A DNA stretch of 64,000 bases from Variovorax paradoxus (GTDB taxonomy: Bacteria; Pseudomonadota; Gammaproteobacteria; Burkholderiales; Burkholderiaceae_C), in assembly GCF_009755665.1 (NCBI RefSeq), contig NZ_CP046622.1, positions 930,001-994,000 on the forward strand, written 5' to 3'. The position numbers and the translations under genes are program-made. Positions 1 to 64,000 of this stretch are shown in pieces; position 1 is the stretch's first letter, and each line of letters begins with the position of its first letter. A model generated the notes under the pieces. It ran no database searches and was not told the DNA's origin. It was given only the letters and a program-made list of their open reading frames with translations.

Positions 1-1116
<1,116 letters not shown>

Positions 1117-1125
1117 AGCCCCTTT

Positions 1126-1147
1126 GCAGCCCCTGTTACGGGGTTGC
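1126..1147 (+). terminator. Stem-loop after hslU, possible terminator
   Basis: GCAGCCCC pairs with GGGGTTGC (one G-T pair) around a 6-base loop, starting 9 bases after the hslU stop. No T run follows, so it is not a classic intrinsic terminator. It may stabilise the mRNA 3' end or act with Rho. Confidence 0.3.
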
Positions 1148-1205
1148 GCTTCACGCATTACATTCACTGCGTGAGCTAAGTACTTCTTTTTCAACGAAAT
1201 TCGCC

Positions 1206-1225
1206 GATTTCCAAGTTTGGAAATC
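1206..1225. repeat. Perfect palindrome upstream of the dcw promoter
   Basis: GATTTCCAAGTTTGGAAATC has 9-base arms around a 2-base centre. It lies about 50-70 bases upstream of the proposed mraZ -35 element, where an operator for a dimeric regulator would fit. The regulator is unknown. Confidence 0.5.
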
Positions 1226-1230
1226 AGCGC

Positions 1231-1243
1231 TAAGTCGTTGATT
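1231..1243 (-). promoter_or_regulatory. IHF-like site upstream of mraZ
   Basis: On the minus strand the sequence AATCAACGACTTA fits the IHF consensus WATCAANNNNTTR exactly. It lies about 65-75 bases upstream of the predicted transcription start. The longer form CTAAGTCGTTGATT is shared with two sites upstream of opgH (59297-59309 and 59422-59434). Binding is inferred from consensus only. Confidence 0.4.
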
Positions 1244-1272
1244 CCATTACAAAAAATACCACCAACGACCAG

Positions 1273-1300
1273 TTGCGCCTGAAGTGTTTCCTGCTACAGT
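1273..1300 (+). promoter_or_regulatory. Promoter of mraZ and the dcw operon
   Basis: TTGCGC (1273-1278), a 16-base spacer and TACAGT (1295-1300) preceded by TGC form a sigma70 promoter with an extended -10. Transcription would start near 1307, inside the MraZ box array, which fits repression by MraZ. This is a consensus-based call. Confidence 0.6.
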
Positions 1301-1332
1301 GCAAAAAAGTGCAGTTAAGTGGGAAAAAGTGC
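1299..1332 (+). promoter_or_regulatory. MraZ operator: four GTGC/GTGG boxes at exact 10-base spacing
   Basis: GTGC at 1299, GTGC at 1309, GTGG at 1319 and GTGC at 1329 repeat with a 10-base period, most preceded by A-rich bases (AAAAAGTGC twice). MraZ proteins are known to bind tandem GTG-containing repeats with this helical spacing upstream of their own gene. The array overlaps the end of the -10 element and the predicted start site, so binding would block transcription of the whole cluster. Confidence 0.75.
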
Positions 1333-1384
1333 GGATGGTGCCCCTTTCGGGTGCCGCGGCATTCCCAACACAAAGGTCCTGGTC

Positions 1385-1813
1385 GTGTTTCAAGGCGCTT
1401 CATCGCTCAGTCTCGATGCCAAGGGGCGGCTCTCCGTGCCGACCCGGCATCGTGACGTCCTGAGCGCGACGGCGAACGGCCAGCTCACCATCACCAAGCA
1501 CCCGCACGGGTGCCTCATGGTGTTCCCCCGTCCCGAGTGGGAGAAATTCCGCGAGCGCATCGCCGCATTGCCGATGTCGGCACAGTGGTGGAAGCGCGTT
1601 TTCCTCGGCAACGCCATGGACGTCGAGATGGACGGCACCGGCCGCATCCTCGTGTCGCCCGAACTGCGTGCGGCCACCGGCATCACGCGCGAGACGCTGT
1701 TGTTGGGCATGGGCAATCACTTCGAGCTCTGGGACAAGGCCACCTACGAGGCCAAGGAGGCCGAGGCCACCCAGGGCGAGATGCCCGATGTGTTTCAGGA
1801 CTTCGCGTTCTGA
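1385..1813 (+). CDS. mraZ: MraZ, transcriptional regulator of the dcw cluster
   Basis: MraZ is a DNA-binding protein with two SpoVT/AbrB-type folds that represses its own operon. The start is taken as GTG 1385 because the protein then begins [18 protein letters not shown], the usual MraZ N-terminus, giving 142 residues, near the family size. AAAGG lies 8 bases upstream. An in-frame GTG at 1319 would lie inside the operator and add 22 residues foreign to the family. Both DAKGR-type half motifs are present (the second reads [13 protein letters not shown]). The gene is first in the operon and rsmH follows after 8 bases. Confidence 0.93.
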
Positions 1814-1821
1814 GGGCTTGT

Positions 1822-2745
1822 GTGAACACTCCATGGATTCATACAACCGTGATGCTGAACGAAGCGGTGGAAGCCCTTCTTTCCGGCAGCACCGCGGCGA
1901 CCGGCACCTACGTGGACGCGACGTTCGGGCGCGGAGGGCATTCGCGCGCCATTCTCGCGAGGCTGGCTCCGGAAGGCAGGCTGATCGCATTCGACAAGGA
2001 TGCGGAAGCGGTGGCCGAAGCAGCGCGCATCTCGGATGCGCGTTTTTCCATCCGGCACCAGGGATTCCGTTCGCTGGGTGAATTGCCCGATGCCAGCGTG
2101 GCGGGTGTGCTGATGGACCTGGGCGTGAGTTCGCCGCAAATCGACAACCCGGTGCGCGGTTTCAGTTTTCGTTTCGACGGCCCGCTCGACATGCGCATGG
2201 ACACCACGCGCGGCGAGAGCGTGGCCGAATGGCTGGCAACGGCCGAACTTCAGCAGATTGCAGAGGTGATCCGTGACTATGGCGAAGAACGGTTTGCTGT
2301 TCAGATTGCAAAGGCGATTGTTGCTCGCAGACAAGAACGGGGCGCAATTTCAACCACCACCGAACTGGCCGAGCTCGTGGCTGGCACGGTCAAAACCCGC
2401 GAGCAGGGCCAGAACCCTGCAACGCGCACATTTCAGGCTTTTCGGATTTTCATCAACGCCGAGCTTGAAGAGCTGCAACAGGCGCTAGACGCGAGCCTTT
2501 CGGTGCTGCAGCCCGGCGGCCGGCTCGCGGTGATCAGCTTTCACTCGCTGGAAGACCGCATCGTGAAGCAGTTCATCGCCAAGCACTCCAAGGAGGTGTA
2601 CGACCGTCGCGCGCCTTTCGCGGCGCCCAAGGTGATGAAGCTGCGCGCGCTCGAGCGCATCAAGCCGTCCGACGCGGAAGTGCGCGGCAACCCGCGCTCT
2701 CGCAGCGCCATCCTGCGCGTGGCCGAACGCACCGAGGCGGCATGA
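1822..2745 (+). CDS. rsmH: RsmH, 16S rRNA (cytosine-1402-N4) methyltransferase
   Basis: RsmH (MraW) uses S-adenosylmethionine to methylate N4 of C1402 in 16S rRNA. GTG 1822 gives 307 residues beginning [19 protein letters not shown], as in the family. The SAM loop [14 protein letters not shown] (about residues 33-46), the segment [14 protein letters not shown] and the C-terminal [13 protein letters not shown] are all present. A longer upstream reading is possible in this frame but overlaps mraZ and has no family similarity. The gene overlaps ftsL by ATGA. Confidence 0.95.
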
Positions 2746-3092
2746 CGCGCCTCAACCTGCTCCTGCTGCTGGCCGTCATTTCGACGGCGCTGTACCTCGT
2801 GCACACGCAGTACCTGTCGCGCCAGCTGTACACCGAGCTCGACCGTTCGCAGCAGGAAGCGCGCCGCCTCGAGCTCGACCACGATCGGCTGCAAGTGGAA
2901 AAGCGCGCGCAGGCCACGCCGCTGCGCGTGGAAAAGCTCGCCAAGGAGCAGCTCCAGATGCGCACCACCACGCCGGCCATCACGCAATATGTGCGGCCCG
3001 ACGGCACCGTGATTCCGGCCGTGGTGGCTCCGCCGCCCGCGCCGCCGGCCGCCCCCGCGCCAAAGCCCACCGCAGCGAGGCCCCAGCGATGA
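2742..3092 (+). CDS. ftsL: FtsL, cell division protein
   Basis: FtsL is a small bitopic membrane protein that joins FtsB and FtsQ in the divisome and helps activate FtsWI. The 116-residue product has a short N-terminus, one membrane segment (about residues 4-20), then a charged coiled-coil region (about 30-75) and a Pro/Ala-rich tail from about 90. It starts with an ATGA overlap on rsmH and ends with another on ftsI, which is the standard position. The sequence itself is poorly conserved, so the call rests on topology and position. Confidence 0.9.
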
Positions 3093-4837
3093 GCCGCCGC
3101 AGCGTTCGCTACACCACCAGCCCCTTGCTCGCGAGCAAGACGCCGGTCTGGCGCAGCAAGTTCATCGTGGCCGGCATTGCGCTCGGCTTTGTCGTGCTGG
3201 CGGGCCGGGCCGCCTACGTGCAGGTCTTCAACAACAGCTTCTTCCAGCGGCAAGGCGAAGTGCGCTTTGCGCGCACGCTGGAGTTGCCGGCCAACCGCGG
3301 GCGCATCCTCGATCGCAACGGGCTCATCCTGGCTTCCAGCGTGGTGGCGCCCAGCATCTGGGCCATTCCGGAAGACATCGAACGCGATGACCCCGAGGTG
3401 CGCGCCAAACTCAAGCAAGTGGCCAAGCTGCTCGAGATGCCGCAGAAGGAGTTCGACAAGAAGCTCGAGGACGAGGACAAGACCTTCGTCTGGATCAAGC
3501 GGCAGGTCGACGAACCCATTGCCAAGCAGATTGCCGCACTCAACCTCAAGGGCATCTACCAGCGCAAGGAATACAAGCGCCAATACCCCGAAGGCGAGGC
3601 CGCCGCGCACGTGGTGGGCTTCACCAATGTCGAAGACAACGGGCAGGAAGGCATCGAGCTTTCCTTTAACAAGGAGCTGGCCGGCAAGGCCGGCTCGCGC
3701 CGCGTCATCAAGGATCGCCTGGGCCGCGTGGTCGAGGGCGTGGGCGAGCAGGTGCCGCCGGTCGACGGCAAGGACATCCAGCTCAGCGTTGACAGCAAGG
3801 TGCAGTTCTTCGCCTATCAAAAGCTGCGCGATGCCGTAACGGCACGCAAGGCCAAGGCCGGCAGCGTGGTGGTGCTCGACGCCGTGACCGGCGAGGTGCT
3901 GGCGCTGGCCAACTACCCGAGCTACGTGCCCGACAAGCGGCAGAACCTCACCGGCGAGCAGTTGCGCAACCGCGCACTCACCGACACCTTCGAGCCCGGC
4001 TCGACCATGAAGCCGATCACCGTGGCCATGGCGCTGGAGGCCGGCCGCGTGAAGCCGTCCACGCTCATCGAAACCTCGCCCGGCCGCTACCAGATGGGCG
4101 GCTTCACCATCAGCGACACGCACAACTACGGCACGCTCACGGTCGAAGGCGTGATCCAGAAGTCGAGCAACGTCGGCGCGCTGAAGATCGCGCAGAAGAT
4201 GTCTCCGCACGAAATGTGGGACACCTACACCGCGCTCGGCTACGGCCAGAAGCCGCAGATCCAGTTTCCGGGCGCGGTGACTGGGCGGCTGCGCCCCTGG
4301 AAGACCTGGAAGCCGGTCGAGCAAGCCACCATGGCCTACGGCTACGGGCTGTCGGCGTCGCTGTTTCAAATGGCGCATTCGTACACAGCCTTCGCGCACG
4401 ATGGCGCGATCATTCCGGTCACCATTCTCAAGAGCAGCGAGCCGCCTGTCGGCGTGCGGGTGTTTTCGCCCTCGAACGCTCTGGCGGTGCGCAAGATGCT
4501 GCAGATGGCCGCAGGGCCGGGCGGCACCGGCACGCGCGCACAGACCATCGGCTACTCGGTCGGCGGCAAGTCGGGCACGGCGCACAAGCAGGTTGGCAAA
4601 GGTTACGCAAGCAACAAATATCGCGCGTGGTTCACAGGCATGGCGCCCATCGAAAAGCCGCGCATCATCGTCGGCGTGATGATCGACGAGCCGAGCGACG
4701 GCCAATACTTCGGCGGCGTGGCCGCCGCGCCTGTTTTCAGCGAAGTCGTGCAGCAGACCCTGCGCATGATGAACGTTGCGCCCGACCTCGCGGTCAAACC
4801 CTTGGTGGTGACGCAAGGCGTCGACGAGAGCTTCTGA
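3089..4837 (+). CDS. ftsI: FtsI (PBP3), septal peptidoglycan transpeptidase
   Basis: FtsI cross-links septal peptidoglycan as partner of FtsW. The 582-residue protein has a cytoplasmic tail, one membrane anchor (about residues 25-45), a dimerisation domain and a transpeptidase domain. The active-site motifs are STMK (305-308, nucleophile Ser305), SSN (359-361) and KSGT (494-497). Length and motif spacing match class B penicillin-binding proteins. It sits between ftsL (4-base overlap) and murE (2-base gap). Confidence 0.97.
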   Translation: MSRRSVRYTTSPLLASKTPVWRSKFIVAGIALGFVVLAGRAAYVQVFNNSFFQRQGEVRFARTLELPANRGRILDRNGLILASSVVAPSIWAIPEDIERDDPEVRAKLKQVAKLLEMPQKEFDKKLEDEDKTFVWIKRQVDEPIAKQIAALNLKGIYQRKEYKRQYPEGEAAAHVVGFTNVEDNGQEGIELSFNKELAGKAGSRRVIKDRLGRVVEGVGEQVPPVDGKDIQLSVDSKVQFFAYQKLRDAVTARKAKAGSVVVLDAVTGEVLALANYPSYVPDKRQNLTGEQLRNRALTDTFEPGSTMKPITVAMALEAGRVKPSTLIETSPGRYQMGGFTISDTHNYGTLTVEGVIQKSSNVGALKIAQKMSPHEMWDTYTALGYGQKPQIQFPGAVTGRLRPWKTWKPVEQATMAYGYGLSASLFQMAHSYTAFAHDGAIIPVTILKSSEPPVGVRVFSPSNALAVRKMLQMAAGPGGTGTRAQTIGYSVGGKSGTAHKQVGKGYASNKYRAWFTGMAPIEKPRIIVGVMIDEPSDGQYFGGVAAAPVFSEVVQQTLRMMNVAPDLAVKPLVVTQGVDESF

Positions 4838-4839
4838 GC

Positions 4840-6402
4840 ATGCTGACACTCACTTCCCCTCAGCTCGCCGCGCTCTGGCTCCAGGAGCGCGTGCAGGGTG
4901 CGCTGCATGCGGACAGCCGGCCGGTCGGCGCTGGCGACGGCTTCATTGCATGGCCCGGCGCCGCAACCGACGGGCGCAAGCACGTGGCGGCTGCACTGGC
5001 GCAGGGTGCTGCGGCCTGCCTGGTCGAGCACGAAGGCGTGGAAGCTTTCGGCTTCGACCAGGGCGAATTCAGCGACCGCATTGCAAGCTACCCGGGCCTG
5101 AAGGCCGCGACTGGCCCGATCGCTTCCGCCTTCTACGGCAACCCGTCGGCCGCGCTCGAACTGCTGGCCGTCACCGGCACCAACGGCAAGACCTCCACCG
5201 CGTGGTGGCTGGCCGAAGCGCTTTCCACCTTGACCGTGCCCGGCGGTGTTCGCACCTTGCGGATCGACGGCAGCGCCGAGCGCAGCGTGCCGTCGCCCTG
5301 CGCGGTCATGGGCACGCTGGGCATCGGCGTGCCGCCGGCGCTCACCTACACCGGCCTCACCACACCTGACCCGGTGATGATGCAGCGCGAACTGCGCGCG
5401 CTGGTCGAGCGCGGCTTCGGCGCCTGCGCCATCGAGGCCTCGTCCATCGGCATTGCCGAACGGCGGCTCGACGGCGCGCGTATTGCGGTGGCCGTGTTCA
5501 CCAACTTCACGCAGGATCACCTCGACTACCACGGCAGCATGGAGGCCTACTGGCAAGCCAAGGCCGAGCTGTTCCGCTGGCCCGCATTGCGTGCCGCGGT
5601 CATCAACATCGACGACGTCCACGGCGCCACCCTGTGCGCCAACCTGATCGAAGCCGGCGTCGGCGCGCTCGACGTCTGGACTGTTTCGGCCGCGGGCTCG
5701 CCGGCGCGGCTCATGGCGCGCGACGTGGGCTACGACGCGCAGGGGCTTCAGTTCTCGGTGGCCGAGCACGGCACCGATGCGGTGGAGCGCATCTCGACCG
5801 GACTGATCGGCCAGTACAACGTGGCCAACCTGCTGGGCGTGCTGGGCACGCTGCGCGCGCTGGGTCTTACGCTCTCGGAGGCTGTGGCGGCGTGCGCCAG
5901 CCTCGGCAGCGTGCCGGGTCGCATGGAGCGGGTGGGTGCCGGTGTGGGCGCGCCGCTGGCGGTGGTCGACTACGCCCATACGCCCGACGCTCTCGACAAG
6001 GCACTGGCCGGCCTGCGCCCGCTCGCGCAGCAGCGCGGCGGTGCGCTCTGGTGCCTCTTCGGCTGCGGCGGCGACCGCGACCCGATCAAGCGGCCGATGA
6101 TGGCGGCCGTGGCCGAGCGCCAGGCCGACCGCGTGATCGTGACCAGCGACAACCCGCGCAGCGAAAACCCCGACGCGATCATCAGCCAGGTGCTGCTCGG
6201 TCTCTCGCGCCCCGAAGCGGCCCAGGTGCAGCCCGACCGCGCGGCCGCCATTGCCGACGCCATTGCACAGGCTGCGCCGCAAGACGTGGTGCTCATCGCC
6301 GGCAAGGGCCATGAAGCCTGGCAGGAGATTGCCGGCCAGCGCATTCCGTTCTCCGACCGTATCCACGCGCAGGACGCGCTCGCCCAGCGAGGTGCCGCAT
6401 GA
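4840..6402 (+). CDS. murE: MurE, UDP-MurNAc-L-Ala-D-Glu:meso-diaminopimelate ligase
   Basis: MurE adds the third amino acid to the peptidoglycan precursor in the cytoplasm, using ATP. ATG 4840 lies 2 bases after the ftsI stop and gives 520 residues starting MLTLTSPQLAALWL. The P-loop TGTNGKTS is at 112-119 and the motif DNPR at 437-440 predicts meso-diaminopimelate rather than lysine as the substrate, as expected in a Gram-negative organism. Three Mur ligase domains are complete. The stop overlaps murF by ATGA. Confidence 0.97.
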   Translation: MLTLTSPQLAALWLQERVQGALHADSRPVGAGDGFIAWPGAATDGRKHVAAALAQGAAACLVEHEGVEAFGFDQGEFSDRIASYPGLKAATGPIASAFYGNPSAALELLAVTGTNGKTSTAWWLAEALSTLTVPGGVRTLRIDGSAERSVPSPCAVMGTLGIGVPPALTYTGLTTPDPVMMQRELRALVERGFGACAIEASSIGIAERRLDGARIAVAVFTNFTQDHLDYHGSMEAYWQAKAELFRWPALRAAVINIDDVHGATLCANLIEAGVGALDVWTVSAAGSPARLMARDVGYDAQGLQFSVAEHGTDAVERISTGLIGQYNVANLLGVLGTLRALGLTLSEAVAACASLGSVPGRMERVGAGVGAPLAVVDYAHTPDALDKALAGLRPLAQQRGGALWCLFGCGGDRDPIKRPMMAAVAERQADRVIVTSDNPRSENPDAIISQVLLGLSRPEAAQVQPDRAAAIADAIAQAAPQDVVLIAGKGHEAWQEIAGQRIPFSDRIHAQDALAQRGAA

Positions 6403-7835
6403 GCGAGCCGATGATGCTCACGCTGGCCCAGGCGCAGCAGTGGATTCCCGGCTCGCGCCTGGTGGGCGACCCTGGAACCGCGATTGCCCGCGTTCACACC
6501 GACACCCGCACGCTGTCGCAGGGCGACCTGTTCGTGGCGCTCAAGGGCGAGCGCTTCGACGCCAATGAATTTTTGGCCGACGCCAAGGCGCACGGTGCCG
6601 TGGCCGCCATTGCGCACCATGGCCTGGAGGATGCCGGCCTGGCCGGCCTCGAGGTGCCCGATTCGCTCGCCGCACTCGGTGCGCTGGGCGCACGCTGGCG
6701 CGCGCAGTTCGACCTGCCGCTCATTGCCGTCACGGGCAGCAACGGCAAGACCACCGTCACGCAAATGATCGCGGCCATCCTGGTCGCCTTCAGGGCCGAC
6801 CGCGCCCTGGCGACGGCCGGCAACTTCAACAACGAGATCGGCGTGCCGCTGACGCTGCTTCGCCTGCGGGCCAAACACCAGCATGCGGTGGTCGAGCTGG
6901 GCATGAACCACCCGGGCGAGATTGCGCGCCTGGCCGCCATCGCGCGCCCGACCATTGCGCTGGTGAACAACGCCCAGCGCGAACACCTCGAGTTCATGGC
7001 CACCGTCGATGCGGTGGCGCGCGAGAACGGCGCCGTGTTTTCCTTCTTGCCGGAGGGCGGCACCGCCGTGTTCCCGCATGCCGACGAGTTCACGCCGCTG
7101 TGGAACGACATGGCACGTGACGGCGCATCGCCCCGGTGCATGACCTTCGGCGAGCAGCCGGACGCCGATATCTCGCTGGTCCGCGCGGACTGGGGGAAGG
7201 GCGCCTGGCAGGTCGGCATTCGCACGCCGCTGGGCGACTTCGATGCGAGCCTGCACATTGCGGGCCGGCACAACGTCGTCAATGCGCTCGCGGCTACCGC
7301 GTGTGCGCTTGCAGCAGGCGTATCGCTCGAAACCATTGCCGCGGGTCTCACCAAATTCGAACCGGTGAAGGGCCGCTCCAAGGCGAGCGAGGTCGTGCTG
7401 CCTGGTGGGCATTCGGTCACGCTCGTGGACGACACCTACAACGCCAACCCCGATTCCGTGCGCGCCGCCATCGACGTGCTCGCGGCGCTGCCCGGCCCGC
7501 GCCTGCTGGTGCTGGGCGACATGGGCGAAGTGGGCGACCACGCACTCGAATTTCACACCGAGGTCGGCGACTGGGCGCGGCAGCGCGGCATCGAGGCGGT
7601 GTACGCGCTGGGTGCCGAAACGGCGCACAGCGTTGCCGCATTCGGCGATGGAAGCAGCGGCAACGATGGGCGGCACTTCGCCGAGATCGATGCGCTCAAC
7701 GCTGCCGTGCTCGCGCGGCTGCCGCAGGTCGGGAGCGTGCTGGTCAAGGGCTCGCGCTTCATGAAGATGGAGCGGGTGGTGCAGGCCATCGAGCAATCAC
7801 GACAACAACAAAAGGAGGCCGGTCATGACGCATGA
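6399..7835 (+). CDS. murF: MurF, UDP-MurNAc-tripeptide:D-Ala-D-Ala ligase
   Basis: MurF completes the UDP-MurNAc-pentapeptide by adding D-Ala-D-Ala made by Ddl, encoded later in the same operon. The 478-residue protein has the N-terminal recognition domain, the P-loop TGSNGKTT starting at residue 112, the segment VVELGMNHPGEI, and a C-terminal domain with DDTYNANPDSV. It overlaps murE by 4 bases and is followed after 15 bases by mraY. Confidence 0.97.
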   Translation: MSEPMMLTLAQAQQWIPGSRLVGDPGTAIARVHTDTRTLSQGDLFVALKGERFDANEFLADAKAHGAVAAIAHHGLEDAGLAGLEVPDSLAALGALGARWRAQFDLPLIAVTGSNGKTTVTQMIAAILVAFRADRALATAGNFNNEIGVPLTLLRLRAKHQHAVVELGMNHPGEIARLAAIARPTIALVNNAQREHLEFMATVDAVARENGAVFSFLPEGGTAVFPHADEFTPLWNDMARDGASPRCMTFGEQPDADISLVRADWGKGAWQVGIRTPLGDFDASLHIAGRHNVVNALAATACALAAGVSLETIAAGLTKFEPVKGRSKASEVVLPGGHSVTLVDDTYNANPDSVRAAIDVLAALPGPRLLVLGDMGEVGDHALEFHTEVGDWARQRGIEAVYALGAETAHSVAAFGDGSSGNDGRHFAEIDALNAAVLARLPQVGSVLVKGSRFMKMERVVQAIEQSRQQQKEAGHDA

Positions 7836-7850
7836 GCCGCGCAAGACAAC

Positions 7851-9029
7851 ATGCTGATGAGCCTGGCCCAGTGGCTGCAAACTCTCTCGCCCGAATTCGG
7901 TTTTTTGCGCGTTTTTCAGTACCTCACATTCCGTGCGCTGATGGCGTCGCTGACGGCGCTGGTGGTCGGTCTGGTCGCCGGTCCGTATGTGATCCGCCGC
8001 CTGGCCGCGCTCAAGATCGGCCAGCCGGTGCGTGGCTACGGCATGGAAACGCACCTGACCAAGAGCGGCACACCCACCATGGGCGGCGTGCTGGTGCTGT
8101 TTGCCATCGCCTTTGCCACGCTGCTGTGGTTCGACCTGTCGAACCGCTTTGTCTGGATCGTGCTGTGGGTGACGATGGGCTTCGGTGCCATCGGCTGGGT
8201 CGACGACTGGCGCAAGGTAGTGCGCAAGGACCCGGAAGGCATGCGCTCGCGCGAAAAGTATTTCTGGCAGTCGGTGGTCGGCCTGATCGCCGGCTTCTAC
8301 TTGCTCTTCAGCATTTCGGAAAGCTCCAACTGGCGCGTGCTGCAGCTGTTCTTCGCCTGGGTGCAGTCGGGCTTCGATCTCGACTTTCCGCCGAAGATCA
8401 ATCTGCTGGTGCCCTTCTTCAAGGAAGTGAGCTATCCGCTCGGCGGCATCGGCTTTGTGGTGCTGACCTACCTGGTGATCGTGGGCGCAAGCAATGCCGT
8501 CAACCTGACCGACGGCTTGGACGGCCTGGCGATCATGCCGGTGGTGATGGTCGGTTCGGCGCTGGGCGTGTTTGCCTACGTGACCGGCAGCGCGGTGTAT
8601 TCCAAGTACCTGCTGTTCCCCAACATTCCAGGATCGGGCGAGCTGCTGGTGTTCTGCTCGGCCATGGCTGGCGCGGGCCTGGCGTTCCTCTGGTTCAACA
8701 CCCATCCGGCGCAGGTCTTCATGGGCGACGTGGGCGCGCTGGCGCTCGGCGGCGCGCTGGGCACCATTGCCGTCATCGTGCGCCAGGAGATCGTGTTCTT
8801 CATCATGGGTGGCATCTTCGTGGTCGAGGCGATCTCGGTCATGGCGCAGGTCATGTACTTCAAGTACACCAAGAAGCGCTACGGCGAGGGCCGGCGCGTG
8901 CTCAAGATGGCGCCGCTGCACCATCACTTCGAGAAGAGCGGCTGGCGCGAGACGCAGGTCGTGGTGCGCTTCTGGATCATCACGATGCTGCTGTGCCTCG
9001 TGGGTCTTTCAACGCTGAAGCTGCGGTAA
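7851..9029 (+). CDS. mraY: MraY, phospho-MurNAc-pentapeptide translocase
   Basis: MraY transfers phospho-MurNAc-pentapeptide to undecaprenyl phosphate, making lipid I at the inner membrane. The 392-residue sequence predicts about ten membrane helices. Family motifs are present: [10 protein letters not shown] near the N-terminus, the aspartate-rich [17 protein letters not shown] and the cytoplasmic histidine motif [11 protein letters not shown] near the C-terminus. ATG 7851 is chosen as the usual family start; an in-frame ATG two codons later is possible. Confidence 0.96.
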
Positions 9030-9036
9030 CGGGCAC

Positions 9037-11226
9037 ATGCGACACCTGAAAGACCTCCCCGTATTGATCCTCGGCCTTGGTGCGTCCGGGCTGGCGATGG
9101 CGCGCTGGTGCGCACGCCACGGCGCATTGGTGACCGTGGCCGATACGCGCGAGGCGCCCGCGCTGCTTGCCACGCTGCGGGCGGAACTGCCCGACGTGGC
9201 GTTCGTCGGCGGACCGTTCTCGGCCGCGCTGATCGAAGGCACGCCGATCCGGGCCGTCTACCGTTCGCCGGGCCTGTCGCCCGCGACCATCGCTCCGGTT
9301 GCCGATGCGGCGCGCGCCGTGGGGCTGCCGGTCGGCGGCGAACTCGATCTCTTTGCGCGTGCGCTGCAGGATCTGCGGACGGTCGAAGTGCCGGTCGTGG
9401 AGGCGGAGCCCGAAGCCGAGGCACCAGCCGAAGCCGCGCCGGCCGCGGAACTGCCCGTGGAAGCTGCGGCACCCGAAGCGCAGGCCGAATTGGCCTTGGA
9501 GGTTGAACCGCCGGCAGTTGCACCTGTCGAGGCTGAAGCTCCTGAAGTGGCCGAAGTGCCGGAATCGACCGAGCAGGTCGAAGCTGCTGCACCTGCGGAA
9601 ACGCCTGAAGCTGCAGCGCCTGCTTCGCCAGCAGAAGCGACGAACGCCACCGAAGCGCCGTCGGCACCCGAGCCAGCGGAAGCGCCGGCCGAGCCGGCCA
9701 CCGAAGGCGAGGCTGCAGCAACCCCCGCGATGGCGGAAGCCATGCCGCGCGATCCCTCGCTGAGCGTTCCTGTTTCGCCGCCTTCGGACGACGCACCGAA
9801 CGCAGAGACGCAAGAAGCGTCCGCCCCATCGCCGGCGCCCGCCACCGTTTCGAGGCTGCCGAGCACCGGCAAGCCCTACGTGCCTACCGCGGCCCGGGAG
9901 GCGGCCGAGTTCGTTGCCAAGATTGCCGAAATCTCCGCTTCCAACCCGGCCTCCGCTGCTGTCGAGGAAGAACCCACGGCCCAGCTTCCCCTGGTGCCGA
10001 TCGAAGAGCCGCCGGCACCCAAGGGCTACACGCCCGCCGTGCTCGCCATCACCGGCACCAACGGCAAGACCACCGTCACCGCGCTCACGGGTCAGCTCGT
10101 CGAACGTGCGGGCAAGACCGTGGCGGTGGCGGGCAACATCGGCCCGACGCTGCTCGACACGCTGGCTTCGCATATCGATGCCGAGACGCTGCCCGACGTG
10201 TGGGTGCTCGAACTTTCGAGCTTCCAGCTCGACGGCGTGCAGGGTTTCGAGCCGACGGCCGCAACAGTGCTCAACCTCACGCAGGACCATCTCGACTGGC
10301 ATGGCGACATGCCCGCGTATGCGTCCGCCAAGGCACGCATCTTCGGTGCACAGGGCCTCATGGTGCTGAACCGCGACGACCCGGGCGTGATGGCGATGCT
10401 CCCCGCGCCCGTCAGGGTGAAGCTGCAGCGCCCGCAGATCCGCACGCACATCACCTTCGGCAGCGCGATGCCGCTGCGCCCGGGCGACTACGGCATCGAG
10501 CGTGTCAACGGCATGGCCTGGCTGGTGCGCGCGTTGGAAGCCGACGAGACGCAAAAGCGCAAGCGCGGCGCGGTGGTGGAAGAAGAAATTTTCCTTCAAC
10601 GCCTGATGCCTGCTGACGCCTTGCGCATCCGCGGGCGCCACAACGCCATGAACGCATTGGCGGCGCTTGCGCTCGCCAGTGCCGCCGACTGTCCGCTCGG
10701 CCCCATGCTCTACGGCCTGCGCGAATACCGCGGCGAGCCGCATCGGGTCGAGCCAATCGCCCTGGTGGACGATGTCGAGTATTTCGACGACAGCAAGGGC
10801 ACCAACGTCGGTGCCACGGCCGCCGCCCTGAGCGGCCTGGGCGAAGACCGCCGCGTGGTCGTCATCCTCGGTGGCGAAGGCAAGGGCCAAGACTTCGAGC
10901 CGCTGGCAGAGCCGGTGCGCCAGTTTGCGCGCGCCGTGGTGCTCATCGGCCGCGACGCACCGCTGATCGAGCAGGCGCTGGCTTCCACCGGCGTCTCACT
11001 GATGCATGCGGGCTCGATGGAAGAGGCCGTGAACCTGGCCACCGCGCGCGCCAACCCCGGCGATGCCGTGCTGCTGTCACCGGCCTGTGCGAGCTTCGAC
11101 ATGTTCAAGGACTACGAACATCGCGCGACGGTGTTCCGCGAGGCCGTGCAGACGCTCGCGGACAACCCGCGCGAGACCACCTCGTCATCGAACGATTCCG
11201 ACTTTTCCTCGGGAGACCCGGTTTGA
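9037..11226 (+). CDS. murD: MurD, UDP-MurNAc-L-alanine:D-glutamate ligase, with a large internal insert
   Basis: MurD adds D-glutamate to UDP-MurNAc-L-Ala. All expected parts are present: the nucleotide-binding start [22 protein letters not shown] (about 78-83), the P-loop TGTNGKTT from residue 339, [10 protein letters not shown], the QDHLDWHGD segment, and the C-terminal SKGTNVGAT and [12 protein letters not shown]. The protein is 729 residues, against about 440-500 usually. The excess is mainly an Ala/Pro/Glu-rich stretch at residues 117-333, between the UDP-binding domain and the ATPase domain. A second charged insert lies near residues 500-525. The frame is intact throughout, so the gene is unlikely to be broken. 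The stop overlaps the ftsW start. Confidence 0.95.
9385..10020 (+). other. Ala/Pro/Glu-rich low-complexity insert inside murD
   Basis: About 212 codons are dominated by Ala, Pro, Glu and Val, with imperfect repeats such as EAAAPE and PAEAP. This is predicted to be disordered and acidic. It joins two folded domains of MurD and keeps the reading frame. Degenerate codon use within the repeats argues against a very recent simple-repeat expansion. Confidence 0.85.
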
Positions 11227-12521
11227 ACACCACAGCCGCCGGCGCCACGCCCAACGCCAAGCCCACCCGTTTCGGTGGCTGGTTCGGGCGCGCGCGCAGC
11301 GGTATCGACGCATTGCCCATGCACCTGCCGGTGCGGCTGGGCGGCGCCGGCATCACGCAGACCAAGGCCACGCCGATGCGTGTGCTGGGCTTCGACCAGG
11401 CGCTGGTCTGGGTCACCGTCGCGCTGCTCACCTGGGGCCTGGTGATGGTGTACTCAGCCTCCATTGCACTGCCGGACAACCCGCGCTTCGCGCGCGCGGG
11501 CTACGGCCCGGTGTTCTTCCTCACGCGGCATGCGGCGTCGGTGGCGGTGGCGTTCATTGCGGCGCTGCTGGCCTTCCAGATTCCCATGAAGACCTGGGAG
11601 CGCTCCGCGCCCTGGCTCTTCGTGGCCTCGCTGCTGCTGCTGGTGGCGGTGCTCATTCCGCACATCGGCATCAACGTGAACGGCGCGCGGCGATGGCTGC
11701 CGCTGGGCTTCATGCGCTTTCAGCCGTCCGAGCTCGCCAAGCTCGCAATGGTGCTCTATGCCGCCAGCTACATGGTGCGCAAGATGGAAATCAAGGAGCG
11801 CTTCTTCCGCGCGGTGCTGCCGATGGGCATTGCGGTGGTGGTGGTCGGCATGCTGGTGATGGCCGAGCCCGACATGGGCGCCTTCATGGTCATTGCCGTG
11901 ATCGCCATGGGCATCCTGTTCCTGGGCGGCGTGAACGCGCGCATGTTCTTCGTCATTGCCGCGCTGGTGGTGGTGGCCTTCGGCACCATCGTTGCCACCA
12001 GCCCGTGGCGGCGCGAGCGCATCTTTGCGTACCTCGATCCATGGAGCGAGGAGCATGCGCTGGGCAAGGGCTACCAGCTCTCGCACTCGCTCATTGCCAT
12101 CGGCCGTGGCGAGATCTTCGGCGTGGGGCTGGGCGGCAGCGTCGAAAAGCTGCATTGGCTCCCCGAGGCGCACACCGACTTCCTCTTGGCCGTGATCGGC
12201 GAGGAGTTCGGCCTGGTCGGCGTGCTGCTGATCATCGGCCTGTTCCTCTGGTTGACCCGCCGCATCATGCACATCGGCCGGCAAGCGATTGCGCTGGACC
12301 GCGTGTTCTCGGGGCTCGTGGCACAGGGCGTGGGCGTGTGGATCGGCTTCCAGGCCTTCATCAACATGGGCGTGAACCTCGGAGCGCTGCCCACCAAGGG
12401 GCTGACGCTGCCGCTGATGAGCTTCGGCGGTTCGGCCATCCTGATGAACTTGGTGGCGCTGGCCGTGGTGCTGCGCATCGATTACGAGAATCGTGTGCTG
12501 ATGCGCGGAGGCCGCATATGA
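11223..12521 (+). CDS. ftsW: FtsW, septal peptidoglycan glycosyltransferase
   Basis: FtsW is the SEDS-family polymerase that works with FtsI at the septum. It has about ten predicted membrane helices and family motifs including [41 protein letters not shown] and the C-terminal [12 protein letters not shown]. The longest reading starts with TTG 11223 overlapping the murD stop (TTGA) and gives 432 residues with a cytoplasmic N-terminal extension of about 50 residues. ATG 11320 or 11377 would give a more usual length. I keep the overlapping start because this operon uses overlaps throughout. Confidence 0.92.
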
Positions 12522-13582
12522 CCGCCCGCACCGCACTGGTCATGGCCGGCGGCACCGGCGGCCACATCTTTCCAGGACTCGCGGTGGCCGAGGCCTTGCG
12601 CGAGCGCGGCTGGCGCGTGCACTGGCTGGGCGCGCCCGGCAGCATGGAAGAAAAATTGGTGCCGCCGCGCGGCTTTGCCTTCGAGCCGGTTCAGTTTGGC
12701 GGCGTGCGTGGCAAGGGGCCGCTCACGCTGTTCCTGCTTCCGCTGCGGCTCCTGCGGGCTTTCTGGCAGAGCCTTGGCGTGGTGCGCCGCGTCAAGCCCG
12801 ACGTCGTGGTGGGCCTGGGCGGCTACATCACCTTTCCGGGCGGAATGATGAGCGTGCTGCTCAACAAGCCGCTGGTACTGCACGAACAGAATTCGGTTGC
12901 CGGCCTCGCCAACAAGGTGCTCGCGGGCGTGGCCGATCGGGTGTTCACGGCGTTTCCCAATGTGCTGAAGAAGGCGCAGTGGGTGGGCAATCCGCTGCGC
13001 GCGGCGTTCACGTCGCAACCCGCGCCGGCCGTGCGCTTTGCAGGCCGCAGCGGGCCGCTACGCCTCTTGGTGGTCGGCGGCAGCCTGGGCGCCAAGGCGC
13101 TCAATGCCGTGGTGCCGCAGGCGCTCGCGCGCATCGAGCCGGGCACGCGCCCCACGGTGCTGCACCAGAGCGGCGCCAGGCAGATCGACGAGCTGCGCGC
13201 CAACTACGCCGCGGCCGGCGTCGAGGGCGAGCTCACGCCGTTCATCGAAGACACCGCGCAGGCCTATGCGGACGCCGACATCATCGTCGCGCGTGCAGGG
13301 GCCAGCACCGTCACAGAAATCGCGGCCGTCGGCGCAGCAGCGCTGTTCGTGCCTTTTCCTTCGGCGGTCGACGACCACCAGACCACCAACGCGCGCTTCC
13401 TTGTCGATGCGGGCGGCGGCTGGCTGGTGCAGCAGACCGACCTCACACCTGAATTGCTGGCTGACTTGCTACAGAAAACCGAGCGCACCGCGCTGATCGA
13501 AAAGGCCACCAAGGCCAAAACCATGCAGAAGACCGAAGCAGTGGAAGCGGTCGTCCGCGCCTGCGAGGAGCTTGCCAAATGA
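12518..13582 (+). CDS. murG: MurG, lipid II-forming GlcNAc transferase
   Basis: MurG transfers GlcNAc from UDP-GlcNAc to lipid I on the inner face of the membrane. ATG 12518 (ATGA overlap with ftsW) gives 354 residues. The glycine loop GGTGGH is at 11-16, a second glycine-rich loop is in [10 protein letters not shown], and the donor-binding region [21 protein letters not shown] is in the C-terminal domain. An upstream in-frame extension overlaps ftsW and has no family similarity. It overlaps murC by 4 bases. Confidence 0.97.
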
Positions 13583-15021
13583 AGCACGCGATTCGTCATA
13601 TTCACTTCGTGGGCGTCGGCGGCTCGGGCATGAGCGGCATTGCCGAAGTGCTGTTGAACCTGGGCTACCGCATCACGGGCTCCGACCTGGCGGACAGCGC
13701 CACGCTGCGCCGGCTCGCGAGCCTGGGCATCGGTACCTTCGTCGGGCATGCGGCCGCGCACATCGAGGGCGCCGACGCGGTCGTGACCTCCACGGCGGTG
13801 CAGTCCGACAACCCCGAAGTGCTGGCCGCGCGCGAGAAGCGCATTCCCGTGGTGCCGCGCGCCATGATGCTGGCCGAGCTGATGCGCCTGAAGCAGGGCA
13901 TCGCGATTGCCGGCACTCACGGCAAGACCACCACCACCAGCCTGGTGGCGAGCGTGCTCGAAGCCGCCGGGCTCGACCCGACCTTCGTGATCGGCGGCCG
14001 CCTGAACAGCGCCGGCGCCAATGCGCAGCTCGGCAGCGGCGACTACATCGTGGTGGAGGCCGACGAGTCGGACGCTTCGTTCCTGAACCTGCTGCCCGTG
14101 ATGGCGGTGGTCACGAACATCGACGCCGACCACATGGAAACCTACGGGCACGACTTCGCGAAGCTCAAGAAGGCGTTCGTCGACTTCCTGCACCGCATGC
14201 CGTTCTACGGCGTGGCCATCTTGTGCACCGACGATCCGGCGGTGCGCGACATCGTGGGCGAGGTCACCTGCCCGGTCACCAGCTATGGGTTCGATGAAGG
14301 CGCCCAGGTGCGCGCGGTCGACGTGCGTGCCGTGGGCGGGCAAATGCATTTCACGGCGCAGCGGCGTAACGGCGTCACGCTGCCCGACTTGCCCATCGTG
14401 CTCAACCTGCCGGGCGAGCACAACGTGCGCAACGCGCTTTCCGTGATCGCGGTGGCGGTGGAGCTAGGTATTCCCGACGAAGCGGTGCAGCGCGGGTTGG
14501 CCGGCTTCAAGGGCGTGGGCCGCCGCTTCCAGAGCTATGGCGAGGTGGCCGTGCAGGGGCAGGCCGGCGTGGACGCGCCGGGCACCTTTACCGTGATCGA
14601 CGACTACGGCCATCACCCGGTCGAAATGGCCGCGACCATTGCCGCCGCACGCGGCGCATTCCCGGACCGCCGGCTGGTGCTGGCCTTCCAGCCGCATCGC
14701 TACACCCGCACGCGCGACTGCTTCGAAGACTTCGTCAAGGTCATCGGCAATGCCGACGCGGTGCTGCTGGGCGAGGTGTACGCCGCCGGCGAGCCGCCCA
14801 TCGTGGCCGCCGACGGCCGCTCGCTGGCGCGCGCCCTGCGCGTGGCAGGCAAGGTGGAGCCGGTTTTCGTGGACGACATCAACGCCATGCCGCAAGCCAT
14901 TGTGGACAACGCGCGCGCCGGCGACGTGGTGCTTTGCATGGGGGCGGGCTCCATTGGTGCAGTGCCCGGCAAGGTTGTCGAACTTGCCACCGCGGCGAGC
15001 GGCGCGGAGGTTACCCAATGA
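13579..15021 (+). CDS. murC: MurC, UDP-MurNAc:L-alanine ligase
   Basis: MurC starts the peptide stem by adding L-alanine to UDP-MurNAc. The 480-residue protein begins with the nucleotide-binding loop [17 protein letters not shown], has the P-loop GTHGKTT at 112-118, [10 protein letters not shown], and a C-terminal domain with DDYGHHPVE and FQPHRYTRT. It overlaps both murG and ddl by ATGA. A paralogue, mpl, lies at 37018-38421. Confidence 0.97.
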
Positions 15022-15989
15022 CTCTTCAAGATCCAAAGCAATTCGGCAAGGTTGCCGTGCTGTTCGGCGGAAGCTCCGCCGAGCGCGAAATCTCGCTCAT
15101 GTCGGGCGGCGGCGTGCTCGAGGCGCTGCGCTCGCGCGGCGTCGATGCGCATGCCTTCGATCCGTCGGAGCGCGATCTGGTCGAGCTTCGTCGCGACGGC
15201 TTCGCGCGCTGCTTCATCGCGCTGCACGGGCGGCATGGCGAAGACGGCACGGTGCAGGGGGCGCTCGAGCTGCTCGGCATTCCCTACACCGGCTCGGGCG
15301 TGATGGCTTCCAGCGTGGCCATGGACAAGGTCATGACCAAGCGCATCTGGCAGGCCGACGGCCTGCCGACGCCGAAATACGTGCGCCTGGCGTTCGACCA
15401 GCAAAGCCGCGAACAGATTCGCGCCGTGCCCGACGTGCTGGGCCTGCCGCTGATCGTGAAGCCGCCGCGCGAGGGCTCGTCCATCGGCGTGACCAAGGTA
15501 GAGGGCTATTCGCAGATGCAGGACGCCGTGGCGCTTTCGGCCAAATACGACGCCGACGTGCTGTGCGAGGAGTTCATCGAGGGCGAGGAAGTGACCTGTG
15601 CCGTGCTCGGCCAGGGGCTCGATGCGCGCGCGCTGCCCGTGGTGCGCATTGCCGCACCCGAAGGCGCCTACGACTACCAGAACAAGTACTTCACCGACGA
15701 TGTGAAGTACCACTGCCCGAGCGGCCTGCCTGAAGCCGAGGAGCGCGAGATCCAGCGCATCACGCTGGCCGCGTACCACACGCTCGGCTGCCGCGGCTGG
15801 GGCCGCGCCGACGTGATGATTCGCGCGAGCGACCGCAAGCCCTTCCTGCTCGAGATGAACACCTCGCCCGGCATGACCAGCCATTCGCTGGTGCCGATGT
15901 CGGCGCGCGCATCGGGCATTGCCTACGAAGACCTGTGCCTGCGCGTGCTGGCCTCGGCTTCGCTGGACTCCACGGGAGGAGCGCAATAG
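15018..15989 (+). CDS. ddl: Ddl, D-alanine:D-alanine ligase
   Basis: Ddl makes the D-Ala-D-Ala used by MurF. ATG 15018 overlaps the murC stop and gives 323 residues. ATP-grasp features are visible: [14 protein letters not shown] at the N-terminus, [27 protein letters not shown], and the metal-binding end [18 protein letters not shown]. It corresponds to DdlB by position in the dcw cluster. Confidence 0.96.
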
Positions 15990-15991
15990 CC

Positions 15992-16780
15992 ATGGCCGAC
16001 AGCATCCCGGCGCCATTCGACGTCAAGCTCATGAACATCGTCTCGAACCTCGCGTTCGCGGTGGTGGCGCTCATGCTGCTTGCGGCGGGCGCATGGTGGG
16101 TGCTGCGGCAGCCGTTCTTTCCCATTGCCGGCATCAAGGTCGACGGCGACGTGACGCACAACAATGAAGTGACCCTGCGCGCGAACGTGGCGCCCCAGCT
16201 CGCGGGCAATTTCTTCACGGTCGATCTCGCCCGCGCGAGAACGGCCTTCGAGTCTGTGCCCTGGGTGCGCAAGGCAGTGGTGCGGCGCGAGTTTCCCAAC
16301 AAGCTGCGCGTCACCCTGACCGAGCAGGTGCCCGTGGCCAACTGGGGCGACGAAGCAGGCTCGAAGCTGATCAACAGCTTTGGCGACGTGTTCGAAGCCA
16401 ACGTGGCCGAGGTGGACGACCGCCTGCCGCGGCTCGATGGTCCCATCGAGCAGGCCGGCCAGGTGCTTGGGATGTACCGCGTGATCGCGCCGATCTTCCA
16501 GCCCTACGACTTCAGCGTCGACGAGCTCACGCTTTCGAGCCGGGGCAGCTGGAAGGTGGTGCTGAACAGCGGCGCCGAGATCGAGCTCGGCCGCGGGCAG
16601 CCCGAAGAGGTGGCCGCCCGTGCGCAACGTTTCCTGAAAACCGTGACCCAGGTCGCGGGCCAATACCACCGCACCGCGGCGGACATCGAAGGGGCCGATC
16701 TGCGCCACAACGATGCCTATGCGTTGCGCCTTCGTGGCGTCACCACGGTCGTTACCGACCCGAAGACCAAGAAGAAGTAA
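15992..16780 (+). CDS. ftsQ: FtsQ, cell division protein
   Basis: FtsQ is a bitopic membrane protein that recruits FtsL and FtsB. ATG 15992 is preceded by GGGAGGA (15974-15980) and gives 262 residues; this is one of the few clear Shine-Dalgarno sequences inside the cluster. A short cytoplasmic part is followed by a membrane helix (about residues 18-40), a POTRA domain starting near FPIAGIKVDGDVTHNN, and the FtsQ domain with VPWVRKAVVRREFPNKLRV. It lies 2 bases after ddl and 23 bases before ftsA. Confidence 0.95.
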   Translation: MADSIPAPFDVKLMNIVSNLAFAVVALMLLAAGAWWVLRQPFFPIAGIKVDGDVTHNNEVTLRANVAPQLAGNFFTVDLARARTAFESVPWVRKAVVRREFPNKLRVTLTEQVPVANWGDEAGSKLINSFGDVFEANVAEVDDRLPRLDGPIEQAGQVLGMYRVIAPIFQPYDFSVDELTLSSRGSWKVVLNSGAEIELGRGQPEEVAARAQRFLKTVTQVAGQYHRTAADIEGADLRHNDAYALRLRGVTTVVTDPKTKKK

Positions 16781-16803
16781 ATAGCGAATACCGAGGACAT
16801 TCA

Positions 16804-18033
16804 ATGCCCAAAGAATACAAAGACCTGGTTGTCGGACTCGACATCGGCACCGCCAAGGTGATGGTGGTGGTGGCCGAGGTGCTGCCCGGCGGCGAACTCA
16901 AGCTGGCCGGGCTCGGCATTGCGCCGAGCAATGGCCTGAAGCGCGGCGTGGTGGTGAACATCGACGCCACCGTGCAGAGCATCCAGCAGGCCCTGAAAGA
17001 GGCCGAGCTGATGGCCGACTGCAAGATCAGCCGCGTCTACACGGGCATTACCGGCAGCCACATCCGCGGCATCAATTCGAGCGGCATGGTGGCGGTGAAG
17101 GACAAGGAAGTAACGCCCGCCGACGTGGCCCGCGTGGTGGAAACCGCGCGCGCCATCAACATCTCGAGCGATCAGCGCCTGTTGCTGGTGGAGCCGCAGG
17201 AGTTCGTGATCGACGGGCAGGACGTGAAGGAGCCGATCGGCATGAGCGGCATGCGGCTCGAAGCCAAGGTGCACATCGTGACTGGCGCACAGAGCGCGGC
17301 CGAGAACATCATCAAGTGCGTGCGCCGCTGCGGGCTGGAGGTCGACCAGTTGATGCTGAACCCGCTGGCCTCGAGCCAGGCGGTGCTGACCGAGGACGAG
17401 CGCGAGCTCGGCGTGGTGCTGGTGGACATCGGCGCCGGCACCACAGACGTTGCAATTTTCACCAACGGCGCGATCCGCCACACGGCCGTGATTCCGATCG
17501 CGGGCGACCTGATCACGAGCGACATTGCCATGGCGCTGCGCACGCCCACCAAGGACGCCGAAGACATCAAGGTCGAGAACGGCTATGCCAAGCAGCTCCT
17601 GGCGGACCCCGACACGCAGGTGGAGGTGCCCGGCCTCGGCGATCGCGGCCCGCGCATGCTGAGCAAGCAGGCGCTTGCGGGCGTGATCGAGCCGCGCATC
17701 GAAGAAATCTTTTCGCTGGTGCAGCAGGTGGTGCGCGAGTCGGGCTACGAAGAGGTGTTGTCGTCGGGCGTGGTGCTCACGGGCGGAAGCGCCGTGATGC
17801 CGGGCATGGTCGAGCTCGGCGAAGACATCTTTTTAAAGCCGGTGCGGCGCGGCATTCCCAAGTATTCGAGCGCGCTGTCCGACATGGTCGCGCAGCCGCG
17901 CGCCGCCACCGTGATGGGCCTGCTCGAGGAAGCCCGCTTCGCACGCATGCGCGGCTTCAAGGTCGCGCAGAAGAACGGATCGGTAAAGACTGCGTTCGGA
18001 CGTTTCAAGGACTTCATCGTGGGGAACTTCTGA
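16804..18033 (+). CDS. ftsA: FtsA, actin-like membrane tether of the Z ring
   Basis: FtsA binds ATP, polymerises and ties FtsZ to the membrane. The 409-residue protein shows the phosphate-1 loop VVGLDIGTAKVMVVVAEV, the phosphate-2 loop LVDIGAGTTDVAIFTNG and the adenosine motif VVLTGGSAVMPGM. The C-terminal end FGRFKDFIVGNF can form the amphipathic membrane-targeting helix. GAGGA lies ahead of ATG 16804. Confidence 0.97.
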   Translation: MPKEYKDLVVGLDIGTAKVMVVVAEVLPGGELKLAGLGIAPSNGLKRGVVVNIDATVQSIQQALKEAELMADCKISRVYTGITGSHIRGINSSGMVAVKDKEVTPADVARVVETARAINISSDQRLLLVEPQEFVIDGQDVKEPIGMSGMRLEAKVHIVTGAQSAAENIIKCVRRCGLEVDQLMLNPLASSQAVLTEDERELGVVLVDIGAGTTDVAIFTNGAIRHTAVIPIAGDLITSDIAMALRTPTKDAEDIKVENGYAKQLLADPDTQVEVPGLGDRGPRMLSKQALAGVIEPRIEEIFSLVQQVVRESGYEEVLSSGVVLTGGSAVMPGMVELGEDIFLKPVRRGIPKYSSALSDMVAQPRAATVMGLLEEARFARMRGFKVAQKNGSVKTAFGRFKDFIVGNF

Positions 18034-18203
18034 CCATGAATCACTCCCCACTCTGGCTCGCACGCGGCGGTCCTCCCTTGCATTTCAACGAGCGATGGCG
18101 GCGCACAGGTCCACCGCCCCGACGACGGCTACGTTGAACTCGTCAAGACACTAGAAAAATTCATAGATACACAACGGCAACTGCAAAATTCAAGGAGTTA
18201 GAA
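18034..18203 (+). other. 170-base gap between ftsA and ftsZ
   Basis: This is the largest gap inside the cluster upstream of ftsZ, and the last 70 bases turn A/T-rich, as is common where ftsZ has its own promoter. TTGAAC at 18134-18139 is a possible -35, but I find no convincing -10 at the right distance. AAGGAG (18192-18197) is the ftsZ ribosome binding site. Confidence 0.4.
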
Positions 18204-19424
18204 ATGACCATCGAAATGATCGAAGTCGAAGAATTCAACCAAGGCACTCAGATCAAGGTGATCGGAGTCGGCGGCGGCGGCGGCAATGCCGTCGCGCACA
18301 TGATGGAGCGCGGCGTGCAGGGCGTTCAGTTCGTCTGCGCCAACACCGACGCGCAGGCGCTCCAGCGCAGCAACGCACACAAGATCATCCAGCTGGGCAC
18401 CAGCGGCCTGGGCGCCGGCAGCAAGCCCGACAAGGGCCGTGACGCGGCCGAAGCCGCGGTCGACGACATTCGCGCGGCCATCGACGGTGCGCACATGCTG
18501 TTCATCACGGCCGGCATGGGCGGCGGCACCGGCACCGGCGCAGCCCCCGTGATCGCACGCGTGGCAAAGGAAATGGGCATTCTCACCGTGGGTGTGGTGA
18601 CCAAGCCCTTCGACTGGGAAGGCGGCCGCCGCATGACCAACGCCGACGCCGGCCTGGCCGAGCTCGAAGCCAACGTCGACTCGCTGATCGTGGTGCTCAA
18701 CGAGAAGCTGCTCGACGTGCTGGGCGAGGACATCACCCAGGACGAAGCCTTCGCGCACGCCAACGACGTGCTGAAGAACGCCGTGGGCGGCATCTCGGAA
18801 ATCATCAACGAGTACGGCGGCGTGAACGTCGACTTCGAAGACGTGCGCACCGTGATGGGCGAGCCGGGCAAGGCCATGATGGGCACCGCAGCCGCTGCCG
18901 GCCCGGATCGCGCGCGCATCGCCGCCGAACAGGCCGTGGCTTGCCCGCTGCTCGAAGGCATCGACCTCTCGGGCGCCAAGGGCGTGCTGGTGCTTGTGAC
19001 CGCGTCGAAGGGTTCGCTGAAGCTGAACGAGTCGAAGCTCGCGATGAACACCATCCGCGCCTACGCCTCGCCCGATGCGCACGTGATCTACGGCGCCGCC
19101 TACGACGAGACCCTGGGCGACGAAATGCGCGTGACCGTGGTGGCCACCGGCCTCTCGCGCGCCGACGCACGCCGCCAGGCACCGACGCTCGAAGTGATCC
19201 GCACCGGCACCGACAACATCCCGTTCAATGTGCCCACGCTCGGCGGCACGGGCCATGCAGGCCACGGCGGCCACGGCGTGAGCCAGCCCAACTACGACGG
19301 CATGGCGGTTCCCAGCGTGTGGCGTACCAATCGCACGATGGCCGCGGCCAAGGTGGACGCGCTGTCTTCGGGCGGCATGGACGACTTCGAGATCCCCGCA
19401 TTCCTGCGCCGTCAGGCTGACTGA
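18204..19424 (+). CDS. ftsZ: FtsZ, tubulin-like cell division GTPase
   Basis: FtsZ polymerises with GTP to form the division ring. The 406-residue protein has the N-terminal loop KVIGVGGGGGNAVAHM, the tubulin signature GGGTGTG (about 106-112), the NVDFEDV segment of the T7 loop region, a variable His/Gly-rich linker (about 350-375) and the conserved C-terminal peptide with IPAFLRRQ that binds FtsA. AAGGAG precedes the ATG. Confidence 0.98.
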   Translation: MTIEMIEVEEFNQGTQIKVIGVGGGGGNAVAHMMERGVQGVQFVCANTDAQALQRSNAHKIIQLGTSGLGAGSKPDKGRDAAEAAVDDIRAAIDGAHMLFITAGMGGGTGTGAAPVIARVAKEMGILTVGVVTKPFDWEGGRRMTNADAGLAELEANVDSLIVVLNEKLLDVLGEDITQDEAFAHANDVLKNAVGGISEIINEYGGVNVDFEDVRTVMGEPGKAMMGTAAAAGPDRARIAAEQAVACPLLEGIDLSGAKGVLVLVTASKGSLKLNESKLAMNTIRAYASPDAHVIYGAAYDETLGDEMRVTVVATGLSRADARRQAPTLEVIRTGTDNIPFNVPTLGGTGHAGHGGHGVSQPNYDGMAVPSVWRTNRTMAAAKVDALSSGGMDDFEIPAFLRRQAD

Positions 19425-19436
19425 GGCCAGGCCACC

Positions 19437-19535
19437 GAACGCAGAGGGCACGAAGGTTCGCAAGGGGTACGGGGAAGACCTGAAAGGGACTTCCACCGGC
19501 CCTAGGCGCTGCGTTCGCTTCGTGCCCTTTGCGTC
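19437..19535. repeat. Inverted repeat between ftsZ and lpxC
   Basis: The left arm 19437-19455 (GAACGCAGAGGGCACGAAG) and the right arm 19518-19535 (CTTCGTGCCCTTTGCGTC) are imperfect inverted copies separated by 62 bases. The spacer contains GGAAG and CTTCC, which could extend the stem. It may fold at the 3' end of the ftsZ mRNA. The style suggests a dispersed intergenic repeat, but only one copy is in this window. Confidence 0.55.
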
Positions 19536-19613
19536 CATCGTGGGCGCTTGAATAGAACCTATGTCTATCGATGCCATAGCGAGGGGCATAGGCCGCCACG
19601 CGCGCCGGGCGCC

Positions 19614-19619
19614 TAAAAT
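19614..19619 (+). promoter_or_regulatory. -10-like TAAAAT just before lpxC
   Basis: TAAAAT ends 7 bases before the GTG start of lpxC, so transcription would begin at or next to the start codon. No -35 element is recognisable. See the finding on leaderless starts. Confidence 0.45.
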
Positions 19620-19626
19620 CACGGGT

Positions 19627-20550
19627 GTGCTGCAACAAAGAACCCTCAAGTCGATCAGCCGCGCCGTGGGCGTGGGGCTCCACAGCGGACAGCGCGTGGA
19701 GCTCACGCTGCGTCCGGCTCCTGCGGACACGGGCATCGTGTTCCGGCGCGTCGACCTGCCCGAGCCGGTCGACATCCGCATGACCGCCGAAGCGGTGACC
19801 GACACGCGCCTGGCTTCCACGGTTTCCACCGGCGGAGCGAAGGTGCAGACGGTCGAACACCTGATGTCGGCCTGTGCGGGCCTGGGCATCGACAACCTCT
19901 ACATCGACATCACGGCCGACGAAGTTCCGATCCTCGACGGATCGGCCTCGTCGTTCGTGTTCTTGCTGCAAAGCGCGGGCATCGAGCTGCAGAAGGCGCC
20001 GCGCCGCTTCATTCGCGTAACCCGCAAGGTCGAGGTGCGCGAAGGCGAGGGCGCCAACGAGAAGTGGGCGAGCCTTGAGCCGTACCATGGCTACAAACTG
20101 AGCTTCGAGATCGACTTCGACCACCGCGTGGTCAACTCCACCGGCCAGCGCGTGGAGTTCGACCTGGGCAAGGATTCCTACAGCCGCGACATCGCGCGCG
20201 CACGCACCTTCGGTTTCACGAAGGAAGTCGAGTACATGCGCAGCAAGGGCCTGGCGCTCGGCGGTGGGCTGGACAACGCCATCGTGATGGACGACACCAA
20301 GGTGCTCAATGCCGGCGGGCTGCGCTACGACGACGAGTTCGTGAAGCACAAGATCCTCGACGCGATGGGCGACCTGTACATCATCGGCAAGCCTCTGCTG
20401 GCCGCTTACACCGCATTCCGCTCGGGCCACGCGCTCAACAACAAGCTGCTGCGCGAACTGCTCACCCACAGCGACGCTTACGAGATCGTCACCTTCGAAG
20501 ACGAAAAGCGCGCACCGCGCGGTTTCGGCGAAGTGGCGCGGGCCTGGTAG
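19627..20550 (+). CDS. lpxC: LpxC, UDP-3-O-acyl-GlcNAc deacetylase
   Basis: LpxC carries out the committed step of lipid A synthesis and is a zinc enzyme. GTG 19627 gives 307 residues beginning [20 protein letters not shown], as in the family; an upstream ATG at 19561 would add 22 unrelated residues. The zinc-binding histidine in [11 protein letters not shown], the [11 protein letters not shown] motif with the other His and Asp ligands, and a late GHAL histidine are present. The position after ftsZ is the standard end of the proteobacterial dcw cluster. Confidence 0.96.
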
Positions 20551-20585
20551 CAGGCAGGTTCTTCAGTTCCTCGCGCTACCACGCA

Positions 20586-20762
20586 ATGCTTGTCTTCCGC
20601 TGGGCCATCCTGCTGCTTCTGCTGGTGGCGGGCGTGTCGTTCGCGTTCTATGCCGGAACAGGGCAGGTCAAGTACCGGCGCTTCGGCTGGATCGTGCTCA
20701 AGTGGACGCTGCTTGCGGCGTTCGGCTTCTTTGCGGTGCTGATCGCCGAGCGGGTGGCCTAG
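20586..20762 (+). CDS. Small two-helix membrane protein of unknown function
   Basis: A 58-residue reading begins at ATG 20586, 35 bases after lpxC. It predicts two hydrophobic helices, about residues 4-23 and 36-55, separated by a short basic segment GQVKYRRFGW. The composition and good GC3 pattern look coding, and nothing else occupies the interval. There is no strong Shine-Dalgarno sequence. I do not recognise a function; its position suggests transcription with lpxC. Confidence 0.6.
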   Translation: MLVFRWAILLLLLVAGVSFAFYAGTGQVKYRRFGWIVLKWTLLAAFGFFAVLIAERVA

Positions 20763-20814
20763 CCCGGTAGCCGGCCTGGCTTGCGCCGCGCCATTGATGA
20801 GCGCCTGAACGGCG

Positions 20815-21363
20815 CTATCTCGAGCGGCCTTGCCGGTAGGTGCCGGCATGCGTTTTCGACAGCTCGGCCGCTTCGGCGAGCCGCGCCATCGAGCGGCCCA
20901 CCTGCGCATGGGTGATGGCGATGCCCAGCGCATCGGCCGCGTCCGCGCCGGGCAGGCCGGGCAGGTCGAGCAGGCGCTTCACCATTTCTTGCACCTGTGC
21001 CTTTGCAGCCTGGCCGTGGCCGGCCACGGCCTTCTTCATCTGCAGCGCGGTGTATTCGGCCACCGTGAGCTTGCTGTTCACCAGCGAGGTCACGCAGGCG
21101 CCGCGTGCCTGGCCCAGCAGAAGTGTCGATTGCGGGTTGACGTTGACGAAGATGATTTCGACCGCCGAAGCGTCGGGCTGGTAGCGCTCGGCGATTTCGG
21201 CGATGCCGTCGAACAGCACCTTGAGGCGCGCCGGCAGGTTGCCGCTGCCCAGGTGCCGGGTGCTGATGGTGCCGCTCGCAACGTAGCGCAGCGCATGGCC
21301 GTCCGCATCCACCACGCCGAAGCCAGTGGTCAGGAGGCCGGGGTCGATGCCGAGAATGCGCAT
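20815..21363 (-). CDS. ruvC: RuvC, Holliday junction resolvase
   Basis: RuvC cuts Holliday junctions bound by RuvAB. The start at 21363 gives 182 residues beginning [19 protein letters not shown], with the first catalytic Asp at residue 7. The catalytic Glu lies in SAVEIIFVN and the late acidic pair in [16 protein letters not shown] longer upstream reading would overlap the neighbouring gene and is not family-like. It lies 4 bases after the CdsA-like gene and is probably the last gene of a plsC-cdsA-ruvC unit. Confidence 0.95.
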
Positions 21364-21367
21364 GTCG

Positions 21368-22357
21368 TCAGACGTTGAAGTACCAGCGGATCGAATGAAA
21401 GAAGATGGGCGCCGCAAAACACAGTGCGTCCACGCGGTCGAGCAGGCCGTTGGCGCCGGTCACGCCCACGCCTTTCTTGCCCCAGTTGGGAATGCCGCGG
21501 TCGCGCTTGAGCGCCTTCATCACCAGGTGGCCCATGGAACCCGCGATGCAGGCGATGAACGAGACGGCAAGCGCCTGGCCGAACTTGAAGGGCGTGATGA
21601 ACGAGAACAGCGCACCGACCAGGCTGGCCACCACGATGCCGATGCCCCAGCTGGTCCAGTTGAAGCTGCGGCTCACGTTGGGTGCAAAGGGCTTGCGCTG
21701 CGAGCGGCGCGAGATCACGTGCTGCACCAGCACCGAAGTCTGCACCACGAACACCAGGAAGAACACGAGAAACGCGCTCTTGCCTTCGTAGCCCGGAAAG
21801 CTCAGGAGCAGCAGTGCTGGCACGTGGCTCATGCCGTAGACGCAGATCATGATGCCCCATTGCAGCTTGGCGTTGCGCTCGAGAAAGTGGCTGGGGTCGT
21901 TGGCGAGTGCGCTTGCGACCGGAATCGCAAGGAACACGTAGACCGGAATGAAAACGGTGAACAGGTCGAAGCGCGCGGTGGCCACGAGCCAGAACTGGAT
22001 CGGCAGCACCACGAAGAAGGCCAGGATGAGGCTGCGATGGTCGCCGCGGCGTGTGGGCGAAAGGGTGATGAACTCGCGCAGCGCGAAGAAGGCGATGAGT
22101 GCGAACAACACGGTGGCCACGGTTTCGCCCAAGGCCCAGCCAACCCAAAACACGATGACCATGAACCAGGTGGTGCCCAGCAGTTTGCGGTAGTGGGCGA
22201 GTTCGGCCTGCCAGGTGGCGTCGTGCACGGGGTTGCGGCGTTCCCTGAAGCTCAGGAAGAGCGCGGTTGTGCTCGCGATCACGAGCAGGCCGAAGACGAT
22301 GAGGAACAGGGTCGCGACTTGCTGGGTCGGGGTGAGGCTGCGCAGGAACTGGTTCAT
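21368..22357 (-). CDS. CdsA-like integral membrane protein (phosphatidate cytidylyltransferase family) with a degenerate signature
   Basis: CdsA enzymes make CDP-diacylglycerol from phosphatidate and CTP. This 329-residue protein predicts about eight membrane helices and ends with a segment aligned to the CdsA signature. The canonical signature has KR-x4-KD followed by PxHGG and a DR-x-D end. Here it reads [15 protein letters not shown], then [12 protein letters not shown], so the KD and HGG elements are altered (residues 284-312). The DRVD end remains. It may have changed substrate use or activity; a housekeeping cdsA is expected elsewhere. It is coupled to a PlsC-like gene 12 bases upstream. 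Confidence 0.8.
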
Positions 22358-22369
22358 GTCAGTTCCAAT

Positions 22370-23287
22370 TTACACATCACGCAAAGCAATCACGGCAGCA
22401 CGCGCGCGATCGAGGAAAGGGCGGCGCTCTTCGTCTTCTTCCACGCGGATTGGTGCGCCGAAAGTGACTGAACACAAGATCGGCACCGGCACGATCTCGC
22501 CCTTGGGCATGACGCGCTGCACGTTGTCGATCCATGCAGGCACCAGCACCACGTCAGGAAACATCGTTGCGAGCGTGTAGAGGCCCGACTTGAACTTCTG
22601 CGGCTCGCCCGTGTGGCCGCGCGTGCCCTCGGGAAAGATGATGATCGAGTCACCGCTGCGCAGGGCTTCGACCAAGGGGGCGAGCGGATCGGAGGCGGGA
22701 GCCGCAGCGGGTTCGGAAGGCGCGGCTTCCGTGGTTGCAGCCGGTGGTTCGACAGGGGGCGCGACCGCGGGAGGCGGCGGCGCAGGAAGATCGAGCCGCC
22801 CTTGAATCTCGTCGAAAGCCTCGGGGGCCACATCGACGACGGTCTGCGGCGCTGGCGCCAGCGGCAGCAATGGCTCCATCGAAGGCTCGATGCGTTCGGC
22901 TGGCCCTGCAGCGGTATCTCGTGCTGGCGCGGGTGGCGTGTCAGGCTCGGCCGCGGCTGGTGCCGGTGCTGCCGAAGCGGGCGCCGTGGCCGCCCGTTCC
23001 ACGTAAACGGCGTTGAACACCTCCGTCGTGATCCAGCGCTTGAACGGCGTATTGGCCCAGTAGTCGCGCGCCGCAATGGGCCGCGTGATACTGCGCAGCT
23101 CTTCAGGCAGGGCAGCCCAGATCATCACGAGGTCGGCGTGGCTCTGGTGGTTGGCGAAATAGATGCGCTGCTCGGCCTTTGGCGGGCAGCCGTACCACCG
23201 CGCCTGGGCCCCCGTGAGCAACCGGACGATCCCCAACAACAACCAACCTGTGAGCTTTGCCAGCATGGGCGCGATGATACGGGTCAT
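22370..23287 (-). CDS. PlsC-like 1-acyl-glycerol-3-phosphate acyltransferase with an Ala/Pro-rich insert
   Basis: This enzyme family moves an acyl chain to lysophosphatidate or related lipids at the inner membrane. The 305-residue product has the catalytic HX4D motif (NHQSHAD, His47 and Asp52) and the phosphate-binding FPEGTR (218-223). Between them, residues 99-200 form an Ala/Pro/Glu-rich low-complexity stretch that other family members lack, while the frame and both motifs are intact. The start at 23287 is uncertain; Met8 is an alternative. The start codon overlaps the start of the divergent DUF2809 gene. The CdsA-like gene follows. Confidence 0.82.
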   Translation of the reverse strand: MTRIIAPMLAKLTGWLLLGIVRLLTGAQARWYGCPPKAEQRIYFANHQSHADLVMIWAALPEELRSITRPIAARDYWANTPFKRWITTEVFNAVYVERAATAPASAAPAPAAAEPDTPPAPARDTAAGPAERIEPSMEPLLPLAPAPQTVVDVAPEAFDEIQGRLDLPAPPPPAVAPPVEPPAATTEAAPSEPAAAPASDPLAPLVEALRSGDSIIIFPEGTRGHTGEPQKFKSGLYTLATMFPDVVLVPAWIDNVQRVMPKGEIVPVPILCSVTFGAPIRVEEDEERRPFLDRARAAVIALRDV

Positions 23288-23711
23288 GCGATGGCGTTTC
23301 GATCCTCTTTCTCTGGTGTGGGCGGTGGCCCTGTTCTTTGTTCTCGTGCTGCTGGCCACCATTGGCGCGCGCTGGGGGTGGGTGCGGAGTTTCTTCGGCG
23401 ACGTGCTGGCCGTGGCATGGGTCTACCTCGTCTTCAAGACTTTCATTGCCACGCGCGTGCTGCCATTGGCGCTGGCCGCGCTCGGCGTGGGCCTGGCGGT
23501 CGAACTGGGACAATTCCTGGCATCGGCCTGGCACCTGCATATTCCGAACCGCGCCCTGCGCATCGTGCTCGGCAGTACGGCGGACTGGTGGGACGTGGTG
23601 GCCTACCTGATCGGCTTTGCGGCCGTGCTGGCCATCGAGGCGCTATGCGGCGCCGTCAGGGCAGCTCGGCCGACGGCATGCGCGCCACAATGGTCGAAGC
23701 CCGCCCGTTGA
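23286..23711 (+). CDS. DUF2809-family small membrane protein
   Basis: The 141-residue protein predicts four membrane helices, with features of the DUF2809 (VanZ-like) family: GDVLAVAWVYLVFKTF, VELGQF and a final WWDVVAYLIGF helix. No activity is established. ATG 23286 shares the bases CATG with the minus-strand plsC-like start; in-frame upstream ATGs at 23265 and 23274 are possible. The 3' end overlaps the convergent mtgA by 56 bases, so the last 20 or so residues may be non-conserved. Confidence 0.72.
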   Translation: MRWRFDPLSLVWAVALFFVLVLLATIGARWGWVRSFFGDVLAVAWVYLVFKTFIATRVLPLALAALGVGLAVELGQFLASAWHLHIPNRALRIVLGSTADWWDVVAYLIGFAAVLAIEALCGAVRAARPTACAPQWSKPAR

Positions 23712-24399
23712 GGTAAGACGAGCCCAGCCGGCGCTCGAAGAACTTGGGGCTGGGCAGCATCACCGCCAGGCGTGCGGCCTCGCCGGCGCTCAGGCGTGAG
23801 GCGGGCTTTTTGAAATAGTACTGGGCTGCGGCTTCGGCGCCGAACACGCCTTCGCCCCATTCGACATTGTTGAGATAGATCTCGAGGATGCGCCGCTTGT
23901 CGAGCAGCACTTCGAGCGTCATGGCGAGCACCAGCTCCTGGCCCTTGCGCAGCAGCGTGCGCTCGCCGGAGAGCAGCAGGTTTTTTGCCAGCTGCTGCGT
24001 GATGGTGGAGCCGCCGCGCAGCTGCACGGGCCGCACCGGCTTGCCGCGCGCAATGGCGCGTGCCGCACGCCGGGCCGCAAGCTCCTCGGCTTTGGCATTG
24101 CGCTGCCGGGCGCGTTCGATGGCTTCCCATTCCACGCCGTTGTGGTCGATGAAGTCGGCATCTTCGCTGGCGATGACGGCACGCTTGAGGTTGTCGCTGA
24201 TCTGCGCGTAGGGCACCCACTCCTGGCGCCAGGCGCCCTTGCTGCCCTGGTGAATGGCGATCTGCCAGGCTTCGGAGCGCTGGAACGCCGTGCTCTGCGG
24301 AGCGATCACGGCCATGGCCGCTATGCGCGCCACAAAGAAAATCTCGAGCGCCACGCCCGCTACCAGCAGGCAGCCAATCAGCCGCAGCAGCCCCTTCAT
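23656..24399 (-). CDS. mtgA: MtgA, monofunctional peptidoglycan glycosyltransferase
   Basis: MtgA polymerises lipid II into glycan strands without a transpeptidase domain. The 247-residue protein has an N-terminal membrane anchor (about residues 4-28) and the GT51 motifs: ASEDADFIDHNGVEW with the catalytic Glu, RGGSTITQQLAKNL, and RRILEIYLNNVEWGEGVFGAEAAAQYYF. It overlaps the aroE stop by ATGA, so the two are co-translated. Confidence 0.95.
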   Translation of the reverse strand: MKGLLRLIGCLLVAGVALEIFFVARIAAMAVIAPQSTAFQRSEAWQIAIHQGSKGAWRQEWVPYAQISDNLKRAVIASEDADFIDHNGVEWEAIERARQRNAKAEELAARRAARAIARGKPVRPVQLRGGSTITQQLAKNLLLSGERTLLRKGQELVLAMTLEVLLDKRRILEIYLNNVEWGEGVFGAEAAAQYYFKKPASRLSAGEAARLAVMLPSPKFFERRLGSSYLNGRASTIVARMPSAELP

Positions 24400-25253
24400 T
24401 GGCCGACGGCGAGCGAGGCGCGCAGTTCGGCCAGCACCTGTGCGGCGGGCGGGCGCACGCCGCGCCAAGCCTCGAACGCTTCAGCCGCCTGCTCGACCAG
24501 CATGCCGAGTCCGTCGCGCCCTACCGCGCCGTGCGCTTCGGCCCACGCAATGAAGCCGGCGGCGGCGGGCCCGTACATCAGGTCGACCGCGAGCGCATCG
24601 GGGCGCAGCACCTGGGCGCGTACCGGTACCGCATCGCCCGCAAGGCTGGAGGCGGTGGCGTTGATCACCACGTCGAAATTGCCGGGTACTTCGTCGAGGG
24701 CCCATGCTTCGAGCGTGGCGCCGTGGCGCAAGGCCAGGGCCGCGTGGCGCTGCACCAGGGCCATGGCCTTGCCGACGGTTCGGTTGGCCACGACGATACG
24801 CGAGGCGCCCGCATCGAGCAGCGGGCCGAGCACGCCCGCGGCAGCGCCGCCCGCGCCGATGAGCAGCAGTTCGCAGCCTGCCAAAGGCACGGCGGCGTTG
24901 CGCACGATGTCGTTGACCAGGCCGATGCCGTCGGTGTTGTCGGCGTGAATGCTGCCGTCCGCTTCGAAGCGAAGCATGTTCACCGCTTGCGCGAGCAGGG
25001 CGCGTTCGCTGGTGTGCTGTGCAATTGCGGCCGCGTCGAACTTGAACGGCACCGTGACGTTGCAGCCGCTCGCGATGTTGCCGTGTTCGGCCGCTTCTCG
25101 CCGGAAGCTGGCGACGCCTTCGGCGAAGGCGCCGATCGGCACGAGCCGACGGGTGTATTCCAGCTGTTGGCCGCAGAGCTCGGCAAATCGGGCATGGATG
25201 TGCGGCGAGCGGCTGTGCTCGACGGGGTTGCCCATTACGCAGTACAGGTCCAT
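24396..25253 (-). CDS. aroE: AroE, shikimate dehydrogenase
   Basis: AroE reduces 3-dehydroshikimate to shikimate with NADPH. The 285-residue protein has the substrate-binding start MGNPVEHSRSPHIH, the catalytic Lys in VPFKFDA, ADNTDGIGL with the catalytic Asp, and the NADP loop LLIGAGGAAAGVLGP. The DAHP synthase of the same pathway is at 35378-36496. A TonB-domain gene lies 23 bases upstream. Confidence 0.96.
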   Translation of the reverse strand: MDLYCVMGNPVEHSRSPHIHARFAELCGQQLEYTRRLVPIGAFAEGVASFRREAAEHGNIASGCNVTVPFKFDAAAIAQHTSERALLAQAVNMLRFEADGSIHADNTDGIGLVNDIVRNAAVPLAGCELLLIGAGGAAAGVLGPLLDAGASRIVVANRTVGKAMALVQRHAALALRHGATLEAWALDEVPGNFDVVINATASSLAGDAVPVRAQVLRPDALAVDLMYGPAAAGFIAWAEAHGAVGRDGLGMLVEQAAEAFEAWRGVRPPAAQVLAELRASLAVGQ

Positions 25254-25276
25254 GGCGCCGTGATTTGCTGGTGTTG

Positions 25277-26128
25277 CTATTGGGAAGAGAGCTCGATGGT
25301 TTCGTCGCGCGTGAACTTGAAGCGCGACTGCAGCACGATCTGGTCGGTCTGCTTGCGCATTGCATCGGTGAACTTGCCGAAGTTGCCGATGCTGTGCACG
25401 ATGGCCTTGGCACGCCGATCGAGCGTGGTGTCGCCCGAGCTCTCATCGACCACGGTGTCGAGGATCTTGCCGTCGTGGTTGATGGTGATCGTCATCTTGA
25501 GCTGGCCGTAGAGCTTCTTGCCGGCGGCGGTGGGAAAGTTCTCGGTGCCCCGCACCTCGATACGGCGGCGCAGCGTGTCCACGTAGATGGCATAGGCCGC
25601 CTCGCGCGTGGAAGGGCTCAGGTAGCGCTTCTTGGGGCGTGCGTTTTCTTCGTTCACGCGCCGTTCGATTTCGGCCAGCAGCTCGACCATCTGGCGCCGC
25701 TTTTCTTCGCGGGCCACGGCTTCCTTCGGGTCGCCCGAAACGCGTGGATCCGGCGCGGGCATGGCGGCCAGGTCACGCTTGAGCTGCGCGAGCAGCTGCA
25801 TCTGCTGCGCCTGCATGGCCTCGACCTGGCGCTGCGCCTCTTCGATGGAGTCGCCCACGGCGGTAAAGCTCGAGGGCGGCAGCGGGCTGGTGGCGCGGCC
25901 CCTTTCGAGGTCGCCGCCGCCAGCCAGCGAGGTTTGCGCCATGACGCGGGCGGTGGCGTCGGGCTTGTCGTTGGTCTTGCTGTTGACCAGGATCACCTCG
26001 AGCGGCGTGTCGCTGAAGACCCGGTTGAACGATTCAGGGTCGACGAAGCGCACCGTCAGAAGCGCGGCGTGCGCGATGATCGACACACCGAGTGCAATCT
26101 GCAGTGTGCTCAGATCCCTGAAGTTCAT
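25277..26128 (-). CDS. TonB-domain membrane protein
   Basis: The 283-residue protein has an N-terminal membrane helix (about 10-27), a long charged coiled-coil middle (about 90-165, rich in Gln, Glu and Arg) and a C-terminal TonB-like domain (about 190-275) with YVDTLRRRIEVRGTENFP and GQLKMTITINHDGKI. TonB proteins pass proton-motive force to outer-membrane receptors, but no exbB, exbD or receptor gene is here, so it may have a structural envelope role. GAGGAGCG precedes the start, and the 51-base gap to the RNase gene contains an AT-rich TATAAA. Confidence 0.8.
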   Translation of the reverse strand: MNFRDLSTLQIALGVSIIAHAALLTVRFVDPESFNRVFSDTPLEVILVNSKTNDKPDATARVMAQTSLAGGGDLERGRATSPLPPSSFTAVGDSIEEAQRQVEAMQAQQMQLLAQLKRDLAAMPAPDPRVSGDPKEAVAREEKRRQMVELLAEIERRVNEENARPKKRYLSPSTREAAYAIYVDTLRRRIEVRGTENFPTAAGKKLYGQLKMTITINHDGKILDTVVDESSGDTTLDRRAKAIVHSIGNFGKFTDAMRKQTDQIVLQSRFKFTRDETIELSSQ

Positions 26129-26179
26129 TGACGACGCTCCTCGCGGCTCATTGAATGGTTTTTATATTGCGCGCGGCGC

Positions 26180-28237
26180 TCACGCCGGCGTGTTCTCCGG
26201 TGCCGGCTCGCTGTCGGTGAGGTCGACCGCAATGGCGATGGGACCGGCCACTTCTTCTTCCTCGTCGCCGCTTTCCTCGTCAGCCGCGGCGTCCGCCTTG
26301 GGCGCGTCGAGGCGCTCGAGCACCGTGCCGTGCACGTCGAGCGCAATTTCGTCGATCTCGCCGAGTTTCACCCGCAGGCGCGCACCGCGCTCCTGCTGGC
26401 CCGCGACCGGAAACACCAGCGGCAGCGTGTCCGCACGCACCAGCGCGCCGTTCTGGATGTCCTTGATGACGGTGACTTCAAGCTCGGTGATGCCTTGCTG
26501 CTCAAGGTATTTGAGCGTCCAGAAGCGCTCCATGCCGCCCTGGTAGGCGTTGTAGGTTGCGTAGGCGGCGTCGAAGCCCGAGAGAATGGAGAACAGGTCG
26601 GCGTCCTTCGGCTTGAACGGCGCGGCCAGCGCCGCGGTCTTGCCGTGGCGCGCGGCCGCGATGATCTGCCACTGGTTCACCAGGTCGGTGTAGCGGCGCA
26701 GCGGCGAGGTGCTCCAGGCATAGCTCTTCACGCCCAGGCCCGCATGCGGCAGGGCCCGCGTGCCCATGCGCACCTTGATGCCCGGCGCCAGGCTGGCCTG
26801 GCTGCGGTAGAGCCCGGGCACGCCGAGCTCGCCGAGCCAGCCGCCCCAACTGCTGTTGGCCAGGATCATTGCCTCGGACACGATCAGGTCGAGCGGCGCA
26901 CCGCGCTGGCGAGTGGTGATCTGCACCTGCTCGCTGCCGTCCGGCTCGCCGTCATTGCCGACGAGGCGAAAGTTGTAGTCGGGCCGGTTGAAGTTCTCGG
27001 GCTTGCCGCGCACCACTTCGCGCTGGGCCTTCAATTGCTTTGCAAGACGGAACAGGAAGGAGAGCGGTGCACGCAGGTTCGCAGCCGCCTCGGGCGTGTT
27101 CTCGCTCGTGAACGAGGCGTCTTCGAGCCAGGGCTGCGTGACGATGCTGTCGAGCTGGTCGTGCCGCAGGTTGGCCACGATGGGCACGCGTTCCAGCTTG
27201 GTCTCGCTGGACTGCAGTTCGAGCGTGGCTTCGTCGAAGCGCACGTAGAGCGACACCGCCGGCCGATCGCCGCCTTCGAGCAGCGTGTAGGCGTTGACAA
27301 CCTCGTCGGGCAGCATCGTGATCTTGTGGCCCGGCATGTAGACCGTGGACATGCGCGAGCGCGCCACCTGGTCGATGGCGCTGCCCGGCGTGAGCGCAAG
27401 GCCCGGCGCCGCAATATGGATGCCGACCGTGACGGTGCCGCTGCCGAGGCCCTGCACCGAGAGTGCATCGTCGATTTCGGTGGTCTGCGAATCGTCGATC
27501 GAAAAGGCCTGGACGCCGGAAGCCAGCGGAAGGTCGTCGGCGATGGCCGGCGCGGCGAGCGCCGGAAACCCCGTGCCCTTGGGAAAATTCTCGAAAAGGA
27601 AGCGGCGCCAGTGGAACTGGTAGGGCGAATCGATGGCGCCGGCGCGCTCCAGCAGCTCGAGCGGCGGGCGCTGCGTGGCACGCGCGGCGTCGACCACGGC
27701 CTTGTACTCGGGCGCGTTCTTGTCGGGCTTGAACAGGATCTTGTAGAGCTGCTCGCGAATCGGCTGCGGGCAGACGCCCTCGGCCAGTTGCCCGGCCCAC
27801 TCGACGATTTGCGCCTGCACGACTTTTTTCTTTTCGATGGCGGCCAGCGCCTGCTGCACGATTTCGGCCGGCGCCTTCTTGAAGCGCCCCTTGCCTGCGC
27901 GGCGAAAGTAGTGCGGCGCCTCGAACAGCGCGAAAAGCGCGGCCGCCTGCTGCGCGAGCGTGGGCTTGTCGCTGAAATAGTCGGCCGCGAGTTCGGCAAA
28001 GCCGAATTCGCCCTCGGCCGCAAATTCCCATGCGAGGTCGAGGTCCATGGTGGCGGCGATGGCGCGCGCTTCGGCAATCAGCTCGGCCGGGGCGGGCTTC
28101 TCGAAACGCAGGACGATATTGGCGCCCTTGACCTTGACGCGCTTGCCGGTGTCGAGCTCGACCTGCGCCGATGCTTCGGCCTCCGAAAGCACGCGGCCGC
28201 CGAGGTACTTGCCGGCTTCTTCAAACAATACAAACAT
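26180..28237 (-). CDS. rnb: RNase II-family 3'-5' exoribonuclease
   Basis: RNB-domain enzymes degrade single-stranded RNA from the 3' end. The 685-residue protein has an N-terminal region with a winged-helix-like segment (about 90-150), the RNB core and a C-terminal S1-like domain (about 590-650). The catalytic cluster reads IDDSQTTEIDDAL, aligned with the four-Asp cluster of E. coli RNase II, with the second Asp replaced by Glu. Glu at this place is seen in plastid and Deinococcus-type members, so activity is likely. RMSTVYMPGHKITMLP and SPLRRYTDLVNQWQ are also typical. Confidence 0.9.
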   Translation of the reverse strand: MFVLFEEAGKYLGGRVLSEAEASAQVELDTGKRVKVKGANIVLRFEKPAPAELIAEARAIAATMDLDLAWEFAAEGEFGFAELAADYFSDKPTLAQQAAALFALFEAPHYFRRAGKGRFKKAPAEIVQQALAAIEKKKVVQAQIVEWAGQLAEGVCPQPIREQLYKILFKPDKNAPEYKAVVDAARATQRPPLELLERAGAIDSPYQFHWRRFLFENFPKGTGFPALAAPAIADDLPLASGVQAFSIDDSQTTEIDDALSVQGLGSGTVTVGIHIAAPGLALTPGSAIDQVARSRMSTVYMPGHKITMLPDEVVNAYTLLEGGDRPAVSLYVRFDEATLELQSSETKLERVPIVANLRHDQLDSIVTQPWLEDASFTSENTPEAAANLRAPLSFLFRLAKQLKAQREVVRGKPENFNRPDYNFRLVGNDGEPDGSEQVQITTRQRGAPLDLIVSEAMILANSSWGGWLGELGVPGLYRSQASLAPGIKVRMGTRALPHAGLGVKSYAWSTSPLRRYTDLVNQWQIIAAARHGKTAALAAPFKPKDADLFSILSGFDAAYATYNAYQGGMERFWTLKYLEQQGITELEVTVIKDIQNGALVRADTLPLVFPVAGQQERGARLRVKLGEIDEIALDVHGTVLERLDAPKADAAADEESGDEEEEVAGPIAIAVDLTDSEPAPENTPA

Positions 28238-28243
28238 GAGCCG

Positions 28244-28249
28244 ATTGTC
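28244..28249 (-). promoter_or_regulatory. -10-like GACAAT before the RNase gene
   Basis: On the minus strand GACAAT ends 6 bases before the ATG at 28237. A start site at the ATG itself is implied. No -35 is visible. Confidence 0.4.
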
Positions 28250-28288
28250 CCACGCTGGACCCGGCCCGCCGCCCGGCGCCGGAGGGAC

Positions 28289-28882
28289 TCAGACCGGGTT
28301 GATGAAGTCGATGACGTCGTCCAGATGGTTCTGCTCGAAATCGGAGAGCGCATGGTCGCCCCCCTCGAGCAGCTTGATGTTGCTGTCGGGGTAGCGCGCG
28401 GACATTTCGTGCCAGTCCAGCGCCTCGTCGCCCTTGGCGATGATGGCCAGCACGCGCTCGGGGCGCGTGAGGGCGCCAACTTCCATGGTGCGCAGCTCCT
28501 GGATGTACTCCGGCCGGAAATAGAAGTGCTCGGCCGGGTCTTGCCACGTGGTCTGGTCGCCAATGTAGAGCTGCAGATCGCGCGCGGGGTGCACGGCGGG
28601 GTTGAGCAGCACGGTACGGCAGCGCGTCATTCCGGCAACGTAGGTGGCATAGAAGCCGCCGAGCGAGGAACCGACCACGGCCATCGACTTGCGCGGCCAG
28701 TCGGCAATGCCTTTCATCACCATGTCGATCGCTTCACGCGGAGAAGGCGGCAGCTGCGGACACCACCACTGCAGGTTGGGGTGCTCCAGCGCCACGCGCT
28801 GCGCCATCAGCCGCGCCTTGGTCGAGCGGGGAGAGGAGCGGAAACCGTGCAGATACAACAGGTGAGTGGTTTTCGGATCCAT
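28289..28882 (-). CDS. YqiA-like alpha/beta hydrolase (esterase)
   Basis: The 197-residue protein opens with HLLYLHGFRSSPRSTKA, the oxyanion region, and has the nucleophile elbow VVGSSLGGFYAT and the late catalytic segments AKGDEALDW and EGGDHALSDFE, the full Ser-Asp-His set of the YqiA family of small cytoplasmic esterases. The natural substrate is unknown. The start at 28882 matches the family; an in-frame ATG 22 codons upstream is possible. It ends 51 bases before the RNase gene. Confidence 0.88.
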   Translation of the reverse strand: MDPKTTHLLYLHGFRSSPRSTKARLMAQRVALEHPNLQWWCPQLPPSPREAIDMVMKGIADWPRKSMAVVGSSLGGFYATYVAGMTRCRTVLLNPAVHPARDLQLYIGDQTTWQDPAEHFYFRPEYIQELRTMEVGALTRPERVLAIIAKGDEALDWHEMSARYPDSNIKLLEGGDHALSDFEQNHLDDVIDFINPV

Positions 28883-29251
28883 GCGAGGCGGAGACTGAAA
28901 ATGTTGCGTTCGACGCAACTCCATAGAAGGAGCCGAGTAATTTTGCATGAGGTCCTCGTGCGGGGCGCGGATGCCGGTGAGGGCTTTCGCATGCAGGCTT
29001 CGTGCGGGGAGGTGAATGTGTACCACTGGAATCTCCGGGCTGCGGGATTTTTCTGCATCCGATCGGGCGCGGGCTTTGTCTCGGAACCAAAAAGTACTCA
29101 GCTGATGCGCCAGGAGTGGCCAAGTCCGTCCGGCGTTGTTGTGTTTTTGCAAGCGGCGCGAAGTTTCGCGGTGCGGGATCGGTGCCTGCATCCCATGAAG
29201 ATGGGAGGCGCCGCGGCCTTTTGAATCGACGTGGCGGCTTATGCTAAGCCC
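28883..29251. other. 369-base divergent intergenic region
   Basis: No supported gene lies between the esterase gene (minus) and the response regulator gene (plus). It holds a perfect palindrome at 28903-28919, a hairpin TCCCAT-GAAG-ATGGGA at 29191-29206, and a -10-like TATGCT at 29240-29245 that ends 6 bases before the response regulator ATG. Readings through it in all frames lack conserved motifs. Confidence 0.7.
28903..28919. repeat. Perfect palindrome upstream of the esterase gene
   Basis: GTTGCGT-TCG-ACGCAAC has 7-base arms with a 3-base centre and lies 21-37 bases upstream of the esterase start. It could be an operator or a hairpin in the 5' leader. Confidence 0.5.
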
Positions 29252-29977
29252 ATGAATATCGAGGCTCCTGATCCCGGAACGGCGCGCCGCTGGGGCGTGC
29301 TCGTGGTCGAGGACGACAGCCGCGCGCGTGCCTTCTTCGAGGCCAGCGTGCAGCGCAGCGCAAGCCTCTTCTGGCTGGGAAGCGCCGGCACCGTGCACGA
29401 GGCGTTGGCGTGGCTTGCGCAGACCGCCACCATCCCCGATGTGCTGCTGGTCGACCTTGGCATGCCCGACGGCAGCGGGCTGGACGTCATCCGCGAAGCC
29501 GTCGCGCGCTTTCCCGGCTGCGAGCCGCTGGTGATCTCGGTTTTCGGCGACGAGGAAAACGTGCTTTCCAGCATCGAGGCCGGCGCGGTCGGCTACATCC
29601 ACAAGGACGCGGCACCCGAAGACATCGCGCAGACCATCGTCGAGATGAAGGCCGGCGCTTCGCCGATCTCGCCCATGATCGCGCGGCGGGTGCTTGCCAA
29701 GTACCGCAGCCTGCAAACGGCGGGCACGCCCGCCGCGGCAGTGCCCCAGGCGGCCATCGACAGCACGGCGCCCAGCCTGCTCTCCGCCCGTGAACACGAA
29801 GTGCTGACGCTGATCGCGCGCGGCTTCTCCTATGCCGAAATCGCCCGGCTCAAGGGACTGAGCGTGCACACGGTGCAGACCCACATCAAGAACCTCTACG
29901 GCAAGCTGGCGGTGCACTCCAAGAGCGAGGCTGTGTTCGAAGCCACGCGCCTCGGCCTGCTGTCCCACCCCGGGTGA
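29252..29977 (+). CDS. NarL/LuxR-type response regulator
   Basis: The 241-residue protein has a receiver domain (about 12-130) with the acidic pair in VVEDD and the phosphoacceptor Asp68 in LLVDLGMPDGSG, a conserved KD (Lys in IHKDAAPED), then a LuxR-type helix-turn-helix (about 170-230): LSAREHEVLTLIARGFSYAEIA and GLSVHTVQTHIKNLYGKL. ATG 29252 is preferred over GTG 29231 because a -10-like element sits just ahead of it. The stop overlaps the start of the kinase gene by GTGA, so the two form a two-component pair. The target genes are unknown. Confidence 0.92.
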   Translation: MNIEAPDPGTARRWGVLVVEDDSRARAFFEASVQRSASLFWLGSAGTVHEALAWLAQTATIPDVLLVDLGMPDGSGLDVIREAVARFPGCEPLVISVFGDEENVLSSIEAGAVGYIHKDAAPEDIAQTIVEMKAGASPISPMIARRVLAKYRSLQTAGTPAAAVPQAAIDSTAPSLLSAREHEVLTLIARGFSYAEIARLKGLSVHTVQTHIKNLYGKLAVHSKSEAVFEATRLGLLSHPG

Positions 29978-31830
29978 ATCGTGTGTCGGGGCGCATGTTC
30001 GCAAGGCCCGGGAGGGCGCTGCTCGCGCTCTGGCTTGCGGTAGTCCTGCTGGCGCCGGCGGGTCCCGCGGCGGCGGATGGCCCCCTTGAGCTGCGCAGCG
30101 GCACGGCGACCGTCACCGTCGACGGCGTCACGCATACAGCGCCCGTCGAGCTTTCCTACCACTGGGATCGCCAGCACCGGGGGCGCCCCGGCTTCGCGAG
30201 CTTCGAACTGCCGTTCACGCTCGACGCCGCGCCCGAGACGCCGTGGGGCATCTTCATTCCGCGGGCCGGCAACGTCCTCGAGGTTTCGCTCAACGAGGCG
30301 TTGCTTCAGGTCTACGGAGATCTGGGCCGCGGCAACGGGCCTGACTACGCCAAGGCACCCATCTATGTGCCGATTCCGGGGCATTTGCTGAAAGCCGGCG
30401 GCAACCGCTTGCAGATTCGCATCCGCGCCGACAGCGCACGTCGGGCGGGGCTTTCACGCGTGACGATCGGGCCGGCCACGCCGGTGCGCACCGAGCTTTT
30501 CGAAACGGCCTATGGCTGGCGCTTTACCGGCTCGGTGCTCCTGAGTGCCTTCAGCCTCATCGTCGGCGGCATTGCACTGGCGCTGTGGCTCACCCAGGTA
30601 GACGCCGACGCCGTGGGGCGGCATCGGCGCGACGGCATCTATTTCTGGACGGCGCTCGCCGAGTTCTGCTGGGCGTTGCGCGTGGCCGACGGCGTAATTG
30701 CCGAACCGCCCCTGCCTTGGCCGGCCTGGGGCGTGCTCATGGCCGCCTGCTATGCGGGCTGGGCGGCCTCCGCCATGATGTTCTGCTACCACCTGGCGGG
30801 CTGGGACCACAGGCCCCGCATGCGCTGGCTGCGGTGGCCAATGGCGGCAGTGGTCGCCGGAACGATCGCCGCGAGCTCGATGGCGCTGTTCCGCGAGGAG
30901 CCGTACTGGCTTACCGGCTGGCTTGCGGCGGAGATCGTGTTCATCGCACTGTTCGTCTGCGCCTTCGTGGTGGCGACTGTGCGGCGGCCCAACCTGGGGC
31001 GCCTGCTGGTGGCGGCCGCCGCGCTGGCAACGCTGGGGTTCGGCATCCGGGACTGGCTGGTGATCCGCCTGAGCGATGCCTACGGCGAAACCACCTGGGT
31101 GCGCTATTCCTCCGTGTTCTTCGGTATTGCGCTGCTGCTGATCGTGCTGCGGCGCTTCCGCGCCGCCAGCATCGAAGCGCGCGGCTCGGTGGCGGCACTC
31201 GCCCAGCGGGTGGCGCAGCGCGAACGCGAGCTCGCATCGACCTTCGCGGCGCTGGAGCAGGTGGCGCGCGACCAGGCCCGAACCCATGAGCGCGAACGCA
31301 TCCTGCGCGACATGCACGACGGCGTGGGCTCGCACATCAGCTCGGCCATCCGGCAGCTGCAGTCGGGCCAGGCCAGCTCCGAGGAACTGCTGCGCACACT
31401 GCGCGACTCCCTCGACCAGCTCAAGCTCTCGATCGACTCCATCCACCTGCCGCCGGGCGACGTGGGCGCGCTGCTGGCGGCGCTGCGCTACCGGCTGGAA
31501 CCGCGCCTGGCGGCCGCGGGCATCCAGCTGGAGTGGGGCGTGGAAGAGGTGCCGACGGTAAAGGGGCTCGACGCGCAAGGCATGCGGCAATTGCAGTTCC
31601 TGCTGTTCGAGGCGGTTTCCAACGTGATGCAGCACGCCCAGGCAAAGACGCTGCGGATCGAGTCGCAAGCGCAGGCCGGAAGGGTGCAGTTGCGTGTGAT
31701 CGACGACGGCCGGGGTTTCGACGCGTCCCAGGTGCCGCGGGCACTCACGGAGCGCGCCGGCGCAGTCGGCGCCCGGCTGGCGGTCGAAAGCCGACCGGGA
31801 CGCACGGTCGTTCAGTTCGAATTCGACTGA
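29974..31830 (+). CDS. Membrane sensor histidine kinase, HisKA_3 type
   Basis: The 618-residue protein has a signal peptide or first helix (about 10-30), a periplasmic beta-rich domain resembling 7TMR-DISM extracellular domains (about 30-170), seven predicted membrane helices (about 180-395), a short coiled coil, a HisKA_3 dimerisation domain with the phospho-acceptor His448 in RDMHDGVGSH, and an ATPase domain with LLFEAVSNVMQHA (N box) and DDGRGFD. These kinases partner LuxR-type regulators like the one just upstream. The ligand is unknown; carbohydrate-like sensing is a guess from the domain type. Confidence 0.9.
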   Translation: MNRVSGRMFARPGRALLALWLAVVLLAPAGPAAADGPLELRSGTATVTVDGVTHTAPVELSYHWDRQHRGRPGFASFELPFTLDAAPETPWGIFIPRAGNVLEVSLNEALLQVYGDLGRGNGPDYAKAPIYVPIPGHLLKAGGNRLQIRIRADSARRAGLSRVTIGPATPVRTELFETAYGWRFTGSVLLSAFSLIVGGIALALWLTQVDADAVGRHRRDGIYFWTALAEFCWALRVADGVIAEPPLPWPAWGVLMAACYAGWAASAMMFCYHLAGWDHRPRMRWLRWPMAAVVAGTIAASSMALFREEPYWLTGWLAAEIVFIALFVCAFVVATVRRPNLGRLLVAAAALATLGFGIRDWLVIRLSDAYGETTWVRYSSVFFGIALLLIVLRRFRAASIEARGSVAALAQRVAQRERELASTFAALEQVARDQARTHERERILRDMHDGVGSHISSAIRQLQSGQASSEELLRTLRDSLDQLKLSIDSIHLPPGDVGALLAALRYRLEPRLAAAGIQLEWGVEEVPTVKGLDAQGMRQLQFLLFEAVSNVMQHAQAKTLRIESQAQAGRVQLRVIDDGRGFDASQVPRALTERAGAVGARLAVESRPGRTVVQFEFD

Positions 31831-31848
31831 CGGGGCGTGCCGGGCGCG

Positions 31849-31854
31849 GATAAT
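31849..31854 (+). promoter_or_regulatory. -10-like GATAAT before rodA
   Basis: GATAAT ends 7 bases before the rodA ATG, implying a start site at the ATG. TTCGAC at 31822-31827 is a poor -35 candidate with a long spacer. Confidence 0.4.
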
Positions 31855-31861
31855 CCAGCCC

Positions 31862-33016
31862 ATGTCCGCCGTGTTCAATCAGCCCTCCCTGGCGCGCCGC
31901 GTCGCGCCCATCTTCCAGGGGTTCGACGGCTTTCTGGCTTTCGCCGTGCTGTTGCTGGCCTTCGCCGGGTTGCTGACCATGTATTCGTCGGGCTACGACC
32001 ACGGCTCGCGTTTTTCCGACCATGGCCGCAACATGCTGCTGGCGGGCTTCATCATGTTCGTGGTGGCCCAGGTGCCGCCGCAGCGGCTGATGATGTTTGC
32101 GGTGCCGGTGTATGTGACCGGGGTGGCGCTGTTGATTGCGGTTGCGCTCTTCGGAATCACGAAGAAGGGGGCCACGCGCTGGATCAACCTCGGCGTGGTG
32201 ATCCAGCCGAGCGAAATCTTGAAAATTGCGATGCCGCTGATGCTGGCCTGGTGGTTCCAGCGCCGCGAGGGCCAGTTGCGGCCGCTCGATTTCGTGGTGG
32301 CTACGGTGCTGCTGGCCATTCCGGTCGGGCTCATCATGAAGCAGCCCGACCTGGGCACTTCGCTGCTGGTGCTCGCTGCCGGCCTCGCGGTGATCTTTTT
32401 TGCCGGGCTGCCGTGGAAGCTCATCGTGCCGCCGGTGGTGATCGGCGCCGTGGCAATCACGCTGATCGTGAGCTTCGAGTCGCGGCTGTGCGCGGAGGGC
32501 GTCGACTGGCGGGTGCTGCATGACTACCAGAAGCAGCGCGTGTGCACGCTGCTCGACCCGAGCAAGGATCCGCTGGGCAAGGGGTTCCACATCATCCAGG
32601 GGATGATCGCCATTGGTTCGGGCGGCGTGGGCGGCAAGGGGTTCATGCAGGGCACGCAGACGCATCTCGAATTCATTCCCGAGCGCACCACCGACTTCAT
32701 CTTTGCCGCTTATTCCGAGGAATTCGGCCTGGTGGGCAATTTGGCCCTGATTGCGGCTTTCATCCTGTTGATCTTCCGCGGGCTGGCCATTGCGACCAAC
32801 GCCACCACGCTGTTCTCTCGGCTCCTGGCCGGGGCGGTAACGATGATTTTCTTCACCTACGCCTTCGTCAACATGGGCATGGTGAGCGGCATCCTGCCGG
32901 TGGTGGGCGTGCCGCTGCCGTTCATCAGCTACGGCGGTACCGCCATGGTCACGCTGGGGCTGGGGCTTGGCATTCTGATGTCGATCGCCCGGGCCAGGAA
33001 GCTCTCCCAAAACTAG
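31862..33016 (+). CDS. rodA: RodA, elongasome peptidoglycan glycosyltransferase
   Basis: RodA is the SEDS polymerase of lateral wall growth, working with PBP2. The 384-residue protein predicts ten membrane helices and carries GATRWINLGVVIQPSEILKIAMPL, KQPDLGTSLLVLAAG and the end VGVPLPFISYGGTAM, all typical of RodA rather than FtsW. mrdA and mreBCD are not adjacent here, although rodA usually follows mrdA, so this copy is detached from the elongasome genes or they lie outside the window. Confidence 0.94.
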   Translation: MSAVFNQPSLARRVAPIFQGFDGFLAFAVLLLAFAGLLTMYSSGYDHGSRFSDHGRNMLLAGFIMFVVAQVPPQRLMMFAVPVYVTGVALLIAVALFGITKKGATRWINLGVVIQPSEILKIAMPLMLAWWFQRREGQLRPLDFVVATVLLAIPVGLIMKQPDLGTSLLVLAAGLAVIFFAGLPWKLIVPPVVIGAVAITLIVSFESRLCAEGVDWRVLHDYQKQRVCTLLDPSKDPLGKGFHIIQGMIAIGSGGVGGKGFMQGTQTHLEFIPERTTDFIFAAYSEEFGLVGNLALIAAFILLIFRGLAIATNATTLFSRLLAGAVTMIFFTYAFVNMGMVSGILPVVGVPLPFISYGGTAMVTLGLGLGILMSIARARKLSQN

Positions 33017-33086
33017 GCGCGCAGCCTTGGCCCCGGTTGGGGCAAGGCGAAGCGCCGCCGGGCGCGCGCGGCAAGGGGGCGAGCCC

Positions 33087-33092
33087 TAGAAT
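33087..33092 (+). promoter_or_regulatory. -10-like TAGAAT before tldD
   Basis: TAGAAT ends 7 bases before the tldD ATG at 33100. The upstream sequence is very GC-rich and no -35 is visible. Confidence 0.4.
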
Positions 33093-33099
33093 CCACTTC

Positions 33100-34560
33100 A
33101 TGATCTCTCGCGAACCCACCATCGAGCGCCTTGCCACGGCGCAACAGCTCCTGCTCACGCCGTTCGGCCTCGACGAATCGCACCTGAGCAAGGCCCTGGC
33201 CGAGATCACCGCCCACAAGGTGGACGATGCCGACTTGTACTTCCAGTACACGCGCAGCGAGGGCTGGAGCCTCGAGGAAGGCATCGTCAAGACCGGCAGC
33301 TTCAGCATCGACCAGGGTGTCGGCGTGCGCGCGGTCAGCGGCGAGAAGACCGCCTTCGCCTATTCAGACGATATTTCCGAGGCGTCGCTGCTCGATGCGG
33401 CCCGCACGGTCCGCTCGATTTCTTCCGCCGGCCGCACCGGCCGCGTGAAGACGCCGGCGCGCAAGATTGCGTCGAGCCGTTCGCTCTACAACGGCGTCGA
33501 TCCCATTTCGACGCTCGATAGCGCGGCCAAGGTCCAACTGCTCGAGCGGGTCGAAAAGCTCGCACGCTCGCGCGATCCGCGCGTGGCGCAGGTCATGGCC
33601 GGTTTGGCGAGCGAGTACGACGTGGTGCTGGTGGCGCGCGCCGACGGCACGCTGGCAGCCGACGTACGGCCGCTGGTGCGCCTGTCGGTGACCGTGATCG
33701 CCGAGCAGAACGGCCGCCGCGAGGTTGGCTCCGGCGGCGGTGGCGGGCGCTTCGGGCTGGCCTATTTCACCGACGAGCAGATGGCCGAATACGTCGACCA
33801 AGCCGTGAAGGCTGCGCTGACCAACCTCGACGCCCGTCCGGCGCCCGCTGGCGAGATGACGGTCGTGCTCGGCTCCGGCTGGCCCGGCATCCTGCTGCAC
33901 GAGGCCATCGGCCACGGGCTGGAAGGCGATTTCAACCGCAAGGGCTCGAGCGCATTCTCGGGCCGCATCGGCCAGCGCGTGGCGGCCAAGGGCGTGACGG
34001 TGCTGGACGACGGCACCATTGCCGACCGCCGCGGCTCGCTCAACGTGGACGACGAGGGCAATGCGAGCCAGCGCAACGTGCTCATCGAAGACGGCATCCT
34101 CAAGGGCTACATCCAGGATTCGCTCAACGCGCGCCTCATGAAGGTCAAGCCCACCGGCAACGGCCGGCGCGAGAGCTATGCCCACGTGCCGATGCCGCGC
34201 ATGACCAACACCTACATGCTTGGCGGCGACAAGGACCCGAAGGAAATCGTCGCCAGCATCAAGAAGGGCCTGTACGCCACCAACTTCGGCGGCGGCCAGG
34301 TCGACATCACAAGTGGCAAGTTCGTGTTCTCGGCCAGCGAGGCCTTCTGGGTCGAGAACGGCAAGATCCAATACCCCGTGAAGGGCGCGACCATCGTGGG
34401 CAACGGCCCTGACGCGCTCACCCGCGTGACCATGATCGGCAACGACATGGCGCTCGATTCGGGCGTGGGCACCTGCGGCAAGGAAGGCCAGAGCGTGCCC
34501 GTAGGTGTCGGCCAGCCCACCCTGCGCATCGATGGTTTGACCGTAGGCGGAACCGCCTGA
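33100..34560 (+). CDS. tldD: TldD, subunit of the TldD-TldE metalloprotease
   Basis: TldD with TldE (PmbA) forms a zinc protease that processes peptides such as modified microcins and the CcdA antitoxin. ATG 33100 gives 486 residues, the family length. The zinc motif HEAIGH (His267, Glu268, His272) followed by GLEGDF is present, as are FAYSDDI and the C-terminal GTCGKEGQSVPVGVGQP. No tldE is in the window, which is usual. Confidence 0.95.
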   Translation: MISREPTIERLATAQQLLLTPFGLDESHLSKALAEITAHKVDDADLYFQYTRSEGWSLEEGIVKTGSFSIDQGVGVRAVSGEKTAFAYSDDISEASLLDAARTVRSISSAGRTGRVKTPARKIASSRSLYNGVDPISTLDSAAKVQLLERVEKLARSRDPRVAQVMAGLASEYDVVLVARADGTLAADVRPLVRLSVTVIAEQNGRREVGSGGGGGRFGLAYFTDEQMAEYVDQAVKAALTNLDARPAPAGEMTVVLGSGWPGILLHEAIGHGLEGDFNRKGSSAFSGRIGQRVAAKGVTVLDDGTIADRRGSLNVDDEGNASQRNVLIEDGILKGYIQDSLNARLMKVKPTGNGRRESYAHVPMPRMTNTYMLGGDKDPKEIVASIKKGLYATNFGGGQVDITSGKFVFSASEAFWVENGKIQYPVKGATIVGNGPDALTRVTMIGNDMALDSGVGTCGKEGQSVPVGVGQPTLRIDGLTVGGTA

Positions 34561-34576
34561 GAGCTTGCTAAGCTCC

Positions 34577-34602
34577 GCTCCTTATTTTTCAAAAAGAGGA
34601 GC
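34577..34602 (+). promoter_or_regulatory. Hairpin covering the Shine-Dalgarno of the BamE-like gene
   Basis: GCTCCT (34577-34582) pairs with AGGAGC (34597-34602), continued by a U-G pair, one bulged A and four U-A pairs with a UCA loop. The AGGAG sits 6 bases before ATG 34608, so the hairpin would hide the ribosome binding site. The weak A/U upper stem is reminiscent of RNA thermometers. This is inferred by hand folding only. Confidence 0.45.
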
Positions 34603-34607
34603 ATTCG

Positions 34608-35150
34608 ATGAGGATCAGGATCAATTCGTCCGCGGCCCTGTGGGCTGCAACTGCCGCAGTGGCGCTCGCGACCGCAGGTTGCGCCTCGCGCGGCGGTGCG
34701 GGCGACAGCAGCCAGCCCGCGGCCTCGGCAGCCGCTGCCAGTGCACCCGCCGCTCCCGCGCGCGGCGGCGCAAAGGCCGGCATGGACGCCAAGGGCAACG
34801 TCATTGATTCGTCCAAGGTCGAAGCCGGCAGCGGCCGTACCGTCAAGGGCCTGAATGGCTACGAAGGCGAAATCACGGGCGTTCCCGCGCGCAACAGCAA
34901 GTTCTCGCGCCTGCAGATCGGCATGAGCGCCAAGCAGGTGACCGACCTGGCCGGCCAACCGACAGACCAGGGCGCCTACGTCACGGGCAAGGCCTTCATT
35001 CCGTTCTACTTCGGCAGCGACCGCCACCGTTACGAGATGACCTACAAGGGCCAGGGGCGCCTGGTTTTTGCGGGTGGCGGCATGGGCGACTACTCGGGCG
35101 GCAACCTGATCTGGATCATCCACAACCCCAACGAATCGGGCTACCGCTAA
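34608..35150 (+). CDS. BamE/SmpA-like outer-membrane lipoprotein
   Basis: The 180-residue precursor has a lipoprotein signal ending in LATAGC, with the lipidated Cys near residue 25, followed by a disordered Ala/Gly/Pro segment (about 28-60). The C-terminal part (about 95-180) starts SRLQIGMSAKQVTDLAGQP, the pattern of the SmpA/OmlA (BamE-like) fold. It may be an accessory envelope lipoprotein; the true BamE partner of BamA is normally shorter, so I do not give a gene name. A Shine-Dalgarno in a hairpin lies upstream and a strong terminator downstream. Confidence 0.8.
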   Translation: MRIRINSSAALWAATAAVALATAGCASRGGAGDSSQPAASAAAASAPAAPARGGAKAGMDAKGNVIDSSKVEAGSGRTVKGLNGYEGEITGVPARNSKFSRLQIGMSAKQVTDLAGQPTDQGAYVTGKAFIPFYFGSDRHRYEMTYKGQGRLVFAGGGMGDYSGGNLIWIIHNPNESGYR

Positions 35151-35160
35151 GCCGTTCGGA

Positions 35161-35188
35161 GCCGGGCTTTTGCCCGGCTTCTTGTTTT
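35161..35188 (+). terminator. Intrinsic terminator after the lipoprotein gene
   Basis: GCCGGGC-TTTT-GCCCGGC followed by TTCTTGTTTT, starting 10 bases after the stop codon. Confidence 0.9.
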
Positions 35189-35191
35189 CCG

Positions 35192-35200
35192 TGCTACATT
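35192..35200 (+). promoter_or_regulatory. Possible extended -10 promoter for the aroG leader
   Basis: TGCTACATT is an extended -10 (TGn plus TACATT). It ends 8 bases before the leader peptide ATG at 35209, so the leader mRNA may be leaderless. TTGCCC at 35170-35175 is a weak -35 candidate lying inside the preceding terminator stem. Confidence 0.4.
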
Positions 35201-35208
35201 TCGCCCAC

Positions 35209-35283
35209 ATGTCCGCCCTCCGCGCTTATTTCTTTGCCTACTTTTGGTTCCCGGTTTCCGGCGGACGAGAGGCGAGCGCGTAA
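35209..35283 (+). CDS. aroG leader peptide rich in Phe, Tyr and Trp
   Basis: A 24-residue reading starts at ATG 35209 and stops at TAA 35281. Residues 7-14 read YFFAYFWF: seven aromatic residues in eight codons (35227-35250; 4 Phe, 2 Tyr, 1 Trp). This is the layout of an amino-acid biosynthesis leader peptide, here before DAHP synthase, the first enzyme of the aromatic pathway. No Shine-Dalgarno is visible. The product is presumably not functional; ribosome stalling on it would report low aromatic aminoacyl-tRNA. Confidence 0.8.
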   Translation: MSALRAYFFAYFWFPVSGGREASA

Positions 35284-35340
35284 AGCAAACGAACACCCTC
35301 CCAGAACCGCCGGTGGCCCAGAGCCCCCGGCGGTTTTTTT
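35213..35340 (+). promoter_or_regulatory. Transcription attenuator of aroG
   Basis: Four complementary segments are visible. Segment 1 is CCGCC (35213-35217), 2 is CCGGCGG (35258-35264), 3 is AACCGCCGG (35305-35313) and 4 is CCGGCGGTT (35327-35335) followed by a T run to 35340. 3:4 makes an intrinsic terminator with 9 perfect pairs. 2:3 makes an alternative antiterminator with 7 pairs. 1:2 can pair with 5. The aromatic codons (35227-35250) lie between 1 and 2, as in classic trp or phe attenuators. Confidence 0.8.
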
Positions 35341-35377
35341 ATGCCCTGACGATTTCACTCCAACAAGGAAAAGCACC

Positions 35378-36496
35378 ATGAGCACGAACACTGCCCCCGC
35401 CAGCGACAGCTGGTATGCGAGCGTCGAAAAAACCAGCAAGACCGACGACGAACGCATCAAGGACATCAACGTGCTGCCCCCTCCCGAACATCTGATCCGC
35501 TTCTTCCCGATTCGCGGCACGCCGGTCGAAACGCTGATCGAGGGCACCCGCCGCAACATCCACAACATCATGGCCGGCAAAGACGACCGGCTGCTGGTGA
35601 TCATGGGGCCGTGTTCCATTCACGACCCGGCCGCCGCGCTCGACTACGCCCGCCGCCTGAAGGTGGAGCGCGAAAAGTACGCCGGCACGCTGGAGATCGT
35701 GATGCGCGTGTACTTCGAGAAGCCGCGCACCACGGTGGGCTGGAAGGGCCTCATCAACGATCCGTACCTGGACGAAAGCTACCGCATCGACGAGGGCTTG
35801 CGCATTGCGCGCCAGCTGCTCATCGACATCAACCGGCTCGGCCTGCCCGCAGGCAGCGAGTTCCTCGACGTGATCTCGCCGCAATACATCGGCGACTTGA
35901 TCGCCTGGGGCGCCATCGGTGCGCGCACCACCGAAAGCCAGGTGCACCGCGAACTGGCCTCGGGGCTTTCCGCGCCGATCGGCTTCAAGAACGGCACGGA
36001 CGGCAACATCCGCATCGCCACCGATGCCATCCAGGCGGCGGCGCGCGGCCATCACTTTCTGTCGGTGCACAAGAACGGCCAGGTGGCCATCGTGCAGACC
36101 AACGGCAACCGCGACTGCCACGTGATCCTTCGCGGCGGCAAGGCGCCCAACTACGATGCAGCGAGCGTCGAGGCCGCCTGCAAGGACCTCGAAGCCGCCA
36201 AGCTGCCGCCCACGCTGATGGTCGACTGCAGCCATGCCAACAGTTCCAAGCAGCACCAGAAGCAGATCGACGTGGCGAAGGACATTGCCAATCAGATCGC
36301 GGGCGGATCGAACCGCGTGTTCGGCGTGATGGTCGAGAGCCACCTGCAAGCGGGTGCCCAGAAGTTCACGCCGGGCAAGGACCAGATCGCGGGCCTCGAA
36401 TACGGCAAGAGCATCACCGACGCCTGCCTGGGTTGGGACGATTCGGTGCAGGTGCTCGACGTGCTGTCGCAGGCCGTCAAGCAGCGCCGGGGATAA
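35378..36496 (+). CDS. aroG: AroG, 3-deoxy-7-phosphoheptulonate (DAHP) synthase, class I
   Basis: This enzyme condenses phosphoenolpyruvate and erythrose 4-phosphate, the entry step to aromatic amino acids. ATG 35378, with AAGGAA just upstream, gives 372 residues. The class I-alpha features are present: IRFFPIRGTPVETL, VIMGPCSIHDP with the metal-binding Cys, MRVYFEKPRTTVGWKG, DCSHANSSKQ and GVMVESHLQ. Which aromatic amino acid inhibits it cannot be told safely from sequence alone. Expression is probably controlled by the attenuator at 35213-35340. Confidence 0.95.
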   Translation: MSTNTAPASDSWYASVEKTSKTDDERIKDINVLPPPEHLIRFFPIRGTPVETLIEGTRRNIHNIMAGKDDRLLVIMGPCSIHDPAAALDYARRLKVEREKYAGTLEIVMRVYFEKPRTTVGWKGLINDPYLDESYRIDEGLRIARQLLIDINRLGLPAGSEFLDVISPQYIGDLIAWGAIGARTTESQVHRELASGLSAPIGFKNGTDGNIRIATDAIQAAARGHHFLSVHKNGQVAIVQTNGNRDCHVILRGGKAPNYDAASVEAACKDLEAAKLPPTLMVDCSHANSSKQHQKQIDVAKDIANQIAGGSNRVFGVMVESHLQAGAQKFTPGKDQIAGLEYGKSITDACLGWDDSVQVLDVLSQAVKQRRG

Positions 36497-36511
36497 ACCG
36501 CGCTGACCGGA

Positions 36512-37021
36512 TCAGAGCATCCCGGCCAGTTCGGGCCAGTGGTGCCGCATGGCGGTGGCTTCGTCGCTTTCGGGCGGCACCAGGGAAAAGTCTGCGAAGT
36601 CGAAGCCCGGGCCGACCATGCAGGCGACCAGCGTGTAGTCGCCACTCGCGTGGCCCTGGATCGGCCGGGCAGCCTGCCACTGGCCGGCCGGCACCACGTG
36701 CTGGGGGCGCGTTCCGTGTGCATCGACCGGTCCCAGCCGCACGTGCGCCGGTGCGGTTCGCATGGCGGCATCGCACGTCCACAGGGCCAGCGGCACGCCC
36801 TCCAGGTGAACCCAGACCTCATCCGAAAGCACCCGGTGCCAGCGTGAATGCTGGCCGGCCTCCAGCAGAAAGTAGATGCTGGTGAGTGCGCTGCGCGGTG
36901 CGCGGCCGTCCGTGGGAACCACGCTCGCGGCCGAACGGAACACCTCGCTGTACCAGCCGCCCTCGGGGTGGGGCTGCAGCTTCAGGCTCTCGATCAGCTC
37001 GCGGGCGCGCATGGCGGTCAT
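36512..37021 (-). CDS. Cupin-fold protein of the DUF985 family
   Basis: The 169-residue protein matches the DUF985 (cupin_5) family by its segments LQPHPEGGWYSEVFR, SIYFLLEAGQHSRWHRV, EVWVHLEGVPL and GPGFDFADFSL. Its function is not established; structures of relatives show an RmlC-like barrel. The ATG at 37021 overlaps the mpl stop (ATGA), so it is translationally coupled to mpl. It ends 15 bases from the convergent aroG. Confidence 0.88.
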   Translation of the reverse strand: MTAMRARELIESLKLQPHPEGGWYSEVFRSAASVVPTDGRAPRSALTSIYFLLEAGQHSRWHRVLSDEVWVHLEGVPLALWTCDAAMRTAPAHVRLGPVDAHGTRPQHVVPAGQWQAARPIQGHASGDYTLVACMVGPGFDFADFSLVPPESDEATAMRHHWPELAGML

Positions 37022-38421
37022 GGGGCCGCCGCGCTACGGAGGGCCGCAAGCAGCTTGTCGTGCACGCCGCCGAAGCCACCGTTGCTCATGCAGACGATGT
37101 GATCGCCGGGACGGGCCGCGGCAACGATCTGCGCGACCAGCGGCTCGACGGCGCCGGCCACTTGCGCGCGGTCGCCCATCGGGGCCAAGGCCGCGGCGGC
37201 GTCCCAGTCGAGCCCGGCGGTATGGCAGAAAGACAGGTCGGCCGCTTCCAGGCTCCACGGCAACTGCGCCGCCATCACGCCGAGCTTCATGGTGTTGCTG
37301 CGCGGTTCGAAGGCCGCGAGGATGCGCTCGCCTTGCTTGCCGGCATCGTCCAGCTTCTTGCGCAGCCCGTCGAGCGTGGTGCGAATGGCGGTCGGGTGGT
37401 GCGCGAAATCGTCGTAGACGGTGATTGCGCCTCCGCTGCGCTCGACCGTGCCGCGCAACTCCATGCGTCGCCGTACGTTGCGGAAGCTGCCGAGTGCCTT
37501 GGCCGCATCGGCCGGTGCAACGCCCACATGCTCGGCTGCGGCAATGGCGGCCAGTGCGTTCATCTGGTTGTGCAGGCCCGAGAGCTCCCATTCAACGCGG
37601 CCCACGGCCTCGCCACGGTACAGCACGTCGAACGCGTCGTGCGTGCCGCGCGCCTGCCATTCCCCGCCAGCGCCAAAGCGGGCGAGCCCGCTCCAGCAGC
37701 CTTGGCCCAGCACGCGCTCCAAGCTCTCTTCGGTGGCATTCACCACCAGGCGCCCGCTGCCGGGCACCGTGCGAACGAGGTGATGAAACTGCCGTTCGAT
37801 GGCGGCGAGGTCATCGAAGATGTCCGCGTGGTCGAATTCCAGGTTGTTGAGAATCGCTGTGCGCGGGCGGTAGTGCACGAACTTGCTGCGCTTGTCGAAA
37901 AAGGCGGTGTCGTACTCGTCCGCCTCGATGACGAATGCCGGGCCGTCGCCAAGCCGCGCAGACACGCCAAAGTCCAGCGGAACGCCGCCCACCAGAAAAC
38001 CCGGCGCCTTGCCGCCTTGCTCCAGCACCCATGCGAGCATCGACGTCGTGGTGGTCTTTCCGTGGGTTCCGGCCACGGCAAGCACGTGACGGCCCAGCAG
38101 CACGTGCTCAGCCAGCCACTGCGGGCCGCTGGTGTAGGGCTTGCCGGCATCGAGGATGGCTTCCATCAGCGGAAACTTGGGGTTGCCGTCGGGCAGCCGG
38201 GCCCGCGAAACCACATTGCCGACCACGAACATGTCGGGTGAAAGTGCCAATTGGTCGGCGCCGAAGCCTTCGATCAGGTCGATGCCGAGCGACCGGAGCT
38301 GGTCGCTCATGGGCGGGTACACGCCGGCATCGCAGCCCGTGACCCGGTGGCCCGCTTCGCGCGCCAAGGCGGCCAATCCGCCCATGAACGTGCCGCAGAT
38401 GCCAAGAATATGAATGTGCAT
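37018..38421 (-). CDS. mpl: Mpl, UDP-MurNAc:L-Ala-gamma-D-Glu-meso-Dap ligase (peptidoglycan recycling)
   Basis: Mpl reattaches recovered murein tripeptide to UDP-MurNAc, bypassing MurC, MurD and MurE. The 467-residue protein starts HIHILGICGTFMGGLA, the Mpl variant of the MurC N-terminal loop, has the P-loop GTHGKTT (118-124), EADEYDTAFFDKRSKF and VYDDFAHHPTAIR. The GICGTFMG and DEYDTAFFDKRSKF segments separate it from MurC. AmpD of the same recycling route is encoded at 50387-51004. Confidence 0.95.
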   Translation of the reverse strand: MHIHILGICGTFMGGLAALAREAGHRVTGCDAGVYPPMSDQLRSLGIDLIEGFGADQLALSPDMFVVGNVVSRARLPDGNPKFPLMEAILDAGKPYTSGPQWLAEHVLLGRHVLAVAGTHGKTTTTSMLAWVLEQGGKAPGFLVGGVPLDFGVSARLGDGPAFVIEADEYDTAFFDKRSKFVHYRPRTAILNNLEFDHADIFDDLAAIERQFHHLVRTVPGSGRLVVNATEESLERVLGQGCWSGLARFGAGGEWQARGTHDAFDVLYRGEAVGRVEWELSGLHNQMNALAAIAAAEHVGVAPADAAKALGSFRNVRRRMELRGTVERSGGAITVYDDFAHHPTAIRTTLDGLRKKLDDAGKQGERILAAFEPRSNTMKLGVMAAQLPWSLEAADLSFCHTAGLDWDAAAALAPMGDRAQVAGAVEPLVAQIVAAARPGDHIVCMSNGGFGGVHDKLLAALRSAAAP

Positions 38422-38427
38422 CGGGCG

Positions 38428-38433
38428 ATTCTA
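38428..38433 (-). promoter_or_regulatory. -10-like TAGAAT before mpl
   Basis: On the minus strand TAGAAT ends 6 bases before the mpl ATG at 38421. No -35 is recognisable. Confidence 0.4.
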
Positions 38434-38522
38434 GGGAGGCGGCATGCCGCGGCCGCGCCGCAGCCTTGTCCTTTGTACTGATGTTTGGTGTGAGGGCGGC
38501 GTAGTGCGGGCAAAATGTTCCG

Positions 38523-39122
38523 ATGGACACGACCACCAAGCGTGAGATCGCCGCCACCGCAGCCCGCCTCGTTGTCGAGGAGGGGCTGGAGTACGGCCCG
38601 GCCAAGCGCCGGGCAGTGCGAGATCTTGGCCTGTCGTCGCGCACGGCGCTGCCGAACAACGACGAGGTCGAGGCCGAAGTGCGCGACTACATTGCGCTTT
38701 ATTGCGCCGACACCCAGCCGCAGGAACTGCATGCCTTGCGGCTGCTCGCGCTCGAATGGATGGAGCGCATGGCGGCGTTCCGGCCGCACATCGGGGGAGC
38801 TGTCTGGCACGGCACGGCCACGCGGCTGTCAGACATTTATATTCAATTGTTCTGCGATGATTCCAAGTCGGCCGAAATTGCCCTCATCGACCATCACGTG
38901 GACTACGAGCCGCGAATGGTCACCGGGTTTCACGGTGAGCAGGTCGAGGCCTTGAGCGTGCATGCCGCGAGCCGGGCGCTGGGCGAGGAAATCGGGGTCC
39001 ACCTGCTGGTCTACGACCTCGACGACCTGCGTGGGGCGCTCCGGCCCGACGCCCAGGGGCGTACCCCGCGCGGCGACCTGGCCGCGCTGCGCCGGCTGAT
39101 TGAAAGAGAAAAGGACAAGTGA
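38523..39122 (+). CDS. Conserved-looking hypothetical protein next to mpl
   Basis: I do not recognise this 199-residue soluble protein. The N-terminal 60 residues look helical and charged. The centre (about 100-125) reads GTATRLSDIYIQLFCDDSKS, loosely like the GS...D-x-D pattern of nucleotidyltransferase folds. The C-terminus (about 155-199) has EIGVHLLVYDLDDLRGAL and a basic tail. It is divergent from mpl and directly followed by a thioredoxin gene, whose ATG adjoins its TGA. CAAAAT at 38511-38516 is a -10-like element 6 bases before the ATG. Confidence 0.8.
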   Translation: MDTTTKREIAATAARLVVEEGLEYGPAKRRAVRDLGLSSRTALPNNDEVEAEVRDYIALYCADTQPQELHALRLLALEWMERMAAFRPHIGGAVWHGTATRLSDIYIQLFCDDSKSAEIALIDHHVDYEPRMVTGFHGEQVEALSVHAASRALGEEIGVHLLVYDLDDLRGALRPDAQGRTPRGDLAALRRLIEREKDK

Positions 39123-39668
39123 ATGACTTCTTCGCCCGCAAGGCGCCGCTTCATGTATGGCGGCGTGGCAGTCGCGGCCGCCGCGGCAGGCCTGGGCGGC
39201 GCGTGGTGGCGTGAGCGCGGCGGCAGCACCAAAGGCGAAGTGCTGGACGCGGCGTTCTGGCAGCAGCGCTTCGACCGTCCGGAGGGCGGTGAACTGGTTT
39301 TTTCCAAACTGCGCGGCAAACCGCTGCTGCTGAATTTCTGGGCCACGTGGTGTCCGCCGTGCGTGGAAGAAATGCCAATGATCGATCGCTTCTTTCGCGA
39401 AAATGGCGGCAACGGCTGGCAAGTTGTTGGGTTGGCCATCGATCAGCCGAGCGCCGTCCGCAAATTCCTCCAGAAGACGCCGGTCGGCTATCCTCTCGGA
39501 CTAGCCGGTTTGCAGGGCACTGAACTGGTAAAAAGCCTTGGCAACACGGCTGGCGGGCTGCCGTTCACATTGGTTCTTACGGGCGCGGGGACCGTGGCGG
39601 CTCGTAAAATGGGCAAGCTCGAGCCCACCGATCTGGACACTTGGCGACGTGAACTCGTTCACGGTTAG
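39123..39668 (+). CDS. TlpA-like membrane-anchored thiol-disulfide reductase
   Basis: The 181-residue protein has an RR-containing N-terminal signal or anchor (about 7-28), then a thioredoxin fold with [20 protein letters not shown] holding the WCPPC active site, and the cis-Pro segment GGLPFTLVL. TlpA and ResA relatives keep periplasmic thiols reduced, for example for cytochrome c maturation. The RRRF near the N-terminus resembles a Tat signal but lacks the full motif. It starts immediately after the preceding gene. Confidence 0.9.
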
Positions 39669-39766
39669 AATCAGATACACCTCGGCATTCGCCGCCAATC
39701 GCTAAAGATCGACGATTTTTGGCCAAGTTACATCCTAATGACCGGCAAAGTCGGCACTGGAGCCTC

Positions 39767-40228
39767 ATGGATCTGCGCAAACTCAAGACACTGATCGACC
39801 TGGTGTCTGAATCCAATATTTCCGAACTGGAAATCACCGAAACCGAAGGCAAGGTTCGCATCGTCAAGGGCGGCGGCGCTGCCCCGGTGCAATATGTTCA
39901 GACCGTGGCGGCTCCTGCCGCTGCTCCCGCCGCCGGTGCGCCTGCGGCGCCCGCGCTTGCTGCTGCCGCGCCGGCAGCCGAAGCCGCCCCCACCGGGCAC
40001 GCAGTCAAGTCGCCGATGGTCGGCACCTTCTATCGTTCGTCCAGCCCTGGCGCACCGGCCTTTGTCGAAGTCGGCAGCAAGGTCAACGAGGGCGACACCG
40101 TCTGCATCATCGAAGCGATGAAGATCCTCAACGAAATCGAAGCGGACAAGTCCGGCACGATCACTCAGATCCTCGGCGAAAACGGTCAGGCAGTCGAATA
40201 CGGCCAGCCGCTGTTCATCATCGAGTGA
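39767..40228 (+). CDS. accB: AccB, biotin carboxyl carrier protein
   Basis: AccB carries biotin in acetyl-CoA carboxylase, the first step of fatty acid synthesis. ATG 39767 gives 153 residues beginning [23 protein letters not shown], the family start. An Ala/Pro linker (about 48-78) leads to the biotinyl domain with the biotin-accepting Lys119 in EAMKILNEI. accC follows after 2 bases. The 98-base gap upstream should hold the accBC promoter; I see no clear consensus. Confidence 0.97.
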
Positions 40229-40230
40229 CC

Positions 40231-41580
<1,350 letters not shown>

Positions 41581-41602
41581 ACAGAGAGCACCGGACGCCA
41601 CC

Positions 41603-42493
41603 ATGTTTGAACTTCGCCTGATGGCGCCGGAAGACCGGGTCGAAATGCTCAGTGATGCGCTCGACGCACTCGATGCGCTGAGCGTTTCGGTGGAAGACGC
41701 CGATGCGCAGACCGATGCCGAGCAGGCGCTGTTCGGCGAGCCCGGCATGCCGCCGCCCAAGGAGGGCTGGCAGCGGTCGCGCGTCATTGCGCTGTTTGCC
41801 GACGAAGCACTCGCAAACGAGGCCGCATCGGTGCTCGCGCTGCAAGACTTCTTCGAAGGTTGCGAGGTGCTCGGCGTGGCGCCGGTGCCCGATCAAGACT
41901 GGGTGCGGCTCACGCAGTCGCAATTCGCGCCGGTCGAGATCACGCCCGAGTTCTGGATCGTGCCCACGTGGCATGAGCCGCCCGAGCAAGCCAGGCAGTT
42001 GATCAGGCTGGACCCGGGGCTTGCCTTCGGCACCGGCACGCATCCCACCACCCGCATGTGCCTGCGCTGGATTGCGAAGCAGGGCGAGGGTGCATTCAGA
42101 AACCAGCGCGTGCTCGACTACGGCTGCGGCTCCGGCATTCTTGCCATTGGCGCGGCCAAGTTCGGCGCGCTCGATATCGACGCCGTGGACATCGACGAGG
42201 CCGCCGTTTCGTCGACGCGCCTCAATGCCGAAGCCAATGGTGTGCGCCTGAATGCCGGCCTGCCGGAAGCGGCGAAAGGCAGCTACGACACGGTACTGGC
42301 CAACATCCTCGCGACGCCGCTCAAGGTGCTTGCGCCCTTGCTGCGCAGCCACGTGGCGCCGGGCGGATCGCTGGTGCTCGCAGGCATTCTCGAGCGGCAG
42401 GCCGACGAGCTGAAGCAGGCCTATGCGCCTTATGCCGCGCTCGAGGTCAGCGACAGCGAGGACGGCTGGATTCTCATGACGGCTCGCTGCTGA
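41603..42493 (+). CDS. prmA: PrmA, ribosomal protein L11 methyltransferase
   Basis: PrmA trimethylates residues of ribosomal protein L11. The 296-residue protein has an N-terminal substrate-binding domain and a SAM-binding domain with LAFGTGTHPTTRMCL, VLDYGCGSGILAIGAAKFGA, and the catalytic-loop region TVLANILATPL. The accBC-prmA order is common in betaproteobacteria. The gap to accC is 22 bases. Confidence 0.95.
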   Translation: MFELRLMAPEDRVEMLSDALDALDALSVSVEDADAQTDAEQALFGEPGMPPPKEGWQRSRVIALFADEALANEAASVLALQDFFEGCEVLGVAPVPDQDWVRLTQSQFAPVEITPEFWIVPTWHEPPEQARQLIRLDPGLAFGTGTHPTTRMCLRWIAKQGEGAFRNQRVLDYGCGSGILAIGAAKFGALDIDAVDIDEAAVSSTRLNAEANGVRLNAGLPEAAKGSYDTVLANILATPLKVLAPLLRSHVAPGGSLVLAGILERQADELKQAYAPYAALEVSDSEDGWILMTARC

Positions 42494-42551
42494 GCAGCGC
42501 GGCCGGGATTTCGCACCGCCGCGCACCGCTCGCGAGGCGGGGGCTCAACCC

Positions 42552-42557
42552 TACAAT
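42552..42557 (+). promoter_or_regulatory. -10-like TACAAT before the DUF3426 gene
   Basis: TACAAT ends 9 bases before ATG 42567 in an otherwise GC-rich 73-base gap. Confidence 0.35.
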
Positions 42558-42566
42558 CGCCCGGTC

Positions 42567-43985
42567 ATGAGCCTTGTCACGCGTTGCCCCGCCTGTGCCA
42601 CCACCTTCAAGGTGGTGCGCGACCAGCTTCGCATCTCAGATGGCTGGGTGCGTTGCGGCCGCTGCAGCCATGTGTTCGACGCCACGCTCGATCTGCATGA
42701 GTCGCCGGACGGTGTCCCGGGTCCGGCGACCCCGCCTCCGCCGGAGCCTTCTGCCAAAACCGAAGCGGAGCCCGGGCCGTCCGAACAGCATCCTTCACCG
42801 GCCGAGCAGGCTGTGCCGGAGTCTTCGAGCGCCCCGGACGACGCGGATTTCTTCGACGACGAATCGGAGCATGACGAAGCGTCGGACGCCGCCCCTTCGG
42901 CGTCGCCTGCAGAGACGGACGAGCTTCTGCCGCCTGCACCGCTTCCCGAGACCCGGCCTGCGCCGGCGCCAAGCCCTGCAGCTGCCACGCCGTCCGCGAC
43001 TGCCTTCGTGTTGCCTGCGCACGGAATCATTGCCGACGAGTTGTGGTCCGACTTCGAAGCCAACGAGCCGGAATGGCGGCCACCGGCGAGCTCACTGCCG
43101 CCGTTTCCGAACATCGACCTGAATCTTGCGGCGTCGCCTTCGCCGCCGCCACCGCCGCCGCCTCCCTTGCCGGCCTTGCGCATCAAGGCTCGCGAAATGG
43201 CGGCATCGGCCAGCGTCGAAGACGAAAAGCACGAAGCCGCGCAGGACCGCGACCAAGTGCAGATGCAGAAGGCGCTGCGCCGGGCGCGCATCAAGTCGGC
43301 CAAGATCGCGAGCGCCAAGGCGCGCGACGAGCGCACCGCCGCAAAGGCTCCGGCGTCGATGGTGAGGCAGGCCAGCGAGCAGGATGGCGATTCGGGTCCG
43401 CTGCCGGTTCCGGCGCCGCTTCATGAAGCGGAGGATTCGGACAGGGTTCCTTTCTCCGGTGACGAGAAGGCGGACCGCGGCACCGAGGGGTTCTGGCAGC
43501 GTGGCGCCATTCGGTTTGCGCTTTGGTTCTTCGCCGTGCTGGCCGTTCTGCTGTTCGTCGCGCAGGTCTTGCATCACGAGCGCGACGGCATCGTGGCACG
43601 TCAACCGAACCTGCGCCCGGCATTTGCCGCCATGTGCCGGTTGACGGGCTGCGAGCTCACGGCGTTGCGCCAGATCGGCGACATCGTGATCGAGGGCGCC
43701 GCCTTCGCGCGCGAGAAGACCGGCAACAACGACTATCGGCTCAGCTTTACCTTGCGCAATGGCGCCACGGTTCCGCTCGCCATGCCGGCCATCGAGCTTT
43801 CGCTGCTCGACACGCAGGAGCGGGCAGTGGTGCGCCGCGTGCTCACGGCTTCGGACTACGGTGCGCCGGCGGTGCTCGCGGCTCGCTCCGACCAGGCGGC
43901 GTCGCTGCCACTCACGTTGTTCGCAACGGAAGCGGCGACGCTGCCGCCCATTGCCGGCTACCGCGTGGAAGCGTTCTATCCTTAG
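42567..43985 (+). CDS. Zinc-ribbon and DUF3426 membrane protein
   Basis: The 472-residue protein opens with an MJ0042-type zinc ribbon (CPAC at 7-10, CGRC at 30-33), continues with about 170 residues of Pro/Ala/Glu/Ser-rich low complexity, including a run of nine prolines, then a charged helical part, one membrane helix (about 317-338) and a C-terminal DUF3426 domain (about 345-470), probably periplasmic. Proteins of this type are common in betaproteobacteria beside prmA; their role is unknown. Confidence 0.85.
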   Translation: MSLVTRCPACATTFKVVRDQLRISDGWVRCGRCSHVFDATLDLHESPDGVPGPATPPPPEPSAKTEAEPGPSEQHPSPAEQAVPESSSAPDDADFFDDESEHDEASDAAPSASPAETDELLPPAPLPETRPAPAPSPAAATPSATAFVLPAHGIIADELWSDFEANEPEWRPPASSLPPFPNIDLNLAASPSPPPPPPPPLPALRIKAREMAASASVEDEKHEAAQDRDQVQMQKALRRARIKSAKIASAKARDERTAAKAPASMVRQASEQDGDSGPLPVPAPLHEAEDSDRVPFSGDEKADRGTEGFWQRGAIRFALWFFAVLAVLLFVAQVLHHERDGIVARQPNLRPAFAAMCRLTGCELTALRQIGDIVIEGAAFAREKTGNNDYRLSFTLRNGATVPLAMPAIELSLLDTQERAVVRRVLTASDYGAPAVLAARSDQAASLPLTLFATEAATLPPIAGYRVEAFYP

Positions 43986-44045
43986 GCAGGGTTCGCGCCC
44001 GCGCCTCGTTCATTCACCCATTCATCCTTCAACCAACGGCTCACC

Positions 44046-44948
44046 ATGGCAGCAGTGATTTGCGGTTCCCTCGCGTTCGACACCATCATGACTTTCGAGG
44101 GCCGGTTTGCCGACCAGATCCTTCCGGACCAGTTGCACATTCTCAATGTGTCGTTCCTGGTGCCGGGTCTGCGGCGTGACTTCGGCGGTTGTGCCGGCAA
44201 CATCGCATACAGCCTCAACGCGCTGGGCGGCACGGCATTGCCGATGGCCACGCTCGGAAGCGACGGAGCCGACTACCTGGAGCGCCTGCGCACGTTGGGC
44301 ATCAGCACCGAGTTCGTGCGCCAGCTGGACGACACGTTTACCGCGCAGGCGATGATCATGAACGACGTCGACAACAACCAGATCACCGCGTTCCACCCCG
44401 GTGCGATGCAGCAGGCGCACCTCACGAAGGTCTCCGCCCGCGAAGACATCCGCGTCGGCATCATCGCACCCGACGGCCGCGAAGCGATGCTGCAGCATGC
44501 CGAGCAATTTGCCGCCGCAGGCATTCCGTTCGTGTTCGATCCAGGCCAAGGCCTGCCGATGTTCGAGGGCGAAGCGCTCAAGCACTTCATCGACCTGGCA
44601 AGCTGGGTGGTCGTCAACGACTACGAGGGCAAGATGCTTTCGCAGCGCACCGGCTGGAGCCTGGCCGAAATCTCCAAGCGCGTGCGCGGCCTGGTGGTCA
44701 CGCTGGCGGCCGAGGGCTGCGAAGTCTGGACAGATGGCGAGCGCGAGCACGTGCCGGGCGTGACGCCGACCGCGGTGGTCGAACCCACCGGCTGCGGCGA
44801 TGCATGGCGCGGCGCGCTGCTGTTCGGACTGGAGAAGGAATGGCCGCTCGCGCAATGCGCAGCACTTGGCAACCGCATCGGTGCGCTCAAGATCGCGCAG
44901 CGCGGGCCTCAGAACTATCAGATCGACAAGAAGGCGCTGGGCCTCTGA
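44046..44948 (+). CDS. PfkB-family carbohydrate or nucleoside kinase
   Basis: The 300-residue protein has the ribokinase/PfkB fold: an N-terminal GSLAFDTIMTFEGRF, the glycine motif RRDFGGCAGNIAYSLNALGG and the signature VEPTGCGDAWRGALLFG with the catalytic Asp. Adenosine kinase-like members share the GGCAGN segment, so a nucleoside is a plausible substrate, but this is not certain. It lies 60 bases after the DUF3426 gene and before a strong terminator. Confidence 0.88.
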   Translation: MAAVICGSLAFDTIMTFEGRFADQILPDQLHILNVSFLVPGLRRDFGGCAGNIAYSLNALGGTALPMATLGSDGADYLERLRTLGISTEFVRQLDDTFTAQAMIMNDVDNNQITAFHPGAMQQAHLTKVSAREDIRVGIIAPDGREAMLQHAEQFAAAGIPFVFDPGQGLPMFEGEALKHFIDLASWVVVNDYEGKMLSQRTGWSLAEISKRVRGLVVTLAAEGCEVWTDGEREHVPGVTPTAVVEPTGCGDAWRGALLFGLEKEWPLAQCAALGNRIGALKIAQRGPQNYQIDKKALGL

Positions 44949-44990
44949 GCCGCAGCTTGCTCGCTCGCCCTTGCGGGCGACGCGCATAAA

Positions 44991-45025
44991 AAAAGCCCGA
45001 CACCGTGAGGTGCCGGGCTTTTTGC
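44991..45025. terminator. Bidirectional terminator between the kinase and histone-like genes
   Basis: A run of A, then GCCCGACACC-GTGA-GGTGCCGGGC with one A-C mismatch, then TTTTT. It serves the kinase gene on the plus strand and the histone H1-like gene on the minus strand. Confidence 0.92.
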
Positions 45026-45045
45026 CGTCAAGGCCGCTGAGAAGC

Positions 45046-45573
45046 TCAGGGCTTGCTGGCCGTCGGAAACGGCCAAGCTGCCTGCGGGTTCAGCGTCGTT
45101 TGCGCAGCAGGAGCAGGCGCTGCGGCAGGTGCTGCCTTTGCGGCCTTCTTCGCAGCAGGCTTCTTGGCAGCAGCGGCAGGCTTGGCAGCGGGCTTTTTCG
45201 CGGCTTTCTTGGCCGCAGCCTTTTTGGCGGGAGCCTTCTTGGCGGCAGCCTTCTTCGCAGGGGCCTTCTTGGCAGCGGCCTTCTTCGCCGGAGCCTTCTT
45301 CGCCGCCGCCTTCTTGGCAGGAGCCTTCTTCGCTGCGGCCTTCTTCGCCGGAGCCTTCTTGGCAGCGGCCTTCTTTGCCGGAGCTGCCTTCTTGGCGGCT
45401 ACCTTCTTCGCAGGCGCCTTCTTGGCGGCTACCTTCTTGGCTGCGACCTTCTTGGCCGGAGCCTTCTTCGCAGCTACCTTCTTGGCGGGAGCCTTCTTAG
45501 CGGCCGCGACCTTCTTTGCCGGAGCCTTCTTTGCAGCGGCTTTCTTAGCCGGCGCTTTCTTTGCAGTTGCCAT
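45046..45573 (-). CDS. Histone H1-like Lys/Ala-rich DNA-binding protein
   Basis: The 175-residue protein is made almost wholly of repeats of the type AAKKAPAKK, similar to the C-terminal domain of eukaryotic histone H1 and to bacterial H1-like proteins such as AlgP and BpH1. It should bind DNA non-specifically and condense the nucleoid. A short non-repeat tail (about 155-175) ends in [20 protein letters not shown] precedes the start. A small hairpin with an A-rich loop (45594-45608) lies just upstream. Repeat number is expected to vary between strains. Confidence 0.9.
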
Positions 45574-45769
45574 TTCTATTTCTCCTTGATCAAGTTGAAA
45601 AAATCAACCTATTGAAGCACTCCGCGCACGTTGGTAGCGCAAAGCGATTCATGGCGTTGGAATCTGTGCTCCAGCACCATGAACACCTGAGCCCTCATCC
45701 ATGCCGCGCTCTTCGGCGCGATCGGTGGCAAGGGCAATTCTTGAATTCATTAATTCTTATCGGAAAGAT

Positions 45770-46954
45770 TCAATCCCAGGAGAGCGCGCCACCCGACTGG
45801 TACTCGATCACGCGGGTCTCGAAGAAATTGCGCTCTTTCTTCAGGTCAATCATTTCGCTCATCCAGGGGAACGGGTTTTCCTCGTTCGGGAAGAGCGTTT
45901 CGAGGCCGATCTGCTGTGCACGCCGGTTGGCAATGTAGCGCAGGTAGCCCTTGAACATGGAGGCGTTCATGCCGAGCACACCGCGCGGCATGGTGTCTTC
46001 GGCGTATTTGTACTCGAGCTCGACGGCCTTCATGAAGAGGGCCTTGATCTCGGCCTTGAACTCGTTGGTCCAGAGGCCGGGGTTCTCGAGCTTGAGCTGG
46101 TTGATCAGGTCGATGCCGAAATTGCAGTGCATCGACTCGTCGCGCAGGATGTACTGGTACTGCTCGGCGGCGCCGGTCATCTTGTTCTGGCGGCCCAGCG
46201 CAAGAATCTGCGTGAAGCCGACGTAGAAGAACAGACCTTCCATCAGGCAGGCGAACACGATCAGCGACTTGAGCAGCGTCTGGTCGGTTTCGTGCGTGCC
46301 GGTCTTGAAGTGGGGGTCGCTGATGGCGTCGATGAACGGGATCAGGAACTGGTCCTTCTCGCGGATCGACGGCACTTCGTTGTAGGCGTTGAAGATCTCG
46401 CTCTCGTCCAGGCCGAGCGACTCGACGATGTACTGGTACGCGTGCGTGTGGATCGCTTCCTCGAAAGCCTGGCGCAGCAGGAACTGGCGGCATTCGGGTG
46501 CCGTGATGTGGCGGTAGGTGCCCAGCACGATGTTGTTGGCGGCCAGCGAGTCGGCGGTCACGAAGAAGCCGAGGTTGCGCTTGACGATGCGGCGCTCGTC
46601 TTCGGTCAGGCCGTTCGGGTCTTTCCACAACGCGATGTCGCGCGTCATGTTCACTTCTTGCGGCATCCAGTGGTTGGCGCAAGTGGCGAGGTATTTTTCC
46701 CAAGCCCACTTGTACTTGAACGGCACCAGCTGGTTGACGTCGGTCTGGCCGTTGATGATGCGCTTGTCGGAAGCCTTGACGCGCTGCGCTGCGACGGGGG
46801 CCGTGGGTTGTGCAATCGACGAAGTCGGAGCGTCCACCGGTCGGCCTGCGGGCAAGCCGCTGGTCGATGCGTGGTGTTGCTGCAATCCTTGTTGCATATC
46901 CTTTGGTAAGGAGGGCTTGACTTCTTCGTCCCAGGTCAACATAGAAAAATCCAA
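45770..46954 (-). CDS. nrdB: NrdB, class Ia ribonucleotide reductase beta subunit
   Basis: NrdB carries the di-iron centre and tyrosyl radical needed by NrdA. The 394-residue protein has iron ligands in [12 protein letters not shown] (Asp), EEAIHTHAY (Glu and His), [11 protein letters not shown] (Glu) and DESMHCNFG (Glu and His). The radical Tyr is the last residue of EEAIHTHAY, in the place of E. coli Tyr122. A disordered N-terminal 60 residues precede the fold; ATG 46942 is an alternative start. The C-terminal tail carries [10 protein letters not shown], typical of the interaction with NrdA. Confidence 0.95.
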
Positions 46955-47040
46955 TGCTCAATTATCGGAGCAACGATGTGAGTTGCAAAGTGCTCGTTCA
47001 CGTCGCGCTCCATTTATGTGGTTGTTATGTTGCTCTCATG

Positions 47041-47052
47041 CATCGCGCGATG
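47041..47052. repeat. 12-base palindrome between nrdA and nrdB
   Basis: CATCGCGCGATG is a perfect palindrome in the 166-base nrdA-nrdB gap. It could be a protein site or chance in GC-rich DNA. Confidence 0.35.
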
Positions 47053-47105
47053 TCAGTCAATGCCGTGATCGACTGAGGGTTCGCGCGTTGTGCATGGACC
47101 TCGCT

Positions 47106-47120
47106 CGCTTCACTGAAGCG
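47106..47120 (-). repeat. Hairpin directly after the nrdA stop
   Basis: CGCTTC-ACT-GAAGCG (7-base arms if the centre is one base) begins at the base after the nrdA stop. No T run follows on the minus strand. It may adjust the amounts of nrdA and nrdB mRNA. Confidence 0.4.
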
Positions 47121-50036
47121 TCATTGGCATGCTTCGCAAGTCGGATCGTCCACGCCGCAGAACGCGATGTCGGTTGCGGGAATCGCGTTCATCTGCGCCT
47201 TCGCTGCGGCAGCCGCGGCGTCGAGTGCGCTCATGCCGGAAGGTGCATCGCTGCCCGACGACACCGCGTTGAGACGGCCCGACTGCACAGTGGATTTCTC
47301 CGCGTGCGTCGCGCTCTGCGTGCGCAGGTAGTAGGTGGTCTTCAGGCCGCGCAGCCATGCGAGCTTGTAGGTGTCGTCGAGCTTCTTGCCCGATGCGCCG
47401 GCCATGTAGATGTTGAGCGACTGTGCCTGGTCGATCCACTTCTGGCGGCGTGCGGCGGCTTCGACGAGCCACGTGGTTTCCACTTCGAACGCGGTGGCGT
47501 AGAGCGCCTTCACGTCTTGCGGCACGCGGTCGATCGGACGCAGCGAACCGTCGAAGTGCTTCAGGTCCATCACCATCACGTCGTCCCACAGGCCCAGGCG
47601 CTTCAGGTCGCGCACCAGGTAATGGTTGATGACGGTGAACTCGCCCGACAGGTTCGACTTGACCGAGAGGTTGCCGAAGCACGGCTCGATGGAAGCGTCG
47701 ACGCCGATGATGTTCGAGATGGTCGCGGTCGGTGCGATGGCCACGCAGTTGGAGTTGCGCATGCCGTCGGCCTTGATCTTCTGGCGCAGCGCGTCCCAGT
47801 CGAGGGTGGCCGAGCGGTCGACCTCGACGTAGCCGCCGCGTGCTTTTTCAAGCAGGTCGAGCGTGTCGATCGGCAGGATGCCCTTGTCCCACAGCGAGCC
47901 CTTGTAGCTCGAGTACTTGCCGCGTTCCTTGGCCAGCTCGGTCGAGGCCCAGTACGCGTGGTAGCAGATGGCTTCCATCGACTCGTCGGCAAACTGCACG
48001 GCTTCCTGCGAGGCGTAGGGAATACGCAGTTCGTACAGCGCGTCCTGGAAGCCCATCAGGCCCAGGCCGACCGGACGGTGGCGCAGGTTCGAGTCGCGCG
48101 CCTTCTTCACGGCGTAGTAGTTGATGTCGATCACGTTGTCGAGCATGCGCATCGCGGTCGAGATCGTGCGCTTGAGCTTTTCCTGGTCGACCTTGCCATC
48201 CTTCAGGTGCTGCAGCAGGTTCACCGAACCCAGGTTGCAGACGGCGGTTTCGGTGTCGCTGGTGTTCAGCGTGATTTCGGTGCACAGGTTCGACGAGTGA
48301 ACCACGCCGGCGTGCTGCTGCGGCGAGCGCACGTTGCAGGCGTCCTTGAAGGTGATCCAGGGATGGCCGGTCTCGAACAGCATCGTGAGCATCTTGCGCC
48401 ACAGGTCCGACGCCTGGATGGTGCGGGCAGGCTTGATCTCGCCGCGCGCGGCTTTTTCTTCGTAGGCGACGTAGGCCTTCTCGAACTCGGCGCCGAACAG
48501 GTCGTGCAGGTCGGGCACGTTCGACGGCGAGAACAGCGTCCAGGTGCCCTTTTCCATCACGCGGCGCATGAAGAGGTCGGGAATCCAGTTGGCCGTGTTC
48601 ATGTCGTGCGTGCGGCGGCGGTCGTCGCCGGTGTTCTTGCGCAGCTCCAGGAACTCCTCGATGTCGAGGTGCCAGGTTTCAAGGTACGTGCAGACCGCGC
48701 CCTTGCGCTTGCCGCCCTGGTTCACCGCCACGGCGGTGTCGTTCACCACCTTGAGGAACGGCACCACGCCCTGCGATTCGCCGTTGGTGCCCTTGATGTG
48801 GCTGCCCAGTGCGCGCACGCGGGTCCAGTCGTTGCCCAGCCCACCCGCAAACTTGGAGAGCAGCGCGTTTTCCTTGATCGACTCGTAGATGCCGTCCAGG
48901 TCGTCGGGCACGGTGGTCAGGTAACAGCTGGACAGCTGCGAGCGCAGCGTGCCGGCGTTGAAGAGCGTGGGCGTGCTCGACATGAAGTCGAACGACGACA
49001 GCACTTCGTAGAACTCGATGGCGCGCGCTTCGCGGTCGATTTCGCCGAGCGAGAGGCCCATCGCCACGCGCATGAAGAAAGCCTGCGGCAGCTCGATGCG
49101 CGACTTGCGCACGTGCAGGAAGTAGCGGTCGTACAGCGTCTGCAGGCCGAGGTAGTCGAACTGGTTGTCGCGCTCTGCCTTGAGCGCCGCGCCCAGGCGG
49201 GGCAGGTCGTACTGCAGCAGCTTTTCGTCGAGCAGCTCGTTCTCGACCCCCTTCTTGATGAACTGCGGGAAGTAGTCGGCGTAGGTCTGCGCGCGCTCGG
49301 CGGGCATGACTTCGCGGCCGATGATTTCCTTGAAGATCGTGTGCAGCAGCAGGCGGGCGGTCGCGAACGTGTAGTCGGGGTCTTTCTCGATGAGCGTGCG
49401 GGCAGCCAGGATCGAGGCCTTGTACACCTCGTCGAGCGGCACGCCGTCGTACAGGTTGCGCATCGTCTCGGCGACGATCGGCGCGGCACTGATGCCGTCG
49501 CCCAGGCCTTCGCAAGCCGATTCGATCAGGCCCTTGAGTTCGTTCAGGTCGAGCGCCACGCGCTCGCCGCGGTCCAGCACGTGGAGCAGCGGCGCGGCCG
49601 GCGTTTCCTGCGTGCCTTGCTTGGAACGCTCTTGCGTGCGGCGTTCGCGGTACAGCACATAGGCGCGCGCGATTTCGTGGTGGCCGCCGCGCATCAGGCC
49701 GAGTTCGACCTGGTCTTGCACGTCTTCGATATGGAAGGTGCCGCCGCCCGGACGCGAGCGAACCATGGCGCGGATCACGCCTTGCGTGAGGGCGTCGACC
49801 GTTTCGCGCACGCTGGCCGAAGCCGCGCCCTGGGTGCCGTGCACCGCCAGGAAGGCTTTCATCATCGCGATGGCGATCTTGTTGGGTTCGAAGGGAACCA
49901 CGGCGCCATTGCGGCGGATGATCTGGTAGTGCGCGAGGTTCTGGCCGGTGGGCGAGCCGGCAGTGTCTCGTTGCTGCTGCTGCGGCGTCGAGGGAACGGC
50001 GCGCGGGGTCGATGGGGTGTTCAGGGCTGTTTGCAT
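47121..50036 (-). CDS. nrdA: NrdA, class Ia ribonucleotide reductase alpha subunit with ATP cone
   Basis: NrdA reduces ribonucleoside diphosphates to deoxy forms. The start at 50036 follows GAGAGGAAG and gives 971 residues. After a low-complexity Gln/Pro start comes an ATP cone (about 35-135, YQIIRRNGAVVPFEPNKI), the overall activity site. The barrel shows STPTLFNAG, the active-site SSNLCTEI (Asn, Cys, Glu) and AVCNLGSVNL with a redox Cys; the C-terminus ends CEACQ with the redox Cys pair. NrdR boxes overlap its promoter. Confidence 0.96.
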   Translation of the reverse strand: MQTALNTPSTPRAVPSTPQQQQRDTAGSPTGQNLAHYQIIRRNGAVVPFEPNKIAIAMMKAFLAVHGTQGAASASVRETVDALTQGVIRAMVRSRPGGGTFHIEDVQDQVELGLMRGGHHEIARAYVLYRERRTQERSKQGTQETPAAPLLHVLDRGERVALDLNELKGLIESACEGLGDGISAAPIVAETMRNLYDGVPLDEVYKASILAARTLIEKDPDYTFATARLLLHTIFKEIIGREVMPAERAQTYADYFPQFIKKGVENELLDEKLLQYDLPRLGAALKAERDNQFDYLGLQTLYDRYFLHVRKSRIELPQAFFMRVAMGLSLGEIDREARAIEFYEVLSSFDFMSSTPTLFNAGTLRSQLSSCYLTTVPDDLDGIYESIKENALLSKFAGGLGNDWTRVRALGSHIKGTNGESQGVVPFLKVVNDTAVAVNQGGKRKGAVCTYLETWHLDIEEFLELRKNTGDDRRRTHDMNTANWIPDLFMRRVMEKGTWTLFSPSNVPDLHDLFGAEFEKAYVAYEEKAARGEIKPARTIQASDLWRKMLTMLFETGHPWITFKDACNVRSPQQHAGVVHSSNLCTEITLNTSDTETAVCNLGSVNLLQHLKDGKVDQEKLKRTISTAMRMLDNVIDINYYAVKKARDSNLRHRPVGLGLMGFQDALYELRIPYASQEAVQFADESMEAICYHAYWASTELAKERGKYSSYKGSLWDKGILPIDTLDLLEKARGGYVEVDRSATLDWDALRQKIKADGMRNSNCVAIAPTATISNIIGVDASIEPCFGNLSVKSNLSGEFTVINHYLVRDLKRLGLWDDVMVMDLKHFDGSLRPIDRVPQDVKALYATAFEVETTWLVEAAARRQKWIDQAQSLNIYMAGASGKKLDDTYKLAWLRGLKTTYYLRTQSATHAEKSTVQSGRLNAVSSGSDAPSGMSALDAAAAAAKAQMNAIPATDIAFCGVDDPTCEACQ

Positions 50037-50120
50037 TCGCTTCCTCTCGGTGTGGCAATTCTTGTTGGGTGGCAATGCGTTGGCGGGGCATTGCGCCGGT
50101 GCGTGATGACCGGACGGAAG

Positions 50121-50167
50121 ACACTATATCTAGGGTGCGAAGCGTCTACAACCACTAGATGTAGTGT
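50121..50167 (-). promoter_or_regulatory. nrdA promoter with two NrdR boxes
   Basis: ACACTATATCTAGGGT (50121-50136) and CCACTAGATGTAGTGT (50152-50167) match the NrdR box consensus ACACTATATATAGTGT and start 31 bases apart, the usual three-turn spacing. On the minus strand TTGTAG (50151-50146), a 17-base spacer and TATAGT (50128-50123) form a sigma70 promoter. Box 1 covers the -10 and box 2 adjoins the -35, so NrdR with bound nucleotide would repress nrdAB. Confidence 0.85.
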
Positions 50168-50386
50168 TTTTTGAGATATTCAACACAGTGGCGTATTTGT
50201 TTGGGCGCGGCACTCGGCCAGCGATGCCCATGAATACTGGCCTATGGTCGCGCAACCCGCGCAGGCTGTGGCTTGCAAGCGGATTTGGGCCTGCAAGGCG
50301 CATGGTTGCTGGAGGCGCACTCTGGATTTTAGAGATTGCTGCGGCGCAAGAACGGCACATCGCAGGCCGCCGCGCGATTAAAAAAA
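50168..50386. other. Rest of the nrdA-ampD intergenic region
   Basis: Together with the promoter this makes a 350-base stretch without a gene (50037-50386). Beyond the NrdR boxes I see no terminator with a T run for ampD and no conserved reading frame. Confidence 0.6.
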
Positions 50387-51004
50387 TTAGAGCGGCAGCA
50401 CCTGTTCGGGAAACATCCGCGGACTCCAGCCGAGCTGGCCGCGCAGCAATTGCCAGTCAAAGCCCGCGCCCGGATCCTGTTTGCGGCCCGGCGCAATGTG
50501 CTCATGGCCCGCGATGAACGCGATGGCATAGTGCTGCGCAATCGCCGCGCAAAGGCTGGCCAGCGTTTCGTATTGGGCCTCGTCGAAGGGCTGGCCTTCC
50601 AGGCCCTCGAGTTCGATGCCGATCGAATCGTCGTTGCAGTTTTCGCGGCCACGCCAGGACGACACGCCGGCATGCCAGGCGCGCTCGTCGCAGCTCACGA
50701 ACTGCCAGAGTTCGCCGTTGCGCCGCACATAGAAGTGCGAGGAAACCTGCAGGCCGCGAATGGATTGGAAGTAAGGGTGCGCGTCCCAGTCGAGCTGGTT
50801 CGCGAAGAGCTGCTGCACCGCATCGCCGCCATATTCGCCGGGCGGCAGGCTGATGGAATGCAGCACGATCAGGTCGGTCTGCGCGCCTGCCGGTCGCGGG
50901 CCGAAATTCGGCGATTGCAGCGCCTTTGCAAAGCGGTACCAGCCGGCGCGCCAGAGGCCGTCGTCGCCGCTCGCGTTCGACGTTGCTGCTTCAATCGTCG
51001 GCAT
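50387..51004 (-). CDS. ampD: AmpD, 1,6-anhydro-N-acetylmuramyl-L-alanine amidase
   Basis: AmpD is a cytoplasmic zinc amidase that cuts the peptide from anhydro-muropeptides in peptidoglycan recycling. The 205-residue protein has zinc ligands in IVLHSIS (His) and GHEHIAPGRKQDPG (His and Asp), plus SSHFYVRRNGELWQFV. It overlaps the end of pilR by 14 bases. There is no ampR or ampG nearby. The product tripeptide feeds Mpl (37018-38421). Confidence 0.95.
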   Translation of the reverse strand: MPTIEAATSNASGDDGLWRAGWYRFAKALQSPNFGPRPAGAQTDLIVLHSISLPPGEYGGDAVQQLFANQLDWDAHPYFQSIRGLQVSSHFYVRRNGELWQFVSCDERAWHAGVSSWRGRENCNDDSIGIELEGLEGQPFDEAQYETLASLCAAIAQHYAIAFIAGHEHIAPGRKQDPGAGFDWQLLRGQLGWSPRMFPEQVLPL

Positions 51005-52553
51005 TGCTCGCGGTACCTTCGTCGCCGTTGGGCGTGGTGATGCCCAGCCGTGCGATGCGATAGCGGATCTGGCGCAGGCTCATGCCGAGCCGCGCGGCGG
51101 CCGCGGTTCGATTGAAGCCGCTTTCATGCAGCGCGCGCACCAGAATTTCGCGCTCCTGCTGGTCGAGGTAGGCCTGCAGGTCGGATGGCAAGGGCGGCGG
51201 TGCGGTCTTGGGCTCGGCGAAAGCTGCGGCTGCGGGCGCCGCAACGGCGAGCGGTTCACCGTCCCCCGGCGGCGGTGAGGATGAGGGCGCCGAAGCCGCA
51301 AGCCCCGCGACGGCGGGCTGTCCGCCTCCCATCAGGTCCAGGTGCAGTTCGTCGCCGTCGTTGAGGGCCACGGCGCGGTGCAGCAGGTTTTCAAGTTCGC
51401 GCACATTGCCGTGCAGCGGATGCTGCGCCAGCCGGTGCAGCAGATCGGCGGAAAGATGCGGCACCGGCAGTCCGCCGTCGTGCGCAATGCGCGCGAGCAA
51501 CGCGGCGCACAGGGCCGGCAGGTCTTCGCGCCGGTCGCGCAGCGCGGGCACCGCGATCTCGATCACGTTGAGCCGGTAGAAAAGGTCCTGGCGAAAGCGG
51601 CCCGCGTTGACTTCGGCGTGCAGGTCCTTGTGGGTGGCACTCACGACGCGCACGTCGACCGCGTCTTCCTGCGTGGAGCCGATGGAGCGCACGCTGCGCT
51701 CCTGGATCGCGCGCAGCAGCTTTGACTGCATTGCCAGCGGCAGGTCGCCGATTTCGTCGAGGAACAGCGTGCCGCCCCGTGCGGCCTGGAAGTAGCCGTC
51801 GCGGTCTTGCGACGAGCCGGTGTACGAGCCCTTGCGCGCACCGAAGAATTCGGCCTCGAGCAGGTTCTCCGGAATGGCGCCGCAGTTGACCGCGACGAAC
51901 GGGCCGTCGCTGCGCTGGCTGCAGGCGTGCACGGCGCGCGCCACCAGCTCCTTGCCGGTGCCCGATTCGCCGCGCACCAGCACGGGCGCCATGCCGCGCG
52001 CCACCTTGGCGATGCGCGACTTGACCAGGCGCATCGGCTCCGAGTTGCCGACCAGCCGTTCGAGCGCCGCAATGCCGCTGCCTGTCACGCCGGGCGTGTC
52101 GCCGGCACGTTCGCCTTGTGCCGCCGGTGCCGCTTTCATGGTCTTGGCGGGCGCGGCGTGCTGCGCCTGCACGGCGGAGGCAACCACGGCGCGGAACTGC
52201 TTCAGGTCGACAGGCTTGGTCAGGTAATCGAACGCGCCGGCTTTCAGCGCCTCGACCGCGTTTTCCGCCGAGCCGTAGGCCGTCATCACGACGCAGCGCT
52301 CGGTGCGTTGGTCTTTCTGGATGCGATGGATGATTTCCATGCCCTGGCCGTCCGGCAAGCGCATGTCGGTGATCACAGCATCGAATTGGCCGGCCTCCAG
52401 GTGCTCCCATGCTTCCGAAACGCTGCCCGCGGCTTCCACGCGGTAGCCCTCGCGCAGCAGCGTGAGCTCATACAGCGTGCGCAGGTCGGGCTCGTCGTCG
52501 ATGACCAGGATGTTGGCCGGGCGCTGCAGGGAAGGGGGATTGGGAGTGCTCAC
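50991..52553 (-). CDS. pilR: PilR, sigma54-dependent response regulator of type IV pili
   Basis: PilR activates sigma54 promoters such as pilA after phosphorylation by PilS. The 520-residue protein has a receiver domain (about 15-130, [10 protein letters not shown] with the phospho-Asp), an AAA+ domain with GESGTGKE, the sigma54-contact loop as GSYTG in place of GAFTG, Walker [11 protein letters not shown], an Ala/Pro-rich linker (about 410-460) and a Fis-type helix-turn-helix ([22 protein letters not shown]). It follows pilS by 4 bases. No pilin gene is in the window. Confidence 0.92.
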
Positions 52554-52557
52554 GGCG

Positions 52558-54255
52558 CTATTGTGTCAGCCGGTTTTCGCTGGGAGCGAAGCTGACGAAG
52601 AATTCATTCCCCTCGGGCCCACCCGCCACAAGCGCGCGGCGCTCGTAGCCGATCGTGGCACCGTGGCGCCGGCACAGCTCGCGGCACAGGAACAGGCCGA
52701 GTCCGCTGGAGCGGCTTTCGGACGAAAAAAAAGGCTCGAACAAATGGCGCTGCACCGCGGGCTCCAGCGGAGCGCCGTCGCTCCACACCTGCAGGCTCGG
52801 CCGCCCTGAACTTCCGCGCTGCGTGGTGGTGACGACCTGGATCGAGTCCTCGCGCTTGCCGGCGTAGCGCGCCGCGTTGTCCAGCAGGTTCACGAGCAGC
52901 CGGCGCAGGTGCTCGACATCGAAGCGCACCTCGCTGTCGGCGGCATCGAGCGTGATCAGAACGCCCGGGCGGTGCGTCTGGCGCACCCACTCTTCGGCAA
53001 GGGCGCGCACGGCGGGGTCGAGCGCGACCTGCTCGCCGAGCGAAAGCACGCGCTGCTGGCGCGCACGCGAAACATCGAGCACATCGTCCACGATGCGTGC
53101 GAGCCGCTGCGCGTTGTGCTGCACCATGCTGGTCAGCTTGCGGTGCGCGGGATCGGTGAGGTCTTCGTTGAGCAGCGCGCTGGCCTGCGTGATGGCGGCC
53201 AGCGGATTGCGGATTTCATGCGCCACCGCGGCCGACATGCGGCCCATTGCCGCCAGCTTCTCGGTGCGGATGCGGGCCTCGAGTTCGCGCAGGTCTTGAA
53301 GGAACATCACGCACAGGCTGTCCACGCGCTGTTCGCTCGTGGGCGTGAGCCGCGTGCGTACCCGCACCTCGCGTGCCGCGCCGCGCGCTTGCGCCACCGG
53401 AATTTCTTCGGATTGCGGCGCCCGGCGCGCAAAGGTCTGGCGCGCCAGCGCGGCCAGCGCGTGCCACGCGGGCTGCGTGTGCAGCGCAAAGGGCAGGGGG
53501 AGCTTGGCCAAGCCTTGGCCGAGGATGGCATCGGCGGCCGGATTGGCCGCGTGCACGAGGCCTTCGGCGTCGATCACCAGCACGCCTTCGCTCAGCGTTT
53601 CGATCACCAGGTCGTTCACCTGCGCCTGCATTTGCGCACTGCTGCGGTTGCGCTCGGCGGTTGCCTCCTCTCGCGCAAGACGGCGCGCGAGCTCGTGCGC
53701 CAGCAGCGCCACCACAAAGAGCCCGGTGCCCGTGAGTGCCGCCTGCACGAAGCGGGTGGACGAATCGCCGGGCTGCTGGAGCCAATGCCAGCCCGCGTCT
53801 GCAAGCAGCAGCAGCGTGACGGTGGCCGTGGTGCCTAGGCCCACGGTCACCGTTCCGAGCACCGCGCTCATGAGCACCGGCAGTGCGAACAGCGGCGTGT
53901 AGTTGATGTTGCCGCCCTGCAGCACCTGGAGCGCAGTGAAGGTGCCCAGGTCGATGCCGATGGTCACGAACCACAGCGCCGCAAAGCCACGGATGGGCGG
54001 CGTGAAATGTGCGTAGCGCGCACCCAGCCAGCTGGCCGCCAGGTACCCAGCTGAAAGCGCAATGGCCAGCGGCTGCATCGTCTGGCCGAGCGCCAGGGCC
54101 ACGCCCTGCAGCAGCACGAGCACCAGCGCCACGAAGCAACGCGCCGCCATGAAGCCGCGCCACAGCCGCAGCAGCGCGGCGCTTTCGCTGCGGCCCGGTT
54201 CGAGCACGTCCCAGTCGGTGACGGCTTCGCCGCGCGACCAGAGAGACGAGCTCAT
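52558..54255 (-). CDS. pilS: PilS, sensor histidine kinase for PilR
   Basis: The 565-residue protein has about six N-terminal membrane helices (about 35-205), a PAS-like region (about 225-330), a HisKA domain with AVAHEIRNPLAAITQASALLNED and an ATPase domain with LLVNLLDNAARYA and GLGLFLCREL. This layout is that of PilS, which senses the inner-membrane pilin pool. The PP0621-type gene ends just upstream at 54271. Confidence 0.9.
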   Translation of the reverse strand: MSSSLWSRGEAVTDWDVLEPGRSESAALLRLWRGFMAARCFVALVLVLLQGVALALGQTMQPLAIALSAGYLAASWLGARYAHFTPPIRGFAALWFVTIGIDLGTFTALQVLQGGNINYTPLFALPVLMSAVLGTVTVGLGTTATVTLLLLADAGWHWLQQPGDSSTRFVQAALTGTGLFVVALLAHELARRLAREEATAERNRSSAQMQAQVNDLVIETLSEGVLVIDAEGLVHAANPAADAILGQGLAKLPLPFALHTQPAWHALAALARQTFARRAPQSEEIPVAQARGAAREVRVRTRLTPTSEQRVDSLCVMFLQDLRELEARIRTEKLAAMGRMSAAVAHEIRNPLAAITQASALLNEDLTDPAHRKLTSMVQHNAQRLARIVDDVLDVSRARQQRVLSLGEQVALDPAVRALAEEWVRQTHRPGVLITLDAADSEVRFDVEHLRRLLVNLLDNAARYAGKREDSIQVVTTTQRGSSGRPSLQVWSDGAPLEPAVQRHLFEPFFSSESRSSGLGLFLCRELCRRHGATIGYERRALVAGGPEGNEFFVSFAPSENRLTQ

Positions 54256-54270
54256 GGAGGCAGCACCCGT

Positions 54271-54528
54271 TCAGCCGCGCTCGGCGGCCTCACGGTGCGC
54301 CGCACTGCAGTAGACCGCATCGCCCGGGCCGCCGAGCGCATCGCTTGCAGGCAGGTGCAAGCCGCAATGCGCGCAGCGCAGCATGGCCTTGGGCGCGGCC
54401 GGTGCGGCGGGCTGGCGCTGGGCGCGGGCTGCCTTTTCGCGCTGCGCGTCGCGCATTTCCTCGCGCCGGTTCTTGCGCCAGAGCCAGATCGCCACCCAGA
54501 GCACCGCGAGGACGAGCAGGTATTTCAT
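54271..54528 (-). CDS. Small PP0621-family membrane protein with a Cys cluster
   Basis: The 85-residue protein has an N-terminal helix (about 2-18), a basic segment, and a C-terminal treble-clef-like CAHCG...YCSAAH pattern that could bind zinc. Proteins of this family commonly lie beside pilSR in beta- and gammaproteobacteria; their role is unknown. The ATG overlaps the stop of the CcsA-like gene. Confidence 0.85.
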   Translation of the reverse strand: MKYLLVLAVLWVAIWLWRKNRREEMRDAQREKAARAQRQPAAPAAPKAMLRCAHCGLHLPASDALGGPGDAVYCSAAHREAAERG

Positions 54529-55334
54529 GCCGTGCCGCGCGCCAGCACCACTTCGAGCACAAAACGCGAACCCACATAGGCCAACAGCAGCAAGGCGGAG
54601 CCGGCATACAGCACGCGCCGTGCCGTGCGGCCGCGCCAGCCGAAGCGCGCGCGCCCCACCAGCAGCACGGCAAAGCTCATCCACGCCAGCACCGAGAACA
54701 CGGTCTTGTGGTCCCACTTCCAAGCCCGGACGGTGGCGCCGTACAGCGTTTCGCTGAACAGCAGGCCTGCCAGCAGCGTGGCGGAAAGCAGAACGAACCC
54801 CGCCGTGACGAAGCGGAAGGTGAGCCGTTCGAGCGTGAGCAGCGGCACCCCGGCCTGCGGTTCGGTGGCCAGGCGAATCTGCTTTTCGGCCCGTGTGATC
54901 AACCAGGCGTGCACCACCGCGGCGCCGAACAACCCATAAGACGCAATGCCGAGCGCCAGGTGCAGCGGCAGCCACGGCGATGCCGTAACGTGCAGTGGCG
55001 TGCCGGGAAACAGAATTGCCAGCACCACCGCGGCCGCGCCCAGCCACGCCAACGCCCGTCGTACTTTCAATTGCGGGTACATGCGGCTTTCGACCGCGTA
55101 GACGGTAAGGACCAGCCATGCCGTGACAGAGAGCGCCGGCGCAAAGCCGAAGCGCGGTTGGCTACCGATCAGGCCGTGGGCCAGCACCGCGGCATGCAGC
55201 AGCCATGCGAGCCCCAGGGCCCATTGGGTGGCTTTTCGGCTCAGGCGGGCACCCGCGGCGGCGGCAAATCCGTAGGCAGCCGCGGTGGCGATGCCCAGCG
55301 CCACGGCAAGTGGGGAGGGGATCGCTAAAATCAT
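54525..55334 (-). CDS. CcsA/YpjD-like inner-membrane protein
   Basis: The 269-residue protein predicts eight membrane helices and carries the cytochrome c assembly family motif near WKWDHKTVFSVLAWMSF, with conserved His residues in the helices. The YpjD branch beside ffh is widespread in proteobacteria; its role is not established. The start at 55334 gives the family N-terminus. It is divergent from ffh across a 193-base gap. Confidence 0.88.
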   Translation of the reverse strand: MILAIPSPLAVALGIATAAAYGFAAAAGARLSRKATQWALGLAWLLHAAVLAHGLIGSQPRFGFAPALSVTAWLVLTVYAVESRMYPQLKVRRALAWLGAAAVVLAILFPGTPLHVTASPWLPLHLALGIASYGLFGAAVVHAWLITRAEKQIRLATEPQAGVPLLTLERLTFRFVTAGFVLLSATLLAGLLFSETLYGATVRAWKWDHKTVFSVLAWMSFAVLLVGRARFGWRGRTARRVLYAGSALLLLAYVGSRFVLEVVLARGTA

Positions 55335-55527
55335 TGCAGGAGTGTAATAGGCTCGCCCCCCGTCTTCGCGCACTTCGTGGCGCATCGCCAACCCGCTGCC
55401 GGGGCAACACGCGCGTCCCGGCAAAGCCGATCTGGCGGTGTTTCGCGAATGGGCGCAAGCGGCCGACACTCACATCAATTACGACTTCCCAATGACCCGC
55501 CGCGGCGGGCAGCAAGGCATTTCTTCC

Positions 55528-56916
55528 ATGGCCACCGCCCTCTCAGAAAAGTTCTCCCGCCTCGTCAAGACGATGAGCGGCCAGGCGCGCATTACCGAAA
55601 GCAACGTGCAGGACATGCTGCGCGAAGTGCGCATGGCGCTGCTCGAGGCCGACGTGGCGCTGCCCGTGGTGCGCGACTTCGTCGCCCGCGTGAAAGAAAA
55701 GTCGCTCGGCCAGGAAGTGTTGGGTTCGCTCAAGCCGGGCCAGGCGCTGGTCGGCATCGTGAACCGCGAACTCGCCGCCACCATGGGCGAGGGCATCTCC
55801 GACATCAACCTTGCGGCCCAGCCGCCCGCCGTGATCCTGATGGCCGGCCTGCAGGGCGCGGGCAAGACCACCACCACCGCCAAGCTGGCCAAGCACCTGA
55901 TCGAAAAGCGCAAGAAGAAAGTGCTGACCGTGTCGGGCGACGTCTACCGGCCCGCGGCTATCGAACAGCTCAAGATGGTCACCAGGCAGGCCGGTGCCGA
56001 ATGGTTCCCGAGCACGCCGGACCAGAAGCCACTCGACATTGCACGCGCCGCGCTCGACCATGCCAAGCGCCATTTCTTCGATGTGCTGCTGGTCGACACG
56101 GCCGGCCGCCTGGCGATCGACGAAGTGCTGATGACCGAAATCAAGCAACTGCACGGCGCGCTCGATCCGGTCGAAACGCTGTTCGTCGTCGATGCGATGC
56201 AGGGCCAGGACGCGATCAACACCGCCAAGGCCTTCAAGGATGCGCTGCCGCTCACCGGCATCATCCTGACCAAGACCGACGGCGATTCGCGCGGGGGTGC
56301 GGCGCTGTCGGTGCGGCAGGTTACCGGCGTGCCCATCAAGTTCGCAGGCACCAGCGAGAAGATAGACGGCCTTGAGGTGTTCGACGCCGAGCGCCATGCC
56401 GGGCGCATCCTGGGCATGGGCGACATCGTCGCGCTGGTCGAGCAGGTCACGGCCGGCGTCGACGTGGCGGCGGCGCAGAAGCTTGCGGCCAAGGTGAAGA
56501 GCGGCGCGGGCTTCGACCTGAACGACTTTCTTGGCCAGCTTCAGCAGATGAAGCAGATGGGCGGCCTCTCCAGCCTGATGGACAAGCTGCCGCAGCAGAT
56601 GGCCGCCAAGGCCACCGAGGCCGACATGACCCGCGCCGAGCGCGACATCCGCCGCAAGGAAGGCATCATCCAGAGCATGACGCCGCTGGAGCGCCGCAAG
56701 CCCGAACTGCTCAAGGCCACGCGCAAGCGCCGCATTGCGGCCGGCGCTGGCGTGCAGGTTCAGGAAGTGAACCGCCTGCTCAACGAGTTCGAGCAGATGC
56801 AGGGCATGATGAAGAAGATGAAGGGCGGCGGCCTCATGAAGATGATGAAGAAGATGGGCGGCATGAAGGGCATGGGCGGAATGGGTGGTCCTGGCGGGCC
56901 GAAGCTGCCGTTCTAG
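55528..56916 (+). CDS. ffh: Ffh, signal recognition particle protein
   Basis: Ffh binds 4.5S RNA and signal sequences and delivers ribosomes to FtsY. ATG 55528 gives 462 residues starting MATALSEKFSRLVKTMSG, as in the family; ATG 55492 would add 12 residues. The NG domain shows GLQGAGKTTTTAKLA, DTAGRLAID and TKTDGDSRGG; the M domain has a Met-rich C-terminus (MKKMKGGGLMKMMKK) that binds signal sequences. Confidence 0.97.
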   Translation: MATALSEKFSRLVKTMSGQARITESNVQDMLREVRMALLEADVALPVVRDFVARVKEKSLGQEVLGSLKPGQALVGIVNRELAATMGEGISDINLAAQPPAVILMAGLQGAGKTTTTAKLAKHLIEKRKKKVLTVSGDVYRPAAIEQLKMVTRQAGAEWFPSTPDQKPLDIARAALDHAKRHFFDVLLVDTAGRLAIDEVLMTEIKQLHGALDPVETLFVVDAMQGQDAINTAKAFKDALPLTGIILTKTDGDSRGGAALSVRQVTGVPIKFAGTSEKIDGLEVFDAERHAGRILGMGDIVALVEQVTAGVDVAAAQKLAAKVKSGAGFDLNDFLGQLQQMKQMGGLSSLMDKLPQQMAAKATEADMTRAERDIRRKEGIIQSMTPLERRKPELLKATRKRRIAAGAGVQVQEVNRLLNEFEQMQGMMKKMKGGGLMKMMKKMGGMKGMGGMGGPGGPKLPF

Positions 56917-56960
56917 ACACACATATAGAGAGGGGCTGCTGTCCTGGCGGCCGCTCCATG

Positions 56961-56991
56961 AAAAAAGCCGGCCCAGTGGCCGGCTTTTTTT
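56961..56991. terminator. Bidirectional terminator between ffh and opgH
   Basis: AAAAAA, then GCCGGCC-CAGT-GGCCGGC, then TTTTTTT. It serves ffh on the plus strand and opgH on the minus strand. Confidence 0.95.
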
Positions 56992-57023
56992 GTTGCGCTG
57001 AGCTTCAGCGCTTCAATCAATCA

Positions 57024-59039
57024 TCAGGCCGTCGCCAGCGCCGCAGGACGTGCAAGGCGCACCGCATGCATCCAGGCGCGGCGCAGCACGGCCGGCGAAC
57101 GCGATTCCTCGGGAATCAGCAGGAAGCCGCGGTCGCGCAGCGACGTGCCGAGAGCGATCTGGCTGGTCAGCACCGTGAGCGGAATCGCCAGCAGCAGCGG
57201 CAGGCCGACGGGCATGAGCCAGATCAGCGCGCTCGGGTCGATCATTGCAACGCCCAAGGCCAGCGCGCCGACCACGATGCTCATGGGAGCGAGCTGCGAC
57301 ACGGCAACCTTCCACGGCACGGCAGCGGCTTCGCGGGGGGGCGACTTCCAGTCGAGCTTGATACCGGTGAGGGCGACCAGCACGAACAGCGAGTGGGCCA
57401 GCATGCGAACCGGCGCTTGCACGATGGCCAAGGCGCTTTCGAGCGCCGAGCTCTTCACCAGGCCCCACAGGCCGCCGTACTGGCGTTGCTCGCCGCGCAT
57501 CAGCACGGCGGCAATGCCGAGCACGCGGGGCAGGAACAACAGGCACAGGGTCCAGATCCACAGGCCGGCCAGTTCCGCCGGCAGCACGCTCCAGCTGGAG
57601 ATGAGGCTGGAGCCGCTCAGCCACAGCGCGGTGCCGAGCGTCAGGAACGCGAGCCACAGCGGTGCCGAGGCATACGCCATGGTGCCGGTCACGAACATCG
57701 CGCGGTGCACCGGGTGAATGCCGGGCTCGGCCATCAGGCGGGCGTTTTGCAGGTTGCCCTGGCACCAGCGGCGGTCGCGCTGCAGTTCGGCCAGCAGGTC
57801 CGGCGGTTGCTGTTCGTAGCTGCCGACCAGGTCGGCGCAGAGCCAAACGTTGTAGCCGGCGCGGCGCATCAGCGCGGCTTCGACGAAGTCGTGCGACATG
57901 ATGCCGCCCGACATGCCGCCGGTGCCCTTGATGGGAGCCAGCGCGCAATGCTTCATGAAGGGCTCGACGCGGATGATCGCGTTGTGGCCCCAGTAGTGCG
58001 ATTCGCCCAGTTGCCAGAACTGCATGCCCAGCGTGAACAGGCGGCCCGTCACGCGGGAGGCGAATTGCTGCGCGCGGGCATGCAGCGTCACGTGGCCGAT
58101 GGCCTGCGTGGCGGTCTGGATGATGCCGGCGGTGGGGTTGGCTTCCATCAGCTTGACCATCGAGGTCAGGCAATCGCCGCTCATCACGGAATCGGCGTCG
58201 AGCACCACCATGTAGCGGTAGTCCTTGCCCCAGCGGCGGCAGAAGTCGGCAACGTTGCCGGCCTTGCGGTGCGTGCGGCGGGTGCGCAGGCGGTAGTACA
58301 CCTCGACCTGCGGCTGGTTCGGGCTGTCGGCCAGTGCGGCGCGAAGGTCTTCCCAGGCGGCGCGCTCGGCGGCGGCGGTTTCGGGGGTGTAGCTGTCGGA
58401 CAGCACGAACACGTCGAATTGCTTCGCGTGACCGGTGGCCGCAACCGATTCGCAGGTGGCGCGCAGGCCGGCGAACACCGTGGCAACGTCTTCGTTGCAG
58501 ATCGGCATGATGATCGCGGTGCGTGCCTCGGGGTTCATCGGGTGGTTGGCCACCTGCTTGACCGACAGGGCGTGCTTGTCACCGCGCACCGAGACGTAAA
58601 AGCCCATGAGCGCCGTGACGAAGCCGGTGACGACCCAGCCCGAAAGCAGGCCGTACAGGCCGATCTGGCCGTATTCGAGCCAGATGTTGTCGTAGTCGGG
58701 CTGCACGCCGGCAAACAGCGCGGAGGCAACCACGGTGCTCAGCAGCGTGAGCGCCATGAAGGCGAAGCGCCGCTGCGCCGCGGCGCGCTGCCACGGCTGC
58801 TTGACCTGTTCGCTGGCTTCGGCGGTTTCGCGCTCCGGCTTGCCGCCGGCGCCCAGCTTGACCAGCAGGGCAGTGCCGATGCTGTTCCAGAAGCCGCGCC
58901 AGGGGCGGGGCGTCATGGAGCCGCGATTGACCGGCGGAGCCGTCACGGAATTGGGGTGGCGTTCTTCGCGCACCGGGCTGCGGTGCGAAAAGTCGGCTTC
59001 GGTCAGCACGTTCAGTTGGGAGAAGTCGTTTGGCTTCAT
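57024..59039 (-). CDS. opgH: OpgH (MdoH), glucosyltransferase for periplasmic glucans
   Basis: OpgH polymerises glucose from UDP-glucose into the backbone of osmoregulated periplasmic glucans and moves it across the inner membrane. The start MKPNDFSQLNVL at 59039 gives 671 residues; a longer start at 59084 is possible. GT2 features are visible: IIMPICNED, LDADSVMSGD (DxD), and RDRRWCQGN (the Q/RxxRW motif), with several membrane helices on each side. opgG usually precedes opgH in the same operon but is absent here. Instead a sigma54 promoter and GlrR-type sites lie upstream. Confidence 0.95.
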   Translation of the reverse strand: MKPNDFSQLNVLTEADFSHRSPVREERHPNSVTAPPVNRGSMTPRPWRGFWNSIGTALLVKLGAGGKPERETAEASEQVKQPWQRAAAQRRFAFMALTLLSTVVASALFAGVQPDYDNIWLEYGQIGLYGLLSGWVVTGFVTALMGFYVSVRGDKHALSVKQVANHPMNPEARTAIIMPICNEDVATVFAGLRATCESVAATGHAKQFDVFVLSDSYTPETAAAERAAWEDLRAALADSPNQPQVEVYYRLRTRRTHRKAGNVADFCRRWGKDYRYMVVLDADSVMSGDCLTSMVKLMEANPTAGIIQTATQAIGHVTLHARAQQFASRVTGRLFTLGMQFWQLGESHYWGHNAIIRVEPFMKHCALAPIKGTGGMSGGIMSHDFVEAALMRRAGYNVWLCADLVGSYEQQPPDLLAELQRDRRWCQGNLQNARLMAEPGIHPVHRAMFVTGTMAYASAPLWLAFLTLGTALWLSGSSLISSWSVLPAELAGLWIWTLCLLFLPRVLGIAAVLMRGEQRQYGGLWGLVKSSALESALAIVQAPVRMLAHSLFVLVALTGIKLDWKSPPREAAAVPWKVAVSQLAPMSIVVGALALGVAMIDPSALIWLMPVGLPLLLAIPLTVLTSQIALGTSLRDRGFLLIPEESRSPAVLRRAWMHAVRLARPAALATA

Positions 59040-59046
59040 GTGTGAT

Positions 59047-59250
59047 TTACCAACGTTGCTTGTCGAGGGAAGGGGTGTCGCCAATGGCAGGAAAGCGCTT
59101 GATCACGCAATCCGGTTCGGCGCCGCCTGCGCTTGCAAGCGCGGCCAGCGAATGCCCGGCGGCACGGGGCCGTGCGGGGGAAAACTGCTTTTGACGCAGG
59201 CCGTCGCGCTGCTGGCGCAGTGCGAAAGATGGGCTGTTGAGTGCTGTCAT
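59047..59250 (-). CDS. Possible small ORF, or long 5' leader or small RNA, upstream of opgH
   Basis: A 67-residue reading starts at ATG 59250 and stops 7 bases before the opgH ATG. The product is basic and Ala/Arg/Ser-rich with no motif I recognise. The predicted sigma54 start site is 59251 or 59250, so the ATG would be at the very 5' end. The interval may instead be an untranslated leader or a small RNA. The coding case rests on close spacing to opgH and is moderate at best. Confidence 0.4.
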   Translation of the reverse strand: MTALNSPSFALRQQRDGLRQKQFSPARPRAAGHSLAALASAGGAEPDCVIKRFPAIGDTPSLDKQRW

Positions 59251-59262
59251 GCCTGTACAGGG

Positions 59263-59277
59263 GCAAACCCTGTGCCA
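59263..59277 (-). promoter_or_regulatory. Sigma54 promoter upstream of opgH
   Basis: On the minus strand TGGCACAGGGTTTGC fits the -24/-12 consensus TGGCAC-N5-TTGC, with GG and GC exactly 10 bases apart. Transcription would start about 12 bases beyond the GC, at 59251 or 59250, and read toward opgH. Confidence 0.8.
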
Positions 59278-59296
59278 GGTAGAAAAAACCATTTCA

Positions 59297-59309
59297 GATC
59301 AATGACTTA
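59297..59309 (+). promoter_or_regulatory. IHF-like site near the sigma54 promoter
   Basis: GATCAATGACTTA matches WATCAANNNNTTR except for the first base. It lies about 46-58 bases upstream of the predicted sigma54 start, a usual place for IHF to bend DNA between activator and polymerase. Confidence 0.5.
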
Positions 59310-59331
59310 GAGCGATCTGAATGCGGTTTTC

Positions 59332-59365
59332 GGGGTTGGAGCCGTTTGGGAGGCTCCGAAACCCC
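59332..59365. repeat. Strong hairpin between glrR and opgH
   Basis: GGGGTT and GGAGCC pair with GGCTCC and AACCCC (12 pairs, 2-base bulge) around an 8-base loop. A T run follows on the plus strand (59366-59372), not on the minus strand. It may end or protect the glrR transcript. Confidence 0.55.
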
Positions 59366-59371
59366 TGTTTT

Positions 59372-59389
59372 TGTCGCCGAATCCCGACA
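59372..59389. promoter_or_regulatory. GlrR-type activator site TGTC-N10-GACA
   Basis: TGTC (59372-59375), ten bases, then GACA (59386-59389), flanked by a further symmetric T and A. This is the site described for enterobacterial GlrR (QseF) upstream of glmY. It lies about 120-140 bases upstream of the sigma54 start. Confidence 0.7.
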
Positions 59390-59421
59390 AGCCTGGCAGG
59401 CGGTCGGAAAAAAGTCTTTCA

Positions 59422-59434
59422 AATCAACAACTTA
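59422..59434 (+). promoter_or_regulatory. Second IHF-like site upstream of opgH
   Basis: AATCAACAACTTA matches WATCAANNNNTTR exactly. With the site at 59297-59309 it is part of an imperfect 30-base direct repeat (59281-59310 and 59406-59435; 23 of 30 identical). Confidence 0.5.
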
Positions 59435-59438
59435 GCGT

Positions 59439-59456
59439 CGTCGCTAGTCGGCGACA
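59439..59456. promoter_or_regulatory. Second, weaker GlrR-type site
   Basis: CGTC-N10-GACA differs from TGTC-N10-GACA in one base. It overlaps the 3' end of glrR. Confidence 0.4.
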
Positions 59457-60832
59457 GGCTCGCTACCCGGAGCGACAGCGTCAGCCTTGAAGTGGCCCGG
59501 CGTGAGTTCATGCTTCTGCAGCAGGCGGTAGAACTCGGTGCGATTGCGGTCGGCCAGGCGGGCCGCGTCGGCCACGTTGCCGTCGGTGAGCTTGAGCAGC
59601 CCGACCAGGTAGTCGCGCTCGAAACGCTGCTTGGCCTCGGCGTAAGTCTGAACCTCGACCGTCGGCACGCGTAGCGCCCGCTGCACCAGCGCCAACGGAA
59701 TGAGCGGCGAGCTCGACAGCGCGCAAACCTGTTCCACCACGTTGTAGAGCTGCCGCACGTTGCCCGGCCAGGCGGCGGTGGCCAGCGCCTTCAGCGCCTC
59801 GGGCGCAAAGCCAGAGAGCCGCTTGCCGTACTTGGTCGACAGCTTCTGCAGGAAGTGATTGGCCAGCAGCGGAATGTCCTCGCGCCGGGCCGACAGCGGC
59901 GGCAGCGTGAGCGTGACCACGTTCAGGCGGTAGTAAAGGTCTTCGCGGAACTGGCCCGCCTCCATGGCCGCGTCCAGGTCGCGGTGGGTGGCCGAGATGA
60001 TGCGCACGTCGACTTCGATCGACTGGCTGGCGCCGAGCGGGCGTACCGCGCGCTCCTGCAGAACGCGCAGCAGCTTGACCTGCAGCGCGGGCGGCATGTC
60101 ACCGATTTCGTCCAGCAGCAGCGTGCCGCCGTCGGCCTGTTGGAACAGGCCCTTGTGGTTGGCATGCGCGTCAGTGAACGCGCCCTTCATGTGGCCGAAC
60201 AGTTCCGACTCGAGCAGCGCCTCGGGAATGGCGCCGCAATTGACCGCCACGAAGGGCTTGTCGGCGCGAGCACTCGCGCGGTGGATGGCGCGCGCCAGCA
60301 GCTCCTTGCCGGCGCCGCTGTCGCCGCGCAAAAGTACCGATGCGTCCGACTTGGCCACCATGCGCGCCTCGGCCAGCAGCTCGGACATGCGATTGCTGCG
60401 GCTCACGATTTCAGCACGCCAGCTTTCGTCGCCGGCCTTGGCGGGCGTGCTGGCGGGAGCGCCCAGCGCCAGCGCCTGGGCGATCTTGTCGAGCAGCTCG
60501 CGGCCGTCGTAAGGCTTGGTCAAGTAGGTGAAAACGCCGCGCGCCGTGGCCTCGACCGCATCGGGAATGGTGCCGTGCGCGGTGAGCAGGATCACCGGCA
60601 GCGAAGGGTGGCGCTTCCTTATTTCATCGAACAGCTGGAGCCCGTCGCGCCCGGGCAGCCGCACGTCGCTGAGCACCAGCTGCGGGTGCTCGATCTCGAG
60701 CTGGGTGAGCGCGGTTTCGGCCGAGGTCACGGCCGTGACCTGGTAGCCGACCGAACTCAGCCGCATCGAAAGCAGCCGCAGCATGTCCGGATCGTCGTCC
60801 ACCACCAGCAGGCGCGCGCCGGTCGTGCTCAT
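59444..60832 (-). CDS. glrR: GlrR (QseF)-like sigma54-dependent response regulator
   Basis: The 462-residue protein has a receiver domain (about 6-125) with phospho-Asp56 in LSDVRLPG, an AAA+ domain with GDSGAGKE (170-177), the sigma54 loop as GAFTD (217-221, usually GAFTG), Walker [11 protein letters not shown], and a Fis-type helix-turn-helix ([23 protein letters not shown]). [17 protein letters not shown] at 60832 is taken as the start; a longer reading is not family-like. In enterobacteria GlrR activates the glmY small RNA with sigma54 and IHF. It follows a QseG-like gene, as in glrK-qseG-glrR. Confidence 0.92.
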
Positions 60833-60863
60833 CGAGGGAACTCTTTCTGCAACCGCTGGATGT

Positions 60864-61520
60864 TCATGGGGTGGGCTTGGTTCCGTTGGGTGGGGGCAGA
60901 GTGGGCGCTGGCGCGTTCGGGCGCGCAAAGCTGCGCTCGATGGCGCGCAACGCTTCGATACGGTCGTTCAGCTGGTCGATGCGGCGCTGGCTTTCGCGCA
61001 GCTGCTGCACCTGCTTGTCGCGGTCGTCCTCGACGCGGCGCTGCTCCACGTAGCGCGCGGCCAGCGCACGCGCGAGCGGCTGCAGGGGTTGCGCCTCGGG
61101 CGAGGGGTTTGCCGCCACGCGCTGCATCAGGCCAAGGGCGCGTGCCAGGTCGGCCGGCACGCGCGTTTGCGCAAGCAGCAGCGCCAGTTGCATCTGCGCG
61201 CTGGGCGAATCGCCAGGATCGCCGGCTCGGGTGATTTCGGCGGCCAGTTCGGCACCGCCTAGCGGCCGGACCTTGTCGGCATACGCCAGCATGGCAGCCA
61301 CCGGCCCTTGGGTCATCAGCGTGAAGAGCGAGGCTGGCTGCGTGGCGGGCGCCTTGGGCTCGGCCTCCACGGGCATCACGCGCGGTACTACGGGCGGCGG
61401 CGGCAGGGCGGTGGCCTCGGCCGGGGGCTCGGGTTGCGTCGCGCAGGCGGCCAGCATCAGGACGAAAGGCACGGCCATCGCCCCGGAGAAGGTCGAACTG
61501 CGGACGAACGAAAAAGGCAT
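60864..61520 (-). CDS. QseG-like lipoprotein
   Basis: The 218-residue precursor has a signal peptide with the lipobox LMLAAC (Cys about residue 27), a Pro/Ala-rich segment, a helical domain (about 60-150) and a C-terminal coiled coil (about 155-200, rich in Gln, Arg and Asp). It lies between glrK and glrR, the place of qseG (yfhG) in enterobacteria, where the lipoprotein interacts with the kinase. The sequence is not close enough for certainty. Confidence 0.75.
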   Translation of the reverse strand: MPFSFVRSSTFSGAMAVPFVLMLAACATQPEPPAEATALPPPPVVPRVMPVEAEPKAPATQPASLFTLMTQGPVAAMLAYADKVRPLGGAELAAEITRAGDPGDSPSAQMQLALLLAQTRVPADLARALGLMQRVAANPSPEAQPLQPLARALAARYVEQRRVEDDRDKQVQQLRESQRRIDQLNDRIEALRAIERSFARPNAPAPTLPPPNGTKPTP

Positions 61521-61618
61521 GGATCGGCGAGAAAAAGACAAGAGGCAGTGTTTCAGGTGGATGCCCGAGGGCTTCACGAGCAATTCGCGGTGGGTTGTTC
61601 TGGAGGCTGGATCCGGGA

Positions 61619-63046
61619 TCAGGCCGTGCGCGGCAGTTCGATGCGAAAGCGCGCGCCAGGCCCGCTCGGCTGCAGGGTGATGCGGCCCCCATGGGCAGCA
61701 ATGTACTCCTGCACGATGGAAAGGCCGATGCCGGTGCCCTTGACCGCATGCTCGGGCTGGCGCTCGCCCCGGTAGAACGGCTCGAAAATGCGGTCGCGGT
61801 CGCTTTCGGCAATACCCGGACCGGCATCATTGACATCGATGCAGGCCGAATCCGGCGTGCTCGACACCACGATATTGATGACTCCGCCGCGCGCCGAATA
61901 GCGGATGGCGTTGGACAGCAGGTTGGCGATGGCGGTGCCGAGCTTGGTGCGGTCCACCGTGACCGTGAGCGGTTCACCCTCTGCCCGCACGCGCAAACCG
62001 TGCGCTTGCCACTGCAGGCGCTGCGCCTCGATCTGCTCCTCGATCAGCGGCAGCAGCTCGGTGCGTTCGCGGCGTAGCTCGCGCGCCTCGAAGGCCGCGG
62101 CGTTGAAGCGCAGCAGCGCTTCGATCTGGCCCTGCAGCGACACGGTGTTCTGGTTAAGGATCTGCGCCACTTCCAGCTGGGCCGGGTTGAGCGGGCCCGT
62201 AACGCCGTCTTCGAGCAGCGAGACGCCTTCCCTCAACGCGGCGAGCGGCGTTTTCAGTTCGTGCGACACATGGCGCAGAAAGCGCGCCTTGTCGGCGTCC
62301 AGTTCGGTCAGGCGCAAGCGCAACCACTCCAGCTGCTGCGACACGCGCCGAATGTCGGCCGGACCGCGAATGTCGATGGGTTCGTCGAGCCGGTTCTGCC
62401 CGAGCCCGACGATGGCATGCTCCAGCCGCTTGAACGGGCGTGCAAGCCAGATGCCGAAAGCCAACGCCAGCGACACCGCGAGCACGCTGGCGGCTATCAC
62501 CTCGCGCATCAGGCGGCGGCGCGCGTTCTCGATGCGCTTGGCCAGCGCGTCGTTCTGCGTTTCGATGAGGAACTGCGCCTGCTGCGCCAGATTGGTGTTC
62601 AGCGAATCGAGTTCGCGGAATTGCATGGCCATGGTGCTTTCGCGCGAGAGGGCGCTGTCGGCGCTTCCGCTCATCAGGCCTTCGATCACGCCGAGCTGGG
62701 CGCGCCACATCTGGATGCCCGCCGGCGCAAGGCCGTTGTTCTCAAGCCGTTCGAGCACCTGGTGCGCCTCACGCGCAGCGTCGTCGAAGCGGCGGCGCAG
62801 CACAGCATCGTTCAGCACCAGCGACTGGCGCCCGGCACGCTCCATGGCCGCGCTGCGCTCCGCCAATGACTGGGCCGCGCCCGAGAGGCGCAGCGCACGG
62901 GCGGCCGCATCGCGGCTCTGGCTCATGAGCGCGTCGTACTGGAACACAGAGCGCAGCACCACGCCCACCAGCAAGGCGGTGATGAGCAGGAATGCGAAAA
63001 GAAGGAGCTGCTGGAACGAGCCCCGCGTCGATGGCCGCTTCGCCAT
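61619..63046 (-). CDS. glrK: GlrK (QseE)-like sensor histidine kinase
   Basis: The 475-residue protein has a first membrane helix (about 13-32), a helical periplasmic domain (about 33-185), a second helix, a HAMP domain (about 205-260), HisKA with RHVSHELKTPLAALREGVSLL and an ATPase domain with IANLLSNAIRYS, DAGPGI and KGTGIGLSIVQEY. This matches GlrK, the partner of GlrR. The ATG overlaps the miaB stop (ATGA), so the kinase may be co-expressed with miaB. Confidence 0.9.
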   Translation of the reverse strand: MAKRPSTRGSFQQLLLFAFLLITALLVGVVLRSVFQYDALMSQSRDAAARALRLSGAAQSLAERSAAMERAGRQSLVLNDAVLRRRFDDAAREAHQVLERLENNGLAPAGIQMWRAQLGVIEGLMSGSADSALSRESTMAMQFRELDSLNTNLAQQAQFLIETQNDALAKRIENARRRLMREVIAASVLAVSLALAFGIWLARPFKRLEHAIVGLGQNRLDEPIDIRGPADIRRVSQQLEWLRLRLTELDADKARFLRHVSHELKTPLAALREGVSLLEDGVTGPLNPAQLEVAQILNQNTVSLQGQIEALLRFNAAAFEARELRRERTELLPLIEEQIEAQRLQWQAHGLRVRAEGEPLTVTVDRTKLGTAIANLLSNAIRYSARGGVINIVVSSTPDSACIDVNDAGPGIAESDRDRIFEPFYRGERQPEHAVKGTGIGLSIVQEYIAAHGGRITLQPSGPGARFRIELPRTA

Positions 63047-64000
63047 CAGGCGGCGAGCGCGGCCGGAGCCGGCGCCGTCGACGATTCGCGCGTGGCCACT
63101 TCGCCGCGCAGCGTGTACGCGAGCGAGCGCGTGATGCGCAGGTCGGCCATCTGCCCGACGAGCCGCGCATCGCCTTCGAAGTTGACGACGCGGTTGCACT
63201 CCGTGCGGCCCATCAGCTCGTTCGCGTCCTTGCGCGAAGCCCCTTCGACCAGCACGCGCTGCGTGGTGCCCACGAGCGCGGCGCCGAAGCGGCGCACGTT
63301 GCCGTCGATCACGCGCTGCAGCGTTTGCAGGCGTGCAAGCTTCACCGCATGGGGCGTGTCGTCGTGCAGCGCCGCGGCCGGCGTGCCGGGGCGCGGGCTG
63401 AAGATGAAGCTGAAGCTGTTGTCGAACTGGCAGTCGTCGATCAGCTTCATCATCTTGGCAAAATCTTCGTCGGTCTCGCCGGGGAAGCCGACGATGAAGT
63501 CGCTGGAGAGCGCAAGCTCGGGCCGGATGGCGCGCAGCTTGCGAACCGTGCTCTTGTATTCCATGGCGGTGTAGCCGCGCTTCATGGCCATCAGGATGCG
63601 GTCGCTGCCGTGCTGCACGGGCAGGTGCAGGTGGCTCACGAGCTGCGGCACCTTGGCGTAGGCCTCGATCAGCCGCGGCGTGAATTCGTTCGGGTGGCTG
63701 GTCGTGTAGCGGATGCGCTCGATGCCTGGAATCTCTGCAACGTACTCGATGAGCAGCGCAAAGTCGGCAATCTCGGCCGTATCGCCCATGCGGCCGCGAT
63801 ACGCGTTCACGTTCTGTCCAAGCAGCGTGACCTCGCGCACGCCCTGGTCGGCCAGGCCGGCAATCTCCACCAGCACGTCGTCCAGCGGGCGGTTCACTTC
63901 CTCGCCGCGGGTATAGGGCACCACGCAGTAGCTGCAGTATTTGGAGCAGCCTTCCATGATCGACACGAACGCCGTAGCACCCTCCACCCGCGCGGGCGGC
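63046..64000 (-). CDS. miaB: MiaB, tRNA methylthiotransferase (5' end cut off)
   Basis: MiaB adds the methylthio group to i6A37 of tRNAs using two iron-sulfur clusters. The frame is open to the window edge, leaving 317 residues of about 450. The radical-SAM cluster CSKYCSYC follows [12 protein letters not shown]; further on are [34 protein letters not shown] and a C-terminal TRAM domain (about the last 75 residues). The N-terminal domain with the second cluster lies beyond the window. Confidence 0.96.

Follow-up and report, generated by a model that had tools for sequence, protein, structure and literature searches.

The stretch of DNA analyzed here (the window) comprises 64,000 nt of the Variovorax paradoxus genome, positions 930,001 to 994,000 of NZ_CP046622.1, and all features described below lie on its plus strand. 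The aroG gene (35378 to 36496), coding for a type I DAHP synthase of 372 amino acids (TIGR00034, PF00793), is preceded by a probable Shine-Dalgarno sequence, AAGGA, at 35365 to 35369, and is the gene that the leader element would regulate. On the 3' side of the gene upstream (34608 to 35150), a terminator-like hairpin (35158 to 35181) parts that gene from the aroG unit. The AroG of the window shares 98 and 97% identity with the proteins of two named Variovorax records. It was the single match to type I DAHP synthase in the genome at an E value of ≤1e-30 and, since no type II enzyme was found there, the only DAHP synthase found in this genome.

Upstream of aroG lies a short ORF (uORF; 35209 to 35283) of 24 codons, MSALRAYFFAYFWFPVSGGREASA and a stop, that has no Shine-Dalgarno sequence. 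Its codons 7 to 14 (35227 to 35250), the putative control codons, read Tyr Phe Phe Ala Tyr Phe Trp Phe (YFFAYFWF), so that direct reading bears out the original prediction of a 24-codon ORF with seven aromatic codons in eight positions. Such a run is exceptional in its surroundings: among 682 ATG ORFs of 10 to 60 codons on both strands of the window, only the aroG uORF has at least five aromatic codons in eight (the runner-up has four), and none of 2,196 ORFs in 210 kb flanking aroG loci does. Attenuators of the trp/his/phe type are marked by a leader ORF in which end-product codons abound; here this trait is kept in relatives, and aroG acts in the biosynthesis of the very amino acids that the run encodes, as in other members of this class.

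We evaluated the conservation of the uORF in 80 named relatives fetched by their AroG protein. A uORF with at least four aromatic codons in eight was found before aroG in 75 of them, starting about 120 to 240 nt upstream of the AroG match, and within the genus it precedes 33 of the 34 aroG orthologues. The leader codons are therefore conserved as aromatic, as the original prediction would have it. The five relatives that lack the uORF comprise one region at a contig end (L058) and four Polynucleobacter records (L100, L105, L106 and L108); records under this genus name are split, since L086 and L094 do carry the leader. The exception within the genus is L011, a Variovorax region with one extra T in the run that shifts the frame, which could stem from faulty sequencing or from genuine loss of the leader peptide. 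When all 141 upstream regions are considered, paralogues and remote families included, an aromatic uORF is present in 115; it is absent from the two copies read of the second Variovorax AroG paralogue (57 to 58% identical; L132 and L133). Phe, Tyr and Trp occur together in 97 of the 141 leaders. Trp is missing from 42, a point against the attenuator reading.

To follow the leader beyond these records, a covariance model was built from 84 leaders. At an E value of ≤0.001 it matched 289 of 299 genomes of the family (261 of 267 good-quality genomes; 137 of 141 genera). Across the order, 126 of 300 genomes matched at ≤0.01, many of them with the terminator only, and 74 of 300, from 14 families, at ≤1e-5, where 73 matches cover the whole model and one begins at position 39. 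For these 74 strong matches, 61 loci were checked for aroG and five more had been read as AroG upstream regions. The gene was present at 52 of 52 strong-match loci, the window's own included, versus 0 of 17 weak-match loci, and in 33 of 38 further stretches, the other five being weak matches (E values above 1e-4). The remaining 226 genomes of the order have no strong match and some of them have an AroG without an aromatic uORF, which also counts against the attenuator reading. Outside the order but within the class, four genomes (f63 and f68) gave full-length matches at E values of ≤3e-10 with aromatic uORFs, and the next ORF looked AroG-like by eye in three. A plasmid search with the leader gave no match.

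An extended −10-like element, TGCTACATT, located at 35192 to 35200 and found both in the sequence and in relatives, ends 8 nt before the uORF ATG, so that the transcript would be expected to start at or next to the A of this ATG (35209). The element was recognized through the comparison of leaders, in which no conserved −35 was found; a strict sigma-70 scan found no promoter. The motif TGnTAnnnT ends 6 to 9 nt 5' of the uORF ATG in 79 of the 80 leaders labeled f1, a label covering the family of the window and named close relatives for which this family was assumed. It also precedes the uORF in 8 of 8 leaders of f23, 5 of 7 of f4, 4 of 6 of f44 and the single one of f40, and was not found before it in f32, f8, f11 and f3. 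At a distance of 6 to 8 nt, the motif stands before only 2 of the 858 plus-strand ATGs of the window, one of them the uORF start. The bases directly 5' of the ATG are mostly C, and Shine-Dalgarno-like 4-mers appear in 1 of 87 leaders. Judging from these sequence features, the uORF is probably leaderless.

The RNA from the end of the run onward can be divided into four segments. Segment 1 (about 35236 to 35254), delimited from the minimum free energy fold starting at the ATG and from the partner-swap test described below, takes in the run end and the next codons (GCCU, CUU and GUUCCCGG) and has segment 2 as partner. Segment 2 (CCGGCGGACGAGAGGC, 35258 to 35273), defined by the folds and by conservation of GGCGG, can pair with either segment 1 or segment 3. 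Segment 3 (35297 to 35313) includes CCUC at 35297 to 35300 and CCGCCGG at 35307 to 35313, and pairs with segment 2 to form the antiterminator or with segment 4 (CCGGCGGUUUU, 35327 to 35337; fold and partner-swap test) to form the terminator. An attenuated RNA is predicted to end in the T run at 35334 to 35340 and to measure about 130 nt. The main stem of the terminator joins 35303 to 35313 with 35327 to 35337 in 11 bp (one of them G-U), with an inner stem of 3 bp; the hairpin and T run originally proposed thus stand, and the proposed count of nine pairs does not. A simple terminator scan, with a loop limit of 8 nt, did not list this hairpin. CCGGCGG at 35258 to 35264 is, as had been noted, a copy of the terminator 3' arm, identical to 35327 to 35333. 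The antiterminator extends beyond this repeat, since GAGG (35269 to 35272) with CCUC (35297 to 35300) and an apical stem join the CCGGCGG:CCGCCGG helix. By eye, in the folds inspected for 46 of the 87 leaders, it consists of up to three stacked helices with an apical stem of variable sequence, and in folds of 20 leaders from the ATG a hairpin of the run end and spacer with segment 2 competes with it. The region from 35180 to 35345 (166 nt) folds with a z score of −3.96 against dinucleotide shuffles, and its 3' part alone (35255 to 35345) with −1.65, 13 of 200 shuffles folding equally well.

These elements are retained in the other leaders. Among the 115 upstream regions that carry an aromatic uORF, an intrinsic terminator was found in 114, as expected of an attenuator. 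The stretch separating run and terminator contains GGCGG in 125 of 138 leaders versus 15% of shuffled regions. In the 38 leaders with A in place of G next to the segment 3 core, U is found at segment 2 in 23 (versus 5 of the 84 with G) and at segment 4 in 36; these joint base changes in segments 2, 3 and 4, together with the 2:3 helix, describe an antiterminator that excludes the terminator. Segment 2 falls in different reading frames of the uORF (69, 16 and 2 of 87 nonredundant leaders), and sometimes the stop codon comes directly 3' of it. Since its frame varies, it is the RNA and not the peptide that is conserved behind the run. Three leaders of f44 (L235, L230 and L240) have terminator and segment 2, yet their best eight codons hold only one, four and three aromatics, respectively; amino acid sensing has possibly been lost there or the start wrongly chosen.

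The varying frame bears on whether a peptide could act as the sensor. In the close group of leaders the run end is well conserved, with YFWFS or YFWFP in many of them, which would suit an arrest peptide like TnaC, where the nascent chain stalls the ribosome upon sensing a ligand. Here nascent YFWFS would respond to a free amino acid or other ligand, and the stall would govern termination. We regard this as highly improbable, because across families the run varies in order and composition yet stays aromatic throughout (FYFYFFWHL, FFFFYFSYS, YFFWFWFP), as codon counting predicts, because the part kept behind the run is RNA, in differing frames, and because induction of a biosynthetic gene by its end product makes little sense. 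Another peculiarity of the runs is codon usage. TTT is about twice as frequent as TTC in the 141 leaders (376 versus 195), unexpected if these genomes are GC-rich, as they appear to be, and it may reflect avoidance of unwanted pairing or slow decoding. The same preference would be in keeping with control independent of amino acids, in which translation speed or another signal, such as a riboswitch ligand or a protein, is read and aromatic codons are merely slow. However, the run codes for the pathway's own end products, no family of Rfam 15 gave a match at gathering scores in the window, and inspection of the leader alignment by eye revealed no conserved element besides promoter, ORF and switch helices, which makes such control extremely unlikely.

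RNAalifold on a plain MAFFT alignment recovered the terminator only, and helix coevolution was afterward assessed with an alignment-free partner-swap test, in which 5' helix halves are joined to 3' halves from other families (360 permutations). Own halves were more stable than swapped ones, with z scores of −6.4 for helix 1:2, −8.3 for 2:3, −4.0 for the inner 2:3 helix and −12.9 for 3:4; when segment 2 was picked regardless of segment 3, the values were −5.8, −6.9, −3.9 and −11.6. In none of the 360 permutations did swapped halves match the stability of the own ones for 1:2, 2:3 or 3:4. The 1:4 combination, used as a negative control, gave no signal (z of +1.5, or +0.6 with segment 2 chosen independently). 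The values for 1:2 support a protector hairpin with segment 1 at the control codons, as attenuators of this class have. The codons of the run alone showed no clear coevolution with segment 2 (z of −1.5; 30 of 360 permutations), which counts against the model. An earlier version of the test on 87 leaders had smaller margins, with own halves below the swapped mean in 61 (1:2), 58 (2:3) and 76 (3:4) leaders. Relatedness within families may inflate the z scores but, judging by the negative controls, does not seem to create the signals. Helices 1:2, 2:3 and 3:4, which are mutually exclusive, coevolve between families. This is the covariation in relatives that had been proposed as a check of the leader, and it includes the alternative pairing of the repeat copy with the terminator 5' arm.

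One part of the original scheme fared differently. It had placed segment 1 at CCGCC (35213 to 35217), close to the uORF start. This motif is present and can pair in the window, where the fold from 35180 (29 nt before the ATG) joins UGUCCGCC (35210 to 35217) with GGCGGACG (35260 to 35267), and where the core of segment 2 has a probability of 0.40 of being paired with leader sequence as far as the run end. That this fold, which includes bases 5' of the probable start, shows the CCGCC pairing instead of 1:2 is a point against the present model. Over 87 leaders, in contrast, pairing of the segment 2 core with the 5' leader amounts to 0.17 versus 0.28 when the 5' part is shuffled, the coevolution z score is +0.8, and in the earlier version of the swap test own halves lay below the swapped mean in 41 of 87. 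As a conserved segment 1, CCGCC was rejected on these grounds; it looks like a local pairing, and the supported segment 1 is the one at about 35236 to 35254. A caveat raised with the original scheme, that segment 2 lies so close to the aromatic codons that stalling on the last ones would partly cover it, is answered by a segment 1 made of run end and spacer, since a stall on the run covers segment 1 and frees segment 2.

The dependence of the fold on ribosome position was modeled in 138 leaders, with the RNA taken up to segment 3 and a ribosome footprint reaching 12 nt past the first base of the A-site codon. Pairing of segment 3 with upstream RNA (antiterminator) averaged 0.96 with the ribosome on the run, 0.55 on the first codon after it, 0.27 on the second and 0.15 at the stop codon, a drop that is partly geometric, because a ribosome further along covers segment 2. 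These folds place the last aromatic codon about as far 3' as possible without covering segment 2. A stall before the run also gave 0.83, and the value without ribosome was 0.49, both of which count against the model. In the window, the antiterminator reached 0.80 to 1.00 on the run, 0.07 on the two codons after it, 0.06 at the stop codon and 0.07 without ribosome; it rose again to 0.64 and 0.72 at codons 17 and 18, behind the run, another point against the model. Without ribosome it is near 1 in f32, f13 and f3, and hence 1:2 is weak there. When the full leader is folded at equilibrium, the terminator wins in nearly every state, the stalled ribosome included (mean probability of 3:4 from 0.91 to 1.00), and the switch decision must therefore be kinetic.

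The computed anatomy, conservation, place before aroG, helix coevolution and fold-ribosome dependence make it very likely that aroG is controlled by a transcription attenuator that works through ribosomes, like those of trp and phe, and that senses Phe, Tyr and Trp through their codons. Attenuation of aroG, as first proposed, is supported above all by conservation, location and coevolution. The start site, translation, stalling, termination and amino acid response that we infer would combine as follows. RNA polymerase would start at or next to the uORF ATG, and ribosomes would load on the leaderless 5' end. When charged tRNA for Phe, Tyr or Trp ran short, the ribosome would stall on the run and cover segment 1, the emerging segment 3 would be captured by segment 2, the 3:4 terminator would not form and aroG would be transcribed. 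With ample amino acids, the ribosome at the stop codon would cover segment 2 or let 1:2 form; in either case the 3:4 terminator would follow, and transcription would end near 35340.

The terminated RNA of about 130 nt predicted here, with its probable leaderless ORF, resembles rnTrpL (PMC7298713), and it could be asked whether an ordinary terminator simply releases a short RNA that acts in trans, as an sRNA or via the encoded peptide, while aroG in cis is hardly affected, in the manner of rnTrpL/peTrpL of Sinorhizobium meliloti but without attenuation. Under this view, neither the aromatic codons, nor the antiterminator with its coevolution, nor the position in front of aroG would find an explanation, so we consider it very improbable as the sole function. 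A role in trans may nevertheless exist alongside attenuation.

Several known systems share features with this attenuator. In the E. coli trpL and pheL leaders, segment 1 overlaps the control codons, the 1:2, 2:3 and 3:4 helices are exclusive, and the terminator ends in a T run. The aroG leader resembles these trp and pheA attenuators (PMC11802643) in its leader ORF with end-product codons, its segment 1 at the control codons, its exclusive helices and its T-run terminator. It differs from them in that its codons stand for three amino acids rather than one, the regulated gene is that of DAHP synthase, the uORF has no Shine-Dalgarno sequence and is probably leaderless, and there is no Rfam match. 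In C. glutamicum, an attenuator at aroR-aroF was reportedly described by Neshat et al. in 2014. There, a leader peptide with Phe-Tyr-Phe precedes a DAHP synthase gene, and stalling raises transcription (PMC11802643). The likeness, compared on function alone, is an aromatic leader peptide before a DAHP synthase gene; the differences are that C. glutamicum is an actinobacterium and that the review PMC11802643 names only Phe-Tyr-Phe. With this precedent, the principle of DAHP synthase attenuation is established, whereas the original prediction had not taken attenuation of aroG to be so. For Burkholderiales, searches of the open-access literature gave no description of an aroG attenuator. The third relative is trpL/trpE(G) of S. 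meliloti, whose leader ORF lies at the transcript 5' end (leaderless) and which uses attenuation without repression of transcription, as described in PMC7298713. Attenuation without repression and an ORF that begins with the transcript, mapped there and predicted for aroG, would be the common traits; S. meliloti is an alphaproteobacterium and its leader reads Trp only and precedes trpE(G). The trp/phe mechanism and DAHP synthase attenuation are, in summary of these comparisons, known; the three amino acids read and the probable leaderless ORF are what is special. The leader may overlap the "Burkholderiales-1" motif named in a table of PMC2864571, and its RNA may be among the 82 short 5' untranslated region transcripts of Burkholderia cenocepacia tabulated in PMC5688073.

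As the valve of the shikimate pathway, DAHP synthase is classically controlled by TyrR and TrpR; this textbook control was not detected in the genome of the window. TrpR was not found among 31 genomes of the genus and order; a TyrR-type helix-turn-helix was not found in the window's genome, and it matched in 6 of the 31, above the cutoff in 2. The E. coli DAHP synthase genes are regulated by both proteins, which PMC5343134 describes as conserved in gammaproteobacteria and absent from other classes. In an order without TrpR and mostly without TyrR, as these 31 genomes have it, an attenuator on a leaderless transcript could be what mainly, perhaps solely, governs shikimate pathway entry at the gene level across much of the order; lacking a 5' untranslated region, the transcript could take up its first ribosome directly after the polymerase, and the released RNA and peptide might also act in trans as in S. 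meliloti; we put this forward tentatively, with somewhat less than even confidence. If the reading is true, a large group of Betaproteobacteria would open this valve through Phe, Tyr and Trp codons on one RNA, which would be both an RNA family new to annotation and a directly testable three-input attenuator. It would also offer a means to engineer such hosts for aromatic production, along with hundreds of genomes in which to compare how attenuators evolve. Since its start is probably leaderless, it would be well suited to testing how leaderless initiation and attenuation work together.

A few loci at the edges of the distribution deserve mention. L051, a record named Solimonas sp. SE-A11, closely resembles the window's group in both leader and aroG, and L250 to L253, from two families that do not belong to the order, carry related leaders. 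Transfer, an ancient origin or wrong assignment of the records could each account for these cases. In f28, L245 and L246 have an aromatic uORF (MNTFSAVFNAYFYWYRSS...) followed by a GC-rich hairpin; no aroG match was found in the stretch and the next ORF had no Pfam match, so that this is possibly an aromatic attenuator of another gene. Among 15 genus copies of a leuA-like gene, no Leu uORF was found (L270 has an uncertain start). Leu-rich uORFs do occur in L170 (1501 to 1635), L284 and L287 (MNFARAFLLLALCRHGQVD, MARFTSSLFAIATPVSDLILLGLLLRPAR and MNPVFVSTPHTTLYPDAYLGSLLLRLAR, respectively), before genes that we take to be leuA-like. A −10-like box lies 6 to 7 nt before the ATG of these three uORFs, and Burkholderiales may use leaderless ORFs in leaders more generally.
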